Of a DNA stretch of 43,826 nucleotides, positions 1 to 43,826 are shown one piece after another (the stretch's first letter is position 1; the number at the start of each line of letters is the position of its first letter). The DNA comes from Candidatus Azophilus lithoversatilis (lineage in GTDB: Bacteria; Pseudomonadota; Gammaproteobacteria; Pseudomonadales; Azotimanducaceae). Location of the stretch: NCBI GenBank assembly GCA_028278675.1, contig JAQAJJ010000012.1, positions 13,217 through 57,042 on the forward strand, in the 5' to 3' direction. Both the position numbers and the translations under genes were made by a program. Under the pieces are notes generated by a model, which was not told the DNA's origin, made no database searches, and saw only the letters and a program-made list of their open reading frames with translations.

Positions 1-109
1 TGGGCAAGGGCTCGATTCCGCTCCGTTCGAGGTCAATGCCAATCCGCTGGGACGTCGCTCCCATTCGCAACCTGTGAAGCGCTGAGCGAACGGGCCTTGA
101 TCAGAGGTT
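1..109. repeat. Dispersed repeat A, copy 1 (partial at window edge)
   Basis: Bases 1-72 are identical to 37394-37465. After a 12-bp insertion in this copy (73-84) the similarity resumes at 85-109, matching 37466-37490 with two mismatches. The copy is cut by the window start, so its true left end is unknown. It lies just past the 3' end of glnS; the second copy also lies downstream of a minus-strand gene. No reading frame in it resembles a known protein. It is best read as a short dispersed non-coding element. Confidence 0.8.
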
Positions 110-122
110 TCCTGGAGTGCCT

Positions 123-1775
<1,653 letters not shown>

Positions 1776-1816
1776 GGTGGATTGGGTGACTTCCGTTGCG
1801 AGTGCGCATTGTAGCC

Positions 1817-1850
1817 GCGAACCCTCTGCCTTTGGGGGCCTAGGGTTCGC
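1817..1850 (-). promoter_or_regulatory. Inverted repeat in the glnS upstream region
   Basis: GCGAACCCT (1817-1825) and AGGGTTCGC (1842-1850) form a perfect 9-bp stem around a 16-base loop, 41 bases upstream of the glnS start. Read on the minus strand it would lie in the promoter or 5' leader. No T-tract follows it, so it does not look like a plain terminator. A role as operator or leader hairpin is inference. Confidence 0.4.
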
Positions 1851-1932
1851 ATCCAGCGCGGCGAAAGCGTTTGGCTCTGGACAGCATCCGTGCGGTTCGG
1901 GGAAACTGGGCATTCCCTTTCCGCAGGTGCCT

Positions 1933-2290
1933 TTCATGGAACAAATGGAGACAGCCCAGCAGCTGGCGGGTTGTTCCTTCGACATCGGCGGCGTGCCGTA
2001 CTGGGGCAAGCTAAGGGCTTTCATGGAACAAATTGAGACAGCCCCGCGGCTGACGGGTTGTTCCTTCGGCGTCGGCGGCGTGCCGTTCTGGGGCAAGCTA
2101 AGGGCTTCCATGGAACAAATGGAGTGTTCCTTCGGCGTCGGCGGCGTGCCGTTCTGGGGCAAGCTAAGGGCTTCCATGGAACAAATGGAGACAGCCCACC
2201 GGCTGGCCGCTCGTTCCTTGGGCGTCGGCGGCGTGCCGTTCCGGAGCAAGCCGCAGGCTCTCACGGAACATTGGAGACGCCCCCGCCGCG
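1933..2290. repeat. Tandem array of an 87-bp repeat (repeat B)
   Basis: Units begin at about 1933, 2020, 2107 and 2173, giving periods of 87, 87, 66 and about 87 bp, followed by a decayed partial unit near 2260. The short third unit lacks 21 bp. All lengths are multiples of three, so frames are kept throughout. Each unit carries GGAACAA and TTGTTCC as an inverted pair (for example 1938-1944 and 1971-1977), and the 21-bp deletion leaves this pairing possible. The unit is free of stops in three frames. A single 87-bp copy in inverse orientation lies inside the acyl-CoA ligase gene at 19424-19510. The stretch 1776-2400 holds no other gene I can support. Confidence 0.9.
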
Positions 2291-2400
2291 TGCTCAACGT
2301 GCCAAAGCACGCGTCCGCGCACCCAGTGCTTTCACTGCTTTTCACTGCTATTGCCGATCTCGCCACGTTCATTCGTGAATAGGTCGGGCTAGGGGCTTGT

Positions 2401-3801
2401 GTGTTGTTGCGTCTCTCCGCCGGAGTGTTGGCGCTGGCGCTGATCCTTGCCTTTGCCGAGTGGCTGAACAAGGCTCGTCCCGCTGAGGCGAAGCGGGCCG
2501 AGGCTCTCGCCGGCACCTATTGGTACCAGCTTCGGATGGGCTCCGTCCCGATCGGCTACCTCTCCACTCAGGTTGGTCGCGACTTGCACGGCGCTTGGCG
2601 GTTTCAGTCGTTCATGCTCTTTTCCCTGGATGGCGGGACGGCGGTGAGCATCAGTGAATCCTTGGCCTTTGGTCCGCTGCCTCCGTATCCCCTGGTCCGT
2701 GCCGAACACTGGAGTGACCGGGCCGGCTCGCCCACCGAGGGCGTCGTTCTGGGGTGGTCGGCCGATGGCGGACGGGCGAAATTCACGCGCGGCGATGCCG
2801 TCAGGGAGCGTTCCATCGATTGGGCCTTTTCGTTGGGCGACTACTTGGCGCTTGAATCCTGGCTGGCCGCTGAAGGACCGGAAAGCGGGGCCCGCTTTCG
2901 GGTTAGGAGCTTGGACTTCAATGAAGCCAAGCTGGTCAACAAGCAGTTCAAAGTCCTGGAGAGAAATGAAATCGGCTATCGCTTCGCAAGCCCGGCGCCG
3001 CTGCGCGCGACGGAAATTCAACTCGACAGCCGCTATGTGCCGGTGGCGTTTTCCATGTCGGGCCTGTTCGCGCTGACCCGCGCGACGCAGGCGGAGGCTG
3101 TCAAGGCGCGTCCGCCACTGCACTTGACCGACCACCGGATTTCCTTGGACCGGCACCTGCCCAACCACGGCGAGATCGAGCGTCTGGTGCTGACGGCCGA
3201 GGACACCAGAGGCCTTGATGCCATCTGGCCGCAGGCGCGCCGGGGCCTTGGTGGTTGGCGCCTCGAACTCAAGGCCAATCCCGTGGCAGCGGACGCGGAC
3301 CCGGCAGCGTTCCTTGGCGAGACGTTGGAATTTCCCGTCCATCATGAACAGGTTGCCCGCCTCGCCAACCGGGGAGTCGGTGAAGCGGAGACGGGCGAGG
3401 ATCGATTGGCCGCCTTGGTGGCCTTCGTTCATGCCTACATTGACTACCGGCCTGATGCACCGCCAACCAGTGTCCTTGAGACCATCGCCCGTAGAACCGG
3501 CGACTGCACCGAGTACGCGGATCTGCTCACCACCTTGGCCCGGGCTTTGGGCTGGCCCGCTCGAACGGTGATCGGCTTGGCTTATTCCGGTCGGGAAGAG
3601 CCGGCCTTGGCCTTCCATGCTTGGAATGAAGTGGCCTTGAACGGTTCTTGGCGGGCGGTCGATCCGACTTGGAACCAGCTTCGCGCCGACGCCAGCCACA
3701 TCCCGCTTCGGGGTGACGCGACCGCTCTGCTGCACCTGATGCAAGGCGGCGACGGGCTTCGATTCCGGGTGGCCGAGGTGCGTCACTCAACTCGTGATTA
3801 A
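2401..3801 (+). CDS. Transglutaminase-like protein with N-terminal membrane anchor
   Basis: A 466-residue protein with a short hydrophobic N-terminal segment (about residues 2-19), so probably exported or anchored with the enzyme domain in the periplasm. The C-terminal third has the transglutaminase-like (papain-fold) triad: Cys369 in GDCTEYADL, His406 in FHAWNEV and Asp421 in VDPTWN. Bacterial members act as proteases or peptide cross-linking/cleaving enzymes; the substrate here is unknown. The long middle region (about 40-320) has no domain I recognise. The start is GTG at 2401 (GTG TTG TTG CGT); an ATG alternative further in would lose the hydrophobic segment. It stands alone. Confidence 0.8.
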   Translation: MLLRLSAGVLALALILAFAEWLNKARPAEAKRAEALAGTYWYQLRMGSVPIGYLSTQVGRDLHGAWRFQSFMLFSLDGGTAVSISESLAFGPLPPYPLVRAEHWSDRAGSPTEGVVLGWSADGGRAKFTRGDAVRERSIDWAFSLGDYLALESWLAAEGPESGARFRVRSLDFNEAKLVNKQFKVLERNEIGYRFASPAPLRATEIQLDSRYVPVAFSMSGLFALTRATQAEAVKARPPLHLTDHRISLDRHLPNHGEIERLVLTAEDTRGLDAIWPQARRGLGGWRLELKANPVAADADPAAFLGETLEFPVHHEQVARLANRGVGEAETGEDRLAALVAFVHAYIDYRPDAPPTSVLETIARRTGDCTEYADLLTTLARALGWPARTVIGLAYSGREEPALAFHAWNEVALNGSWRAVDPTWNQLRADASHIPLRGDATALLHLMQGGDGLRFRVAEVRHSTRD

Positions 3802-4064
3802 TGCCGGGCGATCGGCGACTCCGCATGGCGTCGCGACCGCAGCTTGGTTTTGCTTGGACCATTATTGAGGGAATTTCCACCAAAAGCCCATCAAACCCCC
3901 ACTATTGACGCGTGGTCGCATTGTTCGCCCGTGTTAGGTTCGTCCTGAGGAGTGCGTTCGGGCATCGGCGATCGTCCAAGAGCCGTTGTGAATTGCATCT
4001 TGGCGATTCCGATAGGTCATTTACGCACAGGTGACCAATAACCTGCTTTTAGGGGGACTACCTG

Positions 4065-4391
4065 ATGGAATTGAGAATAATCTTCGGATTGGGTGTCATT
4101 GCGGCCGTTATCGAAGGGCTCATGCCGGGCATGGTTCCGATGGACTTGCTGCCGTTGGCGCTCGTTGTGCTTGGCCTCGTGTACGGGGCCCGGTCGATTG
4201 ATGCCGAAAATCCCACCGTCGTTCTAGTGGTAGCGGCTTCCGTCGGCATGGCGGCCGGAGCGGATGTGCTTGACCACATTCATGTGATCGGCCCTTATCT
4301 GGACGACATCGTCGATCAGTATTTGATGTTGCTCTACGGTGCGGTCATCGCTGTGATGGCGGCGAGGGCATACAACCGCATCAGGGGATGA
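4065..4391 (+). CDS. Small membrane protein, unknown function
   Basis: A 108-residue protein with three or four hydrophobic stretches (about residues 4-21, 25-41, 52-66 and 85-101), so an inner-membrane protein. A good ribosome site (AGGGGG) precedes the ATG. I do not recognise the family. It sits alone between the transglutaminase-like gene and a hairpin. The 263 bases upstream hold no further gene and probably contain its promoter, which I could not place with confidence. Confidence 0.6.
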   Translation: MELRIIFGLGVIAAVIEGLMPGMVPMDLLPLALVVLGLVYGARSIDAENPTVVLVVAASVGMAAGADVLDHIHVIGPYLDDIVDQYLMLLYGAVIAVMAARAYNRIRG

Positions 4392-4436
4392 CACGACCAG
4401 TGCGAATGGGCGACTAAAACAACATCGCACAGCCTG

Positions 4437-4460
4437 CGCACACCGAACTTTCGGTGTGCG
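4437..4460. terminator. Perfect hairpin, possible bidirectional terminator
   Basis: CGCACACCGAA (4437-4447) and TTCGGTGTGCG (4450-4460) are perfect complements separated by two bases, giving a 9-bp stem and 6-base loop. It lies 46 bases after the small membrane gene and close to the 3' end of a minus-strand crotonase remnant. There is no clear T-run on either side, so terminator activity is inferred. Confidence 0.4.
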
Positions 4461-4484
4461 TGGGTGTCGCCTGCTGACTGCACT

Positions 4485-4589
4485 TCACTCGAGCTTCGGT
4501 CCCCGCTTTTCGATGAAGGCTGGCAACGCCTCCACGGCATGGGCGCTTGAAGCGCCGCCGAGTTTGATGCCGTGTTTCGAGGCCCGGCG
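4485..4589 (-). pseudogene. C-terminal scrap of a crotonase (enoyl-CoA hydratase) family gene
   Basis: Read on the minus strand from 4589 to the TGA at 4485-4487, the frame ends AVEALPAFIEKRGPKLE, which matches the typical end of crotonases (a helix ending in AFLEKRxPxF). An in-frame TAA lies just upstream (4590-4592) and no start or catalytic core is present. It is therefore a remnant of about 34 codons. The neighbour on the other strand is a thiolase-like gene, consistent with a former acyl-CoA gene cluster. Confidence 0.4.
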
Positions 4590-4663
4590 TTATTGGCCCC
4601 GTTGCAAGACGCACGTTGCTTCAAGTTATCATTTGCGGCAATTCGCTTGAAATGGGAATGCCG

Positions 4664-6118
4664 ATGGAAACGCCGGTGCTGGTTGGAGTCGCTCAGGTCA
4701 GCCAGCGAACCCAAGGGCTCAATGAAGGAAAGGAGCCCATTGAACTGATGATCGATGCGAGCCGGGCGGCGGCCGCAGACGCCGGTTGTCCGCTCTTGGT
4801 GAAGGAGGCGGGTTCAATTCGGGTCATTCGGGGTTACTGGCCCTACAAAAATCCAGCCCGAGCCGTCGGTGAAGCGTTTGGCAATGCGGCCGCCGAGACA
4901 GCCATGACGCCCTATGGCGGCAACTTCGTGCAAACTGCGATCAACCGCTCGGCCCTCGACATCCAAGCCGGCGTGCGTCAGGTGATTCTCATCACCGGAG
5001 CGGAGTGCGGCCACAGCCGAGCCAAGCTGCGTCGGGCGGGTGCCAAGCCGGTTTGGCGCAGCGTCGACGGCACGCCGGATCTACACCTCGGCAGGGACAT
5101 GGCGATGGGGCATCCGGCGGAGCTGGCCTTGGGCATCGACCGGCCCATCCGCATGTACCCCATCATGGAGACCGCCCGCCGCCACCATCTCGGCGAGGCT
5201 GTCGATGCCCACTTGGAGCGCATCTCCGAGCTCTGGGCGGGCTTTTCCGCGGTGGCCGCAGAGAATCCCCATGCCTGGCTGCGGGAGGCGAAGACCGCGG
5301 AGGAGATACGCAGCCCCTCAGCGGCCAACCGGCCAGTTTCATTCCCGTACCCCAAGTTCATGAATTCGAACAGCAACGTGGACCAAGGCGCAGCGCTGCT
5401 CCTGTGTTCGGAGCGCAAGGCGCGAGCCTTGGGCATTCCTCGAGAGAAGTGGGTCTATCCATGGGCAGGGGCCGATGCTCACGACCACGCGTTCGTCTCC
5501 AACCGGGACAATTTGCACAGTTCCCCAGCCATTCGCATCGCGGCTCGCCGCGCCCTCGAATGGGCCGAGTGGCAGCCTGCGGACCTAGACCGGGTGGATC
5601 TTTACAGCTGCTTTCCCATCGCCGTTCAAGTGGCAGCGGCTGAAATTGGCTTGAATGGGGAGATGCCGCTGACGGTGACCGGCGGGCTGACCTTCGCCGG
5701 CGGGCCGCTGAACAACTACGTGATGCATGCCGTCGCCCGCATGGCGCAAGTGCTGCGCGGCTCTCCCGGCGAGAAGGGCCTGGTGTCCGCCAATGGTGGC
5801 TACCTCACCAAGCACGCCATCGGCCTCTACTGCACGGAGCCGCCGCCAAGGCCCTTCCGGCACGCGGTGCCCCAAGCCGAGGTGAACGCCTTGCCGTCCC
5901 GTGATGTGATCGCCGACCACAAGGGTCGGGCAACCGTTGAGGGCTACGCTGTGATGTACGGCGCTGAAGGCCCGGAAGTGGCCCATATCGCGGCGCGCCT
6001 CGACGGCGGCGAGCGGACCTGGGCCAACTGCCGGGATGCGGACACCTTGAGCGCCATGACCACGCAGGAGTTCTGCAGCCGTACCATGACGTTGGATGCC
6101 GGCAAAGCCCGTTTCTGA
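4664..6118 (+). CDS. Thiolase-like protein (acetyl-CoA acetyltransferase family, SCP-x-like)
   Basis: A 484-residue thiolase-fold protein. Visible family features are PVLVGVAQ at the N-terminus, the GGNFVQ stretch, the DLYSCFP block and the NGGYLTKHAIG block near the C-terminus. The position where classical thiolases carry the acyl-accepting cysteine reads GGNFVQTAINR, so no nucleophilic Cys is apparent. This is common in the SCP-x-like group and makes ordinary thiolysis uncertain. The ATG at 4664 has GGGA six bases upstream; in-frame ATGs at 4652 and 4658 are alternatives. The 3' end overlaps the RDD gene by 23 bases, suggesting co-transcription. Confidence 0.8.
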   Translation: METPVLVGVAQVSQRTQGLNEGKEPIELMIDASRAAAADAGCPLLVKEAGSIRVIRGYWPYKNPARAVGEAFGNAAAETAMTPYGGNFVQTAINRSALDIQAGVRQVILITGAECGHSRAKLRRAGAKPVWRSVDGTPDLHLGRDMAMGHPAELALGIDRPIRMYPIMETARRHHLGEAVDAHLERISELWAGFSAVAAENPHAWLREAKTAEEIRSPSAANRPVSFPYPKFMNSNSNVDQGAALLLCSERKARALGIPREKWVYPWAGADAHDHAFVSNRDNLHSSPAIRIAARRALEWAEWQPADLDRVDLYSCFPIAVQVAAAEIGLNGEMPLTVTGGLTFAGGPLNNYVMHAVARMAQVLRGSPGEKGLVSANGGYLTKHAIGLYCTEPPPRPFRHAVPQAEVNALPSRDVIADHKGRATVEGYAVMYGAEGPEVAHIAARLDGGERTWANCRDADTLSAMTTQEFCSRTMTLDAGKARF

Positions 6119-6521
6119 GCCGCGTGTGGCGGGTCTGCTGCGCCGTTTGGCGGCGATGCTCTATGACGCCTTGCTGATTTTGGCGATCTGGATGATCACG
6201 CTGCTGGCGATGGTGGTCGCCAACGGCGGTGAGCCGGTGCTGGGCGCTTCCGTGCAAGCCCTGCTGTTCCTAGAGGCGTTCACTTTTTTTGGCTACTTTT
6301 GGTCCGCAGCCGGTCAAACCGTCGGCATGCGGGCTTGGCGGCTGCGCTTGGTGTCCAACGAAGGTGGGCGCGTCAGCCTGCTTCAGGCGACGCTGCGCTT
6401 CGCGGTGGCGTTGGTTGCCGTTGGGGCCTTCGGCATCGGCTACTTCTGGGCGCTGATCGATCGCCAAGGCCGCAGTTGGCCGGACATGGCCAGCAACTGC
6501 CGGGTCCTGCGTTATGGGTAG
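6096..6521 (+). CDS. RDD family membrane protein
   Basis: A 141-residue inner-membrane protein with about three membrane segments (about 17-40, 50-70 and 103-123). The RDD family pattern is visible: an Arg/Asp pair in the first helix (LLRRLAAMLYD) and the conserved GQTVGMRAWRLRLV loop after the second helix. The function of the family is poorly known; some members affect ion tolerance. It starts inside the end of the thiolase-like gene (23-base overlap), so translation is probably coupled. Confidence 0.85.
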   Translation: MPAKPVSEPRVAGLLRRLAAMLYDALLILAIWMITLLAMVVANGGEPVLGASVQALLFLEAFTFFGYFWSAAGQTVGMRAWRLRLVSNEGGRVSLLQATLRFAVALVAVGAFGIGYFWALIDRQGRSWPDMASNCRVLRYG

Positions 6522-6535
6522 GTCGCTGCGGCTGG

Positions 6536-7804
6536 ATGCAGCGGGGCTTGGCAACAGGACGCTGGTGCATAGTCGCGCAATCCTTCAACAAGCGATGTCC
6601 ATCGAAGGGACAACCTCATGGGACTGTGCTCCAAGCTGCCGGTCAGTTCCGGAAGTTCGGGGAGCCGGCACTGGTTCATCTCCTCGAATTGCTGGGAACG
6701 CGGGATGAGGGTCTGCTCAAGATCGCAGGTATGGCGATTGCGCAGTTTGAGGACATTGACGAAAGGCATTTGCCGAGCATTCTTGCGGGCGTTGACAATG
6801 GCGTGCCGTGGCTGGTCAGGGCACTCGGCAGCGTAAAGACCGCCGCCGCCGCCAAGATCGCGGTGGAACTGTATCTCAATTCGGAGAGTTCGCCGGGCAG
6901 TCAGGAAGCCGTCGCGGTGGGGCTGCACGGGGAAAGAGCCGTGCCGCACGTCGTTGAAGCCTCGACCTGCGTGGTGGGATGCGTCCGCGGGCACACTCGC
7001 TTGCCCAGCTACGTTCTGTGGGACATGGCCGAAGACGCCCGGTCGATCGCTTCCGAACTCATCGTTGAATCGCTGAACCACCCGGGACGCACGGCGGCCC
7101 AGCAGGCGAACCTGTTGAGCCTGTTCGATGGAATCGGCGCGCCGGGACTGGTCGTCGAGCAGGACTTGGTGCGGTTGCGTGATGTCGCCCCAGGGCTGGC
7201 TGGCGAGGTTGATCGCGCGCTTGTGGGAATTCGTTCGAGTCGCAGCGGCCGCATATTCAGTGCGCGGTTGCGCAAGCAGCCCAGCTTTGAATTGCTCACG
7301 GACGTTGCCGAGGTCGGGCGGGCGGCCAAGGCAGCCGGCCCCGCGGTCGTCGAACTGCTGTCGCACGCGGATCCCGAAATCCGAGTTGGAGCGACACTGG
7401 CCCTGGGATTCATCGAATACGGCGAGGCAGTGCCGAACCTGGAATCGATGCTCCACGACCGACGGGACGTTCGAGTGGTTTGGGCGGCCGCCGAGTCATT
7501 GGGGAGAATCGGCGACGAGGCCGCCCTCGACGCCCTGCGAGCCGTTCAGGACAGTCACTGGCATCCCGCCGTTGGGCAAGCCGCCGGTGCAGCGATGGCG
7601 AGAATCGGCGCGGCGGGCAACCCGGGCGCGTACGACGGGCCGAATCGATTTCCCATCGAGTTTTTTCGTTACATGAACCTTGGGATCGAGGCTTGCCGGG
7701 CCGTTGCGTTGAAGGCGGGACGGAGTGAGAGGACGCTCACGCTCGGGTGGGGGTCCCGGCGGACGCCTAGCTTAGCGTTGGAGCGCGACGCGGATTCGCG
7801 GTGA
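6536..7804 (+). CDS. HEAT-repeat protein
   Basis: Up to 422 residues. The middle and C-terminal parts show helical repeats of the HEAT/PBS-lyase type, for example AVVELLSHADPEIRVGATLA, LESMLHDRRDVRVVWAAAES and the following ALDALRAVQDSHWHPAVGQA. Such domains are protein-binding scaffolds and no catalytic site is seen. The ATG at 6536 is 14 bases after the RDD gene, but the first 30 residues look unlike HEAT repeats, and a GTG near 6626 is a possible start. The last 25 residues are low in character and the region beyond contains IS debris, so the native C-terminus may have been replaced. Confidence 0.6.
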   Translation: MQRGLATGRWCIVAQSFNKRCPSKGQPHGTVLQAAGQFRKFGEPALVHLLELLGTRDEGLLKIAGMAIAQFEDIDERHLPSILAGVDNGVPWLVRALGSVKTAAAAKIAVELYLNSESSPGSQEAVAVGLHGERAVPHVVEASTCVVGCVRGHTRLPSYVLWDMAEDARSIASELIVESLNHPGRTAAQQANLLSLFDGIGAPGLVVEQDLVRLRDVAPGLAGEVDRALVGIRSSRSGRIFSARLRKQPSFELLTDVAEVGRAAKAAGPAVVELLSHADPEIRVGATLALGFIEYGEAVPNLESMLHDRRDVRVVWAAAESLGRIGDEAALDALRAVQDSHWHPAVGQAAGAAMARIGAAGNPGAYDGPNRFPIEFFRYMNLGIEACRAVALKAGRSERTLTLGWGSRRTPSLALERDADSR

Positions 7805-7883
7805 ACGGGTCGCGTCGCAGGGCGCGCTGCGAGGTCGCGGGCGGTGAAGCCGCGCGACTGTGGACGCTTGACGAGACACTAGC

Positions 7884-8058
7884 AGCCTGACGGACTCGGA
7901 CAGTGCGCTGATGCGCAGGAACAAGCGCAGCGAATATCGGCAGTGCTACAACGCCCAGGCGGTGGTGGATGCCCAGGGGAGCCAGTTGGTTGTGGGGAGT
8001 CGAGTGAGCACCTGCGCAAGCGACCGGAGCGAATTGGTGGCGGACGTGGATTCAGCGC
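7884..8058 (+). pseudogene. IS1182-type transposase fragment
   Basis: The frame read from 7884 gives LTDSDSALMRRNKRSEYRQ followed by YNAQAVVDAQGSQLVVGSRV and CASDRSEL. This is the well-conserved block of IS1182/IS4-like transposases that precedes the third acidic residue region. Only about 58 codons remain, without start or the rest of the catalytic core. The right end abuts the truncated SnoaL-like gene at about 8055-8060, so this IS remnant marks the break in that gene. Confidence 0.65.
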
Positions 8059-8723
8059 GGTATGGTCATGTTCGCGCCGATGCCTGCCGGGCCGTAACAG
8101 ATCATGTCCCCATGCCAGCGGCGCGCTAGAAACTCCGGCGGACAGCGATCCTCCCCGAAGCGGTTCAGGGCATTCAAGTCATCGATCATACGCTCCAGCA
8201 CCTCGTGGGTGCGGCGAGTTTCCTCTGGATTCTGATCGAGCCCAACGATGCCGTCGTGGGTTCTCGGGCCGGGGTAGGCGAAGTGCTGGCCAGTGGCCTT
8301 AGGCAGCGGGCGCAGCCCAACCCACTCCATCAGCCCGATCAAATCGAGGAAAAAGCCGCTTTCGACGATCTGCCCGCCATCAACGCCGTTGAACTCGGCG
8401 TAGCGCAGCATCGCCATCCGTCCGGTGGCTGGAAGATCGAGCCAAGGCTGGTCGAACAGGCCCATGAAGTGGCCCATGCTCACAACCCAGACGCCGTCGC
8501 CGACGTGATTCTCACCGGCAAAGAAGATGTCCTGGCGGCGTTGCACCGACCGCCAGGAAGCACGGAAGGGCCCCCAGAAGCTCTCGTGGACCTGCTCCGG
8601 GCCCACGAGTTCATTGAAGGGATGCACCGCTTTCCAGGATGCGCGTGGCAACGGATTCAGGTCGAGAACTTCGGCAACCCCGCCCTCGGAGGCTGCCTCG
8701 ATACTGTCGAAGTTGCGTTGCAC
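8052..8723 (-). pseudogene. SnoaL-like (NTF2-fold) ester cyclase family protein, 3'-truncated
   Basis: A 223-codon frame with a complete SnoaL/NTF2-like domain (about residues 38-140, including FFAGENHVGDGVWVVSMGHF) and the beginning of a second one (RRWHGDMICYGPAGIGANMT). The second domain stops abruptly after a Thr-Ile-Pro-Arg where the DNA switches to the IS1182 fragment on the other strand. The family binds small hydrophobic substrates; members include polyketide cyclases, but the reaction here is unknown. The start is taken as GTG at 8723; no ATG exists in the open frame. It is probably non-functional. Confidence 0.6.
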
Positions 8724-8839
8724 AAGGTCCTTTGCTGCGCGTAGTTCGCTCAGGGTGTGGAATCGGATTGCTTGACTTGAGTGAGCATTTTACGGCCGGC
8801 AGGGCGCGGGTGCCGGAGTCGCCCTTAGCGGGTGGAGCG

Positions 8840-9928
8840 CTACGCCACTCGCCGCAGCCCAAGGATCGCCAGCGCCCAGCAAAGGGCGATGGGCGCCGCG
8901 ACCGCCAAGGACGGGGCCAGTTCATAGACCACGGCCATCGGCGCAAACAGATCCTGCAGGTACTTGAACGACAAGCCGACAATGATCCCGGCGCTGATCC
9001 GTACCCCGATGCCAACGTCCCGCAGTGGCCCGAGCACACAGGCCAGGGCCAGCAGCACCAAGCCGAACAGGGAGGCTGGCTGCAGGCACTTGCTCCAGAA
9101 GGCGACGAGTTGGGAGGTGGCGTCCAGGCCCTCGCGCTGCAGGTACGCTATCTGGCGGCGCAGGTCGAGCAGGGACAACTTGCGCGCATCGACCAGCAGC
9201 CGCTCGCTGATCAGACCGGCGTCAATCTGGCCGCGCCAAACCAGTTCCGAAAACGGCTGCGCGATGAGCCGGTCGTCGCTTAGATGGGTTTCCAGACCGT
9301 CGCGCAGAATCCAGTCTCCACCCCCATCGGCCGCGCCCAAATACTCAGCGCGTGCGGCCTCCCGGGTCAGCGACAGGCGCCCGCGGTCGTTGAGCCAGTA
9401 CTGCCGCACCCCCAGCAAGTCGCCGTTGTCATCCAAGGCTTCCACATGCATGTAGAGCGAGCCTTCGCGGTACCAGTAGCCGCCTTTGAACTCAATGCCC
9501 GCACCGCCGCGCAGGATGCGCGCCTTGTGCGTTTCCGCTAAGGCTTCGGTGGCCGGCGCAATCCATTCGCCAGTCGTCGCGCCGAGCGCCCAAGCTAAGA
9601 CGACCGCCCAGGCCGCGGCGCCCGTCAAGCGGCCCACCGACAGGCCGGCAGCCCGCAGCGCCACCAATTCCGACTGGCTGGCCAGCTTGCCCAACCCGAT
9701 CAGGCTGCCGAGAAACAAGGCATAGGGCAGCATTTCCCAAGCCCGTCGGGGCAGAGTTAGGAAGACGTACCAAGCCGCGTCGGACAGTCCATAGGCGCTG
9801 TGCCCTTCGCCGAGTTCCTCGATTAGGGCGAAAACGGCGATCAAAGCGATGAGCGCCAGCAAAACCGCCCCCGCGGCGCTCAGCACGGCGCGGCACAGAT
9901 AGCGGTCGATCCGGGACAAGGCTGTCAT
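8840..9928 (-). CDS. lptG: LPS export ABC transporter permease LptG
   Basis: One of two permeases of the inner-membrane LptB2FG complex that extracts lipopolysaccharide from the inner membrane and pushes it along the LptC-LptA bridge. The product is 362 residues, close to the usual 360. It has an N-terminal membrane region (first helices about 20-115), a periplasmic beta-jellyroll domain in the middle, and three C-terminal helices (about 275-360). The ATG at 9928 overlaps the lptF stop by 4 bases (ATGA), indicating translational coupling. An in-frame extension upstream lies inside lptF and is not used. Confidence 0.95.
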   Translation of the reverse strand: MTALSRIDRYLCRAVLSAAGAVLLALIALIAVFALIEELGEGHSAYGLSDAAWYVFLTLPRRAWEMLPYALFLGSLIGLGKLASQSELVALRAAGLSVGRLTGAAAWAVVLAWALGATTGEWIAPATEALAETHKARILRGGAGIEFKGGYWYREGSLYMHVEALDDNGDLLGVRQYWLNDRGRLSLTREAARAEYLGAADGGGDWILRDGLETHLSDDRLIAQPFSELVWRGQIDAGLISERLLVDARKLSLLDLRRQIAYLQREGLDATSQLVAFWSKCLQPASLFGLVLLALACVLGPLRDVGIGVRISAGIIVGLSFKYLQDLFAPMAVVYELAPSLAVAAPIALCWALAILGLRRVA

Positions 9929-11028
9929 CGGCGAGCTGGCTTGGCGCTCTGCGCCAAGGCCGCGGCGGCAATCGCGGCGAAGAGGACGTGGGTGGGCCAT
10001 AGGCCGGCGATGGTGGGCAGGTAGCCAGATAGCAGTGCATTCTGGTTGGCCAGCAGAATCAGATAGTAGGCCACCAGCGCCGCCATGCCGGGCAGCACCT
10101 TACCGAATCGGCCTTGGCGGGGTTTGACCGGCGCTAGACCTAAGGCGATGAGAACGCTTATGAGCGTGAACGTGGGCAGAGCGATGCGCCAGTGCAATTC
10201 CGCCGCCGCTGCGGGGTCGGATCGATTATTCCACAAGGTAGCCGAGGGCAGGGCTTCGGGCTTCACTCGCCTCGAAGCCGCTGCGTCCGTGTCGATCTTC
10301 TGGCTCAATGTGGAGAACTCGATCACTTGGTGCCGATGGGTGACGCCTTCGGTGCGCTGACTTGTGGCACGGGTATGCGCCCGGCTGTGCCTGGTGCCGT
10401 CTGCGAGCACGAGGAATTGGCTGCCCGTGCGCTCATCAACGTAGCGCGAGGCCTGATCGGCCCAGATCGTGACCAGCGGGTCGCGCTTGCCGTACTCGAA
10501 GATGAAAACGCCCTTGAGTGTTTGACCGTCATCGCTGACGCTTTCGGCGTAGAGCGTCCGCTGGCCGCGGCCGAAGGCGTTAAAGGTGCCGGCGCTCAAG
10601 CGGTCGAAACTCGCTTCGGCACGCTGCTTGATGAGAAAACGGTCCAAGGTGGCGTTGCGGTCGGGCGTCGCCCATAGCGAAAGGGCGCCGATTCCGGAAG
10701 CCAGCAGCGTTGCGAACGGGAGGACCCAAGCCAGCAGCCGCGCAGTTCCCGCGCCGCTGCTGCGCAGAACTGCCATTTCCTGCTCCGAGTGCAGCCTGCC
10801 GACGGTTAGCAGCACGGCGATGTAGAAGGCAAACGGGGCGATGAGTTGCACGAAACCGGGCAGGCGCAACGCCATGATGGTCATCAAGTCAGCTGCGGCG
10901 AACTTGCCGCCGGCGGCGTCCTGCAGGTAGCCGATGAAGCGCCCGCCGACCGCCACGGCAAACAGCACCAAGAGGGTGGCCACAAAAACGGCAAGCAATT
11001 CGCGGTTGATGTATCTGGCAGCAATCAT
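9925..11028 (-). CDS. lptF: LPS export ABC transporter permease LptF
   Basis: Partner permease of LptG in LPS export, 367 residues, normal for the family. The layout is membrane helices at about 12-35, 52-75 and 100-122, a periplasmic jellyroll domain at about 130-260, then three C-terminal helices at about 280-360. It starts with ATG at 11028, only 55 bases from the divergent Anbu gene at 11084, so both promoters must lie close together. In most Gammaproteobacteria lptF is divergent from pepA; here the divergent partner is a proteasome-like gene. Confidence 0.95.
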   Translation of the reverse strand: MIAARYINRELLAVFVATLLVLFAVAVGGRFIGYLQDAAGGKFAAADLMTIMALRLPGFVQLIAPFAFYIAVLLTVGRLHSEQEMAVLRSSGAGTARLLAWVLPFATLLASGIGALSLWATPDRNATLDRFLIKQRAEASFDRLSAGTFNAFGRGQRTLYAESVSDDGQTLKGVFIFEYGKRDPLVTIWADQASRYVDERTGSQFLVLADGTRHSRAHTRATSQRTEGVTHRHQVIEFSTLSQKIDTDAAASRRVKPEALPSATLWNNRSDPAAAAELHWRIALPTFTLISVLIALGLAPVKPRQGRFGKVLPGMAALVAYYLILLANQNALLSGYLPTIAGLWPTHVLFAAIAAAALAQSAKPARR

Positions 11029-11083
11029 GGAGGATGATTATGGCTGAGTTGACTCCCAAGCGGCGAGCGCGTATATCAAGGCC

Positions 11084-11851
11084 ATGACTTACTGCGTGGC
11101 CGTCGCCGTCGACAAGGGCCTAGTATTCGCATCGGATTCGCGCACCAACGCCGGTGTGGACCAGATCAGCACCTACAGCAAGATGCATCGGTTCCATCTG
11201 GACCGAGACCGCTCTTTCGTCGTTCTGAGTGCTGGCAATTTGGCCACCACACAAGGGGTGGTCGCGGAAATCGAGCGGGACATCGATAAATCGGCGCGTC
11301 AGGGCCTAAACCAAGTCGATAACCTTGACCGGGCGGCTGAGTACATCGGCGTCCTGTCGGTCGCCGAGCAGAACAAGCATCAGCAGTCCCGCCAGGACAA
11401 GGATTTCGTGCCGGAAGCCTCCTTCATACTCGGTGGCCAGATCGGCGAGGAAGCGCCCGGCATCGTCCACATCTATCCTGAAGGCAATTTCGTTCGCGCC
11501 ACTGCGGCGACACCCTATCTGCAGATCGGCGAAGTCAAGTACGGACGGCCTATCCTGGACCGTATCATTGAGCGGACCATCCCGTTGGAGGCGGCGCTGA
11601 TGTGCGCCTTGGTTTCCATGGATTCGACGATGCGCAGCAGCGCCGCGGTCGGCCCGCCCATCGAGTACCTCATCCAGCCGGCCGGCATTTTCGGCCCAGG
11701 ACTCTACAATTGCCTGGCTGAGGACGATGACTACCTAGTTGAATTGAGGCGGTCCTGGGCGAGGAACGTGCGCGCCGCCTTTGACGCCCTGCCTGAGGCG
11801 CCGGCCATTGGCGAAGTTCGGGCCACCGTCACCCGTCTCGGCGCTTCCTAG
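11084..11851 (+). CDS. Anbu-type proteasome-like peptidase (HslV/20S beta relative)
   Basis: A 255-residue protein of the Ntn-hydrolase superfamily. The second residue is Thr (MTYCVAV), which would become the N-terminal nucleophile after Met removal. The diagnostic block GLVFASDSRTNAGVDQISTY is the Anbu/proteasome beta signature, with the conserved Asp and Ser at the expected place and a Lys (SKMHRF) following. Anbu is thought to form an open helical or ring assembly; its natural substrates are unclear. In many genomes it lies with an alpha-E, transglutaminase and ATP-grasp set, none of which is adjacent here (the transglutaminase-like gene at 2401 is 8 kb away). It is followed by holC after 25 bases. 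Confidence 0.85.
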   Translation: MTYCVAVAVDKGLVFASDSRTNAGVDQISTYSKMHRFHLDRDRSFVVLSAGNLATTQGVVAEIERDIDKSARQGLNQVDNLDRAAEYIGVLSVAEQNKHQQSRQDKDFVPEASFILGGQIGEEAPGIVHIYPEGNFVRATAATPYLQIGEVKYGRPILDRIIERTIPLEAALMCALVSMDSTMRSSAAVGPPIEYLIQPAGIFGPGLYNCLAEDDDYLVELRRSWARNVRAAFDALPEAPAIGEVRATVTRLGAS

Positions 11852-11876
11852 CTTTTCAACTGGTGGCCATAAGCTC

Positions 11877-12329
11877 TTGACGCGCCTTGACTTCTATATT
11901 CTGCAGGATGTGGAGCGCCAAGCCATGCTGCGCTTCGCCTGCCGGTTGGCCGCCAAGGCCGCGGGCGTCGGCAAGCCGATTTACGTCCATGCGCACAGCG
12001 GCGCTGAAGCGGAGGAGTTTGACGAGTTGCTCTGGTGCTACCCGCCAAACCGGATGATTCCCCACGGCCTGGCTGGCCAGCCGGCCGCTGAAGGCGCGCC
12101 GGTGGTGGTGGGCAGCGCCCCGGAACTGCGCCTGGACGCGGGTCGGGCCGCCCAGGGTCTGCTGATCAACCTGTCCGATGAGGCACCTGCTTTCATCGAT
12201 CGCTTCGAGCGGGCGGCGGAGATCATTGTTGGCGAGAACCGAAAGTCCGGACGCGCTCGCTACCGTCTCTACCGGGACCGTGGCTACGCCCTGTCCACCC
12301 ACGAGTTGGACGATTGGGAGGGGGCGTGA
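11877..12329 (+). CDS. holC: DNA polymerase III chi subunit
   Basis: The chi subunit links the clamp loader of DNA polymerase III, through psi, to single-stranded DNA-binding protein. The product is 150 residues, against 147 in E. coli. Family features include RLDFYIL at the N-terminus, FACRLAAKA, the YVHAHSG strand and DELLWCYPPNRMIPHGL. The start is TTG at 11877, because family similarity begins at the next codons (TRLDFYIL) and no ATG or GTG is in frame nearby. Its end carries GGGAGGGGGCG, the ribosome site for valS, 3 bases away. The holC-valS pairing is conserved in Gammaproteobacteria. Confidence 0.9.
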   Translation: MTRLDFYILQDVERQAMLRFACRLAAKAAGVGKPIYVHAHSGAEAEEFDELLWCYPPNRMIPHGLAGQPAAEGAPVVVGSAPELRLDAGRAAQGLLINLSDEAPAFIDRFERAAEIIVGENRKSGRARYRLYRDRGYALSTHELDDWEGA

Positions 12330-12332
12330 GCG

Positions 12333-15101
12333 ATGCAGGCTAGCTTCGATCCCCACGCCATCGAGTCGGCCATCTACCGGGCGTGGGAGGCGGCGGGCCA
12401 CTTCGCGCCCAAGGAGTCAGGGGAGGGTTACTGCATCGTCATTCCGCCGCCCAATGTCACCGGCAGCCTGCACATGGGCCACGCCTTCCAGCACACGCTG
12501 ATGGACGCGCTGATTCGCTACCAGCGGATGAGGGGCCGCGCCGCCCTCTGGCAGATGGGCACCGACCATGCAGGCATCTCCACCCAGATGCTGGTGGAGC
12601 GGCAACTGAACGCCGAAGGCAAGACCCGCCATGAACTAGGCCGCGACCGGTTTGTCGAGCGCGTGTGGCAGTGGAAGGGCGAGTCCGGCGGCAAAATCGC
12701 CCAGCAGTTGCGGCGCATGGGCTCCTCCCTCGACTGGTCGCGGGAGCGCTTCACGTTGGACGCCGGGTTCTCCCGTGCCGTCGTCGAGGTCTTTGTTCGG
12801 CTGCACGAGGAGGGCCTGATCTATCGCGGCCAGCGGTTGGTGAACTGGGATCCCGCGCTGGGCACCGCCATCTCCGATTTGGAGGTGATCAACACGGAGG
12901 AGCAGGGCAGCCTGTGGCACTTCCGCTATCCGCTGTGCGGTGACGTGCGAACCGCCGATGGCAAGGGCCATTTGGTGGTGGCGACCACCCGCCCGGAGAC
13001 CCTGCTCGGCGACACCGCGGTGGCGGTGCATCCGCGCGATGAGCGTTTCCGCGCCCTGATTGGCCAAAGGGCGCGCCTGCCGTTGGTGGATCGGGAGTTG
13101 CCGATCATCGCTGACGACGCCGTGGACCCTGCCTTTGGCTCCGGCTGCGTCAAGATCACCCCCGCCCACGACTTCAACGACTACGAAGTGGGTTTGCGGC
13201 ACAACTTGGCGATGGTCAACGTGCTGACCGCCGAGGCAGCCATCAACGACAACGCCCCCGCCGCCTACCGGGGCTTGGACCGCTTCGTGGCGCGGCAGCG
13301 CATCGTCGCCGATCTGGATGCCTTGGGCCTGTTGGAGCGAGTGCAGGAGCACAGCCTCATGGCGCCTCGAGGCGATCGCTCGGAGGCGATCATTGAACCC
13401 CGGCTCACCAATCAGTGGTTCGTACGCATCGCTCCGCTGGCGGAACCAGCCATCAAGGCGGTGGAGGAAGGCCGGGTCGAATTCGTGCCCAAGCATTATG
13501 AAAAAACCTATTTCGCTTGGATGCGCGACATCAAGGACTGGTGCATCAGCCGGCAGCAGTGGTGGGGCCACCGCATCCCAGCCTGGTACGGTCCGGATGG
13601 CGCCATCCATGTGGGCCAGGATGAATTCGACGCCCGCCGCCGGGCCGGCTTGGCGGCGGACGTACCGCTCAGGCAGGAGGAGGACGTGCTGGAAACTTGG
13701 TTCTCCTCCGCATTGTGGAGTTTCGCCACCTTGGGCTGGCCGGAGCCAACCAAACCGCTAGAGCGTTTCCACCCGACTGATGTGCTGGTGACCGGCCACG
13801 ACATCATCTTCTTCTGGGTGGCCCGCATGATCATGATGGCGCTCAAGTTCACGGGTGAAGTGCCTTTCCGGCAGGTTTACGTCACTGGCTTGGTGCGCGA
13901 TGCGGAAGGCCGGAAGATGTCCAAAACCAAGGGCAACGGATTGGACCCCTTGGACCTCATCGATGGCATCGGCTTGGAGGAGCTGGTGGCCAAGCGCACT
14001 GGCAACCTTACCCAGCCGCACTTGGCGCCCGGCATCGAGAAGGCCACACGGCGGGACTATCCCCACGGCATCCCGTCCTATGGCACTGATGCCCTGCGCT
14101 TCACTTGCTGCGCCTTGGCGTCCACGGGCCGCGTCGTGCGCTTCGATCCCGGTCGCACCGAGGGCTACCGCAATTTCTGCAACAAGCTCTGGAACGCGGC
14201 TCGTTTCGTGTTGATGAACACACAAGGCAGGGATCTCTCGGCAGCCGCGGAACCCGGCTTGCCTGATCGGTGGATACGCGCCCGTGCCCGGCAGATGGTC
14301 GATGCCGCCACCGAGGCGCTGGATACCTACCGATTCGACCTCTATGCGGGCGCGATCCATGAGTTCGCGTGGCGAGAATACTGCGACTGGTATCTGGAAC
14401 TGGCCAAACCGCTGCTCTGGGACGAGGGCGCGGTTCCAGCTCGTCAGGCGGCCGTCCGCCGCACCTTGCTGGAAGTGCTGGAGCTGCTGCTGCGCGCCGC
14501 CCATCCCGTGATGCCGTTCATCACCGAGGCGATTTGGCGCGAGGTCGCCCCGCTGCTGGACATCGAAGGCGACACCATCATGCTGCGCCCGTTCCCGGAG
14601 GTCGATGACCTGTCCGCAGACGCGGAGGCCGACGCCGCCATCGACTGGCTCAAGGGGGTGGTCGTCGCCTTGCGCAACATCCGCGGCGAGGCTGGCATCA
14701 AGCCCAGCCAAACCTTGCGGGTGCTGCTTCAAGGCGGTGATGCCCGGGACCGGGAACTGGCGGCGCTGTCCGGCCCGCTGGTGCAGCGCTTGGCCAAGGT
14801 CGAATCCATCGAATGGCTGGCCGATGGTGATGCCGTGCCCGCCAATGCGCTGGGCCTGGTGGGCGATCTGCGCATCATGGTGCCTTTGGCCGGCTTGATC
14901 GATCTGGAGGTCGAGCGCACTCGGCTGCAAAAGGCCATCGACCGCAAGCGAACGGAGCTCAACCGCCTGCAAACCAAGCTCGCCAACGAAAAATTCGTCA
15001 CCAACGCGCCGCCGCAAGTGGTCGAGAAGGAACGCGCCAAAGCCGCCGATGCCGAAACCCGGCTGCTGGCCTTGGAGATCCAGTCCGCCTCCTTGGGCTG
15101 A
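12333..15101 (+). CDS. valS: Valyl-tRNA synthetase
   Basis: Charges tRNA-Val in the cytoplasm; class I synthetase with an editing (CP1) domain. The product has 922 residues, in the normal range of 900-950. The HIGH motif is HMGH at 47-50 and the KMSKS motif is KMSKT at 528-532. The editing domain follows the first Rossmann half ([17 protein letters not shown] is visible). The last 60 residues form the typical C-terminal coiled coil rich in Arg, Lys and Glu. The strong ribosome site lies within the end of holC. Confidence 0.97.
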
Positions 15102-15176
15102 CTGTAAAGGGAATCTGTGGGAGGGAGAGGCTTATGGAATTCGCAGCTCCCGGCCTGCCGACAATCAGGGTGACGT

Positions 15177-15325
15177 ATGGCAATTCAACGCTATGCGGTC
15201 AATCAGCATCCCATCCAGACACTGCACACTTGGATCGAGTCGAACGAGATTGCGATTCCGGAAATCCGGCGCCCTTGGTGCGGAACGCGGCTAAGGTGCG
15301 CGACCTCATCGACTCGCTTGGTTGA
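15177..15325 (+). pseudogene. N-terminal fragment of a DUF262 (GmrSD-like) protein, frameshifted
   Basis: From the ATG at 15177 (GGGTGA upstream) the frame reads [20 protein letters not shown] and then [12 protein letters not shown], the start of DUF262 domain proteins, which normally continue [16 protein letters not shown]. Here that continuation ([13 protein letters not shown]) is found in the next reading frame, so a single-base indel lies near 15275-15285. The gene is then cut at 15323, where the opposite-strand AlbA_2 fragment begins. DUF262 proteins include the GmrSD modification-dependent nucleases, so this was probably a defence gene. Confidence 0.6.
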
Positions 15326-15730
15326 CCCGATGCGCAAGTAGTGGCGGCCGCCCGAAGTCCGGTGAACGTAAATGCCTCTGGGCACTTCCACCAGCATGAT
15401 CGTTTGCCCGCTTCCAGCGGAGTCCTCAAGGGCTTGCCGACGGATGTTCGGACGGATGGGCGGCTCGCAGTTCTGCGCGGCGATGTTGGCGATCCATGCC
15501 TCAACCCCGTCTTGCCGGTCTCGGGGGATGCCCTTGACGCTGCCGTCATCGCCAACGCCCAGAAAGACCGCCCCGCCGGCCGCATTGGCGAAGGCCACCA
15601 TTTCCCCAGCCATTGACCCCGCCGCCGGATCGATCACGCCGTGCCGTCCGAACCTCAGCGTCTTGAATTCGGAAACGCCATCCTCACCGGCGCGCAGTTG
15701 ATCGAGGATTTGGTCTTGGGATTCAAACAT
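15203..15730 (-). pseudogene. Schlafen AlbA_2 domain protein, truncated at the 3' end
   Basis: The 175-codon frame opens with ATG at 15730. Residues about 17-118 match the AlbA_2 (formerly AAA_4) domain: SEFKTLRFGRHG, then MVAFANAAGGAVFLGVGDDG, then [12 protein letters not shown]. Intact homologues continue for a helical region or a much longer regulator. Here the sequence after STKR is simply the reverse strand of the DUF262 fragment, so the gene was cut at about 15320. Such proteins bind nucleic acid and often act as regulators or defence components; this copy is probably dead. Confidence 0.6.
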
Positions 15731-15896
15731 CGTCGAGGCTCACCGGAGCGGATGTTGTAGGGCAATGTCACTGGCATGGGGCGCCGGAAAGTTCGGCCTG
15801 CCCGGCCTGCTGCCGCTCTGGCGTATCGACAGACCGGGCGATTGACGGCACACTGTCGTTCCACAAGCACGGCAACCAAAGTAAGGGGAAACCGCA

Positions 15897-16310
15897 ATGG
15901 CGGAGCAATCAACAACTAATCCGTTCGGCTTGCCGGGGTTCGACCTTGGCGAGATGATGCAGCGGCTGCAGCCGCCCGGCGTTGATCTTGGCACGGTCAT
16001 GGAGCGGGGAGCCGAAGACATAGAAGCGTTGCGCCAAGCCAACCAGACGATGGTGGACGGCTTCACGGCGCTGGCGCAGAAACAGGGCGAGATCTTTCAG
16101 CGCACCCTGGAGGCGTGGCGCGATGCCGCTGCCGAAGGGCGCATGGCCTCGCCGCAAGAGGGGTTTGAAACGGCGCTGAGCAACATGCGCGAGCTGGCCG
16201 AGATTGCGGCGCAGTCGCAAGCCCGGGCGGCGGAGATCATTCGCGAGCGCATGGAGGCGAATCTGGCCGACTTGTTCAATCCGCCGGGCGGCGGCAAGGC
16301 CGACGACTAA
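15897..16310 (+). CDS. Phasin family protein
   Basis: A 137-residue, mostly helical protein of the phasin family, which coats polyhydroxyalkanoate granules. It shows the typical amphipathic helix region (about residues 30-125: EDIEALRQANQTMVDGFTAL and EIAAQSQARAAEIIRERME). A good ribosome site (AAGGGGAAA) precedes the ATG. No PHA synthase gene is in the window, so granule association is inferred. It lies just before repeat C, whose left edge includes the TAA stop, and upstream of two lipid acyltransferases, suggesting a storage-related cluster. Confidence 0.75.
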   Translation: MAEQSTTNPFGLPGFDLGEMMQRLQPPGVDLGTVMERGAEDIEALRQANQTMVDGFTALAQKQGEIFQRTLEAWRDAAAEGRMASPQEGFETALSNMRELAEIAAQSQARAAEIIRERMEANLADLFNPPGGGKADD

Positions 16311-16399
16311 CGAGACGATGCCTCAGACTGACTAACAGGCGGTCGCCGCACGCAAAAGTGACTAATGTGACAACCTCATCCCGCGATCCAGAAATCTAG
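16307..16399. repeat. Dispersed repeat C, copy 1
   Basis: A 93-bp stretch running from CTAACGAG to ATCTAG that aligns over its whole length with 21705-21798, with about 25 differences. Shared blocks include CGATGCCTCAGA, GGTCGCCG, CGCAAAAGT and CCCGCGATC. It overlaps the phasin stop codon and ends 8 bases before the GTG of the first WS/DGAT. It carries no coding sense. It may be the end of an insertion sequence or a miniature element; I cannot assign it. Confidence 0.65.
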
Positions 16400-16407
16400 G
16401 CCGGACC

Positions 16408-17820
16408 GTGGAGCAGCTTGGCGGCCAGGACGCCTCCTTTCTTTACTTCGAGACCCCCACCACCCACATGCACATCGGGTCGGTGGCCCTCTACGATCAA
16501 TCGAGCGCGCCGCGCGGGCGGGTGCGTTTTCGCGACCTCGTTGACAACGTGCGCAAGCGCTTGCACTTGGCGAAGTGCTTGCGCCGCCGGGTGGTGGAAG
16601 TGCCTCTGCAGCTCGACCATCCCTATTGGCTGGAGGATCGGCACTTCGACCTCGAATACCATGTGCGCCACATCGCCCTGCCGCCGCCGGGAGACTGGCG
16701 CCAGCTGTGCCGCCAGTCGGCGCGCCTGCACTCCTTTCCCTTGGATCGCGCCCATCCGCTTTGGGAGATGACCGTCATCAGCGGCCTCAAGCACATCGCC
16801 GGGGTGCCGGAGGGGGCCTTCGCCGTGCTGCTGAAGGTGCACCACGCCGCCATCGACGGCGTCTCAGGCGCTGCTCTGACCGAAGTGATTCACGACGAGT
16901 CGCCAAAAGCCGTCCGGGTGCCCCTGCCGGACAAAATATGGGTGGGGCAGCCGGAGCCTTCGGCGCCGGAGCTGATGGCCCGCACCTTCGGCAACAACGT
17001 GCTGCAGCCGTTCCGCTTTGCGGAAGTGCTGTCGCGAACCCTCCCGGCCATGCAACGGGTGTCCGCATCCTTGCCGAGCGCTGAGCACGCGGGGCGGCTC
17101 AACGTGCCGCGCACCCGCTTCAACGCGCCGGTGACCGCTCATCGGGTCATGGACGGCCGCAGCTACACCTTGGAGGCCTTGCGCCGCATCAAGCGGGCGG
17201 TGGAGGGCGCCACCATCAACGACGCCGTGCTGACCGTGATTGGCGGCGCCCTGCGCCGTTATCTGCAAGCCCACGATGAACTGCCGGATGAAGGCCTGTC
17301 GGCCATGGCGCCGATCAATGTGCGCAGCGCCGATGAATCCGCGGCGGAGGGCAACCGGGTCGCGGCCTTGACCGCTGGCCTCGGCACTGAGATCGACGAT
17401 CCCCTGGAACGCCTCGCGGCGGTGCGCGACGGCACCCGGCAAAGCAAGGCGTTGACGGAAGCCATCGGCGCTCGCCTGATGACCGACTACTCGCGCTTCA
17501 TCCCTGCCCAGTTGGCTTCGCTGGCGGCGCGCCTCTACACCAGCTACGGCATGGCGGAGCGCGCCATGCCGGCTTTCAATTGCGTGGTCACCAATGTGCC
17601 GGGGCCGCAGAAGCCGCTCTACATGTCGGGTGCCAAGCTGCTGCGCACCTATGGCCTCGGCCCGCTGTTCGACGGCATGGGTCTGATCTTCCCGGTGTTC
17701 AGTTATGCCGGGGACATCACCATTTCGTTCACCTCCTGCCGGGAGATGCTGCCGGACCCGGAGCGGCTCGCTGACGCTCTCGATGAGTCCTTCCAGGCAC
17801 TCGACTCGGCAACCGCTTAG
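16408..17820 (+). CDS. Wax ester synthase / diacylglycerol acyltransferase (WS/DGAT), first copy
   Basis: Transfers acyl groups from acyl-CoA to fatty alcohols or diacylglycerol to make wax esters or triacylglycerol. The product is 470 residues, normal for the family. The active-site motif HHAAIDG is at 145-151, the PLW motif is HPLWEM, and the ND motif is INDAVLTV. The N-terminus (EQLGGQDASFLY) matches the canonical start, which supports GTG at 16408 although the ribosome site is weak and lies within repeat C. The second WS/DGAT follows after 12 bases, so the two are likely one operon. Confidence 0.9.
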   Translation: MEQLGGQDASFLYFETPTTHMHIGSVALYDQSSAPRGRVRFRDLVDNVRKRLHLAKCLRRRVVEVPLQLDHPYWLEDRHFDLEYHVRHIALPPPGDWRQLCRQSARLHSFPLDRAHPLWEMTVISGLKHIAGVPEGAFAVLLKVHHAAIDGVSGAALTEVIHDESPKAVRVPLPDKIWVGQPEPSAPELMARTFGNNVLQPFRFAEVLSRTLPAMQRVSASLPSAEHAGRLNVPRTRFNAPVTAHRVMDGRSYTLEALRRIKRAVEGATINDAVLTVIGGALRRYLQAHDELPDEGLSAMAPINVRSADESAAEGNRVAALTAGLGTEIDDPLERLAAVRDGTRQSKALTEAIGARLMTDYSRFIPAQLASLAARLYTSYGMAERAMPAFNCVVTNVPGPQKPLYMSGAKLLRTYGLGPLFDGMGLIFPVFSYAGDITISFTSCREMLPDPERLADALDESFQALDSATA

Positions 17821-17832
17821 CAGGAACCGACC

Positions 17833-19353
17833 ATGCTGCAGCAACTCGGCGCCCAAGATGCCTCCTTCATTTACCAGGACACGCCGGCCACGCCGATGCA
17901 TGTGGCCTCGGTCGCCATCCTGGATCCGTCCACGTCGCCCTACGGGCCGCTGACCCTGGAAGCGGTGATGGGCTTCTACGAGGAGCGCCTGCACCTGATG
18001 CCGACCGCCCGCCGGCGGCTGGTCAACGTGCCCTTCGGCTTGGACCATCCCTACTGGATCGAGGATGGGGGCTTCGATCTGGAGTACCACATTCGCGAGG
18101 TCGGCCTGCCCGCATCCCAGGATTGGCAGGCGCTCTACACGCTGGCAGCGCGCATTCTCAGCCGTCCGTTGGACCTGAGCCGCCCGCCCTGGGAGGTGTA
18201 CCTGGTCCACGGCCTGGACCGGCTGGAGGGGGTGCCGGAGGGTTGTGTCGGTTTGCTGTTCAAGACCCATCACTGCGCCATTGACGGCGCTTCGGGCTTG
18301 GAGATGGCCTTGGCCCTGGCCGACTTGGCCCCGGAGATGGCGCCCGTGCCGCCGCCGTCCGAACCTTGGTGCGCCGACCCGATGCCCCATGAAGGGGAAC
18401 TGCTGTTCCGCTCCTGGGGCAACGCGCTGCTGCGGCCGCTGCAAGTCGCGGAATTCCTCGCCAAGGCGGCCCCTGCGGCGCCGGCATTGCCCGAATCCAT
18501 GCGACAGGAGCTTCCGCAGGCCACGCCTGTGCCCAAGACCCGCTTCAACGCGCCGGTCAGCGCCCATCGCGTGGTGGGCTTTGAGCGCTTTTCCCTGGAC
18601 GCAGTGCGGGCGGTGAAGAACGAAGTCACAGGCGCTACGGTAAATGACGTGGCATTGACCCTGTGCGGCGGCGCTCTGCGGCGCTATTTGCGGGAGAAGA
18701 TCGAGCTGCCCGAGGATTCGCTGCTGGCCATGGCGCCGATCAGCGTGCGCAAGCCTTCGGCCGAGTATGGGCAGGGCAACGCAGTGTCGGCCATGTTCGT
18801 CACCATCGGCACCCACATCGAAGACCCGATGGAGCGCCTCAAACATGTGCGCGACACCACCGCGGCAGCCAAGCAGATGGCCAATGCGGTCGGTGCCGAC
18901 ACCATGCTGCGCACCAACGAATTCATGCCGGCGGCGGTGTCCAACCTCGCCCAACGCCTGACCACGGAGTTCGCCCGCGCCAACCAGGCGGCGCCGGCCT
19001 TCAATTGCTCCATCACCAATGTGCCCGGCCCCCAGGTGCCGCTCTACACCATGGGCTGCCGGACCCTGACCACCATTGGCTACGGCCCGGTCACGCACAA
19101 CATGGGACTCATCATGCCCATCAGCAGCTACTGCGGCGAATTCACGATCAGCTTCACCTCGTGCCGGGACATGATTCCCGACCCGGACTTCTTCATGGCC
19201 TGCATCCGCCACAGCTTCGAGGAAACCCGCACTGCCGCCCTGGGCCCTGACGCGCAGGACAAGGTGGCGGCCATCGCCAAGGACTACAGCCGCATGGCCG
19301 AATCCGCACTGGCGGAGGTGCGCGCCGCCCGCGCCAAGGCGTATGGGAGTTGA
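17833..19353 (+). CDS. Wax ester synthase / diacylglycerol acyltransferase (WS/DGAT), second copy
   Basis: A 506-residue paralogue of the preceding gene with the active-site motif HHCAIDG at 146-152, the RPPWEVYLVHGL equivalent of the PLW motif, and VNDVALTL as the ND motif. The start ATG gives MLQQLGAQDASFIYQDTP, canonical for the family. It has an extra C-terminal tail of about 35 residues ending in a charged helix. Its end overlaps the broken acyl-CoA ligase by 11 bases, suggesting that the ligase once supplied acyl-CoA to these transferases. Substrate range cannot be read from sequence. Confidence 0.9.
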   Translation: MLQQLGAQDASFIYQDTPATPMHVASVAILDPSTSPYGPLTLEAVMGFYEERLHLMPTARRRLVNVPFGLDHPYWIEDGGFDLEYHIREVGLPASQDWQALYTLAARILSRPLDLSRPPWEVYLVHGLDRLEGVPEGCVGLLFKTHHCAIDGASGLEMALALADLAPEMAPVPPPSEPWCADPMPHEGELLFRSWGNALLRPLQVAEFLAKAAPAAPALPESMRQELPQATPVPKTRFNAPVSAHRVVGFERFSLDAVRAVKNEVTGATVNDVALTLCGGALRRYLREKIELPEDSLLAMAPISVRKPSAEYGQGNAVSAMFVTIGTHIEDPMERLKHVRDTTAAAKQMANAVGADTMLRTNEFMPAAVSNLAQRLTTEFARANQAAPAFNCSITNVPGPQVPLYTMGCRTLTTIGYGPVTHNMGLIMPISSYCGEFTISFTSCRDMIPDPDFFMACIRHSFEETRTAALGPDAQDKVAAIAKDYSRMAESALAEVRAARAKAYGS

Positions 19354-20477
19354 ATTGGCCATCGACTTGAGCGACATGCCGGCGGCGGCCGCGGCGTTGG
19401 TCGGCCCCGGCGGCCCTTATGAAGCCCTTAGCTTGCCCCAGAACCGCACGCCGCCGACGCCGAAGGAACAACGCGCCAGCCGCTGGGCCGTCTCCATTTG
19501 TTCCTCGGAAGTGGTGGAGAGAAACATCGACGGCGCCGCCCTGCGCCTGTTTCGCCACGCCCCGGCCAATCTGGGCGCACTGTATCAATCGGCGCTCGAT
19601 GCGGGCGAGAAAACGTTCTACGTCCATCAGGACGAGCGCTACACCTTTGCCGATGCCTGGGACCAAGCTGGCCGAGTGGCTGCGGGGCTCGGTGCCTTGG
19701 GCTTGGCGCCCGGTGATCGGGTGGGCATCTCGCTGCGCAACTATCCCGAATGGATCTGGAGCTTCATGGGCATCACCCGCTTGGGGGCCGTGGCGGTGGC
19801 CATGAACTCCTGGTGGACGGCCGAGGAGATGGCCTACGGCATCGAGGACAGCGGCCTCGGTTTGCTGATCGTCGATCGGGAGCGCCTGGCGCTGCTGCCG
19901 CCTGCCCCGAGGCCGTTCAAGGTGGTGGCCGTGCGCACGGAGGGAAACCCGACGCCAGGCGTGTTGGCTTGGGAAGACTTCACCGCTTCGCAGAGCGATC
20001 CCGGCTTCGCGGCTCCAGTGGGTCCGCAAGCTCCTGCCACACTGCTCTACACTTCCGGCTCGACCGCCCATCCCAAGGGTGTGCTGTCCACCCACCGGGC
20101 CGTCATTCACGCCCTCCTGGGCTGGGAGGCGGCGGGCGCCTTGGCCGCGGCGACGGCAGATCAACCGCCGCCGGAATTGCCGTGGCAGCTATCGATGATC
20201 CTGACCGTGCCCTTGTTTCACGTCACCGGACTGAACGTCCACTAGCTGTCGTCCTTCCGCCACGGGCGCAAGCTCGTCGGCATGTACAAGTGGGATCCGG
20301 AGGTGGCGCTCAAGGTCATCGAGCGTGAGCGCATCACCCACTTCAACGGGGTGCCGACCATGGCTTGGGAACTGGTGCAGTCGCCGAGTTACGACCGCTA
20401 CGACCTCTCAAGCCTGGTGAGCATGGGCGGCGGCGGCGCGGCCATGGCCCCGGAGCACAGCCGCCAGATCAACCGGC
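19343..20477 (+). pseudogene. Acyl-CoA synthetase (AMP-forming), interrupted and truncated
   Basis: An ANL-superfamily acyl-CoA ligase that would activate fatty acids with ATP and CoA. From the ATG at 19343 it reads through a family-like N-terminus (GPGGPYE), an in-frame 87-bp repeat insertion, then VVERNIDGAALRLFRHAP and the adenylation core with the P-loop TLLYTSGSTAHPKGV. A TAG stop at 20243-20245 interrupts it (LNVH, stop, LSSFRHGRKL), and the same frame continues as MYKWDPEVALKVIERERITH to AMAPEHSRQIN, where the DNA changes at about 20470-20480. The C-terminal half, with the ATP-binding TE motif and hinge, is missing. It is dead as an enzyme. Confidence 0.85.
19424..19510 (-). repeat. 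87-bp repeat B inserted in frame within the acyl-CoA ligase gene
   Basis: One unit of the 87-bp repeat that is tandem at 1933-2290, here in the inverse orientation. It is exactly 87 bases and is bounded on both sides by GAA (19421-19423 and 19508-19510), compatible with a 3-base target duplication. Removing it restores GPGGPYE next to VVERNIDG, the expected family sequence. It adds 29 codons (ALSLPQNRTPPTPKEQ and so on) without a stop. The same translation frame is open in the glnS-side array when read on the minus strand. Confidence 0.85.
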
Positions 20478-20586
20478 GCTCGGTCAGCGGCGGGCGCGGG
20501 GAGAGATAAATCACGCAGAATGCCACTGTTGCCACCGAAACCAGAATCGTTGCGGCTAGCAGCGCCCCGGTGATGACCTTCTTCAT
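20478..20586 (-). pseudogene. N-terminal fragment of an exported or membrane-anchored protein
   Basis: ATG at 20586 gives MKKVITGALLAATILVSVAT and continues VAFCVIYLSPRPPLTERR, an N-terminal membrane anchor or signal sequence followed by a Pro-rich stretch. After about 36 codons the sequence becomes the reverse strand of the acyl-CoA ligase, so the rest of the gene is lost. It begins 13 bases after the haloalkane dehalogenase stop and was probably the second gene of that operon. The family cannot be told from this fragment. Confidence 0.5.
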
Positions 20587-20599
20587 CGCATGGCCGGGC

Positions 20600-21664
20600 T
20601 CAAGTGATTCGAATCAGGTTGATGATGGCCTCGGCCACCTGCTCGGGTGCGTTCTCCTGCACGAAATGCCCGCCTCCTTTGATGGTGGTGTGGGGCAACC
20701 CCTTGGTTCCCGGCACTTTTTCCCGAAATTGCACTTCTCCACCACGAGTGACGGGATCGTCGTCCGCGAAGGCGCACAGAAAGGGCTTGTCGAAGGACTC
20801 GAAAAACGTCCATGCCTTGCGCTGCTCGTCCAGGGAGGGGGACGTCGGCAGCGTGGGCACTTGGCTCGGCATGGCGCGGGGCCCCATCTTGTAGCTTGGA
20901 TCCGGGAAAGGCGCCTCGTAAGCCCGGGCCAGCGGGGTGGGCAGAGGCGAATTGAGGCCGGCCTTGTGCAGCAGGAATTTCACAGCTTGGATGGGTTTCG
21001 AGTGCCGTTCGATCATCATGGACATCATGAATCCGATCGGCAGATCCTCGGTTTCCCAGCAGAACTTCTGCCAGAAGGCGAACTTGCGGGCTGGGTTGCC
21101 ATCGTCCATCCGGCGCAGCGCCCCCTGCATCTCCACTAGGCTGGGTGTTGGCGCGTTGGCGCGAAAGTCCTCGATGTCCCGCACGGCGGCGTCCGGCACA
21201 TCTGGGTTGTAGGGCAGGCCGGTGTTGGAGATCACCACGCGGTCGAAGCGCTGCGGGTGGTTGACCACCAGCCGCAGCCCGATAAGGCCGCCCCAGTCCT
21301 GTCCGAAAAAGGTGATGCCGGAAAAATCGTTCCGCTCAAGCCACTGCCCCATCCACTCGACTTGCAGCTCATAGCTGTAGTCCTCGCGCGCGGCGGGCTT
21401 GTCGGACTTGCCGTAACCCACTAGGTCCGGAGCGATGACGCGCAGGCCCGCCGCGGTCAGATGCGGGATGACCTTTCGATACAGGTAGCTCCACACCGGC
21501 TGGCCGTGCATGCAAAGGACCATCGGACCGTCGCGTGGGCCCTCGTCCACATGATGAATGCGCAGAGCGCTGCCATCGCCGGTTTGAATGTCGGTGTAGT
21601 GGGGGTCGAACGGGTAGTCGGCCAGATTCGCGAAGCGAGCGTCTGGGGTGCGCAGTATCTTCAT
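20600..21664 (-). CDS. Haloalkane dehalogenase-like alpha/beta hydrolase
   Basis: A 354-residue alpha/beta hydrolase closest in motifs to haloalkane dehalogenases of the DhlA/DhmA type, which cleave carbon-halogen bonds with water. The oxyanion loop is HGQPVWSYLYR, the nucleophile is Asp123 in GQDWGG with the adjacent halide-binding Trp124, the acid lies in ADDDP (301-303), and the base is His333 in GGHFVQE. A Trp-rich cap (FWQKFCW, 198-203) could supply the second halide-binding residue. It is somewhat longer than typical (about 300). ATG 21664 is used because similarity starts at MKILRTPD. Epoxide hydrolase is a less likely alternative. Confidence 0.75.
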   Translation of the reverse strand: MKILRTPDARFANLADYPFDPHYTDIQTGDGSALRIHHVDEGPRDGPMVLCMHGQPVWSYLYRKVIPHLTAAGLRVIAPDLVGYGKSDKPAAREDYSYELQVEWMGQWLERNDFSGITFFGQDWGGLIGLRLVVNHPQRFDRVVISNTGLPYNPDVPDAAVRDIEDFRANAPTPSLVEMQGALRRMDDGNPARKFAFWQKFCWETEDLPIGFMMSMMIERHSKPIQAVKFLLHKAGLNSPLPTPLARAYEAPFPDPSYKMGPRAMPSQVPTLPTSPSLDEQRKAWTFFESFDKPFLCAFADDDPVTRGGEVQFREKVPGTKGLPHTTIKGGGHFVQENAPEQVAEAIINLIRIT

Positions 21665-21704
21665 GTCGGCAAGCTGCCTTGGTTGGGAGAGCGCATTGTA
21701 CGAG

Positions 21705-21798
21705 CTAACGAGGCGATGCCTCAGAGCAACGAGTGGCCGGTCGCCGGTCGCAAAAGTTGACTCATGTGGCAACCTTGACCCGCGATCAAGGAAACTAG
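21705..21798. repeat. Dispersed repeat C, copy 2
   Basis: Same orientation and extent as the copy at 16307-16399, running from CTAACGAG to AACTAG. It fills the gap between the dehalogenase and acyl-CoA dehydrogenase genes, and its right end supplies the TAG stop of the acyl-CoA dehydrogenase. The two copies bracket about 5.3 kb carrying both WS/DGATs, the broken ligase and the dehalogenase. Confidence 0.65.
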
Positions 21799-22961
21799 TA
21801 CGACCGCGGCAACTCCAGCACGTGCTCGGTGACGTAGTTGAGGATCATCTCCTGGGAGATGGGCGCGATGCGCATCATTCGGGCCTCGCGCCAGTAACGC
21901 TCGACGTGATACTCCTTGGCGTAGCCGAAGCCGCCGTGGGTCTGCATGGCCTGGTCGGCGGCTTGGAAGGCGGCGTCCGCCGCCAGCCACTTGGCCATGT
22001 TGGCTTCGGCGCCGCAGGGCTGGCCGTTGTCGAGCAGCCAACTGGCCTTGCGGATCATCAGCTCGGCGGCGTCCAGCCGGATGCGGGCCTCGCCGAGCGG
22101 GAATGCCACGCCCTGGTTCTGGCCGATGGGTCGGTTGAAGACGACCCGCTCGTTGGCGTAGTCCACAGCCCGCCGCAGCGCCGCCCGGCCGATGCCCAGG
22201 GCTTCCGACGCCACCAGGATCCGTTCCGCATTCAGGCCGTCGAGCAGGTAGCGGAAGCCCTTGCCTTCCTCGCCCACCCGGTCGGTCACCGCCACGGGCA
22301 GTTGGTCGTAGACCACTTCGCAGGACGCCACGGCGTTGCGGCCAGCCTTGGGGATGGGCGAGATGGTCACTTCGGGGCGTCGCAGCTCGGCCAGCAGCAG
22401 CGTCAGCCCGTCGGTGCGGCGAACGGCCTGCTCCTTGGGCGTCGTGCGCACGAGCAGCAGGACGCGCTCGGAATCCTGCGCCTTGGTGGTCCACACCTTG
22501 CGGCCCTTGACCAGATAGTGGTCGCCATCGCGGTGCGCAGCGGTCGTCAGTGAGGCCGTGTCGGTGCCGGCATCCGGCTCGGTGACGCCAAAGGCAACGT
22601 GCAGGTCGCCGTTCACCACTCGGGGCAGATAGCGCTGCTTCATCGCCTCGCTGCCGTGCTTCACCACCGGATGCATGCCGAATATGGAAAGGTGCAGGCT
22701 GCTGCAGCCGTTCATCGCGGCGCCGGAGGCGGCGACCTCCTCAAGCACGATGCTGGCTTCCGTGATGCCCCGGCCGCTGCCGCCGTAGTCCTCGGGAATG
22801 GCGATGCCGACGAAGCCGGCCGCCGCCATGGCGTTGTAGAAGTCCCACGGGAACTCGTGGGCTTCGTCCTTCTCCGACCAGTACTCATCGGGAAAGCCCG
22901 CGCAGAGTTTGCGGACGCTATCGCGGATCAATTGGTGCTCCTCGCTGCCCGAAAATTCCAT
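21795..22961 (-). CDS. Acyl-CoA dehydrogenase
   Basis: An FAD enzyme that introduces the alpha-beta double bond in acyl-CoA and passes electrons to ETF. The product is 388 residues, typical for the family. Visible features are the FAD-binding FGVTEPDAGTDTASL block, the VKGRKVWTT block, the FNRPIGQNQGVAFPL block and the catalytic Glu350 in GYAKEYHVERYWREARM. Start ATG 22961 has GGGAG about 8 bases upstream; an in-frame ATG at 22979 is an alternative. The stop codon lies in repeat C. It is divergent from the crotonase-like gene by about 115 bases. Confidence 0.92.
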   Translation of the reverse strand: MEFSGSEEHQLIRDSVRKLCAGFPDEYWSEKDEAHEFPWDFYNAMAAAGFVGIAIPEDYGGSGRGITEASIVLEEVAASGAAMNGCSSLHLSIFGMHPVVKHGSEAMKQRYLPRVVNGDLHVAFGVTEPDAGTDTASLTTAAHRDGDHYLVKGRKVWTTKAQDSERVLLLVRTTPKEQAVRRTDGLTLLLAELRRPEVTISPIPKAGRNAVASCEVVYDQLPVAVTDRVGEEGKGFRYLLDGLNAERILVASEALGIGRAALRRAVDYANERVVFNRPIGQNQGVAFPLGEARIRLDAAELMIRKASWLLDNGQPCGAEANMAKWLAADAAFQAADQAMQTHGGFGYAKEYHVERYWREARMMRIAPISQEMILNYVTEHVLELPRSY

Positions 22962-23076
22962 TGCCCGCTCCCAATGCATCAACTGTGCTTGCCGACGGCG
23001 AAGTTTACCCGACTTGGCAATCGGGCACGGGGCGGCTACTGTTTCGATCCCCACTGACCGGGCATAGGACCGACCA

Positions 23077-23880
23077 TTGAAAAATCTGCCATTGAACACC
23101 GAACGGATGCTCGCCCACAGCGATGAGGGCATCGGCTGGATGATTTTCAATCATCCGGCCCGCCACAACGCGCTGTCGCTGGAAATGTGGCAGGGCATCG
23201 CCGACATCCTTGAGGCCTTTGCTGAAGACGATGCAGTACGGGTGGTCATCATGCGCGGTGCCGGCGGCAAGGCGTTCGTCTCGGGTGCGGACATCTCCGA
23301 ATTCGACGGCCAGCGGGCCAACTCGGCCCAGAAGGACGCCTACGATCGGGTGGCGGACCGCGCCAATCACGCGCTCGCCACCTTCCCCAAACCCCTGATC
23401 GGGCTCATTGAGGGCTACTGCATCGGCGGCGGCTTGGCGACCGCCTTGGCCGCCGACGTGCGCTTCGCCACCCCGGGTTCGAAGTTCGGCATTCCCGCCG
23501 CCCGCTTGGGTTTGGGCTACGCCTACGAAGGCCTCGCCAAGCTCGCCCGGGTGGTGGGTCCGGCGCAAGCGCGCGACATCCTGCTCTCGGCCCGCTTCAT
23601 GTCCGCCAACGAAGCCGGGGCCATGGGCTTGGTCAACTTCATCCACGAACGAGACCGCATCGAGGCGGAAACCGTCGCCTACGCCCGCCGGATCGCCGAC
23701 AACGCGCCGCTCACCGTCAAGGCCGCCAAGGCGGCCCTCGACGCCTGGGAGCGCGGCGGCAAGCCGGACGAGGTGGCGGCAGCCAACGCCTTGGTGGATG
23801 CCTGCTTCAACAGCGAGGACTACAAGGAGGGTCGTCGGGCGTTTGCGGAAAAGCGCCGACCGGTGTTTCAGGGTGCGTGA
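23077..23880 (+). CDS. Crotonase-family protein (enoyl-CoA hydratase/isomerase-like)
   Basis: A 267-residue crotonase-fold protein. The oxyanion-hole segments are present (AFVSGADISEF and GYCIGGGLATALAAD). However, both catalytic glutamates of classical enoyl-CoA hydratase are replaced: the first (E144 of rat enzyme) aligns with Ala121 and the second (E164) with Ala141 in FGIPAARLGLGY. It is therefore unlikely to be a standard hydratase; other acyl-CoA reactions of the superfamily are possible. The start is TTG at 23077; ATG at 23107 would lose 10 residues. It may share a divergent promoter with the acyl-CoA dehydrogenase. Confidence 0.8.
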   Translation: MKNLPLNTERMLAHSDEGIGWMIFNHPARHNALSLEMWQGIADILEAFAEDDAVRVVIMRGAGGKAFVSGADISEFDGQRANSAQKDAYDRVADRANHALATFPKPLIGLIEGYCIGGGLATALAADVRFATPGSKFGIPAARLGLGYAYEGLAKLARVVGPAQARDILLSARFMSANEAGAMGLVNFIHERDRIEAETVAYARRIADNAPLTVKAAKAALDAWERGGKPDEVAAANALVDACFNSEDYKEGRRAFAEKRRPVFQGA

Positions 23881-23958
23881 ACACGGGAGAGCGATGGTGG
23901 ATCGGGACGAGCGCACCGTAGCGCATCAGCTTGTTGGCTACTTCAATGCCTGCGTAAG

Positions 23959-24750
23959 ATGGCGGAAGCCGTGGGACTGGAACTGCTGCCCGATGCCCTT
24001 CGGCGAAACTACGAAGTTCACGAGTGGAAGCATGCCTGCGCGATCTTGCGTGGCGACTTTCCGGACGAATGGAAAGACATTATCTCGCTGCTGGCTCAGT
24101 TTGAATTGCGCCGCAGTTGGATTACTCAGCGTGGTGGCCGGAAATCCAAGGTTGCCAGCGGCATTGATGAGTATCTCTATGGCCTCGGCTGGGAGAAGAA
24201 GGCGTTTTCGACGCAAGTGGTCGTCGATGGGGTTCCCGCCGATGCGCCCACCCACAAGGTGGACTGCTTCCGCAACGGGGTTGCGCTCGAAATCGAGTGG
24301 AACAACAAGGATCCGTTCTACGACCGGGACTTGAACAACTTTCGGCTGCTCTTTGACCTGCGGGCGATCAGCGTAGGCGTCATCATCACCCGTTGCGATG
24401 AACTGCAGGAAGTATTCGATGCGCTGGGCCGAGGAAAGTCCTACGGCTCCTCCACCACGCACATGAGTAAATTGCTTCCGCGCATTGATGGCGGAAGCGG
24501 GGGCGGGTGCCCTATACTCGTATTCGACATTTCCAAGAAGCTATACAGGGAGTACAAATGGCCGGCCCGGCCGATGACTTGCTTCGCTGCACGGCGGGAC
24601 GAAAATTCTCCACTTGGACCACCTACGCGAACCACTCGCAAGCGCACATTGGCAGCAATGGCGTTTCTTCCCAAGGTGAATTGCTGGAGCGGAATACCTG
24701 ATGGCCACCTAAATGGTTGGCGTTGCTACCTCCACCCCCGAGAGTGGTAG
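23959..24750 (+). CDS. BglII/BstYI-like restriction endonuclease, C-terminus possibly altered
   Basis: Probable type II restriction enzyme of the BglII family. The N-terminal helix region NYEVHEWKHACAILRGDFP, the GGRKSKVASGIDEYLYGLGW segment and the active-site region VDCFRNGVALEIEWNNKDPF and DRDLNNFRLLFD match this family; the acidic residues and Lys of NNKD are the likely metal-binding centre. After GGCPILVFDISKKLYREYKW (about residue 200) the remaining 60 residues are low-complexity and look read-through. A methylase start overlaps there. So the original stop may have been lost by a nearby deletion. The 263-residue length should be read with that in mind. Confidence 0.7.
   Translation: MAEAVGLELLPDALRRNYEVHEWKHACAILRGDFPDEWKDIISLLAQFELRRSWITQRGGRKSKVASGIDEYLYGLGWEKKAFSTQVVVDGVPADAPTHKVDCFRNGVALEIEWNNKDPFYDRDLNNFRLLFDLRAISVGVIITRCDELQEVFDALGRGKSYGSSTTHMSKLLPRIDGGSGGGCPILVFDISKKLYREYKWPARPMTCFAARRDENSPLGPPTRTTRKRTLAAMAFLPKVNCWSGIPDGHLNGWRCYLHPREW
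24558..24701 (+). pseudogene. Possible N-terminal scrap of an MT-A70-type DNA methyltransferase
   Basis: ATG at 24558 is preceded by a good ribosome site (GGGAG). It reads MAGPADDLLRCTAGRKFST for 19 codons, resembling the start of MT-A70 adenine methyltransferases, which continue with ILADPPW. Here the following 28 codons are unrelated and end at 24701. Methylases of this family are often beside BglII-like enzymes. The match is short, so a chance small frame is a real alternative. Confidence 0.3.
24725..24749. terminator. Weak hairpin before the CinA-like gene
   Basis: GCTACC and GGTAGC pair across a 13-base loop that contains further partial pairing (CCAC with GTGG in an alternative fold), followed by ATTTCCCTCTTT. 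It could terminate transcription from the restriction gene, but the stem is short. Confidence 0.3.
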
Positions 24751-24815
24751 CATTTCCCTCTTTACGCCTCTCCTGCTGAGCGGGCCGTCTCTCACATCAA
24801 GGCAGATAGAACCCC

Positions 24816-25574
24816 ATGCAGCATCCCGACGCCGTGACCGCTTGCGCTCTTATCATCGGCAATGAAATCCTTTCCGGGCGCACGCCGGACACCAACCTGA
24901 ACCACTTGGCGGTGACCCTAGGTGGTTGGGGCATTCAACTGCGCGAGGCCCGGGTCATACCGGATGTCGAGGCGGAGATCGTCACGGCGGTGAACGAGGC
25001 GCGACAACGCTTCAACTACGTGTTCACCACCGGCGGCATTGGTCCCACCCATGACGATATCACTGCCGAGTGCATCGCCAAGGCGTTTGGCGTGCCCTTG
25101 GAGATCCATCCGGAAATCGCTGCCCGCATTCGGCAACGGCCGGCGCCGCCGTCGGTGATGGAATCGCGCATGCTCATGGCGCGGGTGCCGGAAGGCGCGG
25201 TGCTCGTGGACAACGCCACCGGCGGCCCGCCCGGATTTCGGGTGGAGAACGTGATCGTCATGGCCGGCATCCCGGTGGTCATGCGGGCCATGTTGTCCAC
25301 CTTGGAAGGGAAGCTGGATCGCGGGCCGGTCATTCAGTCGCGCACCGTGATGGCCTATCTCGGCGAAAGCCAGATCGCCGCCGGATTGGGAGTGATTCAG
25401 GCCCGCTATCCGGACGTTGATCTCGGCAGCTACCCGTTCTTCCGCGATAATCGCTACGGCGCCTCCCTAGTGATGCGCGGGCCGGATGCGACACGGCTTG
25501 AGCAGATGCTGGCCGAGGTGTGCGCGGTGATCGTCGAGGCGGGCGAAACACCCCATGTGGAGGAAGCCGATTGA
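24816..25574 (+). CDS. CinA-like / molybdopterin-binding domain protein
   Basis: A 252-residue protein matching the N-terminal (MoaB/Mog-like) domain of CinA. Family marks are ALIIGNEILSGRTPDTN, VFTTGGIGPTHDDITAECIAKAF and MAGIPVVMRAML. It lacks the C-terminal nicotinamide-nucleotide amidohydrolase domain found in full-length CinA. Stand-alone proteins of this type are widespread; FAD or ADP-ribose related pyrophosphatase activity has been reported for some CinA homologues, and the role here is open. The SDR gene follows after 49 bases. Confidence 0.85.
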   Translation: MQHPDAVTACALIIGNEILSGRTPDTNLNHLAVTLGGWGIQLREARVIPDVEAEIVTAVNEARQRFNYVFTTGGIGPTHDDITAECIAKAFGVPLEIHPEIAARIRQRPAPPSVMESRMLMARVPEGAVLVDNATGGPPGFRVENVIVMAGIPVVMRAMLSTLEGKLDRGPVIQSRTVMAYLGESQIAAGLGVIQARYPDVDLGSYPFFRDNRYGASLVMRGPDATRLEQMLAEVCAVIVEAGETPHVEEAD

Positions 25575-25623
25575 TCTCGGGGCGACGCAACCCATTGGAA
25601 CTCAATTCAACTGACGGGGCGGA

Positions 25624-26334
25624 ATGATGAAGTTGCAAGGCAGGAAGGCGCTGGTTTTTGGCGGTGCCTCGGGCATTGGCTTGGCGGCGGTGCGCCGCTT
25701 GGCGGAAGGGGGTGCCCAAGTGGTGGCGCTCAGCCGCAATCCGCAGCGGTCGGCGGATGATTTGCCGCCAGGGGTCGCGGTGGAGAGCGTTGACGTGCTC
25801 GACCGGGAGGCCCTGGCGGAGACCTTGGCCCGCCATGCGCCCATCGATGTGCTGGTCAATGCCGCCACTGGCGGCGCGAGGGCGTCCGGGCCTTTTCTGC
25901 AAATGGATCTAGATGGCTTCCAAGGCTCATTCCGCAAGCTCTGGGGATACACCAACACGGTGCGCCTCGGTGCCGAACACCTGAGCGATGATGCCGCCAT
26001 CGTGCTGGTGAGCGGCTACCCGGCGCGCAATCCGGGACCGGGCGCCATTGCGCTGTCCACCGTCGGCAACGCGGTCGAGGGCTTTGCGCGGGCGGTTGCG
26101 CCGGAACTTGCGCCCCGCCGCATCAACGTCGTGTCGCCGGGCTTGATCGACACACCCATGTTTCCGGTGGCGGGCGATGCCCGCCAGGCCATGTTCGCCA
26201 AGGCGACCGCCAACCACTTGATTCCCCGCATTGGCACCGCCGATGAAGTGGCTGCGGGCATCCTGTTCGTAATCGAAAACGACTTCGTGACCGGCACCAC
26301 GGTGGACGTGGACGGAGGCGCATTGCTGTCTTGA
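25624..26334 (+). CDS. Atypical short-chain dehydrogenase/reductase-like protein
   Basis: A 236-residue Rossmann-fold protein. The NAD(P)-binding GGASGIG and the NAA-containing strand (VLVNAATGG) are present, as is the SPGLIDTPMF loop and the C-terminal VDVDGGALL. The usual catalytic Tyr-xxx-Lys is absent: after VLVSGYPARNPGPG the expected Tyr and Lys positions read Ala and Val (AIALSTVGN). This non-classical group may bind nucleotide without dehydrogenase activity or use another mechanism. Two adjacent ATGs (25624, 25627) are possible starts. It converges on glpK with 15 bases between. Confidence 0.8.
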   Translation: MMKLQGRKALVFGGASGIGLAAVRRLAEGGAQVVALSRNPQRSADDLPPGVAVESVDVLDREALAETLARHAPIDVLVNAATGGARASGPFLQMDLDGFQGSFRKLWGYTNTVRLGAEHLSDDAAIVLVSGYPARNPGPGAIALSTVGNAVEGFARAVAPELAPRRINVVSPGLIDTPMFPVAGDARQAMFAKATANHLIPRIGTADEVAAGILFVIENDFVTGTTVDVDGGALLS

Positions 26335-26349
26335 GTGCGGTGCCGGTTG

Positions 26350-27831
26350 CTAAGCGCCCGCCAAGGTTTGACGGACAGCCCGGCGCCAATCTTCGAGCAG
26401 GGCGGTGCGCTCGGCGTGCGGCAGGTCTGGGGAGAAGGTGCGGCCTTCTCCCCAAGCTTGGTGGACGTCGCCAAGCTCGCCGCCGGGGCCGGCGGCGGCT
26501 AGCGTTGCGGCGCCGAGCGCGGTGGTTTCGATGGTCTTGGGGCGATGCACGGGGCGGTCGAGCACGTCGGCCAGGAACTGGCAGAGCCAGTCGTTGGCCA
26601 CCATGCCGCCATCCACGCCCAGCCGGGTCACCGCCGCGCCGTCGGCCGCCATGGCGTCGAGCAGTTCGGCGGTCTGGAAGCCAACGCTCTGCAGGGCGGC
26701 GGTGACGATGTGAGCTGCCTGGGTGTCCGAAGTCAGCCCGGTAAGGGTGCCGCGGGCATTTGGGCTCCAGTGCGGAGCGCCGAGGCCGGTGAAGGCCGGC
26801 ACGAAGACCACCCCTTGGGCGTCGCCGTTCACGGACCGTGCCAGGCGTTCGGTCTCGGCGGCGTCATCAATCAACCCAAGTTGGTCACGCAACCATTTCA
26901 CCGCCACCCCAGCCACGAAGATGCTGCCTTCCAAGGCGTAGGTCGCTTGGCCTTGCAGGCGGTAGGCGAGGGTGGTCAGCAGTCCGTTGCCGCTCGGCCG
27001 TGGTTCAGCGCCGGTGTTGGTCATGACGAAACAGCCCGTGCCGTAGGTGCTTTTGCAAGTGCCCTCGGCGAAGCAGCCTTGGCCGATCAACGCGGCCTGT
27101 TGGTCGCCCGCCATGCCGGTGATCGGAATTGCGGCGCCGAACCATTCAGCATCGGCCACGCCGAAGGCATGCGCGCTGTCACAGACCGCCGGCAGCAGGG
27201 CGACGGGGATGTCGAAGTAGTCCAGCAGTTCATGGTCCCAGCGCTGCCGGTTGATGTCGAACAGCTGGGTTCTCGAGGCATTGGTCGCGTCGGTCAGATG
27301 GGCGCGTCCGCCGGTCAGCCGCCAGAGCAGGAAGCTGTCCACCGTGCCAAAGCACAGCTCGCCCGCCGCCGCCCGGCGTCGCAGGCCCGGCATTTGGTCG
27401 AGCAGCCAAGCGAGCTTGGTGGCGGAAAAGTAGGGGTCGAGCACCAAGCCGGTCTTGGCGCTTACGCTGTCCGCCAAGCCGTCAGCGGCCATCTGCCTGC
27501 AGCGCTCTGCAGTGCGCCGGTCCTGCCAGACGATGGCGTTGTGGACGCACTCACCGCTGCGGCGGTCCCAGACCAGGGTGGTCTCCCGCTGGTTGGTGAT
27601 GCCGATGGCGGCGATGTCCCGAGCTTCGGCGTCAGCCGCGTCGATGGCCTTGCGGGACGCCTCCAGCGTGGTCCGCCAAAGGGTCTCCGGGTCCTGCTCG
27701 ACCCAGCCGTCCTGGGGAAAGACCATGTCGAAGGTTCGCTGGCCAACGCCGGCGATGCGGCCATCGGCCATGTCGAAGACGATGCCGCGCGAACTCGAGG
27801 TGCCTTGGTCGATCGCTAGAATCAGGCTCAT
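26350..27831 (-). CDS. glpK: Glycerol kinase
   Basis: Phosphorylates glycerol to glycerol 3-phosphate with ATP (FGGY kinase family, cytoplasmic). The product has 493 residues, normal length. Motifs include the N-terminal DQGTSSSRGIVFD, the NQRETTLVWDRRSGE region that binds glycerol, and the C-terminal LGVDGGMVANDWLCQFLAD with the ALGAATLA block. It is a lone gene divergent from nrdA by 393 bases; no glpF or glpD is nearby. Glycerol 3-phosphate could feed the lipid storage enzymes, which is inference. Confidence 0.96.
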   Translation of the reverse strand: MSLILAIDQGTSSSRGIVFDMADGRIAGVGQRTFDMVFPQDGWVEQDPETLWRTTLEASRKAIDAADAEARDIAAIGITNQRETTLVWDRRSGECVHNAIVWQDRRTAERCRQMAADGLADSVSAKTGLVLDPYFSATKLAWLLDQMPGLRRRAAAGELCFGTVDSFLLWRLTGGRAHLTDATNASRTQLFDINRQRWDHELLDYFDIPVALLPAVCDSAHAFGVADAEWFGAAIPITGMAGDQQAALIGQGCFAEGTCKSTYGTGCFVMTNTGAEPRPSGNGLLTTLAYRLQGQATYALEGSIFVAGVAVKWLRDQLGLIDDAAETERLARSVNGDAQGVVFVPAFTGLGAPHWSPNARGTLTGLTSDTQAAHIVTAALQSVGFQTAELLDAMAADGAAVTRLGVDGGMVANDWLCQFLADVLDRPVHRPKTIETTALGAATLAAAGPGGELGDVHQAWGEGRTFSPDLPHAERTALLEDWRRAVRQTLAGA

Positions 27832-27880
27832 GGAACCACTCTGAATTTGTTGCCGAAATTTGGTTGCATTCTCTCCGTAA

Positions 27881-27927
27881 CCGCCTTATGTTGTGTCCAG
27901 CGTCGATTTGAACCCAATATGTTGGGG
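27881..27927 (+). promoter_or_regulatory. Two NrdR-type boxes upstream of nrdA
   Basis: The site 27912-27927 (ACCCAATATGTTGGGG) agrees at 12 of 16 positions with the NrdR-box consensus, and 27881-27896 (CCGCCTTATGTTGTGT) at 11 of 16. Their starts are 31 bp apart, the three-helical-turn spacing known for paired NrdR boxes. NrdR represses ribonucleotide reductase genes when dATP is high. The pair is about 300 bases before the nrdA start and about 50-100 bases from the glpK start, so the target promoter is inferred to be that of nrdAB. A possible -35/-10 pair (TTGTGT at 27891, CAATAT at 27915) overlaps the boxes. Confidence 0.6.
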
Positions 27928-27930
27928 TTG

Positions 27931-27980
27931 CTGGGATTGCCGCTGGATATGCCATTCGGCCAGTCCAGCGGCAATTCCGG
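27931..27980. promoter_or_regulatory. Long hairpin between glpK and nrdA
   Basis: 27931-27947 and 27964-27980 form a 17-bp stem with two G-U pairs, including a perfect 12-bp core (ATTGCCGCTGGA with TCCAGCGGCAAT), around a 16-base loop. It begins 3 bases after the second NrdR box, so it would be in the nrdA leader. No T-run follows. A smaller stem (GCAGCGT / ACGCTGC) lies near 28064-28085. The rest of 27832-28224 shows no gene. Confidence 0.5.
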
Positions 27981-28224
27981 CGCGGAAACGAGCCGCTGCA
28001 AGGGTGTCGGGAAGTCCATGCCGCAGGTCCGATTTTAGTGCTAATTCAGCTTAACAGCGCTGGCGGGCAGCGTAGCGCAACGCTGCTTCGCCTGCATCGG
28101 TCATTGGCGAGCGGCCTGCGGGCCGATGCCGATTCCTCCCACTGCCCAGCCGCACCCATCCGCCGATCGCCGTCGCTGCCAACCGATCGCCCAACCAAAT
28201 TTCAAGAGCGAGAAAGCCAACGCC

Positions 28225-31089
<2,865 letters not shown>

Positions 31090-31130
31090 CCGCCGAGGCA
31101 GGCGCATCGCACGGCACAAGGAGATACGAC

Positions 31131-32531
31131 ATGCTCAGTTGGGACGAATACGATGAACGGCTCGATCAGCCCGCGCCAATGCCGGCCCTGCAGCCGACGG
31201 CCCAGGCCGACGTGGTGCCAGCCCCGGTTGAAGTGCCCGAGACACCGCCGAGCCCGGCGACGGTGACGCCGATGCCCGCGCCGAATCCGGCACCGGATGC
31301 ATCGGTCGAGGCAGCGCCCGCGGCGGCGCAACCCATGCCGTCGGCAGCCGAGGGCGGCTCCGCAACTGCGCCAGAAGCCGAGGGCGATTCCGTGTCCACC
31401 GATGGCGCAACGGCGGCCTCGGCAGTCGTGGAGAACCTCGACGCGCACCGGCGTCCAGATGCCGACCGGCACCCAGATGCCGACCGGCTCACGGAAGCCG
31501 CCAAGGAAAGCTACGAGCGGGTCACCGTGGATCAAAAGGCCATGATCAATTGCCGGGCGGACCTCAACCAGCTGGTGCCCTTCAAATACGATTGGGCCTG
31601 GCAAAAGTACCTCAACGGCTGCGCCAACCACTGGATGCCGCAGGAGATCAACATGACGGCGGACATCGCGCTGTGGAAGAACCCGGAGGGCCTAAGCGAG
31701 GATGAGCGCATCATCGTCAAGCGCAGCCTGGGCTTCTTCTCCACCGCCGACTCCCTGGTCGCCAACAACCTCGTGCTGGCCCTCTATCGGCTGATCACCA
31801 ATCCCGAGTGCCGTCAGTACCTGCTGCGCCAAGCCTTCGAGGAGGCGATCCACACCCACGCCTATCAATACTGCATCGAATCCTTGGGCATGGACGAAGG
31901 CGAGATCTTCAACATGTACCACGAGGTGCCGTCGGTGGCCCGCAAGGCCTCCTGGGCCCTGGAGTACACCAAGGAGATCTCCGACCCGGCCTTCGCCACC
32001 GGCACCCCGGAGACCGACCAGGCGCTGCTGAAGAATCTCATCGCCTACTACTGTGTGCTGGAAGGCATCTTCTTCTACTGCGGCTTCACCCAGATTCTCT
32101 CCATGGGGCGGCGCAACAAGATGACCGCCACCGCCGAGCAGTTCCAGTACATCCTTCGCGATGAGTCCATGCACGTCAATTTTGGCATCGACGTCATCAA
32201 CCAGATCAAGCTGGAGAACGCGCACTTGTGGGATCAGCCCATGCAGGATCTGGCCCGCGACATGATTCTCGAGGGCACCCAACTGGAAATCGACTACGCC
32301 CGGGACACCATGCCCCGAGGGGTCTTGGGCATGAACGCCAGCATGATGGCCGAGTACCTGCAGTTCATCGCCAACCGGCGTCTCGCGCAGATCGGCTTGG
32401 GCGAACCCTTCGCCGGCGTCAAGAACCCCTTCCCCTGGATGAGCGAAATGATGGACCTCAAGAAGGAGAAGAACTTCTTCGAGACCCGCGTGGTCGATTA
32501 CCAAGGGGCCGCCTCGCTCAACTGGGACTGA
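31131..32531 (+). CDS. nrdB: Ribonucleoside-diphosphate reductase, beta subunit (class Ia) with a long linker
   Basis: Small radical-carrying subunit paired with NrdA. The product has 466 residues, longer than the usual 375-415. The diiron ligands are Glu172, Glu238, His241, Glu311, Glu345 and His348, and the radical Tyr is Tyr245 (EEAIHTHAY). Between the conserved N-terminal stretch (MLSWDEYDE) and the core, residues about 14-115 are a Pro/Ala/Glu/Asp-rich low-complexity insert ending in a repeated [12 protein letters not shown]. The C-terminus keeps the NrdA-binding tail (QGAASLNWD). ATG 31131 has GGAG upstream. A methyltransferase follows after 10 bases. Confidence 0.96.
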
Positions 32532-32541
32532 CGGAAGACCT

Positions 32542-33447
32542 ATGCAGGTTCCCCTCTTTGCCGCCGAGGAATCCGAGGCATCCGCTTCCTGTCCAGCGGC
32601 GGGCGTCAACGCATTGCGCGAATCGCCGGTCCTCGCCTGTCAGGACAATCTCACCTTCATGGCGCCCCTGCCCGATGGCCAGTTCAAGCTGATCGTCACC
32701 TCACCGCCCTACAACATCGGCAAGGACTACGAATCCAAGACCTCCTTGGCTGCTTGGCTTGAGGGCCAGAAGCGCGTGATTGCCGAATGCGTCCGCCTGC
32801 TGCATCCCCAGGGCTCCCTCTGCTGGCAGGTGGGCAACACCGTCAGAAAGGGCGAGATCATCCCCTTGGACACCGTTCTCTACCCCATCTTCGCCGGTCA
32901 CGGCCTGAAGCTGCGCAACCGCATCGTCTGGCATTTCGGACATGGCCTGCACTGCGCCAAGCGGCTCTCCGGGCGCTACGAGACTATAAACTGGTGGACT
33001 CTCAGCGACGACTACACCTGGAACTTGGACGCCATCCGGGTGCCCTCGAAATACCCTGGCAAGCGGCACTTCAAGGGCCCCAACATCGGCAAGCTCTCCG
33101 GCAACCCCAAGGGCAAGAACCCCAGCGATGTCTGGACATTCCCGAACGTCAAGAACAATCACCCGGAAAAGACCACTCATCCCTGCCAATTCCCGGTGGA
33201 GCTGGTCGAGCGCCTGGTGCTCGCCATGACGGGGGAAAGTGACGCCGTGTTTGACCCCTACATGGGCGTTGGGTCATCGATCATCGCTGCACTCAAGCAC
33301 GGCCGCGCCGCCTGGGGCTGCGACCTGGTTCCGGACTATGTGGAGACCGCCCGAGACCGGGTGCGCCAACTGCGTGGGGGCACCCTGCGGACCCGCCCGA
33401 TGGACAAGCCCGTCTATGACCCCAACCTGCCCCACGGCGGGCATTGA
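32542..33447 (+). CDS. DNA methyltransferase (N4-cytosine or N6-adenine, beta-type order)
   Basis: A 301-residue amino-methyltransferase. The catalytic motif IV TSPPY is at 53-57 and the AdoMet-binding motif I DPYMGVGSS is at 238-246, so motif IV precedes motif I (beta arrangement). SPPY is more frequent in N4-cytosine enzymes but occurs also in adenine enzymes. The conserved HPCQFPVELVERLV helix precedes motif I. There is no restriction partner next to it; being 10 bases after nrdB suggests co-expression with nucleotide reduction, hence possibly a solitary housekeeping or orphan methylase. The target sequence cannot be read. Confidence 0.88.
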   Translation: MQVPLFAAEESEASASCPAAGVNALRESPVLACQDNLTFMAPLPDGQFKLIVTSPPYNIGKDYESKTSLAAWLEGQKRVIAECVRLLHPQGSLCWQVGNTVRKGEIIPLDTVLYPIFAGHGLKLRNRIVWHFGHGLHCAKRLSGRYETINWWTLSDDYTWNLDAIRVPSKYPGKRHFKGPNIGKLSGNPKGKNPSDVWTFPNVKNNHPEKTTHPCQFPVELVERLVLAMTGESDAVFDPYMGVGSSIIAALKHGRAAWGCDLVPDYVETARDRVRQLRGGTLRTRPMDKPVYDPNLPHGGH

Positions 33448-33536
33448 TTGATGGAATTTTCCGTGGTGGAAGTGACTGAACGTCAATTGGCATTGGTTCA
33501 CGACTCCAATCAGTGTAGCCAGGGTCGCCCGAACAG

Positions 33537-33950
33537 GTGATCATACGACCTGCCGCGGGTGCCGACCGTTCCAACGTCGCAGCACTGTGGGAAGCGGTCT
33601 TCCCCAACGATTCGCCGCACAATGCCCCACTAAAGGTATTTGATGCCAAGCTCATTTTGCAGGACGGCATGCTGTTGATTGCAGTGGAAGAAGAAGCAGT
33701 GATCGGCACCGCTATCGCCGGATACGATGGTGTCCGCGGTTGGCTGCACAAGGTGGCTGTATTGCCCGAGTACCAACGTCGAGGCGTAGCCACGGCTCTT
33801 GTCCGTCATGCAATGCGCGTGTTGCGGACTGTCGGTTGCGTCAAGGTCAATCTTCAGATTCGGGCGACTAACTCAGAGGTTCGCGGATTCTACGAATCGC
33901 TCGGCTTCAAGATCGAGGAACGACTGAGCATGGCAAAGCACATCGTCTGA
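33537..33950 (+). CDS. GNAT family acetyltransferase
   Basis: A 137-residue GNAT protein. The acetyl-CoA-binding signature is VAVLPEYQRRGVATALVRHAM (residues about 73-93), followed by the NLQIRATNSEVRGFYESLGF block, resembling YpeA-like acetyltransferases. The substrate is unknown. The start is GTG at 33537 (codons for MIIRPA), the usual N-terminus of the fold. It stands 86 bases after the methyltransferase. Confidence 0.85.
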   Translation: MIIRPAAGADRSNVAALWEAVFPNDSPHNAPLKVFDAKLILQDGMLLIAVEEEAVIGTAIAGYDGVRGWLHKVAVLPEYQRRGVATALVRHAMRVLRTVGCVKVNLQIRATNSEVRGFYESLGFKIEERLSMAKHIV

Positions 33951-34005
33951 GTCGGCCATTGGTTCTCTACTGAAAGTCACAGAACCGAATTGAGGATTGG
34001 ATTTC

Positions 34006-34428
34006 ATGGCGCTCATCAGTGTTTTTCTTCTAGCCTTCATCGAAATCAGCCTTCCGCTGCCGATCGTTTTCGTCATGGACGGCTCCATTGAGGTGGCCTT
34101 CTTGGTCATCGGCCTTGCGGGTTCGCTGGGCAGCCTGTTCTTCATCTACTTGTCCCAGCCAATCCGACGGTGGGTGGTAAGGCGGTACGGCATGGAGAGT
34201 GTGGTCATCCGGCGCACGGAGCGGTTCATGGTTCGGTACGGCGCGGCAGGCGTGGGGCTGCTTGCGCCGATGATTCTCGGCCACGCCCTCACCGCGGTCG
34301 GTGCCGTCGTGCTCGGTGCGCCGACCGGCAAGCTCGCCGTTTGGATGATTGTCGGCGTGGTGCTTTGGACGCTCATCTACTACGCCGCCTTTCTGATGGG
34401 CGGGACGATGCTGGGCTGGGAGCCCTGA
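34006..34428 (+). CDS. Membrane protein, possibly small multidrug export-like family
   Basis: A 140-residue protein with four or so hydrophobic segments (about 2-25, 28-48, 84-108 and 111-133) and a charged, Arg-rich cytoplasmic loop between (RRWVVRRYGMESVVIRR). The pattern RYGAAGVGLLAPMILGHALT recalls the Sm_multidrug_ex/DedA-like proteins, but this is a loose resemblance. ATG 34006 has GAGG 10 bases upstream; TTG 33997 is less likely. It is a single gene. Confidence 0.5.
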   Translation: MALISVFLLAFIEISLPLPIVFVMDGSIEVAFLVIGLAGSLGSLFFIYLSQPIRRWVVRRYGMESVVIRRTERFMVRYGAAGVGLLAPMILGHALTAVGAVVLGAPTGKLAVWMIVGVVLWTLIYYAAFLMGGTMLGWEP

Positions 34429-34507
34429 GGGGCTGACCGCGACCCCTTGTTTCGTCGGCAGCTTCACTACGCGAAACTGCCGTGGAGCCAAGCGGGAACC
34501 CTCGGAT

Positions 34508-34549
34508 CGAGGGCGTCCCGCCCTCGCAAGGGCGCTCGGCGAGAGCGCC
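34508..34549. terminator. Tandem hairpins between convergent genes
   Basis: CGAGGGCG/CGCCCTCG (34508-34515 with 34519-34526) and GGCGCTC/GAGCGCC (34531-34537 with 34543-34549) are two adjacent GC-rich hairpins with loops of 3 and 5 bases. They sit between the convergent membrane gene (+) and MAPEG gene (-), where they may act as terminators or be REP-like elements. No T-run is present. Confidence 0.5.
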
Positions 34550-34616
34550 ATTCCTAGAAGCCTGCGATCGCTCCGTTGCCGTGCCCGTATCGACGGCGGT
34601 GCATGGAGTGGCCTGG

Positions 34617-35012
34617 CTAGCTGGCCAAACCTTGGTAGATCAGCGCAACCGCGGTGCCCAGCATGACACCCCAAGTGAGGAAATTGCCAATCACCCTGGT
34701 CTTGGGCAGCGGCGTGAATTGCTGTATGCCGTGCGCATGGAACAGGCGGGCGACGAACAGGGTGGCGCAAAGGCCATGAACCCAAGCGGCGGTGCTTCCA
34801 AAAGCGACCAAAAGGGCGATGCAAAACAGGATGATGGGCACGTACTCGATGTTGTTCCCATGCGCCCGTATCGCCTTCACGAGCCGCCGCTCGTCGTACC
34901 CCTCATTTGCCGACTGGAAGCGGTGCCGGGATACGTTCAGCGCGAGGGACAGCATGAGCAAGACATGCAGTCCAGTCCAGGCCAATAGAGCGGTGATTGC
35001 CGATTCGTTCAT
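34617..35012 (-). CDS. MAPEG family membrane protein
   Basis: A 131-residue membrane protein of the MAPEG family (membrane-associated eicosanoid/glutathione metabolism). Four hydrophobic segments are visible. The Glu/Arg-rich stretch before the second helix (AIRAHGNNIEYVPIILF) and VARLFHAHGIQQ before the third are conserved in bacterial members. Physiological substrates in bacteria are not established. The ATG at 35012 has a strong AAGGAG seven bases upstream. Confidence 0.85.
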   Translation of the reverse strand: MNESAITALLAWTGLHVLLMLSLALNVSRHRFQSANEGYDERRLVKAIRAHGNNIEYVPIILFCIALLVAFGSTAAWVHGLCATLFVARLFHAHGIQQFTPLPKTRVIGNFLTWGVMLGTAVALIYQGLAS

Positions 35013-35073
35013 TCTTGACTCCTTTGAGGATCGATGGATCGTTGAGGGTTGGCTGATGGTGCTCCCGCTGCAG

Positions 35074-36303
35074 CTACATCCGTTCGAGAATCGTCGCTGT
35101 GCCCATGCCGCCGCCAGTGCACATGGCGACCAGGGCAGTTTCCTTGTCCAGCCGGTGCAACTGGTCGACGGCGGTGCCGATCAGCATGCCGCCGGTGGCG
35201 CCGATCGGGTGGCCCAAGGCGATGGCGCCGCCATCGACGTTGACGACGCTGTGATCAACCTCCATCTCCTTCATGAACTTGAGCACCACGGAGGCGAAGG
35301 CCTCGTTGATCTCGAACAGGTCGATGTCATCGGTGGTCATGCCGGCCTTGTCCAGGCAGCGCTGCGCTGCGGGTGCCGGGGCGGTGAGCATGATGAGCGG
35401 CTCGGTGCCGGCGGTGGCGGTCATGCGGATGCGCGCCTTGGGCTTGAGGCCGTGGGCCTTGGCGTAGTCGGGACTTGTGACCAGCACAGCGCTGGCGCCG
35501 TCGACCACCCCGGATGAATTTCCTGCGTGGTGCATGTGGTCGATTTCCGCCACATCGGGATAAACCTCCCGCACCATGTCCTTGAAAGGCCGGTCAAAGC
35601 CGTCGAACTGAGCGTCCGCCATGGTGGCGAAGCTGGGCTTCAAGTCCTTGAGGCTCTCCACGGTGGTGCCCGGCCGGGGATGCTCATCGCGGTCGAGCGC
35701 CAAGCTGCCATCCTCGTTGTGCATGGGCACCAGCGCCGGCTTGAACCGCCCTTCCTCGATGGAGCGGGCGGCGCGGGTCTGGCTCTCGACCGCGTAGCTG
35801 TCCACGTCGTCACGGGAGAAGCCTTCCAAGGTGGAGATCAGGTCGGCGGAGATGCCTTGGGGCACCTGCGGGTGCCGCTGGCGCAGATGCTCGTTGTTGG
35901 CATGGAAGCCCGTCGCATGAACCGGCGCGTAGCGGGACATGAACTCAACGCCGCCGCCGATCACCGCTTCCTGCTGGCCGGACATGACGCCCATGGCGGC
36001 GAACGACACTGCCTGCTGGCCACTGCCGCAGAAGCGGTGCAGGGTGACGCCGGTCACTGACAATGGCCAGCCGGCGTCCAGCGCTGACATGCGGGCGATG
36101 TCGTGGGCGTGGTCGCCGCTGCCGGTGCCGCAGCCCGCCACCACGTCCTCGATGTCCGCCGGGTCGAAGCCCACCCGTTCCTGAAGGCCGTTCAAAACCT
36201 GGGCCAGGCAACGTTGGGGATGGAGATGGCTTAGGGAGCCGACGCCGGGCTTGCCCCGGCCTCTGGGCGAGCGGGCATGATCAATGATCCAAGCTTCGCG
36301 CAT
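35074..36303 (-). CDS. Acetyl-CoA acyltransferase (thiolase)
   Basis: A 409-residue classical thiolase catalysing formation or cleavage of 3-ketoacyl-CoA. All catalytic residues are present: acyl-accepting Cys92 ([11 protein letters not shown]), His365 ([11 protein letters not shown]) and Cys395 (AMCTGGGMG), with INEAFA in between. ATG 36303 has GAGGAAA upstream and starts the family sequence ([13 protein letters not shown]). Biosynthetic or degradative role cannot be decided; the AcAc-CoA thiolase type fits PHA or fatty-acid use elsewhere in the window. Confidence 0.93.
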
Positions 36304-36395
36304 GGGATTTCCTCGGTGTCCAATTCGGGATGGCATCATTCTAGCGGGCTGATTCAGGCTTGTCGCCAAGCCGTGCAGAGAGTCCGGGCGACCGG

Positions 36396-36785
36396 CTAGA
36401 TTCTTTCGATTGGGCCGGGATATTGTGCCAGCAAGCGGTCGGCCGTTAGCAGCGTTGCCCCTTCAACGTGGGCCTGGGCCAGCAACATGCGATCAAAGGG
36501 ATCCCGGTGGAGGGGCGGCAGGAGGTCCACCGTAAGTGCGTGCTCTCCGCGAATGGGCAGTTCCTGATAGCCGTTGTCCAACAAGCCAGTGCGCAACCGA
36601 CGGGGCTCAACCCGGAAGTCCTCCCTGCCGAGGCTACGCTTGATGGCAACTTCCCAAAGACTGGCCGTGCTGTACATCAAATCGATGGCTGGGCTGTCCA
36701 AGCGTGTTCGGATTGCTGCCGGCAGGCGTTGCGGCTCGCTGGCAGCCCAAAGCAGAACCTGCGTGTCGAGCAGGTAGAGGGTCAA
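36396..36785 (-). CDS. vapC: VapC-type PIN-domain toxin
   Basis: A 129-residue PIN-domain ribonuclease, the toxin of a type II toxin-antitoxin pair. The four acidic residues of the active site are visible: Asp7 (LLDTQ), Glu45 (SLWEVAIK), Asp98 (PFDRMLLAQA) and Asp116 (LLTADRLL). The start is TTG overlapping the antitoxin stop (TTGA), which gives MTLYLLDTQVLLWAA; a longer reading from upstream lacks sense. VapC enzymes cut tRNA or rRNA; the target here is unknown. Confidence 0.88.
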   Translation of the reverse strand: MTLYLLDTQVLLWAASEPQRLPAAIRTRLDSPAIDLMYSTASLWEVAIKRSLGREDFRVEPRRLRTGLLDNGYQELPIRGEHALTVDLLPPLHRDPFDRMLLAQAHVEGATLLTADRLLAQYPGPIERI

Positions 36786-37027
36786 CCGCCGCCCCTGAAC
36801 AACTGCTCTATCTCTTCGCACCCCATGCTGTCGAAGTCGTCAGGGACTTTGATTTCACCGGCCATAAACCCCAAACGCTGCCGTCGGGGCGCATCGGCGA
36901 AATCCAAGGGTACGACCTTGACCATAGGCTTGCCTGCCTTTGCGATGATGAAGGGTTCACCAAGCGCCGCCCGTTCAACCAAGCGCGACAAGTGGGTCTT
37001 CGCTCGATGAATGTTGATGGTCTGCAT
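36782..37027 (-). CDS. Phd/YefM-type antitoxin
   Basis: An 81-residue antitoxin of the Phd/YefM fold: INIHRAKTHLSRLVERAALG at the N-terminus is the DNA-binding dimer part and the acidic tail (EIKVPDDFDSMGCEEIEQLF) would wrap the PIN toxin. It precedes and overlaps vapC by 4 bases, the standard order. It is expected to repress its own operon, with VapC as co-repressor. Confidence 0.88.
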   Translation of the reverse strand: MQTINIHRAKTHLSRLVERAALGEPFIIAKAGKPMVKVVPLDFADAPRRQRLGFMAGEIKVPDDFDSMGCEEIEQLFRGGG

Positions 37028-37039
37028 GACGGATCAATT

Positions 37040-37064
37040 AAACTAACTCCGATAAGTTTAGTTT
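37040..37064 (-). promoter_or_regulatory. Inverted repeat, likely operator of the toxin-antitoxin operon
   Basis: AAACTAA (37040-37046) and TTAGTTT (37058-37064) are inverted 7-mers 11 bases apart, 13 bases upstream of the antitoxin ATG. AT-rich palindromes at this place are the usual autoregulatory operators of such operons. No binding evidence exists. Confidence 0.5.
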
Positions 37065-37140
37065 CTTTCGTGGCATTCCACAACAACAACCCCAAATTGC
37101 GATGGCGACCATCTAACCGTGTATTCCTTGCGGTCTATAG

Positions 37141-37192
37141 TGTCAATCGGCATCCAAAAATGACCCCCTATCGGCACCCCAAAATGCCCCCC
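37141..37192. mobile_element. Terminal remnant of an IS21-type element (tentative)
   Basis: TGTCAATCGGCATCCAAAAATG begins here and is followed by two tandem similar units, ATCGGCATCCAAAAATGACCCC and ATCGGCACCCCAAAATGCCCCC, ending about 37192. Multiple short direct repeats at a terminus that begins TGT and contains TGACCCCC are typical of IS21-family ends. No transposase frame is found nearby, so only one end survives. The identification rests on pattern only. Confidence 0.4.
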
Positions 37193-37252
37193 TCCTGTCA
37201 TTGTTTGGTGGACTGTTGCAAGCCATGCAGTAACGAGATGGGGAGGCCCATG

Positions 37253-37342
37253 TCGCGCTCCCCGGCTGAGGGCTCCTTCATGCGAGGCGCGACCCCCTCG
37301 CGCTCCCCGGCTGAAGGCTCTCACCCGCACCGCGGACAGCGC
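37253..37342. repeat. 45-bp direct repeats (repeat D), copy 1
   Basis: TCGCGCTCCCCGGCTGAGGG starts at 37253 and recurs with few changes at 37298 (TCGCGCTCCCCGGCTGAAGG), a 45-bp period. The inverse complement of the same family, again with 45-bp period, is at 43741-43826. Blocks are GCGCTCCCC and GGCTC. It lies in a 574-base gap (37028-37601) that has no other gene apart from the elements listed. Confidence 0.7.
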
Positions 37343-37352
37343 GTCCGAAACG

Positions 37353-37386
37353 CCCTTCTTGAAGGGTGCGCCCTCCCGAAGGGCGC
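37353..37386. repeat. Two small hairpins
   Basis: CCCTTC/GAAGGG (37353-37358 with 37361-37366) and GCGCCCT/AGGGCGC (37368-37374 with 37380-37386) form adjacent stems, similar in layout to 34508-34549. They precede repeat A copy 2. Confidence 0.5.
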
Positions 37387-37393
37387 TTCACGA

Positions 37394-37490
37394 TGGGCAA
37401 GGGCTCGATTCCGCTCCGTTCGAGGTCAATGCCAATCCGCTGGGACGTCGCTCCCATTCGCAACCAGCGAACGGGACTTGATCAGAGGTT
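37394..37490. repeat. Dispersed repeat A, copy 2
   Basis: Bases 37394-37465 equal 1-72 exactly, and 37466-37490 continue the match with 85-109 (two mismatches). It lacks the 12-bp insertion seen in copy 1. Both copies are downstream of a minus-strand gene. Confidence 0.8.
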
Positions 37491-37612
37491 CCCCAGACGG
37501 CCTCACGGCATCGAAGGGCGTGGTGGGCTTTGCAGCCAAGCTGGACGCCACCGAAGCGGAGATTCAGCGGGGCTGCATCGCCAATGAAGCGAGTCGGCTG
37601 TTCACGAACTGA
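37491..37612 (+). pseudogene. Unassigned C-terminal-like remnant
   Basis: After repeat A the plus-strand frame reads DGLTASKGVVGFAAKLDAT then EAEIQRGCIANEASRLFTN and a stop at 37610-37612. It looks like the end of a protein (helical, ending ASRLF) cut by the repeat, possibly a hydrolase tail, but I do not recognise the family. It overlaps the end of the SDR gene by 11 bases. Confidence 0.25.
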
Positions 37613-38384
37613 GGTAGCGCTCCTGCAGCCGCCGCATGCCATGCAGCCAGCGATCGTAGTCGGTTGTCTTGCGGCGGATGTACTCCGCCACCTCCGGGTG
37701 CGGCAGCACGAGGAAGCGCTCCTCGCGCAGGGCCTGGATGACCGCGTCGGCCGCCTGTTCCGGTTCGATCATGCCATCGACGCCCGCCACCCCGGGGCCA
37801 TCCGCGGTCATTGCCGTGCGCACCGCTTGCGGGCAGAGCACGGATACCTTGATGCCGTCCCGGCCATGGGTGATTGAGATCCACTCGGCCAAGGCGACCG
37901 CGGCGTGCTTGGTGACGGCGTAGGTCACCGAGCCGATTTGGGTGAGCAGGCCGGCTGCCGAGGCGGTGTTCAACAGGTAGCCGCCGCCCCGCGCGATCAT
38001 CTTGGGCACTAGGTGGCGAGCCACCCAGATGTGCGATTGGGTGTTGACCCGCCAGATGACGTCCCATTCCTCGTCAGACGCATCGATGCCCTTGCCCAGG
38101 CCAATGCCGGCGTTTGAGCAAAACAGGTCAATGGGGCCAAAGCGGCTTTCGGTATCGTCGATCAGATCGATCAACTCGGCCTCGGCGCCCACATCGACTT
38201 GGTGGGCCCTGGCTGGGGTTCTTCCGGTGTCGGTAATGCGCTTGGCCACGGCTTCGGCGCCGTCGCCGTTCAAGTCCGCCACCACGATTTGGCGCGCCCC
38301 CTCGGCGGCGAACCGCTCGCACATCGCTCGGCCGATGCCGCTGGCGCCACCGGTGACAACGATGGTTTTGTCTTGAACTTCCAT
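37602..38384 (-). CDS. Short-chain dehydrogenase/reductase
   Basis: A 260-residue classical SDR. The NAD(P)-binding TGGASGIG is at 11-18, the strand motif CSNAG follows (LFCSNAGIGLG), the catalytic Ser is in LLNTASAAGLL and the catalytic Tyr and Lys in YAVTKHAAVALAEW. The C-terminal 50 residues (AEYIRRKTTDYDRWLHGMRR) extend past the usual fold, as in some SDRs that act on larger substrates. ATG 38384 has GGGGAG upstream. Substrate unknown. Confidence 0.9.
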   Translation of the reverse strand: MEVQDKTIVVTGGASGIGRAMCERFAAEGARQIVVADLNGDGAEAVAKRITDTGRTPARAHQVDVGAEAELIDLIDDTESRFGPIDLFCSNAGIGLGKGIDASDEEWDVIWRVNTQSHIWVARHLVPKMIARGGGYLLNTASAAGLLTQIGSVTYAVTKHAAVALAEWISITHGRDGIKVSVLCPQAVRTAMTADGPGVAGVDGMIEPEQAADAVIQALREERFLVLPHPEVAEYIRRKTTDYDRWLHGMRRLQERYLSS

Positions 38385-38448
38385 TAGGACTCCCCGAAGA
38401 AAAACACACACATTAGACGCATCGGTTGTTCGATTCTATAGTGCCCCA

Positions 38449-39411
38449 ATGTTTGACTTAGCAGGCCTTGAGCAGGCTCAGGACGTGGTTGCCGCCGCCA
38501 TGCCGCCGACGCCCCAGTATTGCTGGCCGGGACTGAGCCAACAGGTCGGCTGCGAAGTCTGGGTCAAGCACGAAAACCACACCCCCATCGGCGCGTTCAA
38601 GGTGCGCGGCGGCTTAGTTCTGCTTGATGAGCTTGAGCGGACGGGACGACTTCCCGAACGGATCGTCACCGCCACCCGGGGAAATCACGGGCAGAGCATT
38701 CCCTTCGCCGCCCGTCGCCACGGAGTGCCGGTGACCGTGTTTGCGCCTAGGGGCAACAGCGTGGAGAAAAATCACGCGGTCAAGGGTTGGGGTGCCGAGC
38801 TGATCGAATTCGGCAACGACTTTGAGGATTCCCGCTTGGAAGCGGTGCGTCGCGCCGACGCGGAAGGGGCATTGATCGTGCCACCCTTTCATCCGGCCTT
38901 GGTGCGGGGGGTGGCGACCTATGCCTTGGAGCTGTTCAGCACGGTTGCGGCGCTCGATGCGGTCTATGTGCCCATCGGCATGGGTTCGGGCATCTGCGGC
39001 CTGATCCGCACACGGGATCTCCTAGGGCTGAAGACCGACATCGTCGGCGTCGTCGCTGCCAAGGCCCCGGCGATGGCGCGCAGCGTGGCAGCGGGAGAGG
39101 TGGTGGCCACCGACTCCGCTGACACCTTTGCCGACGGTGTGGCCTGCCGGGTGCCGATGGCGGAGCCCTTGGCCATCGTGCGGGCGGGTGCCGCTCGCGT
39201 GGTGGAGGTCAGCGAGGCGGAGATCGCCGAAGCCATGCGCAGTCTGTACCGCTTGACCCACAATGTCGCCGAAGGCGCCGGAGCCGCCGCCTTGGCCGCA
39301 CTCACTCAGGAGCGGTCGCGGCAGGCGGGCAATCGGGTGGGCGTCATTTTGTCCGGCGGCAATGTGGATGCCGAGGTGTTCCGAGCGGTCCTGGCCGGCG
39401 AGGTGCCGTGA
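38449..39411 (+). CDS. Threonine/serine dehydratase-like PLP enzyme
   Basis: A 320-residue fold type II PLP enzyme. The PLP lysine is Lys51 in GAFKVRGG, the phosphate-binding loop equivalents are NHGQSIPFAARR and GMGSGICG, and LSGGNVD near the end is conserved. It lacks the ACT regulatory domain of biosynthetic IlvA, so it resembles catabolic threonine dehydratases or related serine dehydratase/racemase members. It begins 64 bases after the divergent SDR gene. Its TGA stop is part of a hairpin with the gltX stop beyond. Confidence 0.85.
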   Translation: MFDLAGLEQAQDVVAAAMPPTPQYCWPGLSQQVGCEVWVKHENHTPIGAFKVRGGLVLLDELERTGRLPERIVTATRGNHGQSIPFAARRHGVPVTVFAPRGNSVEKNHAVKGWGAELIEFGNDFEDSRLEAVRRADAEGALIVPPFHPALVRGVATYALELFSTVAALDAVYVPIGMGSGICGLIRTRDLLGLKTDIVGVVAAKAPAMARSVAAGEVVATDSADTFADGVACRVPMAEPLAIVRAGAARVVEVSEAEIAEAMRSLYRLTHNVAEGAGAAALAALTQERSRQAGNRVGVILSGGNVDAEVFRAVLAGEVP

Positions 39412-39444
39412 CCCCAAGCTTGGGGAGCCTCGAAGCGGGGTCAC
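39408..39444. terminator. Hairpin between convergent threonine dehydratase-like gene and gltX
   Basis: GTGACCCC (39408-39415) pairs perfectly with GGGGTCAC (39437-39444); within it is the alternative perfect palindrome CCCCAAGCTTGGGG (39412-39425). The TGA of the upstream gene is in the stem and the gltX stop codon directly follows. No T-run is present; a bidirectional terminator is likely but inferred. Confidence 0.45.
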
Positions 39445-40911
39445 TCAACCGGTTAGCTTTTCCAGCCGTTTGCGCTGCTTGTTGGATACGCCAAGCGCAT
39501 CGAGCGCCTCGCGCAGCCGCACTCGGGTGATGTCGGCACCGAGAAAGGCCATGGAATCGAACAGCGGCAACGCCACCGCCCGCCCGCTGATGGCGATGAA
39601 CACGGGGGCCAGGAAGTCCCCGAGGCTTAAGCCCATACGCTCTGCATTGGCCTTGCAGAGGGTGCGCAGTTCGTCCCGGCGCCACTCGGCCACGGCGTCG
39701 CAGGCTCGCGCCGTGCGGAAGAGCGCTTCCACCACCTGGTCCCGGCTGAGCTTTTTGTGTGTGAAGTCCTCCTCGCTCAAGGGCCGCCGATCACCGAGCA
39801 GGTAATCCACTTGGGGGGCGATGTCGGCGAAGCGCTCGGTGCGCGTCTGAATGAGCGGGGTGAGCGGCGCTAGGCGTTGGCGGTTGATCGCCCATTCCTC
39901 AAGTCGGTCCATGAAGGCATCGGCATCGAGCCCGCGTATGTGCTGCCCATTGAGCCAATTCAGTTTCTCGAAGTCGAAGATCGGCCCGCCCAGGGAGACG
40001 CGGTCCAGCGAAAAGGCCTGCAGGAATTCCGCCTTGGGGAAGATCTCCCGCTCGTCGGGCATCGAAAAACCCATCAGGGCCAAGTAATTGGTGAGCGCTT
40101 CAGGCAGGTATCCCACGTCGCGAAAATAGTCGATGCTGGTTGGGTTGCGCCGCTTGGACAGCTTGCTCTGATCGGGGTTGCGCAGCAGAGGCATATGGGC
40201 GAGAGCTGGCATCGGCCAGCCGAAGTAGTCAAACAGCAGTTTGTGCTTGGGCGTGGAGTTGATCCACTCCTCGCCGCGCAGGATGTGGGTGATGCCCATG
40301 AGATGGTCATCGACCACCACCGCGAGGTGGTAAGTGGGAAAGCCGTCCGCCTTGAGCAGCACCTGCATGTCGATCTGGCTGCAGGGAATCGCGATGTCGC
40401 CCCGCAGCTCATCGTGAAATCGGCATTCCCCGCTGGCGGGCACCCGCATGCGGATCACGGCAGGCTCACCAGCCGTCCGCCTGGCTGACACCTCAGCTGC
40501 GGAGAGGTTCAGGCAGCGGCCGTCGTAACCTGCTGTTGCGCCCGCCGCCCGCTGTTCGACGCGCATCGCGGCCAAGCGCTCGGCGGTGCAGAAGCAGTGG
40601 AAGGCGTGACCTTGATCGATCAGTTGCTGGGCGTGCCGACGGTAGATGTCCGTGCGTTCGCTCTGCCGGTAGGGGCCGTGGGGGCCGCCGATGTCCGGCC
40701 CCTCGTCCCAACGGATGTCCAGCCAGTTTAACGCCGCCAGAATGCGCGTCTCGGACGCCTCGCTGCTGCGTGCTTGGTCGGTATCCTCGATGCGCAGCAC
40801 GAACTCGCCGCCTTGGCTCTTGGCGAAGGCCCAGTTGAACAGCGCCATGTAGGCGGTACCGACGTGCGGATCACCCGTCGGCGATGGGGCGACTCGAGTG
40901 CGTATGCTCAC
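39445..40911 (-). CDS. gltX: Glutamyl-tRNA synthetase
   Basis: Charges tRNA-Glu; class I synthetase, 488 residues, typical length. The HIGH motif is HVGT at 16-19 within APSPTGDPHVGT, and the KMSKS motif is KLSKR at 250-254. A zinc-type Cys cluster is seen at CFC (106-108) with a later Cys133. The start is GTG at 40911, matching the family N-terminus; the open frame extends further into lpxC but has no family sense. It is 25 bases after lpxC on the same strand, so the two are probably co-transcribed. Confidence 0.95.
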   Translation of the reverse strand: MSIRTRVAPSPTGDPHVGTAYMALFNWAFAKSQGGEFVLRIEDTDQARSSEASETRILAALNWLDIRWDEGPDIGGPHGPYRQSERTDIYRRHAQQLIDQGHAFHCFCTAERLAAMRVEQRAAGATAGYDGRCLNLSAAEVSARRTAGEPAVIRMRVPASGECRFHDELRGDIAIPCSQIDMQVLLKADGFPTYHLAVVVDDHLMGITHILRGEEWINSTPKHKLLFDYFGWPMPALAHMPLLRNPDQSKLSKRRNPTSIDYFRDVGYLPEALTNYLALMGFSMPDEREIFPKAEFLQAFSLDRVSLGGPIFDFEKLNWLNGQHIRGLDADAFMDRLEEWAINRQRLAPLTPLIQTRTERFADIAPQVDYLLGDRRPLSEEDFTHKKLSRDQVVEALFRTARACDAVAEWRRDELRTLCKANAERMGLSLGDFLAPVFIAISGRAVALPLFDSMAFLGADITRVRLREALDALGVSNKQRKRLEKLTG

Positions 40912-40936
40912 AGGCCCGACCGGCGGGCTCGCTGCA

Positions 40937-41851
40937 CTAGGCTTGAATGGCCGCTGACGGCATGATGGACTGCTCTTGGCGGCTGCCGCGCCCGACCGTG
41001 CAGATCTCCCAAGCGTCATCGCAGCGCAGCAGCGCCCGAGCTAGCTTGTTGTTCAGCGCGTGGCCGGACATGTGGCCGCTGAAGGCACCTAGGATCGGAC
41101 GCCCGAGCAGGTAGAGGTCGCCAATGGCGTCAAGCACCTTGTGCTTGACGAATTCGTCGCGGTAGCGCAACCCGCTGCCGTTTATCACGCTGAAGTCGCC
41201 GATTCCCACCGCGTTCTCGAGGCTGGACCCCAAGCACTTGTTGATCGCATGGGCTAGGCTGAGCTCACTGAGCAGGCCGAACGAACGGGCGCGGCTGACA
41301 TCCTCGACGTAGGACACTCGGGAGAAGTCCAGGCAGACCTGCTTGGGCAAGCGGTTGTACACGGGGTGGTCGGCCACGAAGGTATAGGAGGCCTTGAAGC
41401 CTTGGTGCGGGCTGAGCACTGCGAAGGCTTCCCCTTGGGTGACCCGGATTTCGCGCTTGATGCGGATGAACTCCTTCACCGCATCCTGCTCCACTAGGCC
41501 CACCGAGCGGATCAAATTGACAAAGGGCGCCGCGCTGCCATCCATGATGGGCACTTCCTCGGCATTGAGCTCGACGATCAGGTTGTCTACGCCAAGGCCC
41601 CAGAGAGCCGACAGCAGATGCTCCACCGTCGAGACCTGAACGCTGCCGTCGGCGATGCTCGTGGCGAGCGTTGTGTCGGAGACGTTCTGCGCTTGAGCGC
41701 GAACGCCGCCTCGTCCCGGAAGGTCGGTGCGGACAAAAAGAATGCCTGTGTTCTCCCCGGCAGGGCGTAAGGTCATGCGGACTTTTTGTCCCGAATGCAC
41801 ACCGGTGCCGATGGCGTACACGGGTTGCTTGATCGTGCGCTGCGGAATCAT
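40937..41851 (-). CDS. lpxC: UDP-3-O-acyl-N-acetylglucosamine deacetylase
   Basis: Zinc enzyme that performs the committed step of lipid A synthesis in the cytoplasm. The product has 304 residues (E. coli 305). Zinc ligands His78 (VEHLL), His237 and Asp241 (VKHKVLDAIGDL) and the catalytic His264 (HMSGHALNN) are at the expected places. In E. coli lpxC follows ftsZ; here it leads an lpxC-gltX pair. In Gammaproteobacteria LpxC is usually degraded by FtsH through its C-terminal tail; the tail here ends SAAIQA, short and moderately hydrophobic. Confidence 0.96.
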   Translation of the reverse strand: MIPQRTIKQPVYAIGTGVHSGQKVRMTLRPAGENTGILFVRTDLPGRGGVRAQAQNVSDTTLATSIADGSVQVSTVEHLLSALWGLGVDNLIVELNAEEVPIMDGSAAPFVNLIRSVGLVEQDAVKEFIRIKREIRVTQGEAFAVLSPHQGFKASYTFVADHPVYNRLPKQVCLDFSRVSYVEDVSRARSFGLLSELSLAHAINKCLGSSLENAVGIGDFSVINGSGLRYRDEFVKHKVLDAIGDLYLLGRPILGAFSGHMSGHALNNKLARALLRCDDAWEICTVGRGSRQEQSIMPSAAIQA

Positions 41852-41889
41852 GCGTTTTTTCCCAATGCCCGTAAGCGAGACTGGGAGCG

Positions 41890-41895
41890 ACTATA
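41890..41895 (-). promoter_or_regulatory. Candidate -10 element of lpxC
   Basis: Minus-strand TATAGT preceded by GGG, about 39 bases upstream of the lpxC ATG, with a weak -35 (TTCATT) 17 bases earlier. The stretch 41852-42230 is AT-richer than its surroundings, with a run of T at about 41985-41995, and holds no gene. Promoters for lpxC and dusA must lie in it; none is certain. Confidence 0.35.
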
Positions 41896-42230
41896 CCCTA
41901 GTTCGACGATAAAATGAAGAAAAAGTGGAGAAAAAGATGAAAAGCGAGAGGACTTGCCGACGTGCCACAAACTGGGGAATTTATTATTTTTTTTCAATTA
42001 GTTAATGCCTCCAACCGGGCTAGGGTCCCATCGTTGATACACAATGATACAAATTTGTTTAAGCCATGGCATCCGCTCCAGGAGCCTGGATTTCTCGATC
42101 GCGGGACAACCTTGTCACAGGAGTCAGCATATTTGCGCCCAGCTCCGCGCGCCGTCCAAGGCGGTGCGCCTACTCGCCAGCCTTAGGCATTGCCTTGCTG
42201 GATTTCAAGTCAAGTACAATACCGCGCATC

Positions 42231-43292
42231 ATGCTGTACGTGCAACAAGGGACGCAGCGGAAGGCGAGGTCTGCGGGCGTAACGAAGCTGCTTGCGGTCG
42301 CGCCGATGATGGCCTGCACCGACACGCATTGCCGTACGCTGCATCGTCTGTTCAGCCCCAACGCCCTGCTGTTCACCGAAATGGTCACCGCGGGGGCGGT
42401 GGTTTACGGCCGTCGCGAACGCCTGCTGCGCTTCCAGCCCGCAGAGGCCCCGGTGGCCTGCCAACTTGGCGGCAGCGAACCGGGCTTGCTCGGCGAGGCG
42501 GCGCACCTTGCGGCCAGCGCTGGTTTTGCGGAAATCAATCTCAACGTGGGCTGCCCATCGCCGCGGGTGCGCCAGGGTGCCTTCGGCGCAGCACTGATGG
42601 CCGAGCCCCGGCGCGTGGCGAATTGCGTGGCGGCCATGGCCGCTGCCGTCAAGGTGCCGATTACGGTGAAGTGCCGCCTCGGTCTGGCTGGGCGGGATAG
42701 CGATGCCCATCTCGATGAATTCATCGCCGCCGTTTCCGAAGCGGGTTGCCGAACCGTTTACGTTCACGCTCGAATAGCCGTTCTCGATGGATTGAATCCA
42801 GCCCAGAACCGCAGCATCCCGCCTTTGCAGCCGGAGCGAGTGCATGCCCTTAAGGGGCGTTTTCCGAAGTTGTGCATTATTGCCAACGGTGGCATCGACA
42901 CCCTGGCGGCAGCGACTGCGCACTTGGCGTGCGTCGATGGCGTCATGATTGGCCGTGCGGCTTGGCGTGAGCCCCGCTTCCTGAACCGCTTGGACCTTAT
43001 GATGTTTGGCGCTCAGCCGGTCTCCGAGCACGATGCGCTCGATGCTTATCTCGGCCACATGCGCAGTCAACTGGCCGAAGGAGAGCGGCTGGCTGATTTG
43101 GTGCGGCCCATTCTGGGCCTGTTCAAGGGACAGCCCGGCGCCCGGCGCTACCGGCGACTGCTCTCCTGTCCCAAGGCCCTGCGCAGCGACCGTCTTGCCG
43201 TAGTGCTGGACGCCATCGACCAAGTGGGGTTCAGGGGGGAAGCGACTCGCAGTCCGCCGTTGGGGACGGTCGAGAATTCAAGGGCGGCCTGA
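42231..43292 (+). CDS. dusA: tRNA-dihydrouridine synthase DusA
   Basis: FMN enzyme that reduces uridine 20/20a of tRNA to dihydrouridine. The product is 353 residues. The family signature APMMACTDTHCR (usual APMMDWTDRHCR) is present, and the active-site Cys lies in NLNVGCPSPRVRQGAFGA. Fingerprints such as LLFTEMVTAGAVV, the VYVHAR strand and IIANGGI follow. ATG 42231 is taken because the family N-terminus lies just past it; the open frame reaches back to 42066 without similarity. TACAAT about 15 bases before the ATG could be a -10, though this would leave a very short leader. terB overlaps by one base. Confidence 0.93.
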   Translation: MLYVQQGTQRKARSAGVTKLLAVAPMMACTDTHCRTLHRLFSPNALLFTEMVTAGAVVYGRRERLLRFQPAEAPVACQLGGSEPGLLGEAAHLAASAGFAEINLNVGCPSPRVRQGAFGAALMAEPRRVANCVAAMAAAVKVPITVKCRLGLAGRDSDAHLDEFIAAVSEAGCRTVYVHARIAVLDGLNPAQNRSIPPLQPERVHALKGRFPKLCIIANGGIDTLAAATAHLACVDGVMIGRAAWREPRFLNRLDLMMFGAQPVSEHDALDAYLGHMRSQLAEGERLADLVRPILGLFKGQPGARRYRRLLSCPKALRSDRLAVVLDAIDQVGFRGEATRSPPLGTVENSRAA

Positions 43293-43741
43293 TGCTGGCT
43301 CGCTTGCTGGAGCGTATTCAAGCGCCGGCCGACGAGGACGGCCGGGAGACCACCGTTGAACTGGCGGCGGCGGTGCTGCTGATTGAGGTGGCATGGGCCG
43401 ATCATCAGGTTGCCGATGCCGAACTGAAGGCGATTGAGCGGGCTCTAACAGCCGTGTTTCAACTTGACGGTGATGACGTGCGCACCTTGATCGATGAGTC
43501 CCGCACGGCGCAGCGGGAAAGCGTCGGCCTGCATCGATTCACGCGGGCCATCGTTGACGCCTGGAGCGCGGAGCAGCGATTCGAACTGTTGGTGCAGCTA
43601 TGGCGCTTGGCCTACTGCGATGCCGGCCTCGACAAGTACGAGGAGGCAACCGTCCGCAAGATCGCCGACCTGCTCTACGTGGACCACCCCCGATTCATCG
43701 CCGCCAAGCTCAAAGCGAAGCGGCTCGCGGCGGCGGGTTAG
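43292..43741 (+). CDS. TerB-like protein
   Basis: A 149-residue helical protein of the TerB (tellurite-resistance B) family, recognisable by the acidic motif region VAWADHQVADAELKAIERAL and the repeat-like LAYCDAGLDKYEEATVRKIADLL. Such domains bind divalent metal and act in membrane-linked stress systems; stand-alone copies next to core genes are common. The ATG overlaps the dusA stop (TGATG), so the pair is coupled. Its TAG lies at the start of the 45-bp repeats. Confidence 0.85.
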   Translation: MLARLLERIQAPADEDGRETTVELAAAVLLIEVAWADHQVADAELKAIERALTAVFQLDGDDVRTLIDESRTAQRESVGLHRFTRAIVDAWSAEQRFELLVQLWRLAYCDAGLDKYEEATVRKIADLLYVDHPRFIAAKLKAKRLAAAG

Positions 43742-43826
43742 AGCCTTCAGCTTGGGGAGCGCGAGGGGTCCGCCCCTCGGAGGATGAGCCGTCAGCGTGG
43801 GGAGCGCGAGTGGTGCGCCGCTCGCG
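43741..43826. repeat. 45-bp direct repeats (repeat D), copy 2, running off the window
   Basis: GAGCCTTCAGCTTGGGGAGC at 43741 recurs as GAGCCGTCAGCGTGGGGAGC at 43786, a 45-bp period. The units are the inverse complement of those at 37253-37342. The first has a hairpin CGAGGGG/CCCCTCG (43762-43779). It overlaps the terB stop and continues past the window end. It may act as a 3' end element. Confidence 0.7.

Follow-up and report, generated by a model that had tools for sequence, protein, structure and literature searches.

An 87-nt repeat lies in frame within an acyl-CoA ligase gene of Candidatus Azophilus lithoversatilis, in the 43,826-nucleotide stretch of DNA analyzed here (the window), which raises the question of how it came there and whether it belongs to a mobile family able to enter coding DNA. 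That the gene holds an 87-base, in-frame and stop-free insert, as the first-pass annotation had proposed, is confirmed in the window sequence. The length stands, while the boundaries, placed at 19424-19510, shift by one base when empty and filled sites are compared (Table 1); the profile match covers 19425-19510 (model positions 1-86) and is followed by a final G.

Removal of the insert had been predicted to restore the sequence of the ligase family, and the orthologues in two relatives of the same genus (G008 and G002) indeed have an empty site, reading CCCTTACGAAGTGGTGG with exactly this unit absent. The G008 orthologue is 83% identical and forms a 622-aa open frame. Were the 29-residue segment instead ancestral ligase sequence, homologous ligases would be expected to carry it; both close orthologues cover the site without it, and the same DNA occurs at dozens of unrelated places, so this explanation is rejected and its probability is negligible. 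The host gene has decayed, as had also been claimed: an in-frame TAG stands at 20243-20245, similarity runs on to about 20500 (tblastn with the orthologue), and similarity to the relative's 622-aa frame ends at residue 415 of that frame. Two adjoining and mutually similar WS/DGAT acyltransferase genes lie upstream of the ligase (window 16408-19353).

Table 1. Window features of the 87-nt family, and gene insertions with an empty site in relatives
Site	Coordinates	Strand	Feature or host gene	Observation
Window	19425..19511	+	Inserted 87-nt unit (CCCTTAGC...GGAAG)	29 codons, stop-free, own GAAG at end
Window	19421..19424	+	Target GAAG, pre-insertion	Reads TTACGAAGTGG at the empty sites of the G008 and G002 orthologues
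Window	19343..20245	+	AMP-binding ligase remnant hosting the unit	PF00501 at residues 84-297 of a 300-aa frame; one unit; frame open across unit
Window	1932..2251	-	Four-unit head-to-tail array	Same 87-nt family, second window site
L046			Biotin carboxylase/carboxyltransferase, 1,166 aa	Frame open
L091			Eco57I-type methylase	Frame open up to end of stretch read
L092			MaoC protein	Frame open
L093			CcmI, cytochrome c biogenesis	Two units, 174 nt, 58-residue insert; frame open
L096			Unnamed protein	Frame open
L072-3602			EF-hand protein	Frame open
L102			Glutathione S-transferase	Decayed unit; frame open
L087-897				29 residues added directly before stop; frame open
L110			Start codon of a presumably dioxygenase-like gene	CCATGGAAG end of unit provides new ATG; open
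L113			Presumably SnoaL-like gene	87-nt copy introduces stop; not open
L087-1929			Presumably UbiA-like gene	239-nt array, frameshift near gene end; not open
L101				176-nt array, frameshift; not open
L077			Near gene start	Stop within unit; not open

A search of the window's own genome (G000; 3.77 Mb, 104 contigs) bears out the recurrence of the unit. Its 32-nt core, with at most 3 mismatches, matches 159 times against 0 for the reversed control, and the left-end pattern matches 188 times, 94 per strand, again with 0 in the control; an earlier genome search, with 40 of 198 candidates scored, had given at least 74 unit matches. A profile search of the window and of 71 regions taken around listed matches, which include part of the family's copies, identified 170 complete or partial units (83 plus, 87 minus). 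With clusters defined as same-strand units at most 120 nt apart (the nearest opposite-strand neighbour lies at 257 nt), these units form 93 clusters, namely 45 single units, 24 of two, 19 of three and 5 of four, all unit counts being lower bounds as N runs interrupt some arrays. The spacing within clusters is exactly 87 in 49 of 77 cases. The consensus unit following the target NRAG is CCCTTAGCTTGCCCCAGAACGGCACGCCGCCGACGCCGAAGGAACAACCCGCCAGCCGCTGGGCTGTCTCCATTTGTTCCATGGAAG, and four of its six frames are stop-free.

At L069 (1020-1334) a tandem variant has diverged from the unit and ends in TTTAAAAG rather than CATGGAAG. The window also holds a dispersed repeat (1-122 and 37394-37503; 97% identical over 78 nt) and a repeat beginning CTAACGAGRCGATGCCTCAGA (16307-16359 and 21705-21757; 79% identical over 53 nt). 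A known RNA family was rejected as the identity of the unit, as Rfam gave 0 matches at gathering score in the window, and the exact 24-nt pattern used to look for phage carriage had no match in viral_contigs.

Of 38 genomes searched, own included, five have unit matches at E 0.001, all belonging to the same genus and G000 among them, with 21 matches in G002, which lies outside the following 120-genome draw. In these 120 genomes of the taxonomic family, own included, the left-end pattern clearly outnumbers its control in G000 (188 matches), G008 (7, control 1) and G007 (5, control 1) alone; G004 gave 1 match and 1 in its control, and seven genomes of other genera gave 8 in total against 6 in the control. 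The copies of relatives have diverged, and those in the stretches read stand singly. Expansion of the family has taken place in the window's species.

Empty sites in close relatives were found at 16 of the 29 distinct sites examined, which comprise a first set of 16, a second set of 13 (one common to both) and the ligase. Flank queries gave an empty site at 9 of 16 in the first set and 6 of 13 in the second, the alignment being loose in 4 of these 15 (L093 and L110 in the first, L107 and L072-2004 in the second). In the first set, the flanks of L060, L083, L075 and L082 had no hit in relatives, and L072-2599, L116 and L097 were left out for poor alignment; in the second, 7 sites had no junction-spanning match in relatives.

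At sites with clear junctions, the unit follows, on the 3' side and without a gap, a tetranucleotide that was already in place, mostly NRAG. Before 70 left edges it reads GAAG (n = 35), AAAG (n = 9), GGAG (n = 8), AGAG (n = 4), CGAG (n = 4) or one of ten others found once each. The unit brings its own GAAG or AAAG, and 97 of 110 complete copies have NAAG at their 3' end. The left tetranucleotide predates the unit at the ligase, at L087-897, at L113, where relatives read CACGAG/GTCG against CACGAG-unit ending GAAG-GTCG in G000 (the slash marks the junction), in three of four relatives at L092 (AAAG in the fourth) and in one of four at L087-1929, the empty site of G007 there being GGGAG; at L046, L077 and L101 the present target is at least one base different from the sequence in relatives. 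Target duplication is usually absent, with L052 and L060 resembling 4-nt duplications, and among the 19 single copies with a left tetranucleotide other than a plain GAAG, 2 have identical ones on the left and right. The likely duplications at L052 and L060 count against the account preferred below, as do arrays L053, L057 and L068, where GGAG or CGAG closes the preceding unit.

The left end of the unit varies together with its target. Target position -2 and unit position 5 are A-T at 47 of 71 own edges, G-C at 16 and other at 8 (Fisher p 1.4e-11 on the A/G by T/C cells, which hold 63 of the 71), and the same two pairings occur in 19 of 23 copies of relatives (p 5e-4) and in 44 of 46 among the pattern matches listed in the genus; the three sets partly overlap, and the p-values are nominal because copies are related by descent. 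G000 has two left-end types, AAG/CCCTTA (82 full copies) and GAG/CCTTCA (17); the only positions where the difference between them exceeds 25% are -3 (26%), -2, 3 and 5. A third type, GAG/CCCTCA, is found in six copies of G002 and G008 and in 2 of 33 among the matches listed in G000. Within clusters, GAG is followed by TTC in 5 of 5 cases and AAG by CTT in 55 of 59. Linkage in the unit peaks for the trio -2, 3 and 5 (r2 0.56-0.67; the next value is 0.40) and is low over the unit as a whole (mean r2 0.03), and the value for type-B nearest neighbours is 0.11 against 0.19 expected (p 0.78). These observations tentatively suggest, as something possible rather than probable, that left-end bases pair with the target, either choosing it or being rewritten to match it, and that several target types (AAG with CTT, GAG with TTC and GAG with CTC) coexist in a single family.

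Another repeat family in the window (43741-43824 and 37278-37308), with 45-nt spacing, starts with GAGCCTTCAGCTTG; it shares its left end with the GAG type of the unit and differs from there on. It may share a mobilising system with the 87-nt unit.

The full account that we prefer, with confidence that is evenly divided, is that of a non-autonomous mobile 87-nt family with HUH/Y1-type movement. A single-strand enzyme of this type (IS200/IS605- or RAYT-like) would mobilise the unit, and the target would be chosen through pairing of left-end bases 3-5 with target RAG. Because the unit ends in its own GAAG, each inserted copy would be a new target, giving head-to-tail arrays of 87-nt period, some of which would be extended further by unequal duplication. 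Copies in protein linkers would often be tolerated, since 87 equals 3 x 29 and stops are lacking from four of the six consensus frames, and selection would remove the rest.

The covariation could also reflect protein recognition of a near-symmetric junction, if a double-strand recombinase or transposase were to read dyads at the two ends (RAG-CC-YTY on the left, TTCCATGGAA on the right). Single-stranded DNA folding of the unit only slightly beats shuffles (z -1.8 and -1.7; 10 of 200 shuffles equally good) and compensatory changes are almost absent from the predicted hairpin pairs, which counts for such an enzyme, as do AAG-CC-CTT and GAG-CC-CTC, inverted repeats whose 2-nt spacer is too tight for an ordinary hairpin. 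However, GAG-CC-TTC, the commoner G type in G000, is incompletely symmetric, and positions 79 and 84 of the right-end dyad, also considered as a right-end guide, show no significant covariation (p 0.16). We regard double-strand recognition as unlikely.

As to a single-strand enzyme, PF01797 finds 0 genes in G000 and detects RAYT in G008, G002 and G007, the G002 protein scoring 104.4 bits (cut-off 80). A search with RAYT reached a 370-aa frame with an NHFHL motif in G000, which scores 39.1 bits with the REP-associated tyrosine transposase model (cut-off 80) and 16.4 bits with Y1_Tnp (cut-off 23), below both cut-offs. G000 has a second Y1-like gene, 78% identical over residues 23-256 in one 340-aa open frame, and a shorter match. 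The long Y1-like protein occurs in G000, G004 and G005, and in G008 only at E 2.6e-4; it is absent from the repeat-carrying G002 and G007, and G005 has the protein and 0 repeat matches. No units were found near the Y1-like genes (best E 0.26 and 0.91) or beside the RAYT genes of G008, G002 and G007, and RAYT was rejected as partner of the unit since none adjoins the Y1 genes of these relatives. The divergent Y1-like enzyme of G000 would be at most a candidate mobiliser, proposed from sequence. For a Y2 (IS91-like) transposase, matches were obtained in G007, G003 and G005 and none in G000, G008, G002 and G004, a weak negative given that 0 of 14 control genomes were positive. With folding weak and the enzyme having no units nearby, we infer the HUH/Y1-type mechanism rather than observe it.

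A REP-like inverted repeat, GAGGGCGGGACGCCCTCG, recurs flanking units at L086, L100, L108 and L073. A similar repeat, seen by eye from translations, seems to lie near the G002 RAYT (L252) and may be the substrate of that enzyme.

The missing linked DNA transposase also suits movement via RNA, in which target-primed reverse transcription would insert the unit and annealing or snap-back synthesis would produce the left-end match. The left-end type is unlinked to the rest of the unit, as if rewritten on insertion, but linkage over the whole unit is so low that this says little, and the window has no poly-A or Rfam match. An RNA route is improbable, and more so than double-strand recognition.

Adjoining full copies are slightly more similar than random ones (0.901 against 0.880; 19 pairs, p 0.05). 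Array neighbours are 97-99% alike in L081, L105 and L114 and 67-80% in some other cases, and fused and internally deleted units are also present; in the window array, unit 2106-2170 has an internal deletion and the opening bases are missing from unit 2172-2251. Arrays could have arisen either through successive insertions at the GAAG that the unit itself supplies or through duplication afterwards, and the data fit both. The likeness of adjoining copies and the 48 of 93 clusters with at least two units are what a minisatellite would give if it grew and shrank by slippage and was scattered by ordinary recombination, MIRU-like in a loose sense. The MIRU of Mycobacterium are dispersed tandem units of similar size, some over gene ends; compared by description only, the 87-nt unit differs in its single dispersed copies and fixed target. 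The 45 single copies, the empty sites at 16 of 29 and the fixed target require insertion and largely refute dispersal as a minisatellite, which we consider very improbable, although slippage may explain part of array growth.

Fourteen of the 16 empty-site insertions are inside or at the edge of genes, and the frame is open in 10 of these 14 and not in 4 (Table 1), a rate biased upward because several gene sites were queried after being seen open. As four of six consensus frames are open, about two-thirds of random single insertions are expected to be open; 10 of 14, given the biased choice of sites, is thus no evidence of special frame-keeping, and selection for frame was rejected for want of an excess. 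The insert lies outside the Pfam-matched stretches in all seven proteins with matches (ligase, L046, L091, L092, L093, L072 and L102). A coding-like frame is open across the unit in 15 of 93 clusters, and the majority of copies seem either non-genic or disruptive to the gene they entered. The frame of L082 (TonB-plug-like) is open across the unit, and the search for its orthologue gave none; L105 and L073 were excluded because their matched domains start downstream of the insert.

The first-pass annotation had likened the unit to Rickettsia palindromic elements (RPEs), and this stands insofar as the unit is inserted, is lacking in sister species and has some in-frame copies in open genes, so that copies also occur beyond intergenic DNA and dead genes; it holds only in part, as four of the gene-associated insertions do not leave the frame open. 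Insertion lengths are not always multiples of three, since the 239-nt and 176-nt arrays frameshift their genes.

In the accounts cited, short repeats lie in frame in unrelated genes of Rickettsia, some encoding tens of residues (PMC10969869, PMC2996958, PMC3733652). The 87-nt unit shares with RPEs, compared by description only, this in-frame insertion in unrelated genes; it differs in host lineage, in copies that seem mostly non-genic, in common arrays and in its NRAG site with matching left end. PARCEL repeats are described as mobile palindromic elements with empty sites in related genomes, tandem copies and domains that are kept coding (PMC2996958); the unit resembles them in empty sites and tandem copies, and differs in that PARCELs are coding domains.

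REPs, palindromes of 20-40 bp that carry a GTAG or CGTC tag, often come in opposite-orientation pairs, and in-frame intragenic REPs are reported in several bacteria outside Rickettsia, with more than half of the GTAG/CGTC inserts being dimers or groups encoding 20-30 residues (PMC3733652). Like REPs as described there, the unit seems to lie mostly between genes with some copies within ORFs, and a tetranucleotide marks one end; unlike them, it is 87 nt long, NRAG/GAAG, head-to-tail and weakly palindromic. The GTAG/CGTC end tag of REP/RAYT systems is replaced by an NRAG target and, in most complete copies, the NAAG end, and no repeats flank a RAYT gene in G008, G002 and G007 or the Y1-like gene in G000.

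In IS200/IS605 elements a target tetranucleotide adjoins the left end, and its equivalent closes the element on the right (PMC6006769); guide-target pairing is described for them and shown for one REP system (PMC8266576, PMC6006769). The 87-nt unit likewise lies 3' of a fixed tetranucleotide, with a matching right end and, L052 and L060 excepted, no duplication, and the covariation of its left end with the target resembles their guide-target geometry. It differs from IS200/IS605, as portrayed in these sources, in having no clear guide-bearing hairpin pair or linked Y1 gene, and from IS608 in that only 2 nt separate the supposed guide from the target. It is not a classical MITE, as the ends CCCTTAGC and CATGGAAG are, by eye, not inverted repeats and duplication is irregular. 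Within the terms searched, no publication on the family was found in the open-access literature. In-frame intragenic repeats and guide pairing are already known; the insertion rule, including the covariation between left end and target, is the unexpected part.

With about 170 natural copies, many of them with empty sites in sister species, the insertion rule of so short a mobile unit can be read from sequence. The family gives examples of in-frame protein extension by selfish DNA outside Rickettsia, such as the 58 residues in CcmI, and one case of a new start codon. If the proposal is true, guide-target pairing could be read from natural copies of an 87-nt element that has neither a linked transposase nor the customary hairpin ends, and a true guide at the left end would make this a very small system for direct tests of target choice.
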